Source: Amycolatopsis bartoniae (GTDB taxonomy: Bacteria; Actinomycetota; Actinomycetes; Mycobacteriales; Pseudonocardiaceae). From it: a stretch of DNA of 64,000 nucleotides. A program made the position numbers and the translations under genes. The notes under the pieces were generated by a model. It was not told where the DNA came from, ran no database searches, and was given only the letters and a program-made list of their open reading frames with translations. Location: positions 1 through 64,000 of the forward strand of contig NZ_JACHWH010000010.1 of assembly GCF_014191255.1 (NCBI RefSeq). Direction: 5' to 3'. Positions 1 through 64,000 of the stretch are shown here, in pieces (position 1 is the stretch's first letter; each line of letters begins with the position of its first letter).

Positions 1-1
1 G

Positions 2-316
2 GTCGCGGGCCCGGGGCCGCAGCTGGCTGTCCGCGCGCTCGTCGCCGCGAGCTTCTTCGGCGGCTTGCACCTGCTCGTCCACGCGTTGTCGCGCCGGTCG
101 CTCGGCGCCGGGGACGTCAAGCTCGCGGGCGCGCTGGGTGGCGTGCTGGGCGCGGCGAGCTGGGGTGCGCTCGGGGTTGCGGCGGTGCTGGCGGCCGTGG
201 TCACCGCCGCCCTCGCACTCACCCGCCGCTGGGGCCGGGGCGTGCCGCACGGTCCGGGCCTGCTCGCGGCCGCGTGCCTGGTGGCGCTGTTCCCGGGAAG
301 AGGTGTGGGCGCTTGA
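2..316 (+). CDS. Prepilin peptidase (A24 family), C-terminal part, truncated by window start
   Basis: The reading frame is open from base 2 and ends in TGA at 316. It gives about 104 residues with several hydrophobic segments. The sequence GAGDVKLAGALG carries the GxGD-type aspartate motif of A24 aspartic peptidases (type IV prepilin leader peptidases). In this family the membrane-embedded enzyme cleaves prepilin signal peptides. The N-terminal part and first catalytic Asp lie outside the window. It sits 33 nt upstream of aroC on the same strand, so it may head or belong to the same transcript. The family call is good; the substrate is unknown. Confidence 0.75.
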   Translation, partial: VAGPGPQLAVRALVAASFFGGLHLLVHALSRRSLGAGDVKLAGALGGVLGAASWGALGVAAVLAAVVTAALALTRRWGRGVPHGPGLLAAACLVALFPGRGVGA

Positions 317-323
317 TTCCCGC

Positions 324-348
324 AGGAGGTGACGTGACAGGATCGTGA
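324..348 (+). promoter_or_regulatory. AGGAGG ribosome-binding site with a four-codon ORF just before aroC
   Basis: A perfect AGGAGG (324-329) lies 20 nt from the aroC GTG, too far for ordinary use. It is 4 nt from a GTG at 334 that opens a four-codon frame (GTG ACA GGA TCG) ending in TGA at 346-348. That stop is one base before the aroC start codon. This could be translational coupling from a mini-ORF, or a chance arrangement. Seen in sequence; the function is inferred. Confidence 0.35.
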
Positions 349-349
349 G

Positions 350-1533
350 GTGTTGCGCTGGATAACCGCAGGTGAATCGCACGGCCCCGCGCTGGCCGCC
401 GTGCTGGAAGGAATGGTGGCCGGGGTCGAGGTCACCACCACCGAGGTGGGCGAGCAACTCGCCCGCCGACGGCTGGGCTTCGGCCGGAGCCCGCGGATGG
501 GTTTCGAGACCGACCACATCGAGTTCCTCGGCGGTGTCCGGCACGGCGTCACCCAGGGCGGCCCCATCGCGGTCCACATCGAGAACGCGGAATGGCCCAA
601 GTGGGACAAGGTGATGGCCGCGGATCCGGTCGACCCGGCCGAGCTCGAGGGCCTCGCGCGGAACGAGCCGCTGACCCGGCCCCGTCCCGGCCACGCGGAC
701 CTGCCCGGCATGCAGAAGTACGGCTTCGACGAGGCACGGCCGGTGCTCGAACGCGCCAGCGCGCGGGAGACCGCGTCGCGCACCGCCCTCGGCACCGTGG
801 CGCGGGCCTTCCTGCGGCAGCTGCTCGGCGTGGAGATCATCAGCCACGTGATCTCGATCGGCGGTGCGGTGGCGCCGGAAGGCCCCCTGCCGGGGCCAGG
901 GGATCTCGCCGCCATCGACGAGAGCCCGGTGCGCGCCTTCGGCCAGGAGGCCACCGATGCGATGGTCGCCGAGGTCGACGCGGTGCGAAAGGCGGGTGAC
1001 ACGGTCGGCGGGGTGATCGAGGTGATCGCCTACGGCCTGCCGCCGGGCCTGGGCTCGCACGTGCACTGGGACCGGCGGCTCGACGCGCGGCTCGCGGGTG
1101 CGCTGATGGGCGTGCAGGCGATGAAGGGCGTCGAGGTCGGGGACGGGTTCACCACCGCCCGCCGCTGGGGCAGCCAGGCGCACGACGAGATCGACCGCGG
1201 CTCCGGCCCGGTCGGGGTGACCCGCCGGTCGAACCGGGCCGGAGGACTGGAGGGAGGCATCACCAACGGCGAACCGGTCCGGGTCCGGGTCGCGATGAAG
1301 CCGATCTCCACGGTGCCCAAGGCGTTGTCCACTGTGGACGTCCAGACGGGTGAGCCCGCGGTGGCGATCCACCAGCGGTCCGACGTGTGCGCGGTACCGC
1401 GGGCCGGGGTCGTGCTGGAGTCCGTGGTCGCGCTCGTGGTCGCCGATGCCGCGCTGGAGAAGTTCGGCGGTGACTCGCTCGCCGAGACCAAGCGCAACGC
1501 CGAGGGCTACCTCAAGGCGCTGGAGGAGCGGTG

Positions 1534-1537
<4 letters not shown>
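350..1537 (+). CDS. aroC: Chorismate synthase
   Basis: 395 residues, full length for the family. It begins [15 protein letters not shown], the FMN/EPSP-binding start typical of chorismate synthases. It converts 5-enolpyruvylshikimate-3-phosphate to chorismate, the last step of the shikimate pathway, using reduced FMN without net redox change. Conserved family stretches [11 protein letters not shown] and [11 protein letters not shown] are present near residues 290 and 345. It starts with GTG and overlaps aroK by 4 nt or more, so aroC-aroK-aroB are translationally coupled. Confidence 0.97.
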
Positions 1538-3164
<1,627 letters not shown>

Positions 3165-3201
3165 CGGCGGGGCACACGCGGCGGAACGAGGGGAGTGCGC
3201 G

Positions 3202-3633
3202 GTGAAGGTGTTCGTCCTCAATGGACCCAACCTCGGGCGGCTGGGCAAGCGGGAGCCCGCGGTGTACGGCTCGACCACGCACGCGGACCTCGCGGAGCTG
3301 TGTGTCAGGACGGGGAACGAGCTGGGCCTGGACGTCGAGGTCCGCCAGACCGACCACGAAGGCGAAATGGTCGGCTGGCTGCACGAGGCCGCGGACGGCG
3401 GATTCCCGGTGGTGCTCAATGCCGGGGCCTGGACGCACTACTCGATCGCCGTTCGGGACGCCGCCGCGCAGCTGACCGCTCCGCTGATCGAGCTGCACAT
3501 CTCGAACGTGCACAGGCGCGAGGAGTTCCGCCACCACAGCGTGCTGTCCGACATCGCGACGGCCGTCATGGCGGGTCTCGGCGTGCCGGGATACGCCCTC
3601 GCGCTCCGCTGGCTGGCCGACAACGCCCACTGA
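3202..3633 (+). CDS. aroQ: Type II 3-dehydroquinate dehydratase
   Basis: 143 residues, the usual size of the small type II dehydroquinase that forms a dodecamer. It dehydrates 3-dehydroquinate to 3-dehydroshikimate. The start [18 protein letters not shown] carries the flexible lid Arg and the catalytic Tyr. [11 protein letters not shown] holds the substrate-binding Asn and [15 protein letters not shown] the conserved HISN motif. The GTG start follows aroB by 37 nt with a purine-rich GAGGGGAG leader. Type I aroD is unrelated in sequence. Confidence 0.97.
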
Positions 3634-3638
3634 CCGCG

Positions 3639-3656
3639 GCCCGCCTGCCGGCGGGT
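3639..3656 (+). terminator. Hairpin after aroQ
   Basis: CCCGCC (3640-3645), TGCC loop, GGCGGG (3650-3655), with a possible closing G-T pair, begins 6 nt after the aroQ stop. There is no U tract, as is usual in high-GC actinobacteria. It is a candidate terminator of the aro operon. Confidence 0.5.
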
Positions 3657-3925
3657 CCACTGTGGATAGTGGGAACCCGGGAATGCCTGCGGGCTCCCGA
3701 ACGCCGGTGGGGCACACCTCGTCCAGACAGCGAACGGCCGGGCGCCACCACCCGCCGTTCCCCGGAGCGCCTGGGCGGTCTCCTGGCCATCGTCGTGCGG
3801 CACGGCCGGCGACCCTTGTCCGCCCAGCGGCATCCGCCCGGGCGAGAACCCCGTCCAGCCGGAAAACCTGCGTCCAACTCGTCACGCACGGGGCCGGGCG
3901 TCACCCACGAGGGTTAAGGACCTCC
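3657..3925. other. Intergenic region between the aro operon and the lipoprotein gene
   Basis: About 270 nt with no convincing coding frame. Short open frames on both strands are low-complexity Arg/Pro/Ala reads typical of noncoding GC-rich DNA. It contains GC-rich dyads but no recognised RNA family. The promoter of the next gene lies at its right edge. Confidence 0.5.
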
Positions 3926-3931
3926 TACACT
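3926..3931 (+). promoter_or_regulatory. -10 element TACACT upstream of the beta-propeller lipoprotein
   Basis: TACACT fits the actinobacterial TANNNT -10 consensus. The expected start of transcription is about 3938, giving a roughly 25-nt leader with GGAAGG (3947-3952) before the ATG at 3963. No clear -35 element was seen. Confidence 0.45.
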
Positions 3932-3962
3932 GACGCAGCCATCGACGGAAGGTCACCACTCC

Positions 3963-5465
3963 ATGCGCGGGTTCCGACAGCGGCAGGCCGCTGCCCTCCT
4001 CACCGTTGTGCTCGGCGCGGCCCTCGCCGCCTGCACACCGGGCAACGCGCAGACCCAGGCGGAGGGCGACGGCGGCCTCGGCGGCACCCAGCGCGGCGCG
4101 GACGCGAAACCCGCCCAGGTCGCGCTCGCGACCGGCGCGGCCAGACAGAGCGCCGGGGTCGTCGCGGCCGGCGGCCCCGGCGCGCCGTACAACTACGGCC
4201 CCAGCGTCATGCTCGACGGCACCACCACGCGCATGTGGTGGTGCAGCCAGTACCCGACCGCAGCCCCGCCCGGGGACGACATCCTCTACGGCGAGTCCGC
4301 TTCCCTCGACGGCCCCTTCACCGGCCCCGGCGGCGCTGTCCCGCCCGCCGTGCTCTCCGGCAACCCCGGCCAGTTCGACGGCGTCCACACGTGTGACCCG
4401 TCGGTGGTCCGCGTCGACGGCACCTACTACCTCTACTACACCGGCGCCGCCGGTGATCACGCGCTCGGCAACGCCATCGGGCTCGCCACCAGCACCGACG
4501 GCCTCACGTGGACGCGCAGCCCTGGCCCGGTCGTCGGTCCGTCCCACGACGTGCACCGCGACAACACCTACGGCGCCGGCCAGCCCTCGGCCGTCTACCT
4601 CGACGGCTGGTTCTACCTCATGTTCACCGACACCACCGGCCAGGCCGCGGGCTGGAACGGCGCCGGGCAGTTCGTCCTGCGCGCCAAGGACCCCGCCTTC
4701 AGCAACGGCGTGGAATCCTTGACCGCCAAGGGGTTCACCCCGGTCTCCGGCACGAGCACCCCGCGCGCCGTCTCGCTGGTCGACGCCTTCAGCGCGGACC
4801 TCGAGTGGGTCGACGGCCTCGACGCCTTCGCCATCGCCCACGAGACGGAGAACGGCACCACCCTCACCTTCTGGAACCGCGACTTCACCGCCCACCCCTA
4901 CCGCGAGGTCGTCATCCCCGGCGCCTGGCGGGAAGGCCCCGGCCTGGTCCGCCGCCCCGACGGGCACGCCCCGGCGTCGGCCACCGACCCGTGCGGGCGG
5001 ATCCCGTTCGACGTCGTCCGCGCGACCAGCCTCGGCGAGGCCAACGCGCCCACCGACCTCAAGCACTTCGGCCTCGACGTCACCGGCGTCAACGCCTGCG
5101 CCACCCGGGACCGCGCGATCGGCGTGCTCGACGGGTTCGCGATGCCCTCGCCCGTGCGCACGATGGACCTGGTGGCGGACGGCAAGCTCGTCCGCGTCGA
5201 CCGCCGGTCCGTCGCCGTGCAGCTCGCGAACCACGTGCTCGACCAGCGCCTCGACGCCCTCGACGGCGTCCCGGTGTCCGCGCACCTGACGGCCGGTGCC
5301 CCCGCCGTGCAGGCCACCGGGCTCGGCCTCGGGCTGGTGCTCGACGGCGGGAACCTCTGGCTCGTGCACCCCGCCACGGTCGCCACCCTCAACGGCTCGC
5401 CCGTGAAGACCGTCAGCGCGGCCGAATGGCGCGCCTACCCGGAAGCCGGCACGCTCGGCCGCTGA
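3963..5465 (+). CDS. Lipoprotein with GH43/GH32-like five-bladed beta-propeller fold
   Basis: 500 residues. An N-terminal signal peptide ends in a lipobox (LAAC, Cys near residue 21), so the protein should be lipid-anchored outside the membrane. The body has repeated blade-like strands: YNYGPSVMLDG, THTCDPSVVRVDGTYYLYYTG-type and IGLATSTDGLTWTR. These are the style of glycoside hydrolase family 43/32/68 propellers, and the Asp in CDPSVV could be the catalytic base. No substrate can be assigned. The gene has its own promoter and converges on the next gene with only 3 nt between stops. Confidence 0.6.
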   Translation: MRGFRQRQAAALLTVVLGAALAACTPGNAQTQAEGDGGLGGTQRGADAKPAQVALATGAARQSAGVVAAGGPGAPYNYGPSVMLDGTTTRMWWCSQYPTAAPPGDDILYGESASLDGPFTGPGGAVPPAVLSGNPGQFDGVHTCDPSVVRVDGTYYLYYTGAAGDHALGNAIGLATSTDGLTWTRSPGPVVGPSHDVHRDNTYGAGQPSAVYLDGWFYLMFTDTTGQAAGWNGAGQFVLRAKDPAFSNGVESLTAKGFTPVSGTSTPRAVSLVDAFSADLEWVDGLDAFAIAHETENGTTLTFWNRDFTAHPYREVVIPGAWREGPGLVRRPDGHAPASATDPCGRIPFDVVRATSLGEANAPTDLKHFGLDVTGVNACATRDRAIGVLDGFAMPSPVRTMDLVADGKLVRVDRRSVAVQLANHVLDQRLDALDGVPVSAHLTAGAPAVQATGLGLGLVLDGGNLWLVHPATVATLNGSPVKTVSAAEWRAYPEAGTLGR

Positions 5466-5468
5466 CGC

Positions 5469-6011
5469 CTACTCGCGCCGCGGCGTCGGCGACGGCGTGC
5501 GGCGCCGTCGCGGCGAGGGGGAGGGGCGGCGCCGCGGACGCTCGGCAGCGGGCTCACCAGAGTCCCCAGCGGGCTCGACAGAGTCAACAGACTCAACAGG
5601 CTCGACAGGGTTCGCGGCTTCCGGCCGGGTGAGCCGCCCGCCGGCGAGCAGGCCGAGCCCCGCCGGAACGAGCACCAGCAGCGCGGTGAACGCGGCGCCA
5701 CCGGTGAGCGCGGGCTGCAGCTCCGCGGTCCCTGCCTGGTCCACGAAGATGCCGCGGCCGATCACGTACAGCACGCCCGAGCCCAGCCCGGCGACGAGCG
5801 ACGCGATGAGCCAGGTGCGCCCGGCGTCCTCCCGGCGCAGCCACGCGTCGACCGCGCTCCAGAGGGCCGCCGCGCCGACCAGCAGCGCGATCACGACGAT
5901 CCGCACGGTGAGCAGGCCCGTGGGGTTGTAGACCGTCGCCTTCGCCAGTGCCGTGTCCGCGATGGCGTGCAGGAACGCCATCGCGAGTCCTCGCGTCAAC
6001 CAGGGCCGCAT
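5469..6011 (-). CDS. B-4DMT-type small membrane protein (Rv2536-like)
   Basis: 180 residues from the ATG at 6011; an upstream in-frame start at 6068 would run into the pepQ start and is not used. Four hydrophobic segments (about residues 8-30, 35-52, 68-85 and 100-122) are followed by a low-complexity acidic Pro/Glu/Ser/Val stretch and a basic tail (RRRPSPSPRRRR). Position and orientation, antisense between aroQ and pepQ-efp, match mycobacterial Rv2536, annotated as a four-TM drug/metabolite-transporter-like protein. Function is unproven. The 42-nt gap to pepQ must hold both promoters. Confidence 0.7.
   Translation of the reverse strand: MRPWLTRGLAMAFLHAIADTALAKATVYNPTGLLTVRIVVIALLVGAAALWSAVDAWLRREDAGRTWLIASLVAGLGSGVLYVIGRGIFVDQAGTAELQPALTGGAAFTALLVLVPAGLGLLAGGRLTRPEAANPVEPVESVDSVEPAGDSGEPAAERPRRRPSPSPRRRRTPSPTPRRE
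5552..5608 (-). repeat. Tandem 9-nt repeats coding the V-E-S/V-D-S/V-E-P stretch
   Basis: Six imperfect 9-nt units (gctcaccag, agtccccag, a 3-nt break, gctcgacag, agtcaacag, actcaacag, gctcgacag) lie inside the C-terminal tail of the membrane protein. Each unit is three codons, so copy-number changes would keep the frame. Seen directly; a spacer role is inferred. Confidence 0.7.
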
Positions 6012-6041
6012 CGTGCCACTGTAAGGCAACCCGTGAGTAAG

Positions 6042-6047
6042 TAAGGT
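6042..6047 (+). promoter_or_regulatory. -10 element TAAGGT, leaderless pepQ promoter
   Basis: TAAGGT ends 6 nt before the pepQ GTG, which would place the transcript start at the start codon itself. No Shine-Dalgarno sequence is needed or convincing here. Confidence 0.5.
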
Positions 6048-6053
6048 GAGGCC

Positions 6054-7133
6054 GTGCCCGATCGCCATGCCACCCGCCGGGACGCGCTGCGTGCCCTGCT
6101 CCGCGAGGCCGGTGCCGACGGCCTGCTCGTCACCGACCTGCTCAACATCCGCTACCTGACCGGCTTCACCGGCTCCAACGCCGCGCTTCTGCTACACGGC
6201 GACGGCGAAGACGGGACGCTGTTCTGCACCGACGGCCGGTACGTCACGCAGGCGGCGGCGGAGGTGCCCGACCTCGAACACGTCATCGACCGCGACAGCG
6301 CGGCGGCGCTCGCCAAGCGCGCCCGGGGCCGCACGGGGTTCGAGAGCCAGCACGTGAGCGTCGAGCAGTACGAGGTCTTCACCACCACGGCGCAGGACGC
6401 CGACCTCGTGCGCGCACCCGGTCTAGTCGAACGGCTGCGGCTGATCAAGGACGAGGACGAGATCGACGCCGTGCGCCGGGCGTGCGCCGCCGCCGACGCC
6501 GCGCTCGCCGAGCTGCTGGAGCGCGGCGGCATCCGGCCCGGTCGCACCGAGCGGGAGATCGCGCGGGACCTGGAGAACCTGATGCTGGACCACGGTTCGG
6601 CGGCGCCCTCCTTCGACTCGATCGTGGCGGCCGGCGTCAACTCCGCGATTCCGCACCACCGCCCGGCCGCCGACGTGCTGCGGCAGGGGGACTTCCTCAA
6701 GCTCGACTTCGGGGCGACCGTCGACGGCTACCACTCCGACATGACCCGCACGCTCGTGCTCGGCGAGCCGGCGGACTGGCAGCGCGAGCTGTACGAGCTG
6801 GTGCGCCGCGCCCAGGTGGCGGGCACCGGGGCGGTACGGCCGGGGGCCCGGACGGCGGACGTCGACCGGGCCGCACGCGAGGTGATCGAGCAGGCCGGGC
6901 ACGGCGAGGAGTTCTCGCACGGCCTCGGTCACGGGGTGGGACTGGAAATCCACGAGGCGCCCAGTCTGGCGAAGAAGGGCGACGGTACACTGTCCGTCGG
7001 TATGACGGTCACCGTCGAGCCAGGCGTCTACCTCGCCGGCCGTGGTGGCGTCCGCATCGAGGACACGCTGGTCGTGCGGGACACGGTTCCCGAACTCCTC
7101 ACCCTGAGCAGCAAGGACCTCGTGGTCGTCTAG
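6054..7133 (+). CDS. pepQ: Xaa-Pro aminopeptidase (M24 family)
   Basis: 359 residues with a creatinase-like N-terminal domain (to about residue 130) and a pita-bread M24 catalytic domain. The five metal ligands are visible: Asp in [10 protein letters not shown] and YHSDMTRT, His in [10 protein letters not shown], Glu in TVEPGVYL and Glu in GGVRIEDT. It releases N-terminal residues next to proline in the cytoplasm. It precedes efp, which helps ribosomes through polyproline, an order conserved in actinobacteria. The symbol follows mycobacterial usage. Confidence 0.9.
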
Positions 7134-7176
7134 CGGCGGCCACGACTCGACAGACAACAGGAGAACTGGACAACCC

Positions 7177-7736
<560 letters not shown>

Positions 7737-7740
<4 letters not shown>

Positions 7741-8186
7741 GTGCTCCCACTTCGCGGCGCGGCGGCTCTCCGAGCCGCCGCGCTTTGCGCAGGCGAGCCG
7801 TCGAGATGCTCTACGAAGCCGCGCAGCGTTCCCTCGATCCGGTGACGCTGCTGGCGGACCGGGTCGGTTCGATCGAGGTGGACCCGGTCGGGGACTACAC
7901 GATCTCGCTCGTGGAGGGCGTCACGAAGCACCGCGAGCGGATCGACGAGCTGCTCGCGGAACACGCGCAGGGCTGGACGCTCGACCGCATGCCGCCGGTG
8001 GACCTGGCCGTGCTGCGCGTCGGGGTCTACGAGCTGCTGTGGTCGGCGGACGTGCCCGACCCGGTGGCCATCGACGAGGCGGTCGGCCTGGCCAAGGAGC
8101 TCTCGACCGACGACTCGCCCCGTTTCGTCAACGGCGTGCTCGGCCGGATCGGCAACATCGCCGACCGCCTGCGCGCCGTCCTCTAG
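7737..8186 (+). CDS. nusB: Transcription antitermination factor NusB
   Basis: 149 residues. The start is a TTG overlapping the efp stop (TTGA); no GTG or ATG in frame allows a full-length NusB, since the first ATG (7806) would cut the first helix. The all-helical fold is recognised from [35 protein letters not shown] and [27 protein letters not shown]. It binds boxA RNA with S10 in rRNA antitermination. Translation is coupled to efp. Confidence 0.95.
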
Positions 8187-8197
8187 GCCGGTCTTTC

Positions 8198-8230
8198 GAG
8201 GAGGGCGGGGCGAACTTCCCCGCCCTCCTC
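8198..8230. terminator. Bidirectional terminator between nusB and bldD
   Basis: A perfect 13-bp stem, 8198-8210 pairing with 8218-8230, with a 7-nt loop CGAACTT. It starts 11 nt after the nusB stop and ends next to the bldD stop codon, so it can serve both convergent genes. Confidence 0.85.
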
Positions 8231-8719
8231 TCAGTCTTCTTTCGCGGGGCGGGCTTCGGGTGGCAGCACGCCCCAGTCGATGAGCTGCTCGGTCAGCTCG
8301 CCGGGGGTCATGTCGTAGATGATCGCCAGCGACCGCAGGTCCTCGGTGCGGATGGACAGCACCTTGCCGTTGTAGTCGCCGCGCTGGCTCTGGATCGTCG
8401 CGGCGTAGCGGGCCAGCGGTCCGACCTTCTCCGCGGGCAGCTGCTGCAGCCGCTCCAGGTTGATGACGATCTTGGTGGCGGGCTCGGCACCGGAGGGCAC
8501 CCGGCCCTCGGGCAGCAGCTCGACCACGGGCACGCCGTAGAAGTCGGCGAGCTCGGCGAGCTTCTGGACGGTGACCGCCCGGTCCCCGCGTTCGTAGGAC
8601 CCGACCACGACCGCCTTCCAGCGGCCGCCGGACTTCTGCTCGACCCCGTGCAGGGACAGCCCCTGCTGCTGGCGGATCCCGCGGAGCTTGGCCCCGAGCG
8701 CCTTGGCGTAATCGCCCAT
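8231..8719 (-). CDS. bldD: Developmental regulator BldD (c-di-GMP-responsive)
   Basis: 162 residues from the ATG at 8719 (MGDYAKALGAKLRGIRQQQG). An XRE-type helix-turn-helix (about residues 8-65, including GRWKAVVVGSYERGDRAVTVQKL) is followed by the effector domain. The c-di-GMP signature RxD-X8-RxxD is exact here: RGD, eight residues, RTED. In Streptomyces BldD bound to tetrameric c-di-GMP represses sporulation genes. An upstream ATG at 8806 is rejected because the extension is unlike the family and would swallow a BldD-box-like palindrome. Convergent with nusB, divergent from pyrR. Confidence 0.95.
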   Translation of the reverse strand: MGDYAKALGAKLRGIRQQQGLSLHGVEQKSGGRWKAVVVGSYERGDRAVTVQKLAELADFYGVPVVELLPEGRVPSGAEPATKIVINLERLQQLPAEKVGPLARYAATIQSQRGDYNGKVLSIRTEDLRSLAIIYDMTPGELTEQLIDWGVLPPEARPAKED

Positions 8720-8781
8720 CTGGTGGTTCTCCGTTTCCTCGCCCAGCCGGTCGGGAGGACCGCCGTGGGACTGCTGCGCTG

Positions 8782-8796
8782 AATACTCAGAGTAAT
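8782..8796 (-). promoter_or_regulatory. BldD-box-like palindrome upstream of bldD
   Basis: AATACTCAGAGTAAT contains the perfect dyad TACTC-A-GAGTA and matches 9 of 10 fixed positions of the published BldD consensus nTnACnC(A/T)GnGTnAn, on either strand. It lies 63 nt upstream of the bldD start. BldD autorepression is established in Streptomyces; that this site works is inference. Confidence 0.6.
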
Positions 8797-8889
8797 GGTT
8801 ACGCATTGTCGTCACCAGGTCAAGCAAAGGCTTCCCCGGGAAGGAGGCGTACCACCCCGCGAGGACAGCAGGCCGCCTTGTTATTGTCG

Positions 8890-8896
8890 TATGGAT
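8890..8896 (+). promoter_or_regulatory. Candidate -10 (TATGGAT) of the pyr operon
   Basis: The best TANNNT-like element between bldD and pyrR. It would start transcription near 8903 and put the PyrR loop in a roughly 60-nt leader. No strong -35 is visible. Confidence 0.35.
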
Positions 8897-8920
8897 TCCC
8901 TGGCCAAGCAGGGGGTCGAC

Positions 8921-8957
8921 GTCCTTTAAGGACCCGTCCGGTGAGGCGGGGAAGGAG
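8921..8957 (+). promoter_or_regulatory. PyrR-binding RNA loop overlapping the pyrR ribosome-binding site
   Basis: Stem CCCG (8933-8936) and CGGG (8947-8950) encloses TCCGGTGAGG. The stretch UCCNGNGAGGY of the bacterial PyrR anti-antiterminator consensus is matched exactly (8937-8947). The descending stem strand abuts GAAGGAG (8951-8957), the pyrR Shine-Dalgarno, 6 nt before the GTG. A second small hairpin (8921-8925 with 8929-8933) shares one base with it. The layout fits translational repression by UMP-bound PyrR, as described in Mycobacterium smegmatis, rather than attenuation. Confidence 0.75.
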
Positions 8958-8963
8958 TCTGCC

Positions 8964-9554
8964 GTGGCGTCACGCCCTCGTGGCGCGGCGGAGCCGGGTG
9001 GCGAGCGCGAGCTGCTCTCGTCCGGCGATGTCGCGCGCACCATCGCCCGAATGGCCCATCAGGTCATCGAGAAGACCGCGCTGGGTGCCGATTCGGGTGA
9101 ACTTCCGGTGCTGCTCGGAATTCCCACCCGGGGCACCCCGCTGGCCGGCCGGCTCGCCGGCCGCATCGCCGAGTTCGCCGGGGTCCGCCCGCCCGCCGGC
9201 GCCCTCGACATCACCCTCTACCGCGACGACCTGCGCCGCAGGCCCACGCGCCCGCTCGCCGCGACGCAGGTGCCCGACACCGGCATCGACGACCGGATCG
9301 TGGTCCTGGTCGACGACGTGCTCTTCTCCGGCCGCACCGTCCGCGCGGCGCTCGACGCCCTGCGCGACCACGGCCGTCCCCGCGCCGTGCAGCTCGCCGT
9401 CCTCGTCGACCGCGGGCACCGCGAGTTCCCGATCCGCGCCGACTACGTGGGCAAGAACGTGCCCACGTCGCGTTCGGAAGAGGTGCAGGTGCTGGTGTCC
9501 GAGATCGACGGGCGGGACGCGGTGATCCTGCGGGGGAAGGGGGAGAACGCGTGA
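8964..9554 (+). CDS. pyrR: PyrR regulator / uracil phosphoribosyltransferase
   Basis: 196 residues, type I phosphoribosyltransferase fold. The PRPP loop [17 protein letters not shown] is near residues 112-128. In this family it binds UMP/UTP and a conserved RNA loop in pyr leaders, and often has weak uracil phosphoribosyltransferase activity. It heads a seven-gene operon whose genes overlap by 1-4 nt, and a matching RNA loop lies in its own leader. The GTG at 8964 is chosen for its GAAGGAG spacing. Confidence 0.95.
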
Positions 9555-10480
9555 AGCACCTGCTGGCGACCGAAGGCCTCGACCCGGAACTGGCCACCGC
9601 CGTGCTCGACACCGCGGACGAGCTGAAGAAGACACTGCTCGGCCGCGAGGTGCGCAAGCTGCCCACGCTGCGCGGCCGCACGGTCGTCACGATGTTCTAC
9701 GAGAACTCCACGCGCACCCGGGTCTCGTTCGAGATCGCGGGCAAGTGGATGAGCGCGGATGTGATCAACGTCTCCTCCAGTGGCTCCTCGGTGAGCAAGG
9801 GGGAGTCGCTGCGGGACACCGCGCTCACGCTCGCCGCCGCCGGCGCCGACTGCGTGATCGTCCGGCATCCCGCCTCCGGCGCCGCGCACCGGCTGGCCGG
9901 GTGGCTCGCCGAAGCGGGCACGGCCGTGGTCAACGCGGGGGACGGGATGCACGAGCACCCGACGCAGGCGCTGCTCGACGCCGCGACGCTGCGCGAGCGG
10001 CTGGGCACGCTGTCCGGCAGGCGGGTCGCGATCGTCGGCGACGTGCTGCACAGCCGCGTCGCCCGCTCGAACATCCACCTGCTCACCGCGCTCGGCGCCG
10101 AGGTCGTGCTGGTCGCGCCGCCCACGCTGCTGCCCGCCGGGGTGGCCGGCCTGCCGGTGACGGTGTCGCACGAGCTGGACGCCGAGCTGCCGGGCGTGGA
10201 CGCCGTGATGATGCTGCGCGTGCAGGCCGAGCGGATGACCGGCGGGTTCTTCCCGTCGGCACGCGAGTACTCGATCGCCTACGGGCTCAGCGAGAAGCGG
10301 CTGGAACTGCTGCCCGAGCACGCGGTCGTGCTGCACCCCGGCCCGATGCTGCGCGGCATGGAGATCGCGTCGGCGGTCGCCGACGCGCCCTCGGCGGCGA
10401 TCACCGAACAGGTCCGCAACGGGGTGCACGTCCGCATGGCGGTCCTGTACCACCTGCTGGCGGGGGAGGAAGAGAAGTGA
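9551..10480 (+). CDS. pyrB: Aspartate carbamoyltransferase catalytic subunit
   Basis: 309 residues. It joins carbamoyl phosphate to aspartate, the committed step of pyrimidine synthesis. The carbamoyl-phosphate site STRTRVSFE is near residue 57 and HPTQALLDA near residue 136. The GTG start overlaps pyrR as GTGA. No pyrI regulatory subunit is present, as expected in actinobacteria where the catalytic chain works with dihydroorotase or alone. Confidence 0.97.
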
Positions 10481-11769
10481 CTCTGCTCATCAGGGGTGCC
10501 CGGCTCTACGGCGAGGGCGAGCCGGTCGACGTCCTGGTCGACAACGGCGTGATCAGTGAAATCAGCCCGGCGATCGGATCCGGCTCCGAGGACGTCGAGG
10601 TGGTCGACGCGGGCGGGCAGGTGCTGCTGCCCGGGTTCGTCGACCTGCACACCCACCTGCGGGAGCCCGGCCGCGAGGACGCCGAGACCGTCGAGTCGGG
10701 GTCGGCCGCGGCCGCGCTCGGCGGGTACACCGCCGTCTTCGCGATGGCCAACACCGATCCGGTCGCGGACAACGCGGTCGTGGTCGAGCACGTGTGGCGT
10801 CGCGGCCGCGAGACCGGGCTGGTCGACGTGCACCCGGTCGGCGCGGTGACCGCCGGGCTCAAGGGCGAGAAGCTCGCCGAGCTGGGCACGATGGCCAAGT
10901 CCGCGGCCGGGGTGCGCGTGTTCTCCGACGACGGGCACTGCGTCGCCGACCCGCTGCTGATGCGCCGGGCGCTGGAGTACTCGACGGCGCTGGACGTGGT
11001 GATCGCCCAGCACGCCGAGGAGCCGCGCCTCACCATCGGTGCCCAGGCACACGAAGGCGAGAACGCCTCGCGGCTCGGGTACGCGGGCTGGCCCGCCTCG
11101 GCGGAGGAGTCGATCGTCGCCCGTGACTGCCTGCTCGCCCAGCACGCCGGAGCGCGGCTGCACATCTGCCACGTCTCCACGGCGGGCACCGTCGACGTGC
11201 TGCGCTGGGCGAAGGATCGCGGAACGCGGGTCTCCGCCGAGGTCACCCCGCACCACCTGCTGCTGACCGACGAGCGACTGGCCACCTACGACCCGGTGAA
11301 CAAGGTCAACCCGCCACTGCGCACCGCGGGTGACGCCGCGCGCCTGCGGGCCGCGCTCGCCGAGGGCGTCCTCGACTGCGTCGCCACCGACCACGCCCCG
11401 CACGCGGTGCAGGACAAGGACTGCGAGTGGGCCGCGGCCCGGCCGGGGATGCTCGGCCTGCAGACGGCGCTGTCGGTGGTCACCGAGACGATGGTCCGCA
11501 CGGGCCTGCTCGACTGGCGCGGTGTCGCCCGCGTGATGAGCGAGCGCCCGGCGGAGATCGCCGGGCTGGCCGACCAGGGCCGCCCGCTGGAGGTGGGGGA
11601 GCCGGCGAACCTGACGCTGGTCGACCCGGACGCGGAGTGGACGGTCCGGGGCGCGGAGCTGGCGAGCATCGCCGCCAACACCCCGTACGAGGGCATGCGG
11701 CTGCCGGGCGTGGTGACCCTCACGCTGCTGCGCGGGCAGATCACGGCACGGGAAGGGAAAATTGTCTGA
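10477..11769 (+). CDS. pyrC: Dihydroorotase
   Basis: 430 residues, class I dihydroorotase of the amidohydrolase superfamily. The metal-binding [14 protein letters not shown] is near residue 60, further ligands are in HICHVSTAG, and the Asp is in VATDHAPH. It closes N-carbamoyl-aspartate to dihydroorotate. GTG start overlapping pyrB (GTGA). Its stop overlaps the next ATG as TGATG. Confidence 0.97.
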
Positions 11770-12268
11770 TGGAACGTTTCGTCCTGGTGCTGATCGTGCT
11801 CGCCGTGTTCGCGCTCGCCCTCTGGGGCATGCGGGTGGGCTGGCGACGACGAGCGCGTTCGCAGAGCGTTCTCGTCCCGCCGTTCCCGCAGGTGCCCGAC
11901 GAGCCCGGTGAGCTGCTGCTGCCGGAGGCGCCGGGCCTGTACGTGAGCACCACGACGGCGGGCAACTGGCAGGACCGCATCGTCACGCGCGGCATGGGGC
12001 TGCGCGGCCGCGCGGTGCTGCGCCGCTACGCCGGCGGGGTCGAGGTGGACCGGGCGGGCGCGCCCGGGTTCTGGATCCCGAACGACGCCGTCGTCGGCGT
12101 CCGGCGCGGCAGCGCGATCGCCGGGAAGGTGATGGGCAGCGACAGCCTGCTGATCCTCACCTGGCGGCTCGGCGACGTGGAGCTCGACACCGGGTTCCGC
12201 GGCGACGACCACGGGGTCTACGAGCAGTGGACCGAGAGCTTGGGGCACGAGATCAAGGGAGGGGCCCA

Positions 12269-12272
<4 letters not shown>
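11769..12272 (+). CDS. PH-like-domain membrane protein in the pyr operon (Rv1382-like)
   Basis: 167 residues. One N-terminal transmembrane helix (about residues 4-22) is followed by a basic stop-transfer RRRARS and a cytoplasmic beta-rich domain (YVSTTTAGNWQDRIV, GLRGRAVLRRY, GFWIPNDAVVGVRRGSAIAGKV). Mycobacterium keeps a similar protein (Rv1382) at the same place between pyrC and carA. Both starts overlap neighbours by 1-4 nt, so it is co-translated with pyrimidine genes. Its role is unknown. Confidence 0.75.
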
Positions 12273-13392
<1,120 letters not shown>

Positions 13393-13393
<1 letters not shown>

Positions 13394-16300
13394 TGCCCAA
13401 ACGCACTGACATCGAGCACGTCCTCGTCATCGGGTCCGGTCCGATCGTGATCGGGCAGGCCGCGGAGTTCGACTATTCCGGCACGCAGGCGTGCCGGGTG
13501 TTGCGGCAGGAGGGTTTGCGGGTCTCGCTGGTGAATTCGAACCCGGCGACGATCATGACGGATCCGGAGTTCGCGGATGCGACCTATATCGAGCCGGTGA
13601 CGCCGGATTTCGTGGAGAAGGTCATCGCCGCCGAACGCCCCGACGCGCTGCTGGCCACGTTGGGTGGCCAGACGGCGCTCAACACCGCGGTGGCCCTGCA
13701 TGAGCGGGGGGTGCTGGAGAAGTACGGCGTCGAGTTGATCGGCGCGGATATCGACGCGATTCAGCGGGGGGAGGATCGGCAGAAGTTCAAGGACATCGTG
13801 CGCGCCATCGGCGGGGACGTGCCGCGCAGCCGGGTGTGTCATTCGATGGACGAGGTGCGTGACACCGTCGCCGAACTCGGCCTGCCGGTGGTGATCCGCC
13901 CGTCGTTCACCATGGGCGGGCTCGGCTCGGGCATGGCGCACACCGACGACGAGCTGGAACGCCTCGCCTCGGTGGGGTTGGCGGAGTCCCCGGTCACGGA
14001 GGTGTTGATCGAGGAGTCGGTGCTGGGCTGGAAGGAGTACGAGCTGGAGTTGATGCGGGATCGCCGGGATAACGTGGTGGTGATCTGCTCGATCGAGAAC
14101 GTGGACGCGATGGGCGTGCACACCGGGGATTCGGTCACCGTCGCCCCCGCGATGACGCTGACCGACCGGGAATACCAGCACATGCGGGATGTGGGGATCG
14201 CGGTGCTGCGGGCGGTCGGGGTGGACACCGGCGGCTGCAACATCCAGTTCGCGATCAACCCCGACGACGGGCGGATGGTCGTGATCGAGATGAACCCGCG
14301 GGTGTCCCGCTCCAGTGCCCTGGCGTCGAAGGCGACCGGGTTCCCGATCGCGAAGATCGCGGCGAAGCTGGCCATCGGCTACACCCTGGATGAGATCCGC
14401 AACGACATCACCGGTGAGACCCCGGCCTCCTTTGAACCGGCCCTGGACTATGTGGTGGTCAAGGTGCCCCGGTTCGCGTTCGAGAAGTTCCCCGGGGCCG
14501 ACCCGGAACTGACCACGACGATGAAGAGCGTCGGCGAGGCGATGGCGATCGGCCGCAGCTTCCCCGAGGCGCTGGGCAAGGCCCTGCGGTCGATCGACAC
14601 CCAAGCCGCCGGATTCTGGACCCGTCCCGACCCGGAGGGTGCGACGCTGGAGAACACCCTCGAAGCGCTGCGCACCCCGCACGACGGCCGCCTGTACGCG
14701 GTCGAGCGGGCGTTGCGGCTGGGTGCGACGGTGCAGCAGGTGCACGAGGCCAGCGGGCTCGACCCGTGGTTCATCGACCAGATCGCCCTGATCGGCGAGG
14801 TCGGCGCCCAGGTTCGCGACGCCGCCGTGCTGGACGCGGACCTGCTGCGGGTAGCGAAGCGCACCGGCCTGTCGGACCAGCAGATCGCCGCGCTGCGGCC
14901 GGAGTTGGCCGGGGAGGACGGCGTCCGCACGCTGCGCCACAGGCTCGGGGTGCGGCCGGTGTTCAAGACCGTAGACACCTGTGCCGCGGAGTTCGCCGCG
15001 AAGACGCCGTACCACTACTCCGCCTACGAGTCCGACCCCGACGCGGAGTCCGAGGTCACCGCCCAGAGCGACAAGCCCAAGGTGCTCATCCTGGGCTCGG
15101 GCCCCAACCGCATCGGGCAGGGCATCGAGTTCGACTACTCCTGCGTCCACGCCGCCATGGCACTGCGCGACGCCGGCTACGAAGCCGTGATGATCAACTG
15201 CAACCCCGAAACCGTCTCGACCGACTACGACACCTCCGACCGCCTCTACTTCGAACCGCTGACCTTCGAGGACGTGCTCGAAGTGGTCAACGCCGAGCGC
15301 GAATCGGGCACGGTCGCCGGGGTGATCGTGCAGCTCGGCGGCCAGACGCCGCTGAAGCTGGCGAAGCGCCTCGCCGACGCGGGCGTGCCGATCGTGGGCA
15401 CCCCGCCGGAGGCCATCCACCTGGCCGAGGACCGCGGCGCGTTCGGCGAGGTGCTCGGCGACGCCGGGCTGCCCGCGCCGAAGTACGGCACCGCGACGTC
15501 GTTCGAGGGCGCCAAGCGGGTCGCCGACGAGATCGGCTACCCGGTGCTGGTCCGCCCGTCCTACGTGCTCGGCGGGCGCGGCATGGAGATCGTCTACGAC
15601 GAAGCCTCCCTCGCCGGGTACATCCGCCGCGCCACGGAGGTCAGCCCCGAGCACCCCGTGCTCGTGGACCGCTTCCTCGACGACGCCATCGAAATCGACG
15701 TCGACGCCCTGTTCGACGGCGAGGAGCTCTACCTCGGCGGCGTCATGGAACACATCGAGGAAGCCGGGATCCACTCCGGTGACTCCTCCTGCGCCCTGCC
15801 GCCGATCACGCTGGGCCGCCAGGACGTCGAGACCGTGCGGGCCTCCACCGAGGCGATCGCCCGCGGCGTGGGCGTGCGTGGCCTGCTCAACGTGCAGTAC
15901 GCCCTCAAGGACGACGTGCTGTACGTGCTGGAAGCCAACCCGCGCGCGTCCCGGACTGTGCCGTTCGTGTCCAAGGCCACCGGCGTGCAGCTGGCCAAGG
16001 CCGCGTCGCTGATCATGACCGGGACCAGCATCAAGGAGCTGCGCGAGCGCGGTTTGCTGCCCGCCGAGGGCGACGGCGGGCACCTGCCCGCAGACGCGCC
16101 GGTGGCGGTCAAGGAGGCCGTGCTGCCCTTCCACCGCTTCCGCACGCCGGAGGGCAAGGGTGTGGACTCGCTGCTCGGGCCGGAGATGAAGTCCACCGGC
16201 GAGGTCATGGGTGTGGACACCTCGTTCGGCGAGGCGTTCGCGAAGTCCCAGGCCGGGGCGTACGGCTCGCTGCCCACCTCGGGCCGGGTGTTCGTGTCGG

Positions 16301-16716
16301 TCGCGAACCGGGACAAGCGCTCGCTCGTGTTCCCCGTCAAGCGCCTCGCCGACCTCGGGTTCGAGATCCTCGCGACCTCGGGTACCGCGGAGGTGCTGCG
16401 GCGCAACGGCGTGGCCTGCACCGAGGTGCGCAAGCATACGGAAGACGCAGCGGGGTCTCCGGTCTCCGGCCCCAACATCGTGGACGTGATCCTGGACGGC
16501 GGCGTGGACATGGTCATCAACACGCCCTACGGCAACAGCGGGCCGCGGATCGACGGCTACGAGATCCGCACGGCCGCGGTGTCGCGCGACATCCCCTGCA
16601 TCACCACGGTGCAGGGCGCCGCGGCCGCCGTGCACGGCATCGAGGCCCTGATCCGCGGCGACATCGGGGTCCGCTCGCTGCAGGACCTGCAGGCGGCCCT
16701 GCGGGCGCACGGATGA
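13393..16716 (+). CDS. carB: Carbamoyl-phosphate synthase large subunit
   Basis: 1107 residues, full length: two homologous ATP-grasp halves (about 1-550 and 550-950) and a C-terminal MGS-like allosteric domain (from about 960). Paired motifs such as [20 protein letters not shown] and [20 protein letters not shown] mark the duplication. It makes carbamoyl phosphate for pyrimidines and arginine. The first roughly 1.1 kb uses noticeably more G- and T-ending codons (GAT, TTG, GGT, TCG) than the C-ending second half. Overlaps pyrF as ATGA. Confidence 0.97.
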
Positions 16717-17558
16717 GCGGTCCCACCGGCGGCTCCGCTGCTCCGTTCGGGCGAAGGCTGACGGAAAAGATCGCCGTCCGCGGGCCGTTGTGCGCGGGCA
16801 TCGACCCGCATCCGGGCCTGCTGGACGCGTGGGGACTGGACGCCACGGCCGCCGGGCTGGAGAAGTTCGCGCTCTCGGCGGTCGAGGCGCTGGCCCCCGA
16901 GGTGGCCGTGGTCAAGCCCCAGTCGGCGTTCTTCGAGGCCTTCGGGGCCCCGGGGATCGCCGTCCTGGAGCGGGTGGTCACCGAGGCCCGGCTGGCCGGC
17001 GCGCTCGTCCTGCTGGACGTCAAGCGGGGCGACATCGGCTCCACGATGGGCGCGTACACCGCTGCGTACCTGAACGGTCACAGCGCGCTCGCGGCGGACG
17101 CCGTGACGGTCTCGCCGTACCTCGGGTTCGGCGCCCTCGTGCCCGCGATCGAGGCCGCCCGCGCGGAGGGCAGGGGCGTGTTCGTGCTCGCCCGCACCTC
17201 CAACCCGGAGGCGGGCGAGCTGCAGAACGCCTTGCTGCGCAACGGAAAGACCGTGGCCCAGTCCATAGTGGACCAGGTCGCGGCCCTGAACGCGGGCGCC
17301 GCGCCGCTCGGGGACGTCGGCGTGGTCGTCGGCGCCACTGTGGCCCCCGGCGAGCTGGACCTGAGCGCGCTCAACGGGCCCGTCCTGGCACCCGGTTTCG
17401 GGGCCCAGGGAGCGACCGTGGGTGATCTTCGTGCGCTGTTCGGGGCCGGCCTGCGGGGCGTGCTCCCGGCATCGTCGAGGGACCTCCTGAGGCGTGGCCC
17501 GGACCCCGCGGCGCTGCGCGCGGGAGTCCGCGAAGTTCGGCAATCATTGGATGAATGA
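16713..17558 (+). CDS. pyrF: Orotidine-5'-phosphate decarboxylase, type 2
   Basis: 281 residues, the longer subfamily 2 found in mycobacteria and relatives. The catalytic stretch [16 protein letters not shown] is near residue 95. It decarboxylates OMP to UMP and is the last gene of this operon. pyrD and pyrE are not in the window. Confidence 0.96.
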
Positions 17559-17562
17559 GGGT

Positions 17563-17568
17563 TAATAT
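17563..17568 (+). promoter_or_regulatory. Candidate -10 TAATAT ahead of mihF
   Basis: TAATAT lies 4 nt after the pyrF stop and is the most A/T-rich -10-like hexamer nearby. It would give mihF a roughly 100-nt leader containing a strong hairpin. Confidence 0.4.
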
Positions 17569-17594
17569 CAGGCCCCTGACCGCGCACTCAGCGG

Positions 17595-17628
17595 CCACCC
17601 CCGCATTGTGGCGGGTGCCCGGGGGTGG
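17595..17628 (+). promoter_or_regulatory. 9-bp hairpin in the mihF 5' leader
   Basis: CCACCCCCG (17595-17603) pairs perfectly with CGGGGGTGG (17620-17628) across a 16-nt loop. It ends 48 nt before the mihF GTG. It may terminate pyr transcription or act as a leader structure; there is no U tract. Confidence 0.55.
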
Positions 17629-17676
17629 GTACCGTCGCGTCACCCACCCGGAATTTTGAGTACTACGGAGGAAAAC

Positions 17677-17994
17677 GTGGCACTTCCCCAGCTGACCGAG
17701 GAACAGCGCAAGGCAGCGCTGGAGAAGGCTGCTGCCGCTCGTCGTGCCCGTGCCGAGCTCAAGGAACGCCTCAAGCGGGGCGGCACCACCCTGACCGACG
17801 TGCTCAAGCAGGCCGACGAGGACGAGGTCCTCGGCAAGATGAAGGTCTCCGCCCTGCTCGAGGCTCTCCCCGGCGTCGGCAAGGTGCGCGCCCAGCAGAC
17901 CATGGAGCGCCTGGAGATCGCGCCGAGCCGCCGGCTCCGCGGCCTTGGCGACCGGCAGCGCAAGGCGCTGCTGGCCGAGTTCAGCGGCGAGTGA
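17677..17994 (+). CDS. mihF: Integration host factor, actinobacterial type (mIHF)
   Basis: 105 residues. The GTG at 17677 has GGAGGAAA 4 nt upstream. The helical protein ends with a helix-two-turn-helix DNA-binding region ([22 protein letters not shown], about residues 62-83). mIHF is a nucleoid protein essential in mycobacteria and unrelated to enterobacterial IHF. The stop overlaps gmk (GTGA); mihF-gmk-rpoZ-coaBC is the standard actinobacterial order. Confidence 0.95.
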
Positions 17995-18656
17995 GCCGGT
18001 CAGGCGACGACCACGTGGTAGCGGCCGGTGCTCCCGCCGGCCGGGCGACGGACGGTGAGCCGGTCCGGGGGCAGCGCCCCCGGCGCCGGCTCACCGTCGT
18101 CTCGGGTCCTTCCGGAGTCGGCAAGTCCAGCGTGGTCGGTGAGCTGCGACGGCTGAACCCGGACATCTACTTCAGCGTTTCGGTCACCACCCGGCCCCCG
18201 CGGCCGGGCGAGGTCGACGGCGAGCACTACCACTTCGTCGACCGGGCCGTGTTCGACAAGATGGTCCGGGCGGGCGAGCTGCTGGAGCACGCCGAGTTCA
18301 CCGGCAACTGCTACGGCACCCCCCGCGAGCCCGTCGAGCGGGCGCTGGCCGAGGGCAGGCCCGCGGTGCTGGAGATCGAGCTGCAGGGCGCGCGGCAGGT
18401 CCGCGAGGCGATGCCCGACGCACGGCTGGTCATGCTGATGCCGCCGTCGTGGGACGAGCTGGTCGGCAGGCTGACCGGCCGGGGCACCGAGGCGCAGGCC
18501 GCGGTGGAGGCCCGGCTGGCCGAGGCGGAGCGCGAGCTGGCGGCCGCGGGGGAGTTCGACGCCCGTGTCGTCAACGCCGACGTCCGGGAGGCCGCGCGTG
18601 AGTTGTTAGACTTGATGGACACGGACTTCGAATCGATTCGGGAGCAACACGAGTGA
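17991..18656 (+). CDS. gmk: Guanylate kinase
   Basis: 221 residues from the GTG overlapping mihF. The first 33 residues are a loosely conserved extension; a downstream start is possible. P-loop [10 protein letters not shown] is near residue 39. The GMP-binding region [19 protein letters not shown] is followed by the lid [13 protein letters not shown]. It phosphorylates GMP to GDP. Overlaps rpoZ by GTGA. Confidence 0.95.
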
Positions 18657-18925
18657 CCGCAGCGCTGGGTACCCATGGTGAAGAGCTCGAAGGCATCACC
18701 AACCCGCCGATCGACGACCTGCTGGCGAAGGTCAGTTCCAAGTACGCGCTGGTGATCTACGCCGCCAAGCGTGCCCGCCAGATCAACGACTACTACGCCC
18801 AGCTCGGCGAGGGCCTGCTGGAGTACGTCGGCCCGCTCGTCGAGCCGGGCCCGCGCGAGAAGCCGCTGTCCATCGCCCTGCGCGAGATCCACGGCGGCCT
18901 GCTCGAGCACACCGAAGGTGAGTGA
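18653..18925 (+). CDS. rpoZ: RNA polymerase omega subunit
   Basis: 90 residues with the omega core [31 protein letters not shown] split as typical ([24 protein letters not shown]). It stabilises beta-prime in RNA polymerase. The stop lies 8 nt inside coaBC. Confidence 0.96.
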
Positions 18926-20156
18926 CAAGCCCCGCGTCGTCCTGGGCGTGGGCGGCGGTATTGCCGCCTACAAGGCCTGTGAGGTGCTGCGCGGGCTGAC
19001 CGAGTCCGGTCACGACGTCCGCGTGGTGCCCACGGAGGCCGCGCTGAACTTCGTCGGCGCGGCCACCTTCGAAGCGCTGTCCGGGCACCCGGTGCACACG
19101 GGTGTGTTCACCGAGGTGCCCGAGGTGCAGCACGTGCGCGTGGGCAAGGAAGCCGACCTGGTTCTGGTCGTGCCCGCCACCGCCGACCTGCTGGCCCGCG
19201 CGGCGCACGGCCTGGCCGGGGACCTGCTCACCAACACCCTGCTCACCGCCCGGTGCCCGGTCGCGTTCTTCCCGGCCATGCACACCGAGATGTGGGAGCA
19301 CCCCGCCACGCGCGACAACGTGGCGCTGCTGCGTGCGCGCGGCACCTTTGTCGCCGAGCCCGCCTCGGGCCGGCTGACCGGCGTGGACACCGGCAAGGGC
19401 CGGCTGCCCGACCCGGCCGACATCGTCGACCTCGCCCGGCTGCTGCTGGCCCGGCGGGACGCACTGCCCCGCGACCTCGAAGGGCTGCGGGTGGTCGTGT
19501 CCGCGGGCGGCACCCGCGAGCCGCTCGACCCCGTCCGCTACCTCGGCAACCGCTCCTCGGGCAAGCAGGGCTACGCGCTCGCCCGCGTCGCCGCGCAGCG
19601 CGGCGCCGAGGTCACCCTGGTCGCCGGGCACACCGTGGTGCTGCCCGAGCCCCCGGGAGTGACGATCACCCGCGTGTCCACTGCGGAGGAGATGCGCGTC
19701 GCGGTGCGCGAGAGCGCCGCGAGCGCCGACATCGTGGTCATGGCCGCGGCCGTCGCGGACTTCCGCCCCGCCGGGCGCGCGGAGTACAAGATCAAGAAGT
19801 CCGACGACCAGCCCGATCCCACGATCGTGCTGGAGCGCAACGCCGACATCCTCGCCGAGCTGGTCGCCGCCCGCACCCCCGGCCAGGTGGTGGTCGGGTT
19901 CGCGGCCGAGACCGGTGACGAGCACGGCTCGGTGCTCGACCACGCCCGCGCGAAGCTCAAGCGCAAGGGCTGCGACCTGCTCGTGGTGAACGCCGTCGGC
20001 GACGGCCGCGCGTTCGAGGTCGAGGACAACGCGGGCTGGCTGCTCGCGGCGGATGGCGAGGAACGTCCGATTCCGCTCGGGTCGAAATCACAGCTGGCGG
20101 CCACAGTGTGGGACGCGGTGGCACACTTCCATCAGTACTCGAGGTCGCCTGGTTAG
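18918..20156 (+). CDS. coaBC: Bifunctional phosphopantothenoylcysteine decarboxylase/synthase
   Basis: 412 residues. The N-terminal CoaC half binds FMN ([27 protein letters not shown] with the family's PxMxxxMW motif). The C-terminal CoaB half (from about residue 190, [23 protein letters not shown]) makes phosphopantothenoylcysteine with CTP; EYKIKK holds the conserved Lys. The GTG start overlaps rpoZ by 8 nt. Confidence 0.95.
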
Positions 20157-20159
20157 GCT
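20154..20159 (+). promoter_or_regulatory. Candidate -10 TAGGCT for metK, overlapping the coaBC stop
   Basis: TAGGCT includes the coaBC stop codon and would start a short metK leader of about 22 nt. The 32-nt gap is too small for a SAM riboswitch, and none was seen. Confidence 0.4.
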
Positions 20160-20188
20160 GGACCCGGTTTCCGACCGATGGATGGGAA

Positions 20189-21403
20189 GTGACGAGCACC
20201 GTGACCGATTCGACGCGCAGGTTGTTCACGTCGGAGTCCGTGACCGAGGGGCATCCGGACAAGATCTGCGATGCGATCAGTGATTCGGTGCTGGACGCGT
20301 TGTTGGAGAAGGATCCGCGTAGCCGGGTTGCGGTGGAGACGCTGATCACCACGGGTCAGGTGCATGTGGCGGGTGAGGTCACCACCGAGGCGTATGCGGA
20401 TATTCCGACGATCGTGCGGGAGAAGATCCTCGACATCGGTTACGACTCCTCGGCCAAGGGCTTCGACGGGAACTCCTGTGGCGTGAACGTGGCGATCGGT
20501 GCCCAGTCGCCGGATATCGCGCAGGGCGTGAACACCGCGTACGAGTCGCGGTTGGAGTCGGCGCTGGACGAGCTCGACCGCCAGGGCGCGGGGGATCAGG
20601 GGTTGATGTTCGGTTACGCGTGTTCGGACACCCCGGAGCTGATGCCACTGCCGATCGCGTTGGCGCACCGGCTGTCGCAGCGGTTGACCCGGGTGCGCAA
20701 GGACGGCGTGCTGCCGTATTTGCGTCCGGATGGCAAGACGCAGGTGACGATCGAGTACGCCGGGGATCAGCCGGTGCGCCTGGACACCGTGGTGCTGTCG
20801 ACCCAGCACGCGGAGGGCATTGACCTGGAGGCGATGCTGGGGGTGGATATCCGGGAGCAGGTGGTGTCGCCGGAGTTGGCGGGGCTGGAGCTGGACACGA
20901 CGGATGTGCGGTTGCTGGTGAACCCCACCGGTCGGTTCGTGATCGGTGGTCCGATGGGGGACGCGGGGTTGACCGGGCGGAAGATCATCGTGGACACCTA
21001 TGGCGGGATGGCTCGTCATGGTGGTGGTGCGTTCTCGGGCAAGGATCCGTCGAAGGTGGATCGCTCGGCGGCGTATGCGATGCGGTGGGTGGCGAAGAAC
21101 GTGGTGGCGGCGGGGTTGGCGACGCGGGTGGAGGTGCAGGTGGCGTACGCGATCGGGAAGGCGGCGCCGGTGGGGTTGTTCGTGGAGACGTTCGGGACGG
21201 AGACGGTGGATCCGTCGAAGATCCAGTCGGCGATCACGCAGGTGTTCGATCTGCGTCCGGCGGCGATCATCCGGGATCTGGATCTGTTGCGTCCGATCTA
21301 CGCGCAGACCGCCTCCTACGGGCATTTCGGCCGTCCGGAGCTGTCCCTGCCGTGGGAGAACACCGACCGCGCCGACGCGCTGCGCAGCGTCGCCGGTGCC
21401 TGA
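20189..21403 (+). CDS. metK: S-adenosylmethionine synthetase
   Basis: 404 residues from the GTG at 20189; a GTG at 20201 is an alternative. It begins [22 protein letters not shown], split as the canonical [32 protein letters not shown] near residue 270 is the P-loop-like signature. It makes SAM from methionine and ATP. Codon use is richer in G/T-ending codons than the flanking genes, so the antisense strand is also open along its whole length. Confidence 0.96.
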
Positions 21404-23456
21404 GGGCACCGAAACCACCCCCCTCTGGGACCTGCCCCAGGCGAAACCACGCCCCGCGGGCAGGCCCAAGGCGGCCCGCAAGGGCCAGCAGCAGCCCGCC
21501 GCGACCGACCCGATCGCCCGGATCGTCGTGGACGTGCCGCTCGCGCACCTCGACCGGACCTTCGACTACCAGGTGCCCGACAAGCTCGACGCGGACGCCG
21601 TGCCCGGCTGCCGGGTGCGGGTCCGCTTCGCCGGGCAGCTGGTCGACGGGTTCCTCATCGAGCGCGCCGCCACGACCGAGCACACCGGGCGGCTGGTGTT
21701 CCTGGAACGCGTGACCTCCAGCGAACCGGTGCTGAGCCCCGGGCTCGCGGCGCTCGCCCGCACCGTGGCGCAGCGCTACGGCGGCACGATGATCGACGTG
21801 CTGCGGCTGGCGCTTCCACCGCGGCACGCCAAGGCCGAGGGCGAACCGCCCCGGCCGCGCGCCGAGGTGCCTGCCGCGCCCGCGCAGACGGGGTGGAGTC
21901 GCTACCAGCGGGGTGAGGCGTTTCTCGAAGCTCTGCGCGGCAACCGGCAGGCGCACGCCGTGTGGCAGGCGCTGCCGGGCGAGGACTGGCCGGCCCGGCT
22001 CGCGGAGGCGGCCGCCGTCGTCGCCGCGAACGGACGCGGCGCGGTGCTCGTGGTGCCCGACCAGCGGGATCTCGCGCGGGTGCACGCGGCCTGCGTGGCG
22101 TTGTCCGGGGACGAAGCGGTGGTCGCGCTGTCGGCGGAGCTGGGGCCCGCCGAACGGTACCGGCGGTGGCTCGCGGTGTCGCGCGGTTCGGTGCCGATCG
22201 TGGTCGGCACCAGGGCGACGATGTTCGCGCCGGTGACCGATCCCGGGTTGTACGTGGTGTGGGACGACGGGGACGACCTGCACGTGGACCCGCACATGCC
22301 GTATCCGCAGGTGCGGGACGTGCTGACCCTGCGGGCGCACGCGGACTCCGCGTCGCTCGTGGTGGCCGGGTTCGCCCGCACGGCGGAGGCGCAGCTGCTG
22401 GTCGAGACCGGCTGGGCGCATCCCGTCGTCGCGTCGCGCGAGGAGCTGCGCAAGGCCGCGCCCCGCGTGACGCCGGTGGGGGAGGACTTCGACGTGGCGC
22501 GGGACGAAGCGGCCCGCGCGGCCCGATTGCCGTCGGTCGCGTTCGAGGCGGCGCGTCAGGCGCTGTCGGCGGGCGCGCCGGTGCTGGTGCAGGTGCCGCG
22601 GCGCGGGTACGTGCCCGCGCTGGCGTGTGCGCAGTGCCGGACTCCGGCGCACTGCCGCCGGTGCGCGGGCCCGCTCGCGCTGGGGGGCGGCCCGGGGAAC
22701 CCGCCGGCGTGCCGGTGGTGCGGGGCGCCGGAGGGAAACTTCCGGTGCCAGGCGTGTGGTTCGCCGCGGCTGCGGGCGATGGTGGTGGGGTCGAAGCGGA
22801 CGGCGGAGGAGCTGGGCCGGGCGTTTCCCGGCGTGCCGGTGCGGACCTCGGGGGCGCAGGAGGTGCTCGCCACGGTGCCGGGCAAGCCGGCGCTGGTGGT
22901 GTGCACGCCGGGCGCGGAACCGGTCGCGGAAGGCGGATACGGGGCGGCGCTGCTGCTGGACGGCTGGGCGTTGCTGGGGCGCCAGGACCTGCGGGCGGCG
23001 GAGGAGACGCTGCGCCGGTGGATGGCGGCCGCGGCGCTGGTGCGCCCGTCGGCGGCGGGCGGCCGGATCGTCGTCGGCGCCGAGGCGGGGCTGACCGCGG
23101 TGCAGGCGCTGGTGCGGTGGGACCCGGCGTGGCACGCGGAGCGGGAGCTGGCGGAGCGGCGGGAGCTGGGCTTCCCGCCGGCCGTGCGGATGGCGAGCCT
23201 GGAGGGCACCCCGGAAGCGGTGGCGGCGCTGCTCGGCGAGCTGGCGCTGCCGGAGTCGGGGGAGGTCCTGGGCCCGGTGCCGTTGACGGAACCGGACGAG
23301 GACGGCCGCAGCGAGCGGGAGCGAGCCCTGGTGCGCGTCCCCCGCTCGGACGGCCGCGCGCTAGCCGCGGCGCTGGCCGCGGCGCAGGCGCAACGCGTGG
23401 CGCGCAAGGAACCCGAGCCGGTGCGCATCCAGCTGGACCCGCTGGAGCTGATCTAG
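21396..23456 (+). CDS. priA: PriA-like primosomal protein N', helicase motifs degenerate
   Basis: 686 residues from the GTG overlapping the metK end by 8 nt. The N-terminal 3'-DNA-binding domain is recognisable ([16 protein letters not shown]). The zinc module [13 protein letters not shown] and [17 protein letters not shown] is intact at about residues 410-455. No Walker A GxGKT is present where PriA has it ([19 protein letters not shown]), and the DEAH box is replaced by WDDGDD. Actinobacterial PriA is known to have lost such motifs, so a structural replication-restart role is likelier than helicase action. Confidence 0.85.
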
Positions 23457-23491
23457 CTTCGACCGTCGGGAGCGGGGGAAGCGCGGCCCCA

Positions 23492-23497
23492 TAGACT
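23492..23497 (+). promoter_or_regulatory. -10 element TAGACT upstream of fmt
   Basis: TAGACT fits TANNNT and lies 43 nt before the fmt ATG in the 84-nt gap after priA. Confidence 0.5.
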
Positions 23498-23540
23498 GGT
23501 CCGCGATGTTCACCCACCTGCAAACCCACCGGGCCTGTTG

Positions 23541-24467
23541 ATGCGCCTGGTGTTCGCCGGCACCCCCGAACCCGCGGTGCCCTCCCTGCGCGCCCTCCTC
23601 GAGTCGTCGCGTCATGACGTCGTCGCGGTCGTCACGCGGCCCGACGCGCCTGCCGGGCGGGGACGCAAGCTCGTGCGCTCGCCCGTCGGGGCGCTCGCCG
23701 ACGAGCACGGCATCGAGGTGCTCACCCCCGAGAAGGCCGGGGCGCCCGAGTTTCTCGACCGGCTGCGCGAGCTCGCCCCCGACGCCTGCCCCGTCGTCGC
23801 GTACGGCGCGCTGCTGCCCCAGCGCACCCTCGACATCCCCGCCCGCGGCTGGGTGAACCTGCACTTCTCGCTGCTCCCCGCCTGGCGCGGCGCCGCCCCC
23901 GTGCAGGCCGCCGTCCGCGCGGGCGACGAGATCACCGGCGCGTCGACCTTCCAGATCGTCAAGGAGCTCGACGCCGGGCCCGTCTACGGCGTGGTCACCG
24001 AACCCATCGGCCCCACCGACACCGCCGGCGCGCTCCTCGGCAGGCTCGCCGAGTCCGGCGCCCGCCTGCTGGTGTCCACAATGGACGGCATCGAGGACGG
24101 TACGCTGAGCGCGGTCCCGCAATCCGAGGACGGCGTCACCTACGCACCCAAGGTCACGGTCGACGACGCGCGGGTGTCCTTCGCCGACCCCGCCGCCGCG
24201 GTGGACCGGCTCGTGCGCGCGGTGACCCCCGACCCCGGGGCGTGGACGGAGTTCCGCGGCGAGCGGCTGAAGCTGGGCCCGGTGACCCTCACCGGCGAGA
24301 CCGGCCTGGCGCCCGGCGAGCTGCGCGTCGAGCGCAAGCGTGTCCTGGCCGGCACCGCCACGCAGGCGGTCGCCCTCGGCGAGGTGCAGGCGCAGGGCAA
24401 GAAACGGATGGCGGCCACCGACTGGGCGCGCGGTACGAGGATCGAGCAAGGAGAGCGCCTGTCATGA
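23541..24467 (+). CDS. fmt: Methionyl-tRNA formyltransferase
   Basis: 308 residues from the ATG at 23541; a TTG at 23538 is in frame but unneeded. The formyl-THF-binding motif [15 protein letters not shown] with the catalytic His and a distal Asp is near residue 110. A C-terminal OB-like domain follows. It formylates initiator Met-tRNA. Overlaps rsmB as ATGA. Confidence 0.97.
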
Positions 24468-25891
24468 GCCCCGAACGTGAACGACGGCCGTCGCGGCCCT
24501 CGCGGGGCCGTCCCGCGCCACGCAAGCAGGGCCCGCGCCGCCCGCCGCCCTACGAGGACCCGGCCCGCCGCGTCGCCTTCGAGGTGCTGCGCGCGGTCCG
24601 CGAGCGCGACGCCTACGCCAACCTCGTACTGCCCGAGCTGCTCCGCGAACGCCGCCTCGACGGCCGGGACGCGGCGCTCGCCACCGAGCTCGCCTACGGC
24701 ACCTCGCGCGCGCAGGGGCTGCTGGACGTGGTCCTCGCCGCCAACAGCGAGCGCCCACTGGACAAAGTGGACGGTGTGGTGCTCGACTGCCTGCGGCTGG
24801 GCGCCTACCAGCTGCTGCGCACCCGGGTCCCCGAACACGCCGCGGTGGACTCCATGGTGAACCTGGCCCGGCTGGAGGGCGGCTCGCACGTCGCGGGCTT
24901 CGTCAACGCCGTGCTGCGCAAGGTGTCCGAAAAGGACGAAGCGGCCTGGCTGGACGAGCTGGCGCCCGACCCCGAGACCGACTCGATCGGCAACCTGGCG
25001 CTGCGCACCGCGCACCCGCGCTGGGTCGCCCGTGCGTTCGCCGAGGCGCTGGGGGACAAGGGACCCGAGCTGAAGGCCGCGCTCGAAGCCGACGACAGCC
25101 GCCCGGAGGTGCACCTCGTGGCGCGGCCCGGCGAGATCAGCGCCGACGAGCTGGCCGCCATCACCGGTGGCGACGTCGCGCCGTACTCGCCCTATGGGGT
25201 GCACCTGCCCGCCGGATCGGGTGACCCCGGCAACGCCGAGCCCATCCGCGAGCGGCTCGCCGCCGTGCAGGACGAGGGCAGCCAGCTGTGCGCGATCGCG
25301 CTCACCAAGGCGCCGCTCGACGGCCGCGACGAGCGGTGGCTGGACCTGTGCGCGGGCCCCGGCGGCAAGGCCGCCCTGCTCGGCGCGCTCGCGAAGCTGT
25401 CCGGCGGCACGGTCGACGCCGTCGAGCAGGCGCCCCACCGCGCGCGGCTCGTGGAGCAGGCCACCGAAGGGCTGCCGGTGACGGTGCACGTCGGCGACGG
25501 GCGGGAGCCGGAGCTCGAACCGGGCTTCGACCGCGTGCTCGTCGACGCGCCGTGCAGCGGGCTCGGTTCGCTGCGCCGCCGCCCGGAGGCGCGCTGGCGC
25601 CGCAAGCCGTCCGACGTGGCGGACCTGACGAAGCTGCAGGGGCAGCTTCTCGCGTCCGCGCTCGAACTGGTGCGCCCGGGCGGCGTGGTGGCGTACGTCG
25701 TGTGCTCGCCGCACCTGGCCGAGACCGAGGGCGTCGTCGGCGACGCCGCCCGGCGGGCCAAGGCCGAGGTGCTCGACGCGCGTGAGTTCTTCCCTGGCGT
25801 CCCGCAGCTGGGTGACGGGCCGTACGTGCAGCTGTGGCCGCACCGGCACGGCACCGACGCCATGTTCTGCGCGCTGCTGCGGCGGCCGTGA
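24464..25891 (+). CDS. rsmB: 16S rRNA (cytosine-967-C5)-methyltransferase
   Basis: 475 residues. A basic Pro/Arg-rich N-terminus (about 30 residues) is followed by a NusB-like RNA-binding domain and a SAM-dependent RsmB domain. [15 protein letters not shown] near residue 295 binds [22 protein letters not shown] and the catalytic-Cys region [12 protein letters not shown] follow. It corresponds to mycobacterial fmu beside fmt. Confidence 0.94.
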
Positions 25892-26382
25892 GGGTCCTCG
25901 GGCTCGTCGCCAGCTCGTGCGGCGGACTGGACACCCGGTTCCGCACCGAGCTGGCGCAGCCGGCGGCCGAGCGCGGCTGGCGGCTCGCGATCACCCTGAC
26001 CCCCACCGCCGCCCGCTGGCTCGCCTCCACCGGCGAGCTGGCGCGGCTGCAGGAGCTGACCGACCTGGAGGTGCGCAGCGAGTCCCGCCTGCCGGGGCAG
26101 CCGCGCCCGCACCCCGACCCCGACGTGTTCCTGTTCGCCCCCGCCAGCGCGAACTCGGTGGCGAAACTGGCGCTGGGCCTGGCCGACAACCAGGCGCTCA
26201 CCGTGCTCGGCGACGTCCTCGCCGATCCGCGCGTGCACGTCTCCGTCGCCTACCAGGTGAGCCCCGCGCGCCTGCGCCACCCGGCGTGGGGCGCGCACGT
26301 CGGGGCCCTGACCTCGGCCGGAGCCGCCGTGTCCCGCCTGGCGGACCCGTGGTCGACGGCACTGACCGCGCTACCGGACTGA
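25888..26382 (+). CDS. Flavoprotein-like protein (HFCD-type fold)
   Basis: 164 residues, starting with a GTG that overlaps the rsmB stop (GTGA). VLGLVASSCGGLD starts a Rossmann-like fold, and FLFAPASANSVAKLALGLADNQAL resembles the APATAD/NTLL region of homo-oligomeric flavin-containing Cys decarboxylases such as CoaC. No catalytic Cys or His can be assigned with confidence. It is probably a flavin- or nucleotide-binding protein of unknown substrate. Confidence 0.6.
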   Translation: MRVLGLVASSCGGLDTRFRTELAQPAAERGWRLAITLTPTAARWLASTGELARLQELTDLEVRSESRLPGQPRPHPDPDVFLFAPASANSVAKLALGLADNQALTVLGDVLADPRVHVSVAYQVSPARLRHPAWGAHVGALTSAGAAVSRLADPWSTALTALPD

Positions 26383-26386
26383 CCTC

Positions 26387-26392
26387 TACACT
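26387..26392 (+). promoter_or_regulatory. -10 element TACACT, leaderless rpe promoter
   Basis: TACACT ends 8 nt before the rpe GTG at 26401, and there is no Shine-Dalgarno between. The transcript is expected to begin at or next to the start codon. Confidence 0.6.
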
Positions 26393-26400
26393 GCGTAACC

Positions 26401-27084
26401 GTGGAATCCCGTCCTCTCATCGCCCCGAGCATCCTGTCCGCCGACTTCGCCCGGCTGGGCGAGGAAGTCCAGGCCGTGGCCGGCCCCGGGGAGACGCGGG
26501 CCGACTGGGTGCACGTGGACGTCATGGACGCCCACTTCGTGCCGAACCTGACGCTGGGCCTGCCGGTCGTGCAGTCCCTGCGCAAGGCCACCGACCTGCC
26601 GCTGGACTGCCACCTGATGATCGAGGACCCGGACCGCTGGGCGATCGGCTACGCGGAGGCGGGCGCCTACAACGTCACGGTGCACGTCGAGGCCGCCAAG
26701 GACCCGGTCAGGATCGCGAAGGACCTGCGGGCCGCGGGCGCCAAGGCGGGGCTGTCGATCAAACCGGGCACGCCGCTGGAAGACCACCTCGACACGCTCA
26801 AGCACTACGACACGCTGCTGGTGATGTCGGTCGAGCCGGGCTTCGGCGGCCAGTCGTTCATCCCCGAGGTGCTGGACAAGGTCCGCACCGCGCGGCGGCT
26901 GGTCGACACCGGGCACCTGAAGGTGCTGGTGGAGATCGACGGCGGGATCAACGCCGACACCATCGAGCAGGCCGCCGAGGCCGGCGTCGACTGCTTCGTC
27001 GCCGGCTCCGCCGTCTACGGCGCCGAAGACCCGGGCAAGGCCGTCGCCGCCCTGCGCGACCGCGCCGCCCACGCCCGACACTGA
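26401..27084 (+). CDS. rpe: Ribulose-phosphate 3-epimerase
   Basis: 227 residues, TIM barrel. Motifs [15 protein letters not shown] (start), [16 protein letters not shown] with a catalytic Asp and metal ligand, [21 protein letters not shown] and EIDGGIN with the second Asp are all present. It interconverts ribulose-5-P and xylulose-5-P. Ribulose-5-P is also the substrate of ribBA just downstream, which may explain the linkage. Confidence 0.96.
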
Positions 27085-27106
27085 AAGACTCAAGAGGAGG
27101 CGCCCG

Positions 27107-27735
27107 ATGTTCACCGGCATCGTCGAGGAGCTCGGCGAGATCACCGCGGTGGAGCAGCTGCCCAATGCCGCCCGGCTCACCGTCCGCGGGCCGGTGGTCA
27201 CGTCGGACGCCAAGCACGGCGACTCGATCGCCGTCAGCGGCGTCTGCCTCACTGTCGTGGAGGTGACCTCCGCGCAGGAGTTCACCGTGGATGTGGTGCA
27301 CGAGACGCTGCGGCGTTCCCGGCTGGCGAAGATCGCCGTCGGCGACCGGGTCAACCTGGAGCGCGCCACGGCCGTCGGCGACCGGCTCGGCGGGCACATC
27401 ATGCAGGGCCACGTCGACGGCACCGGCGTGTTCCTCTCCCGCGACGACAACGGCCTGACCCGGTTCGCGCTGCCCGCGCACCTCGCGCGCTACGTCGTGG
27501 AGAAGGGCTCGATCGCGGTGGACGGGATCTCGCTCACCGTGGCGAGTGTGACGAACGACGAGTTCACGGTCGCCCTCATCCCCACCACACTGGAGTTGAC
27601 GACGCTGGGCCGCGCCGAACCGGGCGACCTGGTCAACCTCGAGGTCGACGTGGTGGCGAAGTACGTGGAGAAGCTGGCCACGGCCCACCTGTCCGGCCCC
27701 GCGGCGCACAATGGAGTCAGGGCCGAGGAGGACGC

Positions 27736-27739
<4 letters not shown>
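27107..27739 (+). CDS. ribE: Riboflavin synthase alpha chain
   Basis: 210 residues with the two tandem lumazine-binding barrels ([10 protein letters not shown] at the start; the second half from about residue 100, [14 protein letters not shown]). It dismutates two lumazines to riboflavin. An AAGAGGAGG leader (27090-27098) precedes the ATG. It is named ribC in mycobacteria. No FMN riboswitch fits in the 22-nt gap. Overlaps ribBA as GTGA. Confidence 0.95.
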
Positions 27740-29991
<2,252 letters not shown>

Positions 29992-29995
<4 letters not shown>

Positions 29996-30759
29996 CGGCC
30001 TTCCCCGCCGAGCGGACCGCCATCGTCACCGGTGGCGCGTCCCGGCGGGGGATCGGCCGGGCCACCGCGGACCGGCTCGCCGCGCAGGGCTGGCACGTCG
30101 CGGTGTTCGACGTCGACACTTCGGGGGCCGAGGAGGTCGCCCGCTCGCTGACCGAACACCATGGCGTGCGGGCTCTGGGGATCGGGGTGGACCTCGCGGT
30201 GCCGCACGAGATCGAGGCGGCGGTTGCGCGGGTCGAGGAGGAGCTGCCGCAGGTCGTCGGCCTGGCCAACGTCGCGGGCGTCGCGTCGCCGGTCCCGTTC
30301 TTCGAGCTGGACCTGGCGGAGTGGGACCGCGTGTTCGACCTCGACATCCGCGGGCTTTTCGTGCTGACGCAACGGGTCGCGCGCACGATGGTCGCGCACG
30401 GCGTGGGCCGGGTGGTGAGCGTGTCGTCGGTGTCCGCGCAGCGCGGCGGCGGCACCTACAGCAGGGTCTCGTACTCGGCGGCGAAGGCCGCGGTGCTGGG
30501 CTTCACGCGGGCGCTGGCGCGGGAGATCGGGGAGCACGGGGTGACCGTCAACGCCGTCGCGCCGGGCCCCATCGACACCGACATCATGGGCGGCACCCTG
30601 AGCGAGGAACGCAAGCGCGAGCTGATCCGCGACCTGCCCGCGGGCCGCGTCGGCACCCCCGCCGACGTGGCGGCCACCATCGCGTTCCTGCTGAGCGAAG
30701 AAGCGGGCTTCATCACCGGCGCCACGTACAACGTCGACGGCGGCCTCCACATGCACTAG
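29992..30759 (+). CDS. SDR-family oxidoreductase
   Basis: 255 residues, classical short-chain dehydrogenase. The cofactor loop GGASRRGIGRA is near residue 14, with DVD after the second strand (NAD(H) preference possible). NVAG is near residue 88, and the catalytic Ser-Tyr-Lys lies in VSSVS and SYSAAKAA. The tail NVDGGLHMH is typical of FabG-like enzymes. Substrate unknown. Last gene of the rpe-rib transcript, its stop overlapping that of the convergent aldo/keto reductase. Confidence 0.85.
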
Positions 30760-31634
30760 CTGTGCTGCCGGGCGGGCGGCGTGGGCCGGCCGAGAGTCGC
30801 TTTCGATTCGTCGACCAGTCCGGTGAGGCGCGAGACCTCGATATCGGTCAGCCGTTCGGCGACCTCGGAGGCTTCGATGTTGGACCGGAGGTGGCCGGGA
30901 CTGCTCGTGCCGGGGATGACGACCACGGAGGGGGAGCGGCGCAGCAGCCAGGCCAGTGCGATTTGGGCCGGTGTGGCGCCCAGGCGTGCTGCCGGGCCGG
31001 TCAGCTCCTGGTGGTCGCTGAGCCGTCCGGCGGCCAGCGGGAAGTAGGGGACGAAGAGGATGCCCTGGGCCTCGCAGTCGGCGAGGACCTGGACGCCGCT
31101 GCGGTCGAGCAGGTTGAAGCGGTTCTGCACCGCCGCGATGGGGGTCGTCCGCTGGGCACGTGCCAGCATCTGCGGGGACGCGCCGGAGAGCCCGATGCGG
31201 CGGACCAGTCCCTGGTCGCGCAGTTCGACGAGCGCGTCGAGCGACTCCTCCAGCGGCACGTCCTGGTGTGCGCCGGGGGTGTCACCGGCGAGCCGGAGGT
31301 AGGTCAGCTCGCTCGCGTCCGTTCTCAGGTCGGTCAGTGCCTCGTGGACCTGCCGGCGGACCGTCTCCGGGCGGCCGTCGACGATCCAGGACCTGTCCGG
31401 CCCGCGCTCCGCGCCCACCTTGTTGCCCACGACCACGCCCTCGGGGACCGGTCCCAGAGCCTGCCCGATCAGCTGGTTCACCGTCCGCGGACCGTAGGCG
31501 TTCGCGGTGTCGAAGAAGGTCACGCCCAGTTCCACGGCCAGGCGCAGCACCCGCCGCGCCGCCTCCGGGTCGTCCGGGAAGCCCCAGACCCCCGCGCCCG
31601 CGAGCTGCATGGCGCCGTATCCCACACGATTCAC
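30756..31634 (-). CDS. Aldo/keto reductase with altered catalytic His
   Basis: 292 residues from the GTG at 31634, with AGGAGG 5 nt upstream. TIM-barrel AKR: FFDTANAYG supplies the catalytic Asp and Tyr and VVGNKVG the Lys. Where the family has YLHR with the fourth tetrad residue, this protein reads YLRLAG, so the His is replaced. The cofactor loop IPGTSSPGHLRSN is intact. It is divergent from tetR across a repeated operator, so it is probably controlled by it. Confidence 0.85.
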   Translation of the reverse strand: MNRVGYGAMQLAGAGVWGFPDDPEAARRVLRLAVELGVTFFDTANAYGPRTVNQLIGQALGPVPEGVVVGNKVGAERGPDRSWIVDGRPETVRRQVHEALTDLRTDASELTYLRLAGDTPGAHQDVPLEESLDALVELRDQGLVRRIGLSGASPQMLARAQRTTPIAAVQNRFNLLDRSGVQVLADCEAQGILFVPYFPLAAGRLSDHQELTGPAARLGATPAQIALAWLLRRSPSVVVIPGTSSPGHLRSNIEASEVAERLTDIEVSRLTGLVDESKATLGRPTPPARQHS

Positions 31635-31645
31635 CGCATCCTCCT

Positions 31646-31697
31646 GCGTATCACTGTTACAGAGCGAAGCGTATCACTGTATGAACCAGTGATACGC
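31646..31697. promoter_or_regulatory. TetR operator: three copies of GCGTATCACTG
   Basis: GCGTATCACTG occurs at 31646-31656 and 31669-31679, and inverted as CAGTGATACGC at 31687-31697. The second and third copies form a perfect 11-bp inverted repeat with a 7-nt spacer, overlapping the -35 zone of tetR. The first copy sits against the reductase ribosome-binding site. It is well placed to repress both divergent genes. Confidence 0.8.
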
Positions 31698-31706
31698 CTT
31701 ATGGCG

Positions 31707-31712
31707 TAGCAT
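31707..31712 (+). promoter_or_regulatory. -10 element TAGCAT, leaderless tetR promoter
   Basis: TAGCAT ends 7 nt before the GTG of tetR, and the gap has no Shine-Dalgarno sequence. The operator dyad lies immediately upstream. Confidence 0.55.
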
Positions 31713-31719
31713 TGCAACC

Positions 31720-32421
31720 GTGGACGATGCGAAGAGCCGCACCCGCCGGCGGATCCTGGAAGTGGCGGCCGAACTTCTGGAACGGGATGGTGGCCAGGCG
31801 CTCTCGACCCGCGCCGTAGCGGCGGCGGCGGGTATCCGGGCCGCCTCCCTGTACCAGCTCTTCGGCGACAAGGACGGACTCCTTTCGGCGCTGGCCGTCC
31901 ACGCCTTCGACCTTTACCTGGCGCGGAAGCAGACCTTGTCGTCGAGCGGAGACCCGGTCGAGGACATGCGCCGCGGATGGGACATGCACGTCGACTTCGG
32001 CCTGCGGCACCCCGCCTTCTACGTCCTGATGTACGGCACCGACAGGCCGGGCCGCCGCCCGCCCGCCGCGCAGGAGGCTCAGGAACTCCTCATGACGTTC
32101 CTCGGCCGCGCCGCCGCCGAGGGCCGGCTCCGGGTGCCGCCTGTCCTGGCCGCCCACCTCGTTCTGGCGGCGGTGACCGGCGTCACGCTCTCCCTGATCG
32201 GTGTCCCCGAGAGCGACCGCGACCCGGAGGTCTCACCACGCATGCGGGAAGCACTCATCGACGCCCTGACCACCGACACGAGCCCAGCCCCGGAGCCCAC
32301 TCTCGCCGCTCGCGCTCTCACGCTCGATGCCACTCTCGGCGAAGCGGATCCGGCGACCGTCCCGCTCCGCCCCGTCGAGACCGCACTCCTGCGCGACTGG
32401 CTGCAGCAGCTCGCCCGATAG
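31720..32421 (+). CDS. TetR/AcrR-family transcriptional regulator
   Basis: 233 residues. N-terminal helix-turn-helix (STRAVAAAAGIRAASLYQLFGDKDGLLSAL region, about residues 28-57) and a helical ligand-binding domain with no recognisable ligand motif. The divergent neighbour and the shared three-copy repeat suggest it represses itself and the aldo/keto reductase. Its downstream flank is the IS remnant. Confidence 0.88.
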   Translation: MDDAKSRTRRRILEVAAELLERDGGQALSTRAVAAAAGIRAASLYQLFGDKDGLLSALAVHAFDLYLARKQTLSSSGDPVEDMRRGWDMHVDFGLRHPAFYVLMYGTDRPGRRPPAAQEAQELLMTFLGRAAAEGRLRVPPVLAAHLVLAAVTGVTLSLIGVPESDRDPEVSPRMREALIDALTTDTSPAPEPTLAARALTLDATLGEADPATVPLRPVETALLRDWLQQLAR

Positions 32422-32446
32422 GGCGCGGGTGCTCGAAGGCGGGACG

Positions 32447-33006
32447 CTAGATGTGTTGTTCGGGGAGGTTGGTTGCGCGGCTGGCGGGGGTGTGGCCGTT
32501 GATGCCCGTGTGGGGTCGGCCTTCGGCACGGCCCAGCACCTGGTGCCCGCCACCATCGGGGATACGACCGAGTTTCTTGACATCGACGTGCACCAGCTCG
32601 CCCGGGTGCTGCCGTTCGTAGCGGCGGACCGGCTCGCCGGTCGCACGGTCACACGCAGCCAGGACCGGCACGCCGTGGTGGCGCAGGATCGCGTGCGCGG
32701 TCGACGGTGCGATTCCGGCACGCACGGCGAGGCGGACCGGGCCGATCTTGTGCTCCCGGCGTAGCGCCACGACCAGAGCCTCCACGTCAGTGGAGGTGCG
32801 GTTCGGGCTGTGGTGCGGCCGGCTGGAGCGATCGGTCATCCCCGCCACGCCGCGGGCGCGGTAACCGCCCGGCCCAGCGAGCCGCGGTCGTGTGCGAGAC
32901 CTCGAACCGTTCCGCCGCACGGCGCAAAGCCCAGCCCTCCTCCACGACACACCGCGCCAGCCGCAGCCCTGCCCAACGGCGTCAAAGGAGCGTTACGGTG
33001 GACCAT
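32447..33006 (-). pseudogene. IS481-family transposase, two frameshifts and a missing catalytic core
   Basis: Starting at the ATG at 33006 (MVHRNAPLTPLGR), the frame needs two shifts. One extra base near 32967-32969 and another near 32862 restore LRLARCVVEEGWALRRAAERF and then YRARGVAGMTDRSSRPHHSP, the helix-turn-helix part of IS481 transposases. The frame continues to HVDVKKLGRIPDGGGH, the first catalytic Asp block, then loses homology. The second Asp and the Glu are deleted. The frame closes at the TAG inside the left CTAG. Confidence 0.85.
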
Positions 33007-33129
33007 CGACGACCTCCGGACATCGGTGCGTGTTGTGGCGACCCACACCGAACCCAGAGGTCCTCACCCATATCAAGATCATCCAAGCCGTGTCAGCCCA
33101 TCACCAACGTCCTCGGACAACACACCTAG
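32447..33129. mobile_element. Decayed IS481-family element with 22-bp inverted repeats and CTAG duplication
   Basis: Inverted ends at 32452-32473 and 33103-33124 match at 19 of 22 positions (outermost TGTGTTGT). The element, 32451-33125, is about 675 bp, shorter than the usual 1 kb. It is flanked by CTAG at 32447-32450 and 33126-33129, the target duplication known for Bordetella IS481 (NCTAGN sites). It carries a broken transposase on the minus strand. Confidence 0.85.
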
Positions 33130-33902
33130 AGCGTCAGGTCCACCACCACGGGCGCGTGGTCCGACGGGCCCTTGCCCTTGCGCGCCTCGCGGTCCACGTA
33201 CGCGTCGTTCACCGCGTCCGCGAAGGAAGCGTTGGCGTACACCAGATCGATGCGCATCCCGTGGTTGTTCGGGAACGCCAGCTGCCGGTAGTCCCAGTAC
33301 GTGTAGGGCTTGTCGTACTTCAGCGCGCGCGGCACGACGTCCCGCAGGCCCGCCTCGCGCAGGGCCGCCAGCGCCGCGCGTTCCGGCTCCGTCACGTGCG
33401 TCGACTCGGTGAACAGGCTGATGTCCCACACGTCGTCGTCGGCGGGCGCGATGTTGAAGTCACCCAGCACGGCGAACGGCCGCTCCGGCGCCGACTCCGC
33501 GACCGCCGTGGCCCGCAGCGCCTCCAGCCAGCGCAGCTTGTACGCGTAGTGCGGATGGCCGGGCTCGCGCCCGTTCGGCACGTACACCGACCACACCCGC
33601 ACGCCGCCGCACGTGGCGCCCACCGCGCGGGGCTCGGCGGCGTCGTCGTACGTCGGCTCGTCCACCAGGCCGCGGCGGACGTCCTCCAGCCCCACGCGCG
33701 ACAGGACCGCCACGCCGTTCCACCGGCCGAGGCCGTACGCCGCCACCTCGAAGCCGAGGTCGCGCACCTCCGGCGGGAACGCCTCGGTGGCGCACTTGAG
33801 CTCCTGCAGGCACACCACGTCCGGCTTCGCGGACTCCAGCCAGGCGAGCAGCCGCGGCAGCCGGGCCGTGACCGAGTTGACGTTCCAGGTGGCGACACGC
33901 AT
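33126..33902 (-). CDS. xth: Exodeoxyribonuclease III
   Basis: 258 residues from the ATG at 33902 (MRVATWNVNSVTARLPR). Endonuclease/exonuclease/phosphatase fold: LQELKC has the metal-binding Glu, LGDFNIAP the Asp/Asn pair, RIDLVYAN and GPSDHAPVV the catalytic Asp-His. It acts at abasic sites and as a 3'-5' exonuclease in base-excision repair. Its TAG stop is made of bases in the right CTAG copy of the IS remnant, so the insertion hit exactly the end of this gene without changing the protein. Confidence 0.95.
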   Translation of the reverse strand: MRVATWNVNSVTARLPRLLAWLESAKPDVVCLQELKCATEAFPPEVRDLGFEVAAYGLGRWNGVAVLSRVGLEDVRRGLVDEPTYDDAAEPRAVGATCGGVRVWSVYVPNGREPGHPHYAYKLRWLEALRATAVAESAPERPFAVLGDFNIAPADDDVWDISLFTESTHVTEPERAALAALREAGLRDVVPRALKYDKPYTYWDYRQLAFPNNHGMRIDLVYANASFADAVNDAYVDREARKGKGPSDHAPVVVDLTL

Positions 33903-34016
33903 GCGCCGAGGATGGCACATCAGCCGAACAGGTGAGCGGGGTGGCGTTCCGGATGCGGCCCGACGGGCCCGAACCTAAAGTCGCGATACTCCGTCCGGCC
34001 CTGAAATCGAGGTTTC

Positions 34017-34832
34017 ATGCGGATTCCCGCTCTCGCCGCCGCGCTCGTCGCGTTCGCCGGCCTGTTCGTGCCCGCCACCGCCGCGGCCGACGACGCCTGC
34101 GGCGGCCGCCCGCCCGTCGTCCTGCTGCACGGGCTCGGTGGCAACGGGCCGGGGAACTTCCTGTTCCTGCAGCCCCGCCTGAAGGACGCCGGCTACTGCG
34201 CCTTCACGTTCACCTACGGGCAGCCGCTGCCCGCCGTGCCTGTCGGCGGTCTCACCGCGATCGAGGACTCGTCCCGCCAGATCGCCGCCTTCATCGACCG
34301 CGTGCGCAAGGAAACGGGCTCGGCGGAAGTCGACCTCGTCGGGCATTCCGAAGGCGCTTTCCAGGCGCTGTACGTGCCGAAGGTGCTCGGCTACGCCCAC
34401 CGGATCCGCCGCGTCGTCGCGCTCGCGCCGCCCACGCACGGGACCGACGTCTCCCGGCTCGTCACCCTCGCCGACCGGATTGGCGTGCGCTCCACGCTCG
34501 ACCGGCTCCTCACCACCGTGGGCTGCGCGGCCTGCCCGCAGCTGCTGCCCGGCGGCTCGGCCGTCGAGACCCTGACCGCGGGACCGATCGCGCAGCCGGG
34601 CGTGCGCTACACGATCATCGCCTCGCGCACCGACCTCGACGTCACCCCGCACGAGACCTCGTTCGTCCGGGAACCGGGCGTGCGCAACCTCTTCGTGCAG
34701 GACGTCTGCCCGCACGACCCGGTGGGCCACGTGGGTCTCGCGTTCGACAGCGGGGTCGCCGACATGATCGGCAACGCGCTCGACCCGCGGCACGCGTCGC
34801 CGGTGCGATGCACAATCGGTCCGCCGGCCTGA
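34017..34832 (+). CDS. Secreted alpha/beta-hydrolase, lipase class 2 (EstA-like)
   Basis: 271 residues. Sec signal peptide (about residues 1-24, ending ATAAA-DD). PVVLLHGLGGNG forms the oxyanion region, the nucleophile elbow GHSEG puts Ser at residue 111, the acid may be in SRTDLDVTPHET, and DPVGHVGLAFD gives the His. Four Cys could form disulfides. It resembles actinobacterial extracellular triacylglycerol lipases/esterases. A monocistronic gene between xth (divergent) and uvrC. Confidence 0.85.
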   Translation: MRIPALAAALVAFAGLFVPATAAADDACGGRPPVVLLHGLGGNGPGNFLFLQPRLKDAGYCAFTFTYGQPLPAVPVGGLTAIEDSSRQIAAFIDRVRKETGSAEVDLVGHSEGAFQALYVPKVLGYAHRIRRVVALAPPTHGTDVSRLVTLADRIGVRSTLDRLLTTVGCAACPQLLPGGSAVETLTAGPIAQPGVRYTIIASRTDLDVTPHETSFVREPGVRNLFVQDVCPHDPVGHVGLAFDSGVADMIGNALDPRHASPVRCTIGPPA

Positions 34833-34868
34833 GAGGCGGGGGTGCGCGGAACTGTCGGAGGGGAGCCA

Positions 34869-34874
34869 TAGGCT
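34869..34874 (+). promoter_or_regulatory. -10 element TAGGCT, leaderless uvrC promoter
   Basis: TAGGCT ends 6 nt before the uvrC GTG, so the expected first base is the start codon. Confidence 0.6.
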
Positions 34875-34880
34875 GGGGAC

Positions 34881-36818
34881 GTGGCTGACCCGTCCACCTA
34901 CCGACCCGCTCCGGGGAGCATCCCCGACCAACCCGGCGTGTACAAGTTCCGCGACGCGACGAAGCGGGTCATCTACGTCGGCAAGGCCAAGAGCCTGCGC
35001 AGCCGGCTGAACTCCTACTTCGCCGACCTGTCCGGGCTGCACCCGCGCACGCGGCAGATGGTCACCACCGCCGCGAGCGTCGAGTGGACGGTGGTCGGCA
35101 CCGAGGTCGAGGCGCTCCAGCTCGAGTACAACTGGATCAAGGAGTTCGACCCCCGCTTCAACGTCCGCTACCGCGACGACAAGTCGTACCCGGTGCTGGC
35201 GGTCACGCTGAACGAGGAGTTCCCGCGCCTGCACGTCTACCGCGGCGCCCGCAAGAAGGGCGTGCGCTACTTCGGCCCGTACGCGCACGCGTGGGCGATC
35301 CGCGAGACGCTCGACCTGCTGCTGCGCGTGTTCCCGGCGCGCACGTGCTCCGCGGGTGTCTTCCGGCGCCACACCCAGATCGGCCGCCCCTGCCTGCTCG
35401 GCTACATCGACAAGTGCTCGGCGCCGTGTGTGGGCCGCGTGACCGCCGAGCAGCACCGGTCGATCGTCGAGGACTTCTGCGACTTTCTCGCGGGCCGCAC
35501 GGACGTCATGATCCGCCGCCTGGAGAAGGAGATGGCGGAGGCGTCGGAACAGCTGGAGTTCGAGCGCGCCGCCCGGCTGCGCGACGACCTGGGCGCGCTG
35601 CGCCGCGCGATGGAGAAACAGGCCGTGGTGCTCGGCGACGGCACGGACGCCGACGTGGTCGCGTTCGCGCACGACGAGCTCGAAGCGGCGGTGCAGGTCT
35701 TCCACGTGCGCGGCGGGCGGGTCCGCGGCCAGCGCGGCTGGGTGATCGACAAGGTCGAAGAGATGGCCGTGCGCGACCTGGTGGACCAGTTCCTCACGCA
35801 GTTCTACGGCGAGCAGGTCGAGCTGGCCGAGCAGACCGCCGAGGCCGGTTCGCCCGTGCCGCGCGAGGTGCTCGTGCCGGAGCTGCCCAGCGACGCCGAC
35901 GCGATCAGCGAATGGCTCTCGGACCTGCGCGGGTCTCGCGTGCAGCTGCGGGTGCCGCAGCGCGGGGACAAGCGCGCGCTCGCGGAAACGGTGCAGCGCA
36001 ACGCCGAAGAGGCGTTCCAGCAGCACAAGCTGCGCCGGGCGGGCGACCTGACGGCGCGCTCGGCGGCGCTCGCGGAGCTGCAGGAGCAGCTCGGCCTCGA
36101 CAGCGCGCCGCTGCGCATCGAGTGCATCGACATCAGCCACATCCAGGGCAGTGACGTCGTCGCGTCGCTCGTGGTGTTCGAGGACGGCGTGCCGCGCAAG
36201 TCCGAGTACCGCCGGTTCGCGCTGCGCGAGGCGGCCACCGAGGGCGACGTGGCCTCGATCGCCGAGGTCGTGCGGCGGCGTTTTCACCGCTACCTCAAAG
36301 AGAACGAGGAAGCGGCCGCCGGGAGCAAGCCCGGCATCGACCCGGAGACGGGGCGGCCGCGCAAGTTCGCGTACCCGCCGAACCTGCTCGTGGTCGACGG
36401 CGCGGGCCCGCAGGCCACCGCGGCCGCGGACGTGCTCGCGGAGCTGGGCATCACCGACATCGCCGTGGTGGGGCTGGCCAAGCGCCTGGAGGAGGTGTGG
36501 CTGCCCGCCGACCCGGACCCGGTGATCCTGCCGCGCACCGCCGAGTCGCTGTACCTGCTGCAGCGGGTGCGCGACGAGGCCCACCGTTTCGCGATCCGCT
36601 ACCACCGCGAGAAGCGCTCCAAGCGCGTCCAGGTGTCCGCTTTGGACGGTGTGCCGGGGCTGGGGCAGACCCGCCGCGCCGCGCTGATCAAGCACTTCGG
36701 CTCGGTGAAGAAGCTGCGCCAGGCGGGCGTGGACGAGATCGCGCAGGTACCAGGGGTGGGCAGGCGCACGGCCGAGGCCGTGGTCGCGGCACTGCAAGCA
36801 GGGGAGAGGGAGTCATGA
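34881..36818 (+). CDS. uvrC: Excinuclease ABC subunit C
   Basis: 645 residues. An N-terminal GIY-YIG nuclease ([19 protein letters not shown]) makes the 3' incision, then a UVR motif follows (residues about 205-240). The RNase H-like domain ([18 protein letters not shown] with catalytic Asp) makes the 5' incision, and a C-terminal helix-hairpin-helix pair ([16 protein letters not shown]) ends the protein. Complete. It begins the conserved uvrC-rapZ-yvcK-whiA operon, overlapping rapZ by ATGA. Confidence 0.97.
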
Positions 36819-37702
36819 CCGAGAACGAGGGGCACAAACCGGGGATCGAGGTCGCGGTCGTCACCGGGTTGTCCGGCGCCGGGCGCAGCACCGCGGCCAA
36901 GTGCCTGGAGGACCTGGGCTGGTTCGTGGTGGACAACCTGCCGCCCGAGCTGATCGCCACCATGGTCGAGCTGGGGGTGCAGGCCAGGGGCGCGGTCACC
37001 AGGGTGGCCGTCGTGATGGACGTGCGCTCGCGCGCGTTCACCGACGACCTGGCCTCGGTGATCAAGGACCTCGACGCGAGCGGGTACAAGCCGCGCGTGC
37101 TGTTCCTGGAGGCGACGGACGCGGTGCTGGTGCGCCGGTTCGAGCAGGTGCGCCGCAGCCACCCGATGCAGGGCGAGGGGCGGCTGGTCGACGGCATCGC
37201 CGCGGAGCGCGTGCTGCTGGCGCCGCTGCGCGAGGAGGCCGACCTCGTGCTGGAGACGTCCGCGCTGTCGGTGCACGACCTGCGCGCGAAGATCGAGGAC
37301 GCGTTCGGCTCCGAGTCGTCCACACAGACCCGGGTCACCGTGTTGTCCTTCGGCTACAAGTACGGTCTGCCGATGGACGCCGACCTCGTGATGGACGTGC
37401 GGTTCCTGCCGAACCCGTTCTGGATCCCGGAGTTGCGCGACCACACCGGTCTCGACGCCGAGGTGCGCAACTACGTGCTCTCGCAGGAGGGCGCGGAGGA
37501 GTTCCTCGACCGCTACCACCAGCTGCTGCGGCTGATCGGGGCCGGCTACAAGCGCGAGGGCAAGCGCTACCTCACGCTCGCCATCGGCTGCACGGGCGGG
37601 AAGCACCGGAGCGTGGCCATCTCCGAGGAACTGGCCCGATCTTTGTCCAATGAGGACGGAATGGCGGTGAAGGTGATCCACCGGGACCTGGGACGCGAGT
37701 GA
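36815..37702 (+). CDS. rapZ: RapZ/YvcJ-family nucleotide-binding protein
   Basis: 295 residues. Walker [17 protein letters not shown] near residue 17, then DNLPPELI and the C-terminal family block [19 protein letters not shown]. In E. coli RapZ is an RNA-binding adaptor controlling GlmS; in actinobacteria its role is unsettled. Always next to yvcK and whiA. Overlaps yvcK by GTGA. Confidence 0.94.
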
Positions 37703-38694
37703 CCCCGCGGGCGGTTGCACTCGGCGGTGGCCACGGGCTGCAGGCGACGCTGACCGCGCTGCGGCGCGTCACCACGGACATCACCGCCGTCGTCACGGTC
37801 GCCGACGACGGCGGCTCTTCGGGGCGGCTGCGCCGCGAGCTCGGGCTGCTGCCGCCCGGCGACCTGCGGCAGGCGCTGGCGGCGCTCGCGGACGCCGAGC
37901 ACGGCGAGACGCTGTGGGCGGAGCTGTTCCAGCACCGCTTCGGCGGCAACGGCGCGCTCACCGGGCACGCGGTCGGCAACCTCGTGCTGGCCGGGCTGTT
38001 CGAGGTGCTCGGCGATCCGGTGGCCGCGCTCGACGAGGCGCGGCGGCTGCTCGGCGTGTCCGGCCGGGTGCTGCCGATGTCGTGTGAGCCGCTCGACATC
38101 GAGGCCGAGGTCACCGGGCTGAGCAACGACGGCGAACCGCGCACGATCAGGGGACAGGTGGCGGTCGCGAGCACGCCGGGCAGGGTGCGGCGCATCGAGC
38201 TGCGCACGCGGCGGCCGGACGGGGTGCCCGCCGCGTGCCCCGAAGCGGTGGACGCGGTGCTGGGCGCGGACGTGGTGTTCCTCGGTCCGGGGTCGTGGTT
38301 CACCAGCGTGCTGCCGCACCTGCTGGTGCCCGGGCTGCACGACGCGCTGGTCCGCACGGAGGCGCGGAAGGTGGTGATCCTCAACCTCATTCCGCAGCCC
38401 GGCGAGACGGCGGGCTTCTCACCCGAACGGCACCTGCACGTACTCTTCCAGCACGCGCCCGAGCTGAGGGTGGACGTCGTGATCGCGGACCGGGAGTCCG
38501 TGCCGGCGCCGGCGCGGCTGCGGGACGCGGCCGCGCAGCTGGGGGCGCGGGCGCTGCTCGCGGACGTGGCTGACCCGAACGTGCAGGGTTTGCACGATCC
38601 GGATGCGCTCGCGGCGTGTGTGCGGGAGGCTCTCGGTCGCCGTGTGGCGGACGGCCGGGACGGTGAAGGAAGCAGGGAGGGGCCATGGCGATGA
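37699..38694 (+). CDS. yvcK: YvcK/CuvA-family protein (gluconeogenesis factor)
   Basis: 331 residues. [19 protein letters not shown] and [17 protein letters not shown] form the nucleotide-sugar-binding start of the CofD-like fold; [20 protein letters not shown] is conserved. The family binds UDP-GlcNAc-type sugars and is needed for cell-wall growth on some carbon sources (mycobacterial CuvA). Its end overlaps whiA by 10 nt. Confidence 0.93.
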
Positions 38695-39671
38695 CCGCCG
38701 CGGTGAAGGACGAGCTGAGCCGGTTGCAGATCACGAAGACCGGGCCGCGTCGCGCGGAGGTCGCGTCGATGCTGCGGTTCGCGGGCGGGCTGCACATCGT
38801 GGGGGGCAAGGTCGTGGTGGAGGCCGAGCTGGACACGGGTTCGGTGGCGCGCAGGCTTCGCCGGGAGATCCACGAGCTGTACGGGCACCACTCGGACGTG
38901 CACGTGCTGTCGGCGGGCGGGTTGCGCAAGACCACGCGGTACCTGGTGCGCGTGGTGAAGGACGGCGAGGGGCTGGCCCGCCAGACGGGCCTGATCGACA
39001 ACCGCGGCCGTCCCGTGCGCGGGCTGCCCGCCGCGGTGGTGTCCGGTGGCGTCGCGGACGCGGAAGCCGCGTGGCGCGGGGCGTTCCTGGCGCACGGCTC
39101 GCTCACCGAGCCGGGCCGCTCGTCCTCGCTGGAGGTCACCTGCCCGGGTCCGGAGGCCGCGCTGGCCCTCGTCGGCGCCGCGCGGCGGCTGGGCATCCAG
39201 GCCAAGTCGCGGGAGGTCCGCGGCGCCGACCGGGTGGTGGTGCGCGACGGTGACGCGATCGGCGCGCTGCTGACCCGCCTCGGCGCGCACACCAGCGTGC
39301 TGCAGTGGGAGGAGCGCCGGATGCGCCGGGAGGTGCGTGCGACGGCGAACCGGCTGGCGAACTTCGACGACGCGAACCTGCGCCGCTCGGCGCGGGCCGC
39401 GGTCGCGGCCGCCGCGCGGGTCGAGCGGGCACTGGACATCCTCGGTGACACCGCGCCCGACCACCTGCTCGCCGCGGGCAGGCTGCGGCTGTCCAACCGG
39501 CAGGCGTCGCTGGAGGAGCTGGGCCAGCTGTCGGACCCGCCGATGACGAAGGACGCGGTGGCCGGCCGCATCCGGCGGCTGCTGGCGATGGCGGACAAGC
39601 GGGCGAAGGACCTCGACATTCCCGACACCGAGTCGGCGGTCACGGCCGAGATGCTGGAGGAGCAGACCTGA
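38685..39671 (+). CDS. whiA: Sporulation/division regulator WhiA
   Basis: 328 residues from the ATG at 38685 ([14 protein letters not shown]). An N-terminal WhiA domain, a LAGLIDADG homing-endonuclease-like fold (about 90-190) and a C-terminal helix-turn-helix ([25 protein letters not shown] region) are all present. In Streptomyces WhiA works with WhiB to switch on sporulation septation. Together with bldD it shows a developmental or division control set. Confidence 0.96.
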
Positions 39672-39821
39672 CCGGGCTTTGTGGCTCCGGTGTTACCGGC
39701 GCCGCGGCGGTGACAGGGAGCCGTAACGTGGCGGTTGCATCGCGGCATGGCGGGTGAAACCCGCCCTGTGGACTCTGAACGGGCGGATCTTGCCACGTCC
39801 GGTTCGGGGAAGGGGACTCTC

Positions 39822-40838
39822 GTGCGGTTGAACAGCGTGAACGAGAAGGCGGAGCTGAAGGTCTCCGCCGACGTGGGCAGCTGGCTCCCGCGGCGCAGCA
39901 GCCGCGCCGCGGACTGGCGGCGCGAGGACCTGCTGGCCGCCAAGCGCGGCACCACCGTCAGCGTCGTGATCCCGGCGCGCGACGAGGAGGAGACCGTCGG
40001 CGACATCGTCCGGACCATCCGCCGGGACCTGGTCGAGGCCGTCCCGCTGGTCGACGAGGTGCTGGTGGTGGACTCGCGGTCCCAGGACGCCACCGCGCGC
40101 GTGGCAGCGGAGGCCGGGGCGGCGGTCGTCGCGCAGGACTCGGTCCTGCCGGCGCTGCCGGGTCTCGCGGGCAAGGGCGAAGCGCTGTGGAAGGGGCTCG
40201 CCTCGACCAGCGGTGACCTCGTGGTCTTCGTCGACGGCGACCTGTACGACTTCACCAGCGACTACGTCACCGGGCTGCTCGGCCCGCTGCTGACCGACGA
40301 GTCGGTGGCCTACGTCAAGGGCTTCTACCACCGGCCGCTGGTCGGCTCGGGCGGCACCGACGCCGACGGCGGCGGGCGGGTGACCGAGCTGGTCGCGCGG
40401 CCGCTGCTCAACATGTTCTGGCCGGAGCTGGCAGGGTTCGTGCAGCCGCTGGCCGGGGAGTACGCGGGCCGGCGCGAGGTGCTGGAGAGCATCCCGTTCG
40501 TCGTGAACTACGGCGTCGAGGTGGGGCACCTGATCGACATCCTGGAGTCGCGCGGGCTGGACGCGCTGGCGCAGGTGGACCTCGGCAAGCGGACCCACCG
40601 GCACCAGTCGACGCAGGCGCTCGGACGCATGTCGGGGCAGATCATGCAGACGCTGTTCGATCGCCTGGCGCACTACGGGCGCCTGGTGTCGGCCCAGCCC
40701 CCGGCGACGCTGCTGGCGCAGTTCCGCCGCGGCGAGTCGGGGCACGGCGTCGAGCGGGAGATGGTGCTGACCGACGTGTCGTGCCGGCAGCGCCCGCCGC
40801 TGGCCGAGGTGCTGGCCGACCTGCGGGAGATCGCCTAG
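39822..40838 (+). CDS. gpgS: Glucosyl-3-phosphoglycerate synthase
   Basis: 338 residues from the GTG at 39822, preceded by GGGGAAGGGG. An in-frame start at 39735 would add 29 unlike residues. GT81-family fold: VVIPARDEEETVGDIV, then VFVDGDLYDF with the metal-binding DxD, and the C-terminal GKRTHRHQS. It transfers glucose from a nucleotide sugar to 3-phosphoglycerate, the first step to glucosylglycerate and, in mycobacteria, methylglucose lipopolysaccharide. The partner phosphatase gene is not adjacent. Confidence 0.93.
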   Translation: MRLNSVNEKAELKVSADVGSWLPRRSSRAADWRREDLLAAKRGTTVSVVIPARDEEETVGDIVRTIRRDLVEAVPLVDEVLVVDSRSQDATARVAAEAGAAVVAQDSVLPALPGLAGKGEALWKGLASTSGDLVVFVDGDLYDFTSDYVTGLLGPLLTDESVAYVKGFYHRPLVGSGGTDADGGGRVTELVARPLLNMFWPELAGFVQPLAGEYAGRREVLESIPFVVNYGVEVGHLIDILESRGLDALAQVDLGKRTHRHQSTQALGRMSGQIMQTLFDRLAHYGRLVSAQPPATLLAQFRRGESGHGVEREMVLTDVSCRQRPPLAEVLADLREIA

Positions 40839-41530
40839 GCGGCGTCGTGGAAGACGAGGCCGAGGGTGTGCCGGCGGCCGGTGCGGACGGTGCTCACGCC
40901 GTGCCGCACCGGGGCCGCTGACCATCCTCGGGCCGAGCGCACGGGCCGGTCGCGGGTGGTGAAGATCAGCGCGTGGCCCTGCGGCAGCACGGTCGACGTG
41001 CCGCGGGACTGGGCGCGTGGCCGCTGTTCGACGAGCAGGAACTCGCCGCCGGTGTGGTCTGCGCCCGGTTCGTCGAGCCCGAACACCACCTGCAGCGGGA
41101 ACACCAGGTCCCCGTACAGGTCGCGGTGCAGCGCGTTCCAGTCGCCGGGGCCGTAGCGGAGCAGGATCGGCGTCGGCCGGGTCTGGCCCGCCTCGTGGCA
41201 CTGCGCCAGCCACTCGCCGAGGTCGTCCGGCCAGGGCGCCGGGCGGCGCAGCCGCGCCGCCCAGTCCCGCGCGATCGGCAGCAGGAGCGGGTAGAACGCG
41301 GCGCGCAGCGCGGCGACCGGCTCGGGCAGCGGGTAGGAGAAGTAGCGGTACTGCCCCGAGCCGAACCGGTAGCGCGCGAGGTCGATGGTCGCGCGGAACC
41401 GGTCCGGTTCGTCGTACAGCGCCGAGAGCTCGCGGCACCCGGCGGGGGAGAGCAACTGCGGGGTCAGGGCGCACCCGTGCTCGTCGAGTTCGGCGGCGAG
41501 TGCGCTCCAGCCGAGTTCGTCCGGCTTCAC
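40835..41530 (-). CDS. 2-oxoglutarate/Fe(II)-dependent oxygenase
   Basis: 231 residues from the GTG at 41530 (MKPDELGW); longer starts reach into the next gene. The facial triad appears as HRDLYGD (HxD), and VRHGVSTVRTGRRHTLGLVFH supplies the distal His and the Arg for 2-oxoglutarate. GGEFLLVEQRPRAQSR lies between. Substrate unknown; the layout is prolyl-hydroxylase-like. Convergent with gpgS, stops overlapping by 4 nt. Confidence 0.8.
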   Translation of the reverse strand: MKPDELGWSALAAELDEHGCALTPQLLSPAGCRELSALYDEPDRFRATIDLARYRFGSGQYRYFSYPLPEPVAALRAAFYPLLLPIARDWAARLRRPAPWPDDLGEWLAQCHEAGQTRPTPILLRYGPGDWNALHRDLYGDLVFPLQVVFGLDEPGADHTGGEFLLVEQRPRAQSRGTSTVLPQGHALIFTTRDRPVRSARGWSAAPVRHGVSTVRTGRRHTLGLVFHDAA

Positions 41531-41573
41531 GACGGCCAGTCTGCGCGGGCCGGACGTGACCCGCTGGCGGAAA

Positions 41574-42011
41574 TCAGCCGGCCAGGTCCCCGTGCGCGAC
41601 CACCTTGGTGATCTTCGCGCGCACGAGGAGCTCACCGGGTACGGCGTTGCGCCTGCCGAACTCCTCCGCCCGGTCCTCGCCCATGTAGCGGGCGCCGATG
41701 GCGGTGGACCAGGGCAGCATCTCGCCGAGGTCCTCGCTGAGGCTCGCGATCGCGGTGAACTGCACGTACGAGTACGGCGGCTCCTGGTCGTCGACGGTGA
41801 TCGACAGACGCGGGTCCCGGCGCAGCGCCCGGCCCTTCACCGTGTCCGCGCCCGTGTTGAAGATCAGCTCGTCGCCGGCGGCGGTCTCGTTGAGGACGAA
41901 CCAGACCGGGGTGACGTGGGGTGAGCCGTCCGCGCGGACGACCGCCGCCTTGCCGGTCCGCGTGCCCTCGCTCGCGAACTTCCACCACTCGTCCCTGCTC
42001 ATCTCGTGCAT
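41574..42011 (-). CDS. PPOX-class F420-dependent oxidoreductase-like protein
   Basis: 145 residues, split-barrel flavin/F420-binding fold. GTRTGKAAVVRADGSPHVTPVWFVLN and ALRRDPRLSITVDDQEPPYSYVQF-type strands are characteristic. F420 rather than FMN is inferred from similarity to actinobacterial members. The ATG at 42011 lies 6 nt after a TAGGTT -10 on the same strand; a second ATG at 42002 is possible. Divergent from the SMC-complex operon. Confidence 0.8.
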   Translation of the reverse strand: MHEMSRDEWWKFASEGTRTGKAAVVRADGSPHVTPVWFVLNETAAGDELIFNTGADTVKGRALRRDPRLSITVDDQEPPYSYVQFTAIASLSEDLGEMLPWSTAIGARYMGEDRAEEFGRRNAVPGELLVRAKITKVVAHGDLAG

Positions 42012-42017
42012 GCCCCG

Positions 42018-42023
42018 AACCTA
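42018..42023 (-). promoter_or_regulatory. -10 element TAGGTT, leaderless PPOX promoter
   Basis: On the minus strand TAGGTT is followed by six bases (CGGGGC) and then the ATG at 42011. It is back to back with the next promoter, 17 nt apart. Confidence 0.55.
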
Positions 42024-42040
42024 ACCGATTCCGGATCACC

Positions 42041-42046
42041 TAGTCT
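42041..42046 (+). promoter_or_regulatory. -10 element TAGTCT, leaderless promoter of the SMC-complex operon
   Basis: TAGTCT ends 8 nt before the GTG of the kleisin-like gene, with no Shine-Dalgarno sequence in between. It is likely the single promoter of the three-gene operon. Confidence 0.6.
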
Positions 42047-42054
42047 CAAGCGCT

Positions 42055-43530
42055 GTGCGTGAAGCGGACCTGATCAGCGGCGGGCTGGTGGACGAGGGCC
42101 TGGCCCGGCGGCTCAAGGCGCTCGCCTGCACCGCGCCGCTGCACGACCTGGACGCGCGCAAGGCGAAGCTCGACTGGGCCGACGCCACCGTCTACCAGAT
42201 GGCCGAGATCGCGCTGCACACCATTGACCAGGTCACCATCGCGATGGACTTCGACACCGGCGCCGGCCACGAGGACGTCGTGCGCCGCCTGCAGCCGTTC
42301 ATCGCCGCGCAGGCGCCCGGGCGCGGCGCCGACGAACACGTCCGGGTGGCGCGCTGGGTGCTCGACAACCTGATCAACGTCGGCACCGCCGACCGCGGGT
42401 TCCGCCGCGTGTACGGCAGCGTCGACGAGAGCGGGGTGTACCGCCGCCGGGCGTTCGACTTCAAGCTGCTGGTCGAGCTGGCCGCGCCGGACGGCGAGGT
42501 GTACCTGCGGGCCAGCGACGAGGCGATCAACGTGCTCGTCGGCGCGCTGGACACCGACGTCGAGTCCGCGCAGATCGCCGCCGAGGTGAAGCTGGAGAAC
42601 CTGATCAGCCGCGGGCGGCTGGCCGACGCGAAGCTCGCCGCCGAGCAGGCCCGTTACCGCACGGTCCAGTACGGCGAGACCCTGCGTGTGAAGCTGGACG
42701 CGACGCGGCGGGACGTCCGCGCGGTCGACTGGGCCGAGGAGATGCCCGAGCTGCTCGACGCCGCGCTGTCGCACATCGAGGCCCGTTTCCGCGCGGAGAA
42801 CGCGATCCTGCGCAACATCACCCGGGCGCGGGACGAGGCCGAGGACCCCGACCACAAGCGCCGCGCCGCGGAGCTGGTCGACATCGTGAGCGACTGCATC
42901 AGCAGGCACACGCAGCTGCAGTCGCGGCTGCAGGCGGCGGGGGCGATCTTCCGCGCCGAGCAGGACCGCCAGCAGTTCTCCGGCCCGCCGCAGCGCGCGA
43001 CGATCGACCTGTTCGGGCAGCTGCTGGTGCCGACGCTGGAGCTGCCGATCGCCGACGCCGTCGCCCCGGCCGAGCGCTTCTTCTCCGCCGTGGCGGGCAC
43101 CGACGTGCCGACGGTGCCGTCGCTGCCGTCGCTGGTGTCGCTGCTGCTGCGCCCGGCGCCCGAGCGGGAGGAGCTGGTCGGCGAGGTGCCCGAGCCGGAG
43201 CTCGTCCCGTCCGAGTCGAGCGACTACTACAGTGACGAGCAGTGGCGGCGCGCCGACGAGCTGCTGGACCTGCCGGAGGTGCCGCGGCGGCTGTCCGGCC
43301 TGCTGGCCGAGGCCCGCGAGCTCGACCCGCAGCTGGCCCGCCTGGTCGCGTTGCGCGCGCTGCACTCGTACAGTCCGGAGGTCGGTGCGGCCGTCCGGCA
43401 GGGGGACGACCGCGCGTTGCTGGCGGTCGACGACGGCACGCTGCTGGAGGATCCGGAGTTCGGGGGCGCGGACCTGCTGCTGGCCACCGCGCGGATCGAG
43501 CGCCAGGACAACGAGGAGGGGGTGGCATGA
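42055..43530 (+). CDS. Kleisin-like subunit (MukF/MksF/JetA-like) of an SMC complex
   Basis: 491 residues, mostly helical. A winged-helix-like N-terminus (about 1-150) is followed by FKLLVELAAPDGEVYLRASDEAINVL and a helical middle (QIAAEVKLENLISRGRLADAKLAAEQARYR, residues about 175-205) of the style seen in MksF/JetA proteins. An acidic linker (PEPELVPSESSDYY) precedes a C-terminal domain. The call rests on gene order (kleisin, small wHTH, SMC) plus these features rather than on one diagnostic motif. Stop overlaps the next ATG (ATGA). No similarity to ScpA was seen. Confidence 0.6.
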   Translation: MREADLISGGLVDEGLARRLKALACTAPLHDLDARKAKLDWADATVYQMAEIALHTIDQVTIAMDFDTGAGHEDVVRRLQPFIAAQAPGRGADEHVRVARWVLDNLINVGTADRGFRRVYGSVDESGVYRRRAFDFKLLVELAAPDGEVYLRASDEAINVLVGALDTDVESAQIAAEVKLENLISRGRLADAKLAAEQARYRTVQYGETLRVKLDATRRDVRAVDWAEEMPELLDAALSHIEARFRAENAILRNITRARDEAEDPDHKRRAAELVDIVSDCISRHTQLQSRLQAAGAIFRAEQDRQQFSGPPQRATIDLFGQLLVPTLELPIADAVAPAERFFSAVAGTDVPTVPSLPSLVSLLLRPAPEREELVGEVPEPELVPSESSDYYSDEQWRRADELLDLPEVPRRLSGLLAEARELDPQLARLVALRALHSYSPEVGAAVRQGDDRALLAVDDGTLLEDPEFGGADLLLATARIERQDNEEGVA

Positions 43531-44315
43531 GCACGGCTGACGTGGAGTCGGCGGCGCGGCTCGTTTCGTACGGGATGCGGCCGAAGCAGCTGCCCGGGCG
43601 TGACGTCGTGTACGCCGACCTCGTGCGCCGCTACCGCGAGGACAGCGCTTTCAAGCAGCTCACCAACTCGGTCGCGGCGGGGCTGGGGCTGATGGTGTTG
43701 GACGTGAGCACGCAGGCGGGCGCGGTGCTCGCCGCCACCGACGAGTCCGTGTTCGAGATCAAGATGGACTCCTACGCGCGGCAAAGCAAGATCCGCGAAC
43801 GCCGCGACACCGAGAAGGTGCTGCACGGGCTGGTGCACCTGGCCACCGCGGCGCTCGGCTATCCGCGCCCGGACGATCTGGCCAACGACACCTACATCGG
43901 CCGCGTGAGCGTCGAGCAGGTGGACAGCGTGGTGCGCGAGGCGTGCCGCATCCTCGACGAGCGTGCGGCGAAGGCCGAGCGCAACAACGACCCGCTGTCG
44001 GACGCGCCGGAGCTCGAGCAGGCCTGGCGGGCGTACGCGCGCCGCCCGGCCGCCGCGGCGACGAAGGACGGCAGGCTCGCGTCGGACACCACGCGGGGCA
44101 TGGTGTCGCGAGCGCTGCGGTTCCTCGCCGACCAGGGGTTCCTGGTGCAGGTGAGCGGCGAGCAGGGCGGCACGTACCGCACCACGCCGCGCTACCAGGT
44201 GCAGGTGCGCGAACTGGCCGCGGACAGCGCGTTCGAGGAGCTGCTGGAACTGGGTGTCGTCGCGGTGGGGGATTCCGCAGGCACCCTCCGCCCGTCCATT
44301 TCGGACACTCTGTAG
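43527..44315 (+). CDS. MukE/MksE/JetB-like winged-helix subunit
   Basis: 262 residues. It is rich in helix with wHTH-like segments (DVVYADLVRRYREDSAFKQLTNSVAAGLG; TTRGMVSRALRFLADQGFLVQ, then a wing GGTYRTTPRYQVQVREL at about residues 195-235). Small wHTH proteins between kleisin and SMC genes are the KITE subunits of MukBEF, Mks and Wadjet systems. It is joined to the kleisin-like gene by ATGA and separated from the SMC gene by 7 nt. Confidence 0.6.
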   Translation: MSTADVESAARLVSYGMRPKQLPGRDVVYADLVRRYREDSAFKQLTNSVAAGLGLMVLDVSTQAGAVLAATDESVFEIKMDSYARQSKIRERRDTEKVLHGLVHLATAALGYPRPDDLANDTYIGRVSVEQVDSVVREACRILDERAAKAERNNDPLSDAPELEQAWRAYARRPAAAATKDGRLASDTTRGMVSRALRFLADQGFLVQVSGEQGGTYRTTPRYQVQVRELAADSAFEELLELGVVAVGDSAGTLRPSISDTL

Positions 44316-44322
44316 GGGGAGC

Positions 44323-47300
44323 ATGTACGAGCTTTCGCGAGTGCGCCTGCATTCGGTCGGCCCGGCGGGCGCGCGGTACCAGGACGTGCTGCTCGACTTC
44401 AGCGGCGTCGGGCCGCTGGTCAAGGCGCCGGCACAGGACGCGCTGTTCACCGCGGGCATCCACTCCGCCGAGCAGGGCCTGCCGCGGCGGCCGTCGCCGG
44501 CGAGCGTGTTGTTCCTGGAGAACGGCGGCGGCAAGTCGGTGCTGATCAAGCTGATCTTCTCCGTCATGCTGCCCGGCCGCCGCCAGGTCGTGGGCACCAC
44601 GAACACCCGCGTGCTGGAGAAGTTCGTCGCCGCCAAGGACGTCTCGCACGTGGTGCTGGAGTGGCAGCACACCGAGACCGGGCAGCGGATCATCACCGGC
44701 AAGGTGTCGGAGTGGCGCGGGCACGTGGTGTCCAACGACCCGGCGAACCTCGTCGACTCGTGGTTCTGCTTCCGGCCCAGCGCCACCACCGGGCTGGAGA
44801 CGCTGCCGTTCAGCGCGGACGGCAGGCTGCTCACGATGTCCGCGTTCCAGGAACGGCTCGACGAAGCGCACCGCGCCGAGCCGGAGCTGGAGCTGTCCTG
44901 GACCCGCCGCCACCACGAGTGGACCGAGCGGCTCGACCAGCTCGGTCTCGACACCGAGCTGTTCCGCTACCAGCGGGCGATGAACGCGGGCGAGGGCGAG
45001 GCGGCCGACGCGTTCGCCTTCACCTCCGACGAGGCGTTCGCCGAGTTCCTGCTCAAGGCCGTCATCCCCGAGGACGACCCGCGCGACCTCGCCGACGTGG
45101 TGCAGACGTACGCGCACAACCTCGGCCAGCGCGGCGAACTGATCGCCGAGCGGGACTTCGTCGCGGGCGCGCTCGACCTGCTCACGCCGCTGGTCGAGGA
45201 GGAGTCGCTGGCCGCGGCCTCCCGCAAGCTCGCCGTCGCGGCGCGCTCGGACGCGCAGGCGTTCGCCGGGTCCGTGATCGCGCGCCGCGAGCTGGAGTCC
45301 GAGCGGCTGTCCGGCCTGGCCGCATACGTCGACGAGACGCGGGACGCGGAGAAGCTCGCCGAGGGCGACCACCGCCGGCTGGCGGCCGTCGTGACGGAAC
45401 TGCGCCGGGTGGTGGCCGAGCTGCGGCTCGCCCGCGCCACCGAGGACAAGCAGCGCCTGGACGGCGAGCTGGCCGAGGCGCGACGGACGGCCGAGGCGTG
45501 GCGGGAGACCGGCACCGTCCTCGCGCACGTCAACGCGATGCGCAAGGCCGCCGACATCCGGGCGCTGGTGGGGGAACGGGAACAGACCGCCAAACCCGCG
45601 CTGGAGGCCAAGAACGCCGCCGCGAACGCGCTCGCCCGAGGGCTGCTCGCGCTGGCGCGCGAAGCCGGGGAACAGGCGCAGGCGGCGGAAGAACGCACCG
45701 CGGCGGCGCGCGACGAGGCCGCCGCCGCCCAGGACCAGCGCGACCGGGCCACGAGCACGGCGGCCCGGTACCGCGCCGAGGAAGCCCAGCTCACCGGCCG
45801 GGTCGAGGAGGTCAGGGCGCAGGTGCAGCAGGCCGTGCGCGACGGCCTCCTCACCGACGGCACCCAGGTCGCGGCCGCGGCGCAGGAAGCCCGCAGCCGG
45901 GGGGAGAACGCCGCGAGCGAGCTGATCTCCCGCGAGGCCGAGCTGGAGCGGGTGGCCGAGGAGCACGCCGAGGCCCAGCAGGCCCTGCACGCCGCGCAGC
46001 AGCGTGCGGCCGCCGCGCAGAGCCGCGCCGACAACGCCGCGAACGAGCTGGCGAAGGCCCACCGCCGCACGGACAGCCTCGCCGCGCACCCGCGGCTGCT
46101 GGAGCTGCTCGGCGGGGACACCGTGCAGCTGGAGACCGACACCCCCGCGCTGCTGACGCGGCTGCGTGAGGCCCGGTCCACCGCGGAGCGCGAGCAGACC
46201 GCGCTGCGCATGGCGGAGTCGGCCGACGAGCGGGCGCTCACCGCGCTCGGCGACGGGGGGCTGCTGCCCGCGCCGCCCGAGGTGCAGGCGGCACTCGACG
46301 TACTGGAGGCCGCGGGGATCACCGCGTGGTCCGGGTGGCGCTACCTGTCCACAATGGACGCCAAGGCGCGTGAACGGGTGCTGGCGGAACTGCCGCACCT
46401 CGTCGGCGGGGTGCTGGTCAACGACCCGGCGCAGCTGACGCGGGCCCGCGCCGCGCTCGCCGACGCCAAGCTCCTGCCGAGCGTCGTGGTGCCCGTGGGC
46501 ACGACGGCGGCCGTCCGGGGCGAGGGCAGCGCGCCCGGCGTCGAGTTCCTGGTACCGCCGAACCCCGCGATGTACGACGAGGACGCCGCCGACACCGAGC
46601 GGCAGGCCATCCTCGCGCGGCATGCGCGCCGCCAGAAGCAGCTGGAGGCGCTGAGCACGGCGATCGGCGATGACGCGGCGCTCGAATGGAAGCTCACCGC
46701 GTGGCGGGAGGACTATCCGCCGGGTGCGCTCGCGACCCTCGCCGAGGAAGCCGAGCACGCGGCGACCGAGTTCGCCGAGGCCCAGGAGGCCGTGACGGCG
46801 GCCGAACGCGAGCTGGCGGAGACGGCCGCCCGGCGCGCGCGGCTGCGTGAGGCGATCCCGGCGCTGCGGGCCGAGGCACGCACGGGGGAGGAGCGGTCCC
46901 GCCGGCTCGGCGAACTGGCCGAGCGGGTCGCGCGGATTCCACAGTGGACGGAGGAGGCCGGGCGGGCGCGGGAGGTCGTGGCCCGCGCCGAGGCCGAAGC
47001 GGAGCAGGCGGGCACCAAGGCGGCCCGCGCCCGCGAGGAGGCCGCCGAGGAACAACGGACGGCCGACGGGCACCGCCGGACGGTCAGCAGCGCCCGCGCC
47101 GAACTCGCCGAGGTGCCCGGCGGCGGCGGAGTGTCCGAAGAGGACCCGGCGCCGAAGGAACCCGTGGACGCGCTGCGCCGCGCCTTCGCCTCCGCGAGCG
47201 AGGCGTATGCGAAGGTCGAGGTGGGCAGCGACCTGCGGGCGGAGCTGGACCAGGCGGAGTCCGCCGAGTCGGGCGCCCGCGCGGCGCTCGAAGCGCTGGA

Positions 47301-48750
47301 CCCGGCCGTGCGCGAGCAGGCCGCCCGGTTGCTGGAAACCGCCGACGGTTCCGACGCCGCCACCCGCGCGGCGGCCCTGGCCCGCGCGGGCCGGGCGGTC
47401 GCCGCGCTGGAGGCCGAGCACAGCGAGGCGATCGGCGCGGTCGCCACCACCAAGGCCGAGCTGGACCAGCTGCCCCGGCAGAACGTGCCGCTCGAGACCC
47501 GCCCCCGCGACATCGAGCACGGCCGCGAACTGATCGACGAGGCCGGCCAGGAGGCGAGCGCCGCCGCCCGTGCGTGGGAGGAGGCGCAGGCCCGCCGGGC
47601 GGAGGCCGAGCGCGCCGCCGACCAGGCGAACGCCTCGGCCGCCGGGTTCCGGCTGCTCGCGGAGTCGATGGCCCACCTCGCGCCGGAGGGCGAGCCGGAA
47701 ACGGTGTTCGACGGGGACGTGGACGCCGCCCAGCACCGGTACCGCCGGTTCACCGCCGCGCTGACCGAGGCCGAGGCCGCGGTGGACCAGGCCGAGAAAC
47801 GGGTCCGCGCCGCCGCCGACGCGCTCGCCCAGTACGCGACCGACAAGCGGTTCGAGAGCCTGTCCAGCCCGGTGCGGCAGCAGATCATCTCGGTGCGCCG
47901 CGACAGCCTGCCCGCCAGCGCGGCCGAGTGGGCGAAGGCGCTGCGCCCGCGCCTGCGCACGCTCACCGACGACCTCGCGCAGATCGACCGCCACCGCTCC
48001 GGCATCGTGGCGCGGCTGCAGGGCATGGTCGAGGGTGCGCTGCGGATGCTGCGCTCGGCCCAGCGGCTCTCGCGGCTGCCCGAGGGGCTCGGCGACTGGT
48101 CCGGGCAGGAGTTCCTGCGCATCCGGTTCGCCGACCCGGAGGACGCCGAGCTGGTCGAGGCGCTCGGGCAGGTGGTCGACGAGGCGGCCGCCGGGAAGAC
48201 GAGCGACGGCCGGGACGTCAAACGCGACGGCATGTCGCTCGTGCTGCGCGGGGTGCGGGCCGCCGTGCCCAAGGGCTTCCGGGTGGACATGCTCAAGCCG
48301 GACTCGGTGCTGCGCACGGAACGGCAGCGGGTGTCGGAGATCCGCGACGTGTTCTCCGGCGGCCAGCAGCTGACGGCGGCGATCATCCTGTACTGCACGC
48401 TCGCCGCGCTGCGCGCCAACAACCGGGGCAAGCTGCGCAACCGCCATTCCGGGGTGCTGTTCCTGGACAACCCGATCGGCCGCGCGTCGGCGGGCTACCT
48501 GCTGGAGCTGCAGCGCGTCGTCGCCGAGGCGCTCGGCGTGCAGCTGATCTACACCACGGGCCTGTTCGACGCGGGCGCGCTGTCGGAGTTCCCGCTGATC
48601 ATCCGCCTGCGCAACGACGCCGACCTGCGGGCGGGACGCAAGTACCTGTCGGTCGACGCGACGATCCGCAACCACCTCGACGAGCTCGCCGAACCGGACG
48701 GCACGTCCCACCTGTCGGCGACACGCCTGTTCAGCAGGACCGGCGACTAG
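44323..48750 (+). CDS. SMC-like ATPase (MukB/MksB/JetC-like), 1475 residues
   Basis: Begins with an ABC head: Walker A LENGGGKS (N67-S72). Long Ala/Glu/Arg-rich coiled coils fill about 210-590 and 770-1180. Between them is a compact globular region (about 592-765) that could be a hinge. The head resumes with signature FSGGQQLTAA (S1345) and Walker B VLFLDNPIGRAS, where D1382 is followed by Asn, not the catalytic Glu of SMC proteins. A SD AGGGGGA lies 2 nt before the ATG. It probably dimerises and works with the two upstream proteins on DNA. Much longer than chromosomal SMC (about 1200). Confidence 0.75.
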   Translation: MYELSRVRLHSVGPAGARYQDVLLDFSGVGPLVKAPAQDALFTAGIHSAEQGLPRRPSPASVLFLENGGGKSVLIKLIFSVMLPGRRQVVGTTNTRVLEKFVAAKDVSHVVLEWQHTETGQRIITGKVSEWRGHVVSNDPANLVDSWFCFRPSATTGLETLPFSADGRLLTMSAFQERLDEAHRAEPELELSWTRRHHEWTERLDQLGLDTELFRYQRAMNAGEGEAADAFAFTSDEAFAEFLLKAVIPEDDPRDLADVVQTYAHNLGQRGELIAERDFVAGALDLLTPLVEEESLAAASRKLAVAARSDAQAFAGSVIARRELESERLSGLAAYVDETRDAEKLAEGDHRRLAAVVTELRRVVAELRLARATEDKQRLDGELAEARRTAEAWRETGTVLAHVNAMRKAADIRALVGEREQTAKPALEAKNAAANALARGLLALAREAGEQAQAAEERTAAARDEAAAAQDQRDRATSTAARYRAEEAQLTGRVEEVRAQVQQAVRDGLLTDGTQVAAAAQEARSRGENAASELISREAELERVAEEHAEAQQALHAAQQRAAAAQSRADNAANELAKAHRRTDSLAAHPRLLELLGGDTVQLETDTPALLTRLREARSTAEREQTALRMAESADERALTALGDGGLLPAPPEVQAALDVLEAAGITAWSGWRYLSTMDAKARERVLAELPHLVGGVLVNDPAQLTRARAALADAKLLPSVVVPVGTTAAVRGEGSAPGVEFLVPPNPAMYDEDAADTERQAILARHARRQKQLEALSTAIGDDAALEWKLTAWREDYPPGALATLAEEAEHAATEFAEAQEAVTAAERELAETAARRARLREAIPALRAEARTGEERSRRLGELAERVARIPQWTEEAGRAREVVARAEAEAEQAGTKAARAREEAAEEQRTADGHRRTVSSARAELAEVPGGGGVSEEDPAPKEPVDALRRAFASASEAYAKVEVGSDLRAELDQAESAESGARAALEALDPAVREQAARLLETADGSDAATRAAALARAGRAVAALEAEHSEAIGAVATTKAELDQLPRQNVPLETRPRDIEHGRELIDEAGQEASAAARAWEEAQARRAEAERAADQANASAAGFRLLAESMAHLAPEGEPETVFDGDVDAAQHRYRRFTAALTEAEAAVDQAEKRVRAAADALAQYATDKRFESLSSPVRQQIISVRRDSLPASAAEWAKALRPRLRTLTDDLAQIDRHRSGIVARLQGMVEGALRMLRSAQRLSRLPEGLGDWSGQEFLRIRFADPEDAELVEALGQVVDEAAAGKTSDGRDVKRDGMSLVLRGVRAAVPKGFRVDMLKPDSVLRTERQRVSEIRDVFSGGQQLTAAIILYCTLAALRANNRGKLRNRHSGVLFLDNPIGRASAGYLLELQRVVAEALGVQLIYTTGLFDAGALSEFPLIIRLRNDADLRAGRKYLSVDATIRNHLDELAEPDGTSHLSATRLFSRTGD

Positions 48751-49105
48751 CACCGCGGTCGCGCTCCGTGCGGAAGGCGCGCCGGGATCTGCTCGACCCG
48801 GTGCCCCTCACATGTGCCCCAAGGAGTGACTCCGGCGGTAACGGGCGAACTTTGCCGTACTCCCACCGCAGTGGGTTACTTTCGTCCCTCCACAGGGGAC
48901 GGACGCCGCGACGGTGCGTGATCATCGGCGGAATCGCCGGCGGAACTACACCCGCACGGTACTCATCCGGAAAGGGGGCCTGTGCAATTCGTGAATGCGG
49001 CTCGGATCCGCCGCGTTAACTCCTTCGGATGGACGCCGCGTGAATTTCGGCTCGATTGGGTAAGGAATTGCAGGCAGACAGCCCCACTCTTTCGAGGAGC
49101 CCACA
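48751..49105. other. 355-nt intergenic region after the SMC operon
   Basis: Less GC-rich than its surroundings, with no credible ORF. It holds a weak CCGGG/CCCGG stem (48782-48801) that may end the operon and a perfect small dyad GGAGT-G-ACTCC (48823-48833), possibly an operator. The right edge carries GAGGAG (49094-49099), the ribosome-binding site of the next gene. No RNA family recognised. Confidence 0.5.
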
Positions 49106-49555
49106 ATGCAGAACCGATTCGCGCGATTCATCTCGGTCCTCGTCGCCGGCGGCGTCCTGACGCTGACCGGTGCCGGTATGGCCAGCGCGGCGACGCCGGC
49201 AGGCAGCGGCACGTCGAGCACCGAGAGCGCCGCCGCGCAGGTCCAGACCTCGCGCGACAACCTGGTCAACGACGCCAAGGCCGGCAACGCGCCCGCGGCG
49301 CGCAGTGAGCTGACCCAGCTCGAGCCGCTGCTGTCGGACCTGGCGACCAGCGACCGCTACTCCATCCAGGCCGACACCCGGCAGACCGCGGCCACCGCGC
49401 ACGACGAGGCGGTCCAGGCCGCGGACAAGATCGCGCAGCTGCCCGCGGACCAGACCGCCCGCCAGGACGTGCCGCCCGTCGCGACGCTGCTCGACGCGCT
49501 CCTGCAGCGCGTGCTGCTGAGCCTGTCGGCGCTGCTCGCCGGCCTGCTCGGCTGA
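49106..49555 (+). CDS. Small secreted helical protein of unknown function
   Basis: 149 residues. A Sec signal peptide (residues 1-28, GMASA-ATPAG) is followed by a Ser/Thr-rich linker, an amphipathic helical middle (QTSRDNLVNDAKAGNAPAARSEL; QADTRQTAATAHDEAVQAADKI) and a strongly hydrophobic Leu-rich C-terminus (LLDALLQRVLLSLSALLAGLLG in part). No family recognised. The C-terminal helix could anchor it in a membrane or drive assembly. The next gene is a secreted peptidase. Confidence 0.75.
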   Translation: MQNRFARFISVLVAGGVLTLTGAGMASAATPAGSGTSSTESAAAQVQTSRDNLVNDAKAGNAPAARSELTQLEPLLSDLATSDRYSIQADTRQTAATAHDEAVQAADKIAQLPADQTARQDVPPVATLLDALLQRVLLSLSALLAGLLG

Positions 49556-49676
49556 CCGCCCCCGGGCGGCCAGCACCGGATGGTGTACCGGCCGCGGATC
49601 CGTGCCCGAGCGGATCCGCGGCCGGACCGGTCCGCCCACGCCGTACGACATCCGAAATCACGTGCAAAGGAGCCCG

Positions 49677-50960
49677 ATGTTCCGCGCCGGTCTCGCGGTC
49701 TTCGCCGGAATGGTCCTCACCGCCGCGCTCGCGGTGGCACCCGCGACCGCGGATCAGGTGCGCGCGGCGAGATTCGAACCGGTGTGCGGCGGGAAATACG
49801 CCCGGGTCGCCTGCCAGGTGCAGAAACTCGTCGGCGGCTCCTACCAGGCGCCGATGGGCTGGGGTGCGACGGATCTCCAGGCGTCGCACGGCATTCCGGC
49901 GACCTCCCCGCACACGGGCACCATCGCGATCATCGACGTCGGCGCGTATCCGACGCTCGAGAACGACCTCGCGGTCTACCGGCAGCAGTACGGGCTGCCG
50001 CCGTGCGCGAGCAGCACCGGCTGTTTCCGGCAGATCGACTACAAGGGCGGCCCGGCGTTGCCGCCGTCGCCGGGGGCCGACGGCCCGTCGATCGACGAGC
50101 AGATCGCCGTGGAGACCTCGCTCGACGTGGACATGGCCTCGGCGGCGTGCCCCGGCTGCCGCATCCTCGAGGTGCAGATCCCCGTGTCGGAGGTGCCGAC
50201 CAGCGACGGCTCCGGCGCGGTCAACTACGACGGGTACGCCGCGGCGTTCGGCACAGCGGTCCAGACCGCGGTCGCGAACGGCGCGAACTCCATCAGCATC
50301 AGCTACGGCCTGCCCGGGAGCGACTCGATGGTCCGCGGCCCGGTCGCCGCGCAGCTCGCCCAGCGGGGCGTCGCGATCGTCGCGTCCAGCGGGGACAATG
50401 GTTTCCAGGCCACGCAGTTCCTGTGGCCGCAGGCGCTGCCCACGGTCACGGCCGTCGGCGGCACCGAACTGGTCAAGCAGGGCAACACCTACAGCGAGGG
50501 CGCGTGGGACGGGGCCGGGTCCAGCTGCGTGCCCGGTGCCGCGGCGGCTCCGGGCCAACCGGGCGACGTCACGGCGTTGTGCGGCGGTGCCCGTACCGCG
50601 GTGGACGTCTCCGCCGTCGCCGACAACCTCGCGATCTACACGACCTACAGCCCGTCGAGCAAGCATTCGCTCGGCTGGACCATCGTGGCCGGCACGAGCG
50701 CGTCCGCGCCGTTCATCGCCGGGGTGTACGCCGCGAGCGGCGACCTGCGGGCCGTCGACGGGCCGAACCTGCTGTACCGCGCCGGGGCGGGCGCGTTCAA
50801 CGACGTCATCTCCGGCACCAACGGCGGCGTCAGCAACGGCCGGTGCCTGCCACCGGGCCTCGGCTCGTCGACCACCTTCGACGGCCGCCTGTGCGGCGCG
50901 GGCCCGGGCTGGGACGGACCCACCGGGCTCGGCAGCCCCAAGGGCCTGCTGCCGCTGTAG
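49677..50960 (+). CDS. Secreted S53 (sedolisin-like) serine peptidase lacking a pro-domain
   Basis: 427 residues from the ATG at 49677, with AAAGGAG 4 nt upstream; a GTG/ATG further up is unlike a signal peptide. The signal peptide (about 1-24, PATAD) leads almost directly into the catalytic domain. Glu and Asp of the S53 triad are in VETSLDVDMA, the oxyanion Asp in VASSGDNGF and the nucleophile Ser in GTSASAPFIAG. The end GPGWDGPTGLGSP is the calcium-binding type. The usual long N-terminal activation domain is missing. Six or more Cys suggest disulfides. Confidence 0.85.
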   Translation: MFRAGLAVFAGMVLTAALAVAPATADQVRAARFEPVCGGKYARVACQVQKLVGGSYQAPMGWGATDLQASHGIPATSPHTGTIAIIDVGAYPTLENDLAVYRQQYGLPPCASSTGCFRQIDYKGGPALPPSPGADGPSIDEQIAVETSLDVDMASAACPGCRILEVQIPVSEVPTSDGSGAVNYDGYAAAFGTAVQTAVANGANSISISYGLPGSDSMVRGPVAAQLAQRGVAIVASSGDNGFQATQFLWPQALPTVTAVGGTELVKQGNTYSEGAWDGAGSSCVPGAAAAPGQPGDVTALCGGARTAVDVSAVADNLAIYTTYSPSSKHSLGWTIVAGTSASAPFIAGVYAASGDLRAVDGPNLLYRAGAGAFNDVISGTNGGVSNGRCLPPGLGSSTTFDGRLCGAGPGWDGPTGLGSPKGLLPL

Positions 50961-50980
50961 GCACGCGCTCGCGAAGCGGG

Positions 50981-51946
50981 TCAGCCGCGCCGCAGCTTGG
51001 CGAGCATCAGCGTCGGGTCGTTCCCGGCCAGGTTGGCGCCGTTGGTCACGTAGACCCGGTCGCCCCGCACCGCGACCGCCGTGGTGCCCTGCAGGCCGTC
51101 GCCGGCGTCCAGCAGGGTCTCGTGCGTGCCGTCCGCGCTGACTCGCACGAGCTCGCCGGCCTCGTTGACCGCGGCGAAGATTTCGGTGCCCCGGCCGGTG
51201 AAGTCGAAGTCGTCGATGCCCGCAAGACCGGTGGCCCGGACCTCGGCGTGACCGGAGCCGCCGTCCGGGAGCAGCGGGATGCGGACGAGGGTGCCGCGGT
51301 CGGAGTTGCTCGCCCACACCGCGCCGTCGTGGATCTTCAGGCCGTTGGCGCCCAGGAAGCCGTCGGGCGCCAGCGCCGGGTCCGCGGACCACACGGTGGC
51401 CGGGCCGCCGCCCAGCGGGGCCTGCCAGATGCGCCCGCCGGCGGAGTCGGTGACCAGGAAGCGGTGCCGCGCGCCGTCGACGACCAGCGCGTTCAGCATG
51501 GTGTCGGCGGGCATCGGCACGACGAGCCGGGGCTGCCCGGAGCGCCCGAGCTGCCAGATCCCGGTCTGCCCGGCCTGTCCGGTGGAGTAGAGGAAGTACA
51601 GGTCGCCGCTGCCGGTCCGGGCGACGCCGGTGACCACGGGAATTCCGACGACCGGGGTGCTGCCGCCGCCCGGAGGCAGCGGCATGGTGGCGAGGACCTG
51701 GACGCGTCCGTCCGGTGCGACCCGCACCACCTGGCGGGCGGGGATCATGCCGATGACCGCGCCACCGTCGGGTTCCGGCGCGATGCTTTCGGCGGCCTGG
51801 CCCGCGGCCCGGTCGAAGTGGGCGAGGACTCGCACGTCGGCCAGGCGGGTCCCGGCGGGGTGCGCGAGGGCCGCGGGAGCGGTGCCCACGGTGAGCAGGG
51901 CGGCGAGGCCGAGCGTGACGGCACGCCGTGGCAGGTGCGGGGACAT
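50981..51946 (-). CDS. Secreted six-bladed beta-propeller protein (SMP-30/NHL-like, ScyD/ScyE type)
   Basis: 321 residues from the ATG at 51946. The signal peptide ends near residue 28 (ALAHPAG). Repeating strands (VVRVAPDGRVQVLATM, GANGLKIHDGAVWASNSDRGTLVRIPL, GELVRVSADGTHETLL) form blades typical of SMP-30/gluconolactonase-like propellers. Metal or catalytic residues cannot be assigned. It converges with the S53 peptidase gene, 20 nt apart. Confidence 0.75.
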   Translation of the reverse strand: MSPHLPRRAVTLGLAALLTVGTAPAALAHPAGTRLADVRVLAHFDRAAGQAAESIAPEPDGGAVIGMIPARQVVRVAPDGRVQVLATMPLPPGGGSTPVVGIPVVTGVARTGSGDLYFLYSTGQAGQTGIWQLGRSGQPRLVVPMPADTMLNALVVDGARHRFLVTDSAGGRIWQAPLGGGPATVWSADPALAPDGFLGANGLKIHDGAVWASNSDRGTLVRIPLLPDGGSGHAEVRATGLAGIDDFDFTGRGTEIFAAVNEAGELVRVSADGTHETLLDAGDGLQGTTAVAVRGDRVYVTNGANLAGNDPTLMLAKLRRG

Positions 51947-52022
51947 CGTTGCCTTTCCGTGGTGAGGGCAGGACGAGACGCGGTGGCCCGCGCGGGCCAC
52001 CGGAAAGGGAGGTCGCGGACGC

Positions 52023-52892
52023 CTAGCCCGGCAGGTGCCGGGCACCGGTCCCGGACGGGGTGAACCGTTCCTGGCCGAGCACGGCCAGCAGCTCCAGCTG
52101 CGAGACGGCGGCGCTGCCCGGCGCGGGGGAGTACACGATCAGGCGCTGGTCCTGCCTGGCCGTCGCCAGGATGTCGAAGTCCAGCTCGATGATCCCGACC
52201 GCGGGGTGCAGGATGCGCTTGCGGTCGCTGCGCCGGACCGCGACGTCGTGCCGGGCCCACAGCCCGGCGAACTCCGCGCTCCGCGCGCGCAACGCCGCGA
52301 CCAGCTCGCGTGCCAGTGGATCGGCCGGGCGGGCCGCGAGGGCCGCCCGCAGGTCCTCCACCTGCGCCCGGCTCTCGTGTTCGTGATCTTCGGCGGGATA
52401 GCGCCGGCGGAGGGCCGGATCGGTGAACCACCGGTAGGTGCAGCTGCGGGCGAGGCCGCGGAACCCGGTCTGCGGCCCCAGCAGCGCGTCCGCCATCGGG
52501 TTCCGGGCGAGGACGACGTTGAGGTCGGAGGCGACCAGTGCGGGCAGGCCAGGCAACCCGTCGAGGAGCCGGAGGAGACCGCGGCCGACGTGCTCGTCGC
52601 CACCGGTGCGGGGCGGCGCCTGGTGACCGGCGAGGCGGAAGAGGTGGTCGCGTTCGTCGGCCGTCAGCCGCAGCGCGCGGGCCAGCGCGGTGAGCACCGC
52701 GACCGACGGATGCGGGCCGCGTCCCTGTTCGAGCCGGGCGTAGTAGTCCGGCGACATGCCGGCGAGCCGGGCGACCTCGAAGCGGCGAAGCCCCGGCGTC
52801 CGGCGCCGGCCGCCCGCCGCGACACCGACATCCGCGGGCTGGAGCAGCGCACGCCGGCGCCGGAGGAAGTCCGCGAGATCGTTCCGTTCCAC
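52023..52892 (-). CDS. XRE-family regulator with MmyB-like ligand domain
   Basis: 289 residues from the GTG at 52892 (MERNDLADFLRRRR), the customary start of this family; a GTG at 52922 would add 10. The helix-turn-helix (FEVARLAGMSPDYYARLEQGRGPHPS region, about residues 33-60) is followed by the MmyB-like/PAS-type C-terminal domain (VLARNPMADALLG; HHVDVAVRR-like tail). Members regulate an adjacent divergent or nearby gene. LysE-family export lies just upstream on the same strand and may be the linked target. Confidence 0.85.
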   Translation of the reverse strand: MERNDLADFLRRRRALLQPADVGVAAGGRRRTPGLRRFEVARLAGMSPDYYARLEQGRGPHPSVAVLTALARALRLTADERDHLFRLAGHQAPPRTGGDEHVGRGLLRLLDGLPGLPALVASDLNVVLARNPMADALLGPQTGFRGLARSCTYRWFTDPALRRRYPAEDHEHESRAQVEDLRAALAARPADPLARELVAALRARSAEFAGLWARHDVAVRRSDRKRILHPAVGIIELDFDILATARQDQRLIVYSPAPGSAAVSQLELLAVLGQERFTPSGTGARHLPG

Positions 52893-52960
52893 CTCCTCAG
52901 CATGATCCGCCCGGCGCGGCACAACCAGGACTCGCCGGTACCACCCTCGGCGGGCGGCCG

Positions 52961-53605
52961 TCAGTCCCGGCGCCCGGTGAGCGCGATGCCCACGCCGAGA
53001 CCGATCATCACCGCGCCGCCGGTGCCGCCGATCAGCGCGAGCCGCCGCGGGGAGCGCGCGAACCACGAGCGCGCCGCACCGGCGACGAGCGCCCAGGCGC
53101 TGTCGGACAGCACGGCGATCGCGGGCAGGCAGACGCCCAGCAGCAGCACCTGCAGCGGGACCCGCCCGGCCGACGGCGTGACGAACTGCGGCAGCACCGC
53201 GGCCAGGAACACGATCGACTTCGGGTTCGCGAGACCCACGACGAACCCGTCGCGCAGTACCCGCAGCGTCCGGCCCGGCGTGGTGGGCACCGCGGCGGAG
53301 AGGGCGTCCGCCAGCCCGCGGCGGTGCCGGATCGCCTGCACGCCCAGGTACACCAGGTAGCCCGCCCCGGCCAGCTTGATCACCGTGAACACGGCCGCGG
53401 AGGTCCGCACGAGCACGCCGAGCCCGAACGCCACCGCGACCACCTGCGTGTACACGCCCGCGGCGTTGCCGGCCACGGTGAGCAGCGCGTCGCGGCGCCC
53501 GACGGTGAGCGCGCGGCTGATGGTGAACAGCACGCTCGGCCCTGGCACGACGATCATGACGAACACCAGCGCGGCGAACGCCGCGAAAGCACCGGGGGAC
53601 ACCAT
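52961..53605 (-). CDS. LysE/RhtB-family amino-acid exporter
   Basis: 214 residues with six predicted transmembrane segments. FVMIVVPGPSVLFTISRALTVGRR is the hallmark start of the family, and FVVGLANPKSIVFLAAVLPQFV the conserved centre. It exports amino acids or derivatives; substrate unknown. A TACCGT -10 on the minus strand lies 6 nt before the ATG at 53605. The XRE regulator follows 68 nt downstream. Confidence 0.9.
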   Translation of the reverse strand: MVSPGAFAAFAALVFVMIVVPGPSVLFTISRALTVGRRDALLTVAGNAAGVYTQVVAVAFGLGVLVRTSAAVFTVIKLAGAGYLVYLGVQAIRHRRGLADALSAAVPTTPGRTLRVLRDGFVVGLANPKSIVFLAAVLPQFVTPSAGRVPLQVLLLGVCLPAIAVLSDSAWALVAGAARSWFARSPRRLALIGGTGGAVMIGLGVGIALTGRRD

Positions 53606-53611
53606 GACCCG

Positions 53612-53617
53612 ACGGTA
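53612..53617 (-). promoter_or_regulatory. -10 element TACCGT, leaderless lysE-family promoter
   Basis: On the minus strand TACCGT, six bases (CGGGTC), then the ATG at 53605, with no Shine-Dalgarno sequence. Confidence 0.5.
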
Positions 53618-53676
53618 GCCGCCGCCGCGCGTCCTGCCGAGCGGTTTTTGTCGGTGAGTGCTGGTACGAAGAGCCG

Positions 53677-54843
53677 GTGAGCACGCGGATGACCACCGGG
53701 CAGCGCCGCGCCCGGCTGATGACCCGGCACCTGCTGGCCGCCCCGGCCACGGACGTGACCGAGGTGGCGGAAAGCCTGGTGGCGCTGCACGCCACCGACC
53801 CGGCGACGGTGCACCTGTCGGTGGCGGCGCGGCTGCGCAAGCCGGTGACGGCCGAGCACGCGCTGTACGAGGAACGCACGCTGGTGCGGATGCTGGGCAT
53901 GCGGCGCACGGTGTTCGTCGTTCCCGCCGCCCTGGCGCCGGTCGTGCAGGCGGCGTGCGCCGACGACATCGCCCGCAAGCAGCGGAAGCTGCTGCTGCAG
54001 CACCTGGCCACGGCGGAGCTGGACACCGACCTGGACCGCTGGCTCGCCGAGGTCGAGGAGGGCGCTTTCGCGGCACTGTGCAAGCGGGGTGCCGCCCACG
54101 CGCAGCAGCTCGCGGACGACGAACCCAGGCTGCGCACGCAAATCCTGATGTCGCAAGGAAAACCGTACGAAGCGCGGACCTACGTCACCAACCGGGTGCT
54201 GTTCCTGCTCGCCGCGCAGGGGCGCATCGTGCGCGGCCGCCCGCGGGGCTCGTGGCTGTCCACCCAGTACTCCTGGGTGCCCGCCGACTCGTGGCTGCCG
54301 GGCGGGATTCCGGCACTGCCCGCGGAGGAGGCCCGCGTCGAACTGGCCCGGCGGTGGCTGCGCGCGTTCGGCCCGGCCACGGTCGAGGACCTCAAGTGGT
54401 GGACCGGCTGGACGGCGACCCAGGTGAAGAAGGCGCTCACGGTGCTCGCTCCCGCCGAGGTGGACATCGACGGCAGGCCCGCCATCGTGCTGCCCGGCGA
54501 CGTGGAACCGGTGACGGCGCCCGAGCCTGCCGCCGCGCTGCTGCCCGCGCTCGACCCGACGCCGATGGGCTGGCTGGGGCGCGACTGGTACCTCGGCGCG
54601 CACCAGGCGGAGTTGTTCGACCGCACCGGAAACATCGGCCCCACCGTGTGGTGGGACGGGCGCATCGTCGGTGGCTGGGCGCAGCGCCCGGACGGCGAGA
54701 TCGCCTACCGCTTGCTGGAGGACGCCGGCGCCGACGCGGAGGCGGCGATCGCGCGGAAGGCGGACCAGTTGCGCGAGTGGCTCGGTGCCGTCCGGATCGC
54801 CCCGAAATTCCGCACTCCGGTGGAGCAGGCGCTGCTTACTTGA
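53677..54843 (+). CDS. Winged-helix DNA-binding (HTH_42/YcaQ-like) protein
   Basis: 388 residues, the actinobacterial form of the winged-helix DNA-binding domain family that includes crosslink glycosylases such as YcaQ/AlkX. Blocks ESLVALHATDPATVHLSV, FVVPAALAPVV, GWLGRDWYLG and GGWAQRPDGEIAYRLL are family-like. Whether it unhooks DNA crosslinks is unknown. Divergent from lysE with 71 nt between starts. Confidence 0.8.
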   Translation: MSTRMTTGQRRARLMTRHLLAAPATDVTEVAESLVALHATDPATVHLSVAARLRKPVTAEHALYEERTLVRMLGMRRTVFVVPAALAPVVQAACADDIARKQRKLLLQHLATAELDTDLDRWLAEVEEGAFAALCKRGAAHAQQLADDEPRLRTQILMSQGKPYEARTYVTNRVLFLLAAQGRIVRGRPRGSWLSTQYSWVPADSWLPGGIPALPAEEARVELARRWLRAFGPATVEDLKWWTGWTATQVKKALTVLAPAEVDIDGRPAIVLPGDVEPVTAPEPAAALLPALDPTPMGWLGRDWYLGAHQAELFDRTGNIGPTVWWDGRIVGGWAQRPDGEIAYRLLEDAGADAEAAIARKADQLREWLGAVRIAPKFRTPVEQALLT

Positions 54844-54903
54844 TCGATTCCCCTGGTGGTGGACATCTCGTCGGTCCCTGTGAGTCGGCGCAGGCCAGCA
54901 CGC

Positions 54904-55980
<1,077 letters not shown>

Positions 55981-55984
55981 GGCC

Positions 55985-57193
55985 ATGGCCGTCAAGACAC
56001 TCGAAGACCTCCTGGCCGAAGGTGTCGCCGGACGGCGCGTGCTGGTCCGCTCGGACCTGAACGTGCCGCTCGACGGCGACACCATCACCGACGACGGCCG
56101 GGTGCGTGCCGCGCTGCCGACGATCCGCCGCCTGGCCGAGGCCGGCGCGCGGGTGGTCGTCGCGGCCCACCTCGGCCGCCCGAAGGGCGCCCCGGAGCCG
56201 AAGTACTCGCTCAAGCCGGTCGCGCACCGGCTCGGCGAGCTGCTCGGCGCCGAGGTCGCGCTGGCCGCCGACGTGGTCGGTGACAGCGCCAAGGCCGTCG
56301 CGGGCTCGCTGGCCGACGGCCAGGTCGCGCTGCTGGAGAACGTGCGGTTCGACCCGCGCGAAACCAGCAAGGACTCCGCCGAGCGGGACGAGCTGGCGCA
56401 CGAGTTCGCCGCTCTCGTCGGCGAGGACGGCGCGTTCGTCTCCGACGGGTTCGGCGTCGTGCACCGCAAGCAGGCGTCGGTCTACGACGTCGCCCGCACC
56501 CTGCCCGCCTACGCGGGTGGCCTGGTGCTCGCCGAGCTGGAAGTGCTCGGCAAGCTCATCGGCGAGCCGGAGCGGCCGTACACCGTGGTGCTGGGCGGGT
56601 CGAAGGTCTCCGACAAGCTCGCGGTGATCGAGGCCCTGCTGCCGAAGGTCGACCAGCTGCTCATCGGCGGCGGGATGGCGTTCACGTTCCTCGCCGCGCA
56701 GGGCCACTCCGTGGGTTCGTCGCTGCTGGAGCAGGACTTCGTCGAGACCGCGCGCAAGCTGCTGGAGACCGACGGCGACAAGATCGTCGTCCCGGTCGAC
56801 GTCGTGGTGGCGGACAGGTTCGCCGCCGACGCCGCCACGGACACGGTCGCGGCCGACGCGATCCCGGACGGCTGGATGGGCCTGGACATCGGCCCGCGCA
56901 CGGTCGAGTCCTTCGCGGCCGCGGTCGCCAAGGCGAAGACGGTGTTCTGGAACGGCCCCGCCGGCGTGTTCGAGATGGCGCCGTTCGCGGCGGGCACCCG
57001 TGGCGTCGCGCAGGCGATCGCGGACTCGGACTCGTTCAGCGTGGTCGGCGGCGGTGACTCGGCCGCGGCGGTCCGGCTGCTCGGCCTGCCGGAGGACGGT
57101 TTCTCGCACATCTCCACCGGCGGCGGTGCTTCGCTGGAGTACCTGGAGGGCAAGGAACTGCCCGGCGTCGCCGTGCTGGACGAGGAGGGCTGA
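55985..57193 (+). CDS. pgk: Phosphoglycerate kinase
   Basis: 402 residues. [10 protein letters not shown] near residue 20, HLGRPKG near residue 60, GGSKVSDKL near residue 200 and the ATP-binding GGGDSAAAV near residue 355 are all present. Transfers phosphate from 1,3-bisphosphoglycerate to ADP. Stop and tpiA start overlap (TGATG). Confidence 0.97.
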
Positions 57194-57981
57194 TGGCGCG
57201 CAAGACGCTGGTCGCCGGCAACTGGAAGATGAACCTCAACCACCTCGAGGCCATCGCGCTGGCGCAGAAGATCGCGTTCTCCCTGCCGGAGAAGTACTAC
57301 GCGAAAGTCGATGTCGCCCTACTCCCTCCCTTTACGGACATCCGCAGCATCCAGACCCTCGTCGACGGCGACAAGCTCCTGTTCACCTACGGTGCGCAGG
57401 ACCTGTCGCCGCACGACTCGGGCGCGTACACCGGGGACATCTCCGGCCCGATGCTCGCGAAGCTGGGCTGCCAGTACGTCACGGTGGGTCACTCCGAGCG
57501 GCGCGAGTACCACCACGAGGACGACGAGCTGGTCAACAAGAAGGTCCGCGCGGCGATCAAGCACGGCATCAAGCCGATCCTGTGCGTCGGCGAGCCGCTC
57601 GAGGTGCGTGAGGCGGGCGGCCACGTCGACCACGGCTGCGACCAGCTGCTGGCCGGGCTCAAGGGCCTCAAGGCCGAGCAGGTCGCGGAGCAGGTCGTGG
57701 TCGCGTACGAGCCGGTGTGGGCGATCGGCACCGGCCGGGTCGCGACCCAGGCCGACGCCGAGGAGGTCTGCAAGGCGCTGCGCGCCACGCTCGCGGAGAA
57801 GTACGGCGCGGACGTGGCCGACAAGGTCCGCATCCTCTACGGCGGCTCGGTGAAGTCGAACAACATCGCCGAGCTGGTGGCGTGCGACAACATCGACGGT
57901 GCGCTGGTCGGCGGGGCGAGCCTGCAGGCCGACGAGTTCACCAAGCTGTGCGCGCTCGCGGCCGGGGGACCGCTGCCGTGA
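57193..57981 (+). CDS. tpiA: Triosephosphate isomerase
   Basis: 262 residues. AGNWKMNLN has the active-site Asn and Lys, VGHSERREY the His, and [14 protein letters not shown] the catalytic Glu and loop 6. The [12 protein letters not shown] phosphate loop follows. Complete. Confidence 0.97.
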
Positions 57982-57998
57982 CCCTTGCGGGCGGCGAG

Positions 57999-58004
57999 TA
58001 GTCT
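57999..58004 (+). promoter_or_regulatory. -10 element TAGTCT upstream of secG
   Basis: TAGTCT lies 17 nt after the tpiA stop and would give secG a leader of about 100 nt. Confidence 0.5.
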
Positions 58005-58111
58005 GGCAACCTCAGACCGTCACACGATCAGGGAACACCTTTCGCGGTGCCGTACGATCGGGCCACCCGCCCGGCAGGTCGTCCGGCGCTCCGAGGACCA
58101 CAGAGGATGAG

Positions 58112-58342
58112 ATGAAGCTGTTCCTGCAAATCCTGTTGATCGCCTCCAGCGTGCTGCTGGTGATCGCGGTACTGCTGCACCGTGGGCGCGGTGGCGGGTT
58201 GTCCTCGCTGTTCGGCGGCGGGATGCAGTCGAGTCTCGCGGGGTCGAGCGTGGCCGAGAAGAACCTCGACCGGATCACCCTGCTGCTCGGTGCCGTGTGG
58301 CTGATCAGCATCGTGGGCCTCGGCCTGCTGCTGAAGGTCTGA
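58112..58342 (+). CDS. secG: Preprotein translocase subunit SecG
   Basis: 76 residues with two transmembrane helices (about 3-22 and 54-74) joined by the conserved Gly-rich loop RGRGGGLSSLFGGGMQSSLAGSS. It aids SecYEG protein export. The ATG at 58112 is preceded by AGAGGATGAG. Position after tpiA is typical for actinobacteria. Confidence 0.95.
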   Translation: MKLFLQILLIASSVLLVIAVLLHRGRGGGLSSLFGGGMQSSLAGSSVAEKNLDRITLLLGAVWLISIVGLGLLLKV

Positions 58343-58394
58343 GTGCACGGGCGTGCCTATGGGGGGCGCGCCGCCTATCACCCTGTGAGGATTC

Positions 58395-58736
58395 ATGGTT
58401 GGCGGTAACGCGATTCGAGGCACCAGGGTCGGTGCCGGTCCTTCCGGCGAATCCGAGCGCGGCGAGTCCGCGCCGCGGCGCCGGGTCTCCTACTGGTGTG
58501 CGAACGGGCACGAGTCGCGTCCGTCGTTCGCGATGGACGCGGAGGTTCCCGAGGAGTGGGACTGCCCGCGCTGCGGACTGCCCGGTGGGCAGGACGCCAA
58601 GAACCCGCCGGCGGCACCGAGGACCGAGCCGTACAAGACCCACCTGGCGTACGTGAAGGAGCGGCGCAGCGACGCCGACGGTGAGGCGATCCTCGCCGAG
58701 GCGCTCGAACGGCTGCGTCAGCGGCGCCAGATCTGA
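58395..58736 (+). CDS. rbpA: RNA polymerase-binding protein RbpA
   Basis: 113 residues. A basic N-terminal tail is followed by the core YWCANGHESRPSFAMDAEVPEEWDCPRCG (Cys/His zinc site in Streptomyces-type RbpA) and a C-terminal sigma-interacting helix (THLAYVKERRSDADGEAILAEALERLR region). It binds RNA polymerase and primary sigma and stabilises the open complex. Its own gene unit, ended by a strong terminator. Confidence 0.95.
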   Translation: MVGGNAIRGTRVGAGPSGESERGESAPRRRVSYWCANGHESRPSFAMDAEVPEEWDCPRCGLPGGQDAKNPPAAPRTEPYKTHLAYVKERRSDADGEAILAEALERLRQRRQI

Positions 58737-58756
58737 GTCGGAGGAGTCCCGTACGC

Positions 58757-58790
58757 AGGGGGCCGGTTTTCCCCAGGAAACCGGCCCCCT
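58757..58790. terminator. Bidirectional terminator between rbpA and the histidine kinase gene
   Basis: A perfect 13-bp stem, 58757-58769 with 58778-58790, with an 8-nt loop TCCCCAGG. TTT on the ascending and AAA on the descending side give a short T run in both directions. It ends 7 nt from the convergent kinase stop. Confidence 0.9.
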
Positions 58791-58797
58791 CGTCATG

Positions 58798-59982
58798 TCA
58801 GGACTTCACCGGGTAGATCGCCCTGACCCGGAAGCCGCCGTCGTCGGTGGATGTGGTCTCGAAGCTGCCGCCGAGCAGCCGGGCGCGTTCCGCGAGGCCG
58901 GTCAGGCCGTGGCCGCCCGAGGGCAGCGTGGTAGCGGGCCGGCACGGGCTGTCGTTGCGCACCTCGATGTTCAGCGCGTCCCCGTCGCCCAGGATCAGGA
59001 TCGTGGCGCGGGCGCCGGGCGCGTGCTTGCGGACGTTCGTCAGGCACTCCTGCACCGTCCGGTAGGCGGCGGCGGACACCTTCGCGGGCAGCTGGTCCGG
59101 CACGCTGTCCACGGTGAGCTGCACCGGCACCTCGCAGTCGCGCACGAGCTGGTCGAGCTCGCCGATCCCGGGCTGCGGCCCGTCGTCGGCGGCGCCGGAG
59201 CGCAGCACGCCGACCAGGGAGCGCAGCTCTTCGAGCGTGCGGGTGGACAGCTGGCGGATGACCCGAGCGGTCTCCTGCGCGTCGGCGGAGCCACCGGCCG
59301 CGAGCACCCCGGCCTGCATGGCGATGAGCGTGATGTCGTGGGACACGACGTCGTGCATCTCGCGGGCGAGCCGGGCGCGTTCCTCGTTGCGCACCGCGTC
59401 GTCACGCAGCCGCTGCTCGCGGTCGCGGCTCGCGGCCAGCTCGCCGAGCTTCTGCGACAGCTGGGCCCGCGCCCCGATGAGCAGGCCGATGGCGATGGGC
59501 ATCCCGGCGACGAGCACGCCGTAGATGCCGTCGAGCACGTGCTCGCGCCAGCTCAGCTGGGCGAAGTCCGACAGCGGCCACTGGATGAACCGGCACGCCC
59601 ACACCAGCGCCGCGCCCACCCAGACCTGCCAGTGCGTCTGCCTGCGGGTGGCCAGCATGCCCAGGGCGATCATCGCGGCGAGCTGCGACCAGCCGGTCAG
59701 GAAGCCCGGCACGGTGCCGAGGACGACGGCGAACGGCAGCCACCGCCGTGCGGCGAGCGCCAGGCAGGCGAACGCCGAGAGGTAGATCGAGTACGGTTCC
59801 GCCTTCTCGGGGATCACCAGCCACACGTCGAGCGCCGCCAGCAGGATGGCGGCGGCGTCGACCGCGAGCGGTGCCCAGGTGGTGCGTCGCGTCAGCACTT
59901 CCCAGAGCGCGCCCGCGCGTGCTCGCCCGGCTGTCTTGTTCCCGCTGACCGGAATGCGGATGGAGAGTCCGTCAGTGCTCAT
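58798..59982 (-). CDS. NarL/DesK-type sensor histidine kinase
   Basis: 394 residues from the ATG at 59982; an ATG at 59997 would add five. Five or so transmembrane helices fill about residues 40-160. A short coil is followed by a HisKA_3 domain with the phospho-acceptor His in RLAREMHDVVSHDITLI. The HATPase has TVQECLTNVRKHA (N box), NDSPC and GGHGLTGLAERARLLGG (G boxes). No response regulator gene is adjacent, although this kinase type normally has a LuxR-type partner next to it. Confidence 0.9.
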   Translation of the reverse strand: MSTDGLSIRIPVSGNKTAGRARAGALWEVLTRRTTWAPLAVDAAAILLAALDVWLVIPEKAEPYSIYLSAFACLALAARRWLPFAVVLGTVPGFLTGWSQLAAMIALGMLATRRQTHWQVWVGAALVWACRFIQWPLSDFAQLSWREHVLDGIYGVLVAGMPIAIGLLIGARAQLSQKLGELAASRDREQRLRDDAVRNEERARLAREMHDVVSHDITLIAMQAGVLAAGGSADAQETARVIRQLSTRTLEELRSLVGVLRSGAADDGPQPGIGELDQLVRDCEVPVQLTVDSVPDQLPAKVSAAAYRTVQECLTNVRKHAPGARATILILGDGDALNIEVRNDSPCRPATTLPSGGHGLTGLAERARLLGGSFETTSTDDGGFRVRAIYPVKS

Positions 59983-60188
59983 GGAATCGGCCCTCACTCG
60001 TCTCGTGGACTTGACGGTGAGATGCGCGGAAGGGCGCGTCGGGACGCACGCCGGGGAATTTATGTGCGGATGCTAACGAGGAACTGTGTGCCGGGCGTGA
60101 ACTTTCACCGGCTGTCACGGAAATCCGCACGGCGGACGCGCTCCGAAGGGCCTATGGTGCAGACCAATGCGCCAGAGGCCCTCCGGGG

Positions 60189-60968
60189 TCAGGCCGTGGG
60201 CGGCTGGTACACGTGGGACAGCTTGCCCGCCGCCGCGCGGTCGAGCAGCCACAGGGTGCGCCGCCTGCCGCGGGCACCCGCGACCGGCAGCTGCACCTCG
60301 CCCGCGCCGGACAGCGCGAGCGCCACCGCGTCCGCCTTCGCCTCGCCGGTGGTCAGCAGCCACACGTCGTGCGCCCGGCGGATCGCGGGCAGCGTCAGCG
60401 AAACCCGCGTCGGCGGCGGCTTCGGGCAGTTGCGCACCGCCACCACCGAGCGCTCGGTCTCGTAGACCGCCGGGGACTCGGGGAACACCGACGCGGTGTG
60501 CCCCTCGCCGCCCAGGCCCAGCAGCATGATGTCGAACCCCGGCACGTCGCCGTGGTCCTCCGGCCGTGCGTGGGCGGCCAGCACCCGGGCGTAGGCGTCG
60601 GCGGCCGCGTCGACGTCGTCGCCGAACTCGCCGTCCGACGCCGCCATCGCGTGCACCCGCTTCGGGTCGACGGGCACGTGGTCGAGCAGGGCCTCGCGGG
60701 CCTGCTTCTCGTTGCGCTCGTCGTCGTCCGCGGGCACGAACCGCTCGTCGCCCCAGTACAGGTCCAGCCGCGACCAGTCCACCGCGTCCCGCGCGGGGGA
60801 GCGGCGGAGCTGGTCGAGCACCGCGATGCCGGTGCTGCCGCCGGTGAGCACGAGCGACGCCGAGCCCTGGGCGGCCTGCAGGTCCACCAGCCGGGTCACC
60901 AGGCGCGCGGCGGCGGCCGCGGCGAGGAGCTCCGGATTGGCGTAGACCACCACCTCGGACTCGCTCAT
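60189..60968 (-). CDS. pgl: 6-phosphogluconolactonase
   Basis: 259 residues, NagB-like fold. LTGGSTGIAVLDQL near residue 42, LYWGDERFVPADDDERN near residue 70, and LLGLGGEGHTASVFP with the conserved His near residue 160 are present. Hydrolyses 6-phosphogluconolactone, step 2 of the oxidative pentose phosphate path (devB in mycobacteria). Overlaps opcA as ATGA and ends the operon. Confidence 0.95.
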   Translation of the reverse strand: MSESEVVVYANPELLAAAAAARLVTRLVDLQAAQGSASLVLTGGSTGIAVLDQLRRSPARDAVDWSRLDLYWGDERFVPADDDERNEKQAREALLDHVPVDPKRVHAMAASDGEFGDDVDAAADAYARVLAAHARPEDHGDVPGFDIMLLGLGGEGHTASVFPESPAVYETERSVVAVRNCPKPPPTRVSLTLPAIRRAHDVWLLTTGEAKADAVALALSGAGEVQLPVAGARGRRRTLWLLDRAAAGKLSHVYQPPTA

Positions 60969-61960
60969 GAGGTGGCGGCCTTCGCGGGCTTCTTGCCGTT
61001 CTTCGGCTTGCCGTTGCCCTTCGCGGCCGGCGCCTTCACCGCACCCGTCGCGAGCTTGTCCAGCCCCTGCAGCGCGGCCTCGTAGACCTCGTCCGGGTCG
61101 AGCCGCCGCAGCTCCTCGATCAGGCAGTCCTTGGTGCTGCGCCGGTGCAGCGCGATGCGCCGCGTCGGCTGGCCCGGCTGGGTCAGCGTGCCGATCTTGC
61201 CGTCGGGCCGGTGCAGCTCGATGACGCCCGAGCGCCGCTCCAGCTGGACCGACACCATGCCCTGCGCGTTGGGCACCTTGGTCCGCTTCACCGGGATCTT
61301 GAGGTACTCGGCGAGCCAGCCCGCGAGCAGCTCGGTGGACGGCGAGTCGGCCTCGCCGGTCACCGTGGCCCCGGTGATCGCCTCGTACGGCGGCAGGTCG
61401 AGCGCCGCGACCAGCTGGGCGCGCCAGTTGGTCAGCCGCGTCCACGCCAGGTCGGTGTCGCCCGGCGTGTAGGCCTTGCGGCGCGTGGTCAGCGCGCGGA
61501 TCGGGTTCTTCTCCGCCGCCGAGTCGGTGATCCGCCGCTGCGCGAGCAGGCCGATCGGGTCCTCCGCCGGCGACTTCGGGCCCGCGCTGGGCCACCAGGT
61601 GACGATCGGCGCATCCGGCAGCAGCAGCGGCACCACCGCGCTCTGGCCCTGGGCCGCGAGCGGGCCGTAGAGCCGCAGCACGACGACCTCGCTGGCCCCG
61701 GCGTCGCCGCCGATGCGGATCTGGCCGTCGATGCGGGCCGCCGCCGTGCGGGACCCGCGGGCGATCACGATGACCCGGCACGGGTGCTCCCGGCTGGCCT
61801 CGTTCGCCGCGTCGATGTGCGCCTCCAGGTGCTCGCCGTCGTCGTCGACGATCACCAGGGTGAGCACGCGGCCCAGGGCGACGGCGCCGCCCTGCTCCCG
61901 CAGCTCGACGAGCTTGCGGTTGACCTGCGAGGTGGTGGTCGAGGGCAGATCGATGATCAC
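60965..61960 (-). CDS. opcA: Glucose-6-phosphate dehydrogenase assembly protein OpcA
   Basis: 331 residues. VTWWPSAGPKSPAEDPIGLLAQRRITDSA is in the style of OpcA blocks, with LTNWRAQLVAAL following. A Lys/Ala-rich tail (GNGKPKNGKKPAKAA) ends the protein. In cyanobacteria and actinobacteria OpcA activates or assembles Zwf. ATGA overlaps on both sides keep zwf-opcA-pgl stoichiometric. Confidence 0.93.
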   Translation of the reverse strand: MIIDLPSTTTSQVNRKLVELREQGGAVALGRVLTLVIVDDDGEHLEAHIDAANEASREHPCRVIVIARGSRTAAARIDGQIRIGGDAGASEVVVLRLYGPLAAQGQSAVVPLLLPDAPIVTWWPSAGPKSPAEDPIGLLAQRRITDSAAEKNPIRALTTRRKAYTPGDTDLAWTRLTNWRAQLVAALDLPPYEAITGATVTGEADSPSTELLAGWLAEYLKIPVKRTKVPNAQGMVSVQLERRSGVIELHRPDGKIGTLTQPGQPTRRIALHRRSTKDCLIEELRRLDPDEVYEAALQGLDKLATGAVKAPAAKGNGKPKNGKKPAKAATS

Positions 61961-63483
61961 GGACGCCTCCAGTTCCGGCCCGAGCGGGCGAGCACCTCGT
62001 CAGCGGACGCGGGACCCCAGCTGCCCGGCGGGTACGGCTCGGGCGCGCCCTGCTTGGCCCAGTGCTCCAGGATCGGGTCGAGGATCTGCCAGGACAGCTC
62101 GACCTCCTCGTTCACCGGGAACAGCGACGGCTCGCCGAGCAGCACGTCGAGGATCAGCCGCTCGTACGCCTCGGGGGAGGACTCGGTGAACGCGTGGCCG
62201 TAGCCGAAGTCCATCGTGACGTCGCGGACCTCCATGGTGGTGCCCGGGACCTTCGAGCCGAACCGCATCGTCACGCCCTCGTCCGGCTGCACCCGGATGA
62301 CCAGCGCGTTCTGCCCCAGCTCCTCGGTGGAGGTGTAGTCGAACGGCAGGTGCGGGGCGCGCTTGAACATCACCGCGATCTCGGTGACGCGGCGGCCCAG
62401 CCGCTTGCCGGTGCGCAGGTAGAACGGCACCCCCGCCCAGCGGCGGTTCTGCACCTCCAGCGTCACCGCGGCGTAGGTCTCGGTGGTCGAGTCCTTCGCG
62501 AACCCGGCCTCCTGCAGCAGGCCCGGCACCTTCTTGCCGCCCTGCCAGCCGCCGGCGTACTGCCCGCGCGCGGTGGTCTCGTCGAACGGCTGCGCGGGCT
62601 TGATCGCCCGCAGCACCTTGATCTTCTCCGCCCGCAGCGCGTTCGGCTCGAACGACAGCGGCTCCTCCATCGCGGTGAAGGCGAGCAGCTGCAGCAGGTG
62701 GTTCTGGATCACGTCGCGCGCCGCGCCGATGCCGTCGTAGTAGCCCGCGCGGCCGCCGAGACCGATGTCCTCGGCCATGGTGATCTGCACGTGGTCGACG
62801 TAGTTGGCGTTCCAGATCGGCTCGAACAGCTGGTTCGCGAAGCGCAGCGCCAGGATGTTCTGCACCGTCTCCTTGCCGAGGTAGTGGTCGATGCGGAACA
62901 CCGACTCCTCGGGGAAGACGTCGTTGACGATCGCGTTGAGCTCCTTGGCGCTGGCCAGGTCGTGCCCGAACGGCTTCTCGATCACGACGCGGCGCCACGA
63001 CTGGTCGTCGCCCTGCGCCAGGCCGGACCGGGCCAGTTGCTTGGTCACGACGGGGAAGGCGCCGGGCGGGATCGACAGGTAGAACGCCGCGTTCCCGCCG
63101 GTGCCGCGCTCGCTGTCCAGCTCGCGCACGGTCTGCGCGAGCCGGTCGAACGCCTCGTCGTCGTCGAAGGAGCCCTGCACGAACCGGATGCCCTCGGCGA
63201 GCCGGTGCCAGACCGACTCGCGGAACGGGGTGCGGGCGTGCTCGGCGACCGCGTCGTGCACGAGCTGCCCGAAGTCCTCGTTCTCCCAGTCACGCCGGGC
63301 GAACCCGACCAGGGAGAAACCGGCGGGCAGCAGGCCGCGGTTGGCCAGGTCGTAGATGGCGGGCATCAGCTTCTTGCGCGACAGGTCACCCGTGACACCG
63401 AAGATGACCATGCTCGACGGCCCCGCGATCCGGGGCAGGCGTTTGTCGCGAGGGTCCCGCAGCGGGTTGCTCCACTGCTCCAT
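61957..63483 (-). CDS. zwf: Glucose-6-phosphate 1-dehydrogenase
   Basis: 508 residues from the ATG at 63483. NADP-binding VIFGVTGDLSRKKLMPAIYDLA near residue 30 and the active-site RIDHYLGKETVQN near residue 190 are canonical. First step of the oxidative pentose phosphate pathway, a main NADPH source. The start overlaps the upstream stop as TGATG. Confidence 0.97.
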   Translation of the reverse strand: MEQWSNPLRDPRDKRLPRIAGPSSMVIFGVTGDLSRKKLMPAIYDLANRGLLPAGFSLVGFARRDWENEDFGQLVHDAVAEHARTPFRESVWHRLAEGIRFVQGSFDDDEAFDRLAQTVRELDSERGTGGNAAFYLSIPPGAFPVVTKQLARSGLAQGDDQSWRRVVIEKPFGHDLASAKELNAIVNDVFPEESVFRIDHYLGKETVQNILALRFANQLFEPIWNANYVDHVQITMAEDIGLGGRAGYYDGIGAARDVIQNHLLQLLAFTAMEEPLSFEPNALRAEKIKVLRAIKPAQPFDETTARGQYAGGWQGGKKVPGLLQEAGFAKDSTTETYAAVTLEVQNRRWAGVPFYLRTGKRLGRRVTEIAVMFKRAPHLPFDYTSTEELGQNALVIRVQPDEGVTMRFGSKVPGTTMEVRDVTMDFGYGHAFTESSPEAYERLILDVLLGEPSLFPVNEEVELSWQILDPILEHWAKQGAPEPYPPGSWGPASADEVLARSGRNWRRP

Positions 63484-64000
63484 CACCGTTCGCTGACCTC
63501 CTGTACAGCGCGGACGAGTTGGGCCAGGCCGGCGGCCCGGTCGGTCAGGTGCAGCCGCAGCACCGGCCGCCCGTGCTCGGCGAGCACCTGGCCGTCGCCC
63601 AGTGCCTGGGCGTGCTGCAGCTTGCCGAGCGTGTAGGGCCGGTCCGGCACCTCGAGGTCCTGCTCGGCCGCGCCGGTGACCTGCAGGAAGATGCCGTTCT
63701 GGTGGCCGCCCTTGTGGTACTGCCCGGTGGAGTGCAGGAACCGCGGGCCCCACCCGAAGGTGGTCTGCAGGCCGGTGCGCTTCGCCAGCTCCGGCCGCAG
63801 CAGCGCCGCGGACGCGTCGTCGAGCCGGTCGAGGTACGCCTGCACCGCGAGGTACCCGCCCTCGGGCGCGGTCGCGAAGAACGACCGCAGAACGTCCACC
63901 AGGTCGCCGTCGGTGCGCACGCCCTCGGGCGCGAACACCTCGACCGCGTCGTCCACAGTGGACGGCTGCTCGCCGCCTTCGAGCGCGGCCGGGTTGTCCA
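63483..64000 (-). CDS. pgi: Glucose-6-phosphate isomerase, C-terminal part, cut by window end
   Basis: About 172 residues of open frame running off the right edge. TGLQTTFGWGPRFLHSTGQYHKGGHQNG is shared with actinobacterial long-form PGI; the His and Lys of QYHKGG lie in the active-site region. It interconverts glucose-6-P and fructose-6-P. The usual order is tkt-tal-pgi-zwf-opcA-pgl. A tal-pgi fusion cannot be excluded because the N-terminus is absent. Confidence 0.8.
   Translation of the reverse strand, partial: DNPAALEGGEQPSTVDDAVEVFAPEGVRTDGDLVDVLRSFFATAPEGGYLAVQAYLDRLDDASAALLRPELAKRTGLQTTFGWGPRFLHSTGQYHKGGHQNGIFLQVTGAAEQDLEVPDRPYTLGKLQHAQALGDGQVLAEHGRPVLRLHLTDRAAGLAQLVRAVQEVSER

What the first reader, a model, noticed from the sequence alone, without database searches (positions are those of the whole stretch)
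42055..48750. Three-gene SMC complex resembling Wadjet/MukBEF but with no JetD/MksG nuclease gene nearby
Gene order (kleisin-like, small winged-helix, giant SMC-like ATPase), ATGA coupling and a 7-nt gap show one complex. Wadjet (JetABCD) and MksBEFG carry a fourth TOPRIM nuclease gene. None is found on either strand in the roughly 13 kb on either side that this window covers. It sits in a variable stretch between gpgS and gap. It may be a nuclease-free defence or plasmid-control module, or a second condensin for a large linear or sporulating chromosome.
Basis: partly seen in the sequence, partly recalled or inferred. Interest (0 to 1): 0.85.

Follow-up and report, generated by a model that had tools for sequence, protein, structure and literature searches.

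The report
Wadjet-type SMC complex without its nuclease
This Amycolatopsis-like bacterium carries the DNA-motor half (JetABC) of an anti-plasmid defence machine but no copy of the DNA-cutting half, and a cutter-free version also appears to be a standard chromosomal feature of its own genus group and, by separate descent, of Streptomyces, so it may have been turned to a housekeeping job such as shaping the chromosome.

Summary
The trio is real: 42055-43530, 43527-44315, 44323-48750, all +. Genes 1 and 3 are JetA and JetC of Wadjet type III (PADLOC 707 and 1964 bits); gene 2 is JetB by position and by relatives, weakly by its own profile. The nuclease JetD was found nowhere in the 7.76-Mb assembly, though the same searches find it in relatives. 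JetD-less trios do not form one clade (AU p 4e-5), so JetD was lost, or lost and regained, more than once. Of 64 relatives with the trio at the same locus, 62 lack JetD; in A. rifamycinica JetD was inserted, leaving a scar of the old jetC end behind it. JetA is in 147 of 150 genomes of a group I take to be Streptomyces; strong JetD in 11, all with two or more JetA matches. At family level JetA is patchy, 81 of 249. Selection looks purifying and ATPase motifs are kept. I read it as a nuclease-free, chromosomally fixed Wadjet-III derivative, most likely a second condensin-like motor.

The parts
42055..43530 (+). jetA (type III), kleisin-type subunit, 491 aa
   Evidence: PADLOC JetA3 PDLC00567, 706.6 bits, E 5e-213, residues 10-488; no Pfam family at E up to 1
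43527..44315 (+). jetB (type III), KITE-type subunit, 262 aa, ATGA overlap with jetA
   Evidence: own match to JetB3 PDLC00573 weak (E 0.007); in alignment A3 15 of 52 members match PDLC00573, 7 PDLC00577 and 7 PDLC00571, best 2e-7; lies between JetA and JetC in the relatives printed
44323..48750 (+). jetC (type III), SMC-like coiled-coil ATPase, 1475 aa
   Evidence: PADLOC JetC3 PDLC00588, 1963.7 bits, residues 1-1473 to profile 1-1472/1484
44524..44538 (+). JetC Walker A GGGKS (residues 68-72)
   Evidence: GGGKS in 88 of 88 JetD-less JetC rows and 19 of 27 JetD-bearing rows (position)
48355..48366 (+). JetC ABC signature SGGQ (residues 1345-1348)
   Evidence: SGGQ in 85 and SGGE in 3 of 88 JetD-less rows; 18 and 9 of 27 JetD-bearing rows
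48460..48474 (+). JetC Walker B FLDNP (residues 1380-1384); Asn, not Glu, follows the Asp
   Evidence: D then N in 115 of 115 JetC rows, with or without JetD
48751..49105 (.). empty JetD slot: no JetD gene or remnant behind jetC
   Evidence: six-frame hmmsearch --max with a JetD3 profile, E up to 5, lists nothing in the window; JetD-bearing relatives have JetD here

Best explanation
The trio is a JetABC complex of Wadjet type III that has lost the JetD nuclease and become a fixed chromosomal gene set. It most likely still works as an ATP-driven SMC motor (JetC dimers closed by the kleisin JetA, with JetB as KITE partner) that loads on DNA and moves along or extrudes it. Without JetD, meeting a small circle cannot end in a cut by that nuclease, so the motor most likely acts on the chromosome as a second, condensin-like organiser beside the canonical SMC. 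Shown here: family identity, JetD not found in the assembly, more than one change between the JetD-bearing and JetD-less state, a regular presence in two genus groups, low dN/dS, kept ATPase motifs. Inferred: motor activity and chromosomal role.
For: JetA3/JetC3 profiles. JetD not found in the assembly (all 103 candidates scored), with positives elsewhere. In 249 genomes of the family, 87 JetA copies in 81 genomes: 26 with JetD within 8 kb downstream, 61 without; 55 of those 61 genomes have no JetD3 match at E 0.001, the other 6 have it beside a second JetA copy. Own genus group g1: 16 genomes with an unlinked JetA, and no g1 genome among the non-matches shown (one search shows 20 of 168, nearest kin first). 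Streptomyces-like group: JetA in 147 of 150; 11 strong JetD, all in genomes with two or more JetA matches, 7 of the 11 seen beside the second copy, 4 not shown. Same locus in 64 named relatives by at least one of three flank markers. dN/dS 0.05-0.14 for window against L002 and L004. Canonical SMC present separately, 978 bits. All 5 plasmid records with a JetA match also hold JetD about 6 kb downstream.
Against: No experiment. JetA3 is missing from 168 of 249 genomes of the family (present in 22 of 46 genera) and from 333 of 394 of the class (8 of 138 genera have it), so it is not a general actinomycete housekeeping gene. The genome counts rest on JetA alone; JetB and JetC were read only in fetched loci. 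One JetD-less genome has only JetA fragments (G528) and another a split JetA (G555). The residue after the Walker-B Asp is Asn in 115 of 115 JetC rows, so strong ATP hydrolysis is not assured. No column conserved in 85% of 26 JetD-bearing rows fell below 30% retention in the Amycolatopsis-type rows, and 0 of 443 columns conserved in the 13 nearer JetD-bearing rows did so in both JetD-less groups: no sequence sign of a new job, and the complex may still be JetD-competent. A. rifamycinica gained JetD in place, which suggests that defence can be restored. An unrelated unlinked nuclease was not searched for.
Confidence: 0.5

Rival explanations
1. Nuclease-free defence: JetABC still recognises small circular DNA and holds, compacts or silences it instead of cutting it, somewhat like Smc5/6 on extrachromosomal DNA.
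For: No column conserved in JetD-bearing complexes is broadly lost in the Amycolatopsis-type set. Patchy at family and class level, as defence genes are. [quoted passage not shown] silencing as its mode is recalled.
Against: JetA is near-universal inside two genus groups, while full JetABCD occurs there as a sporadic second copy.
Confidence: 0.2
2. JetABC works with another nuclease or effector encoded elsewhere in the genome.
For: Conserved columns are kept; A. rifamycinica shows that a JetD gene can join such a trio.
Against: No JetD_C or JetD3 hit anywhere in the assembly; the loci printed show no neighbour shared between Amycolatopsis-type and Streptomyces trios. Other nuclease families were not searched for.
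Confidence: 0.15
3. Decaying remnant of a Wadjet operon without function.
For: JetD is gone; an orphan JetD with only a jetC end upstream shows that such operons do decay (L143); G528 has only JetA fragments.
Against: All dN/dS ratios below 0.25 in 13 pairs; Walker A GGGKS and signature SGGQ/E in 88 of 88 JetD-less rows; JetA in 147 of 150 and in 16 genomes of the own genus group.
Confidence: 0.03
4. A dormant sensor re-armed from time to time: JetABC is held by weak unrelated benefits and now and then gains a JetD horizontally.
For: In-place JetD insertion in A. rifamycinica with a jetC-end scar; JetD of L034, L071, L137, L184 and L154 group together in the JetD tree (no support values printed).
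Against: Shown once among 64 syntenic relatives (the JetD of L034 may be old or new); selection cannot keep a gene for future use.
Confidence: 0.1

Closest known systems
Wadjet type III (JetABCD)
   Same: JetA3, JetB3, JetC3 family, order A-B-C, operon coupling; JetD3 is the next gene in JetD-bearing relatives
   Different: no JetD nuclease found in the operon or assembly; regular at one chromosomal locus in its relatives rather than sporadic
MukBEF / MksBEF condensins
   Same: kleisin + KITE + giant SMC without a nuclease would have the same architecture (inferred); a review suggests that Wadjet may have given rise to MukBEF and MksBEF (PMC10586767, section on architecture and evolution)
   Different: no Pfam family at E up to 1 for any of the three proteins; this would be an independent origin from type III
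MksBEFG / Wadjet type I of Corynebacterium glutamicum
   Same: actinobacterial SMC-like complex; the kleisin MksF links it to the nuclease there (PMC10123090, passages)
   Different: has MksG; the window's assembly has no JetD_C
Canonical SMC-ScpAB
   Same: SMC-type motor expected
   Different: separate SMC gene at C2:655969-659529 with 978 bits; JetC gives only 21.9 bits against a cut-off of 567

Membership tests
Wadjet type III | JetA type III subunit | tested here: met
   PDLC00567, 706.6 bits
Wadjet type III | JetB type III subunit | tested here: met
   weak on its own (E 0.007); relatives match three JetB3 models, best 2e-7, the commonest in 15 of 52; position conserved in the loci printed
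Wadjet type III | JetC type III SMC ATPase | tested here: met
   PDLC00588, 1963.7 bits over 1473 residues
Wadjet type III | JetD TOPRIM nuclease in the operon | tested here: not met
   no JetD_C and no JetD3 in the whole assembly; no remnant in the window
Wadjet type III | restricts circular plasmids by cleavage | not testable with these tools
   needs a plasmid assay; cleavage is not expected without JetD
MukBEF/MksBEF | sequence match to known MukB/E/F families | tested here: not met
   0 Pfam families and no MukBEF model in NCBIfam at E up to 1
MukBEF/MksBEF | kleisin and KITE folds of subunits 1 and 2 | not tested
SMC-ScpAB | SMC_prok_B equivalog | tested here: not met
   21.9 bits against a cut-off of 567
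second chromosomal condensin (function) | alters chromosome conformation or segregation | not testable with these tools
   needs Hi-C or microscopy of a deletion strain

The most novel reading that the evidence does not exclude
A defence machine was turned into a housekeeping chromosome organiser more than once: JetABC of Wadjet III lost JetD in the Streptomyces lineage and in the Amycolatopsis lineage and became a second, regular condensin of these antibiotic producers, a living replay of how MukBEF/MksBEF may have arisen, with a re-arming caught in A. rifamycinica.
Probability: 0.42. Interest if true: 0.88.

Novelty: new variant of a known kind. Interest (0 to 1): 0.7.

Why it matters
The JetA of a Wadjet motor is kept in 147 of 150 sampled genomes of a group that I take to be Streptomyces and, without a linked JetD, in 16 genomes of the window's own genus group; where I read the locus, JetB and JetC stand beside it. 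The passages that I read of two Streptomyces chromosome papers (found with MukB, SMC-like, Mks and similar terms) treat SMC as the condensin and mention no such complex (PMC13121528, PMC8410768). A 2023 review suggests that chromosomal MukBEF/MksBEF came from Wadjet (PMC10586767, one section); here are separate natural cases that look like the proposed step, in bacteria that can be manipulated genetically. Surveys that name these genes Wadjet may also overstate plasmid defence in Actinobacteria: one reports Wadjet in 42% of them (PMC10482375); I do not know whether it counted the trio.

Tried and rejected
Rejected: JetD merely distant or on another contig; JetD degraded in place (no remnant); one clade for all JetD-less trios (AU p 3.8e-5 on 30 chosen rows, simple model, quick tree, without L210 and L071); JetD of A. 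rifamycinica as simple retention (scar); decay; phage origin (no match for JetA among phage records).

Led nowhere: PDB sequence searches for JetA, JetB and JetC found no plausible relative; the JetD3 profile has JetD (7til, E 0.06) and MksG (8b7f, E 0.24) as its two best hits. The search for columns lost with JetD found none lost in both groups; five were changed in the Streptomyces-type rows only. Literature: 0 papers for six phrasings of JetD-less Wadjet, 1 irrelevant paper for Wadjet+Amycolatopsis; the listings of the other eight searches name nothing of the kind in title or start of abstract, showing 20 of 47. The library lacks most subscription papers and all preprints. Two wanted papers were not held.

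Limits: the name Streptomyces for group g28 is inferred from tree and neighbours of two of its genomes. Genome counts rest on JetA and JetD profiles, not on whole trios, and the JetD search of relatives scored at most the best 8 (family) or 14 (g28) first-look candidates per genome. Gene calls in relatives are from my own caller. Tree: 115 of 124 loci put in; seven duplicates and the truncated L069 were dropped beforehand, L145 for a short JetC; five of the 115 (L204, L205, L208, L209, L211) still repeat named loci, judged by equal contig length, so '88 JetD-less rows' hold 83 distinct and '70 Amycolatopsis-type rows' 66. Roots are by midpoint or chosen outgroup. Parsimony cannot separate loss from regain. 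dN/dS is Nei-Gojobori on 13 hand-picked pairs.
Full report
Observation. Three genes on the + strand at 42055-43530, 43527-44315 and 44323-48750; the first two overlap by ATGA, the second and third are 7 nt apart. No tRNA lies in the window. G+C over the trio is 0.72-0.77; the 2-kb step 46001-48000 is the window's richest (0.773) with the strongest A skew (0.26). The assembly is 7,757,008 bases in 23 contigs, 99.98% complete. The closest named relatives are Amycolatopsis species (A. sacchari, 91% identity in JetC).

Identity. Pfam has no model for any of the three at E up to 1. PADLOC gives JetA3 (706.6 bits), a weak JetB3 (E 0.005-0.007) and JetC3 (1963.7 bits, full length). In a 52-member JetB alignment 15 members match one JetB3 model, 7 a second and 7 a third, best E 2e-7; LmuC matches 2 and DpdE 1. 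So these are Wadjet type III subunits.

JetD is not there. Pfam JetD_C finds nothing in the assembly but rings in 39 of 394 genomes of the class and in C. glutamicum. I built a JetD3 alignment of 10 relatives; all 10 match PADLOC JetD3 PDLC00594 (best 4e-123) and Pfam JetD_C (best 3.6e-7), and E200, D250 and D252 are invariant (that these are the TOPRIM metal residues is recalled). It finds nothing in the assembly at E up to 10, all 103 candidates scored, but hits 33 of 249 genomes of the family, some of them sources of the profile. No remnant was found in the window.

Conservation and locus. One search gave 75 named loci. Eleven are set aside for synteny: Sciscionella L045 and L061, Actinoplanes L052, MAGs L054 and L068, truncated L069, Crossiella L070, Streptomyces L072-L075. 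In each of the other 64 the trio lies by at least one of PNPOx upstream, whiA/gpgS upstream, gap downstream. JetD is present in 2 of these 64: Tamaricihabitans (L034) and A. rifamycinica (L071); over all 75 it is in 6 (L034, L052, L054, L068, L070, L071). Loci reach up to 10 kb on each side, some less. The genes between gpgS and gap vary; the trio stays.

Phyletic counts. Family sample, 249 genomes: JetA3 in 81, in 22 of 46 genera; 168 lack it. After merging two split hits there are 87 copies: 26 with JetD within 8 kb downstream on the same strand, 61 without. Of the 61 genomes with an unlinked copy, 55 have no JetD3 match; 6 (G486, G498, G548, G555, G589, G605) have one beside a second JetA copy. 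The other way round, of the 33 genomes with JetD3, 26 have it linked to JetA, two have a strong JetD without a linked JetA (G503, G547), and five have only weak hits. Own genus group g1: 16 genomes with an unlinked copy, one with a linked second copy as well; group g153: 16 genomes with an unlinked copy, three also with a linked one; the number sampled in g153 is not shown. Group g28, which I take to be Streptomyces, 150 genomes: JetA3 in 147, JetD3 in 14, of which 11 strong (E at most 9e-50) and 3 weak. All 11 are among the 13 genomes with two or more JetA matches; none of the 134 genomes with one match has a strong JetD. For 7 of the 11 the listed coordinates show JetD beside the extra JetA; for 4 that place fell off the capped list. 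Class sample: JetA3 in 61 of 394, in 8 of 138 genera, so outside a few groups it is rare. Plasmids: 5 records hold a JetA match (56% identity at best, the others 28-34%), and all 5 also hold a JetD match about 6 kb downstream (one region read with its annotation). Phages: none.

History. A tree of JetA+B+C from 115 loci, rooted at the midpoint, has JetD-bearing operons on most of its deep branches and JetD-less ones in several places; I take JetD as ancestral on that ground. A 46-row maximum-likelihood tree needs 6 changes of the JetD state (5 without L071), 5 forced by well-supported branches (it warns of long branches and was a short search). A 30-row test with a simpler model rejects one clade for all JetD-less rows (AU p 3.8e-5). 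So JetD was lost at least twice, or lost and regained. A. rifamycinica shows a gain: its JetABC stretch is 90-94% identical in DNA to four JetD-less sisters, JetD sits at the end of jetC, and behind JetD lies a short sequence that, read by eye, is the end of jetC in 9 of 9 sisters printed. JetD was thus inserted into a JetD-less operon, replacing the jetC end. In L143 an orphan JetD has only a piece of jetC upstream, a decayed four-gene operon.

Selection and motifs. dN/dS for window against A. sacchari: 0.033/0.307 for A, 0.017/0.349 for B, 0.049/0.46 for C; over all 13 pairs (three of them JetD-bearing) every ratio is below 0.25, the highest being jetC of L190-L191 (0.048/0.194) and of L139-L140 (0.126/0.571). 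Walker A is GGGKS in 88 of 88 JetD-less rows (19 of 27 JetD-bearing ones, one of which reads GGGKG); the signature is SGGQ in 85 and SGGE in 3. The residue after the Walker-B Asp is Asn in 115 of 115. Of columns conserved in at least 85% of 26 JetD-bearing rows, none fell below 30% retention in the 70 Amycolatopsis-type rows and five did in the 7 Streptomyces-type rows; of 443 columns conserved in the 13 nearer JetD-bearing rows none fell below it in both.

Mechanism. By analogy with type I, JetABC is a loop-extruding motor that triggers JetD when a small circle is fully reeled in (total extrusion model, PMC10586767, passages). Without JetD the last step is missing. The motor is kept, regular in its groups, and separate from canonical SMC. 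The most economical reading is that it acts on the chromosome. I put this at 0.5, plasmid silencing at 0.2, an unlinked effector at 0.15. The nuclease-free state itself I hold at about 0.93. The family-level patchiness is the main fact against a housekeeping role; it was known when these odds were set, and they are unchanged.

Literature. I found no paper on JetD-less Wadjet in ten searches of open-licence PMC papers, of most of which I saw listings only. The Actinobacteria survey PMC10482375 (passages and one section) reports Wadjet as enriched in Actinobacteria and, in Streptomyces, towards chromosome ends; the word JetD does not occur in its main text. In 28 single-contig assemblies picked by hand the JetA lies 4-20% of chromosome length from an end in 25 and further in for 3 (lengths rounded).

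Noticed in passing
window 48460-48474 and 115 JetC rows: Asn instead of Glu after the Walker-B Asp in every type III JetC aligned, with or without JetD; ATP hydrolysis by type III Wadjet may differ from type I.
   Followed up: partly
L071 14448-15494 (A. rifamycinica): JetD inserted into a JetD-less jetABC operon, with the old end of jetC left behind it: re-arming of a disarmed Wadjet.
   Followed up: yes
L143 6094-7427: Orphan JetD with only a C-terminal piece of jetC upstream: a decayed four-gene Wadjet III operon.
   Followed up: partly
window 40835-41530 (-) and 53689-54843 (+): The trio is flanked at a distance by two DNA-repair-type genes, Oxygenase-NA (PF09859) and an AlkZ-like glycosylase (PF06224); the AlkZ-like cluster has members in 55 loci, the oxygenase cluster in 11.
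   Followed up: no
L139, L140, L072 jetC near residues 166 and 599: Streptomyces-type JetC has an extra stretch of 24-47 residues near residue 599 and a 14-residue insert near residue 166.
   Followed up: no
L072 13470-17391, L139 666-4348: The Streptomyces trio lies beside what reads like a conservon (sensor kinase, roadblock, DUF742, small GTPase); names recalled, not profile-tested.
   Followed up: no
L054 10001-15487: MAG locus in which the jetC ORF changes frame near its 3' end and runs on into jetD; probably an assembly error.
   Followed up: no
L226 (linear plasmid of Rhodococcus pseudokoreensis, NZ_CP070616.1): JetA-like, two further genes and JetD in a row on a linear plasmid; only JetD is annotated as Wadjet, the other three as hypothetical.
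   Followed up: partly
L210, L214, L215, L216: Further JetD-less trios inside otherwise JetD-bearing branches, suggesting repeated recent JetD loss.
   Followed up: partly
genomes G503 (C2:1146494) and G547 (C7:97561): Strong JetD3 matches without a JetA3 match in the genome; whether the partner JetABC is diverged or missing was not checked.
   Followed up: no
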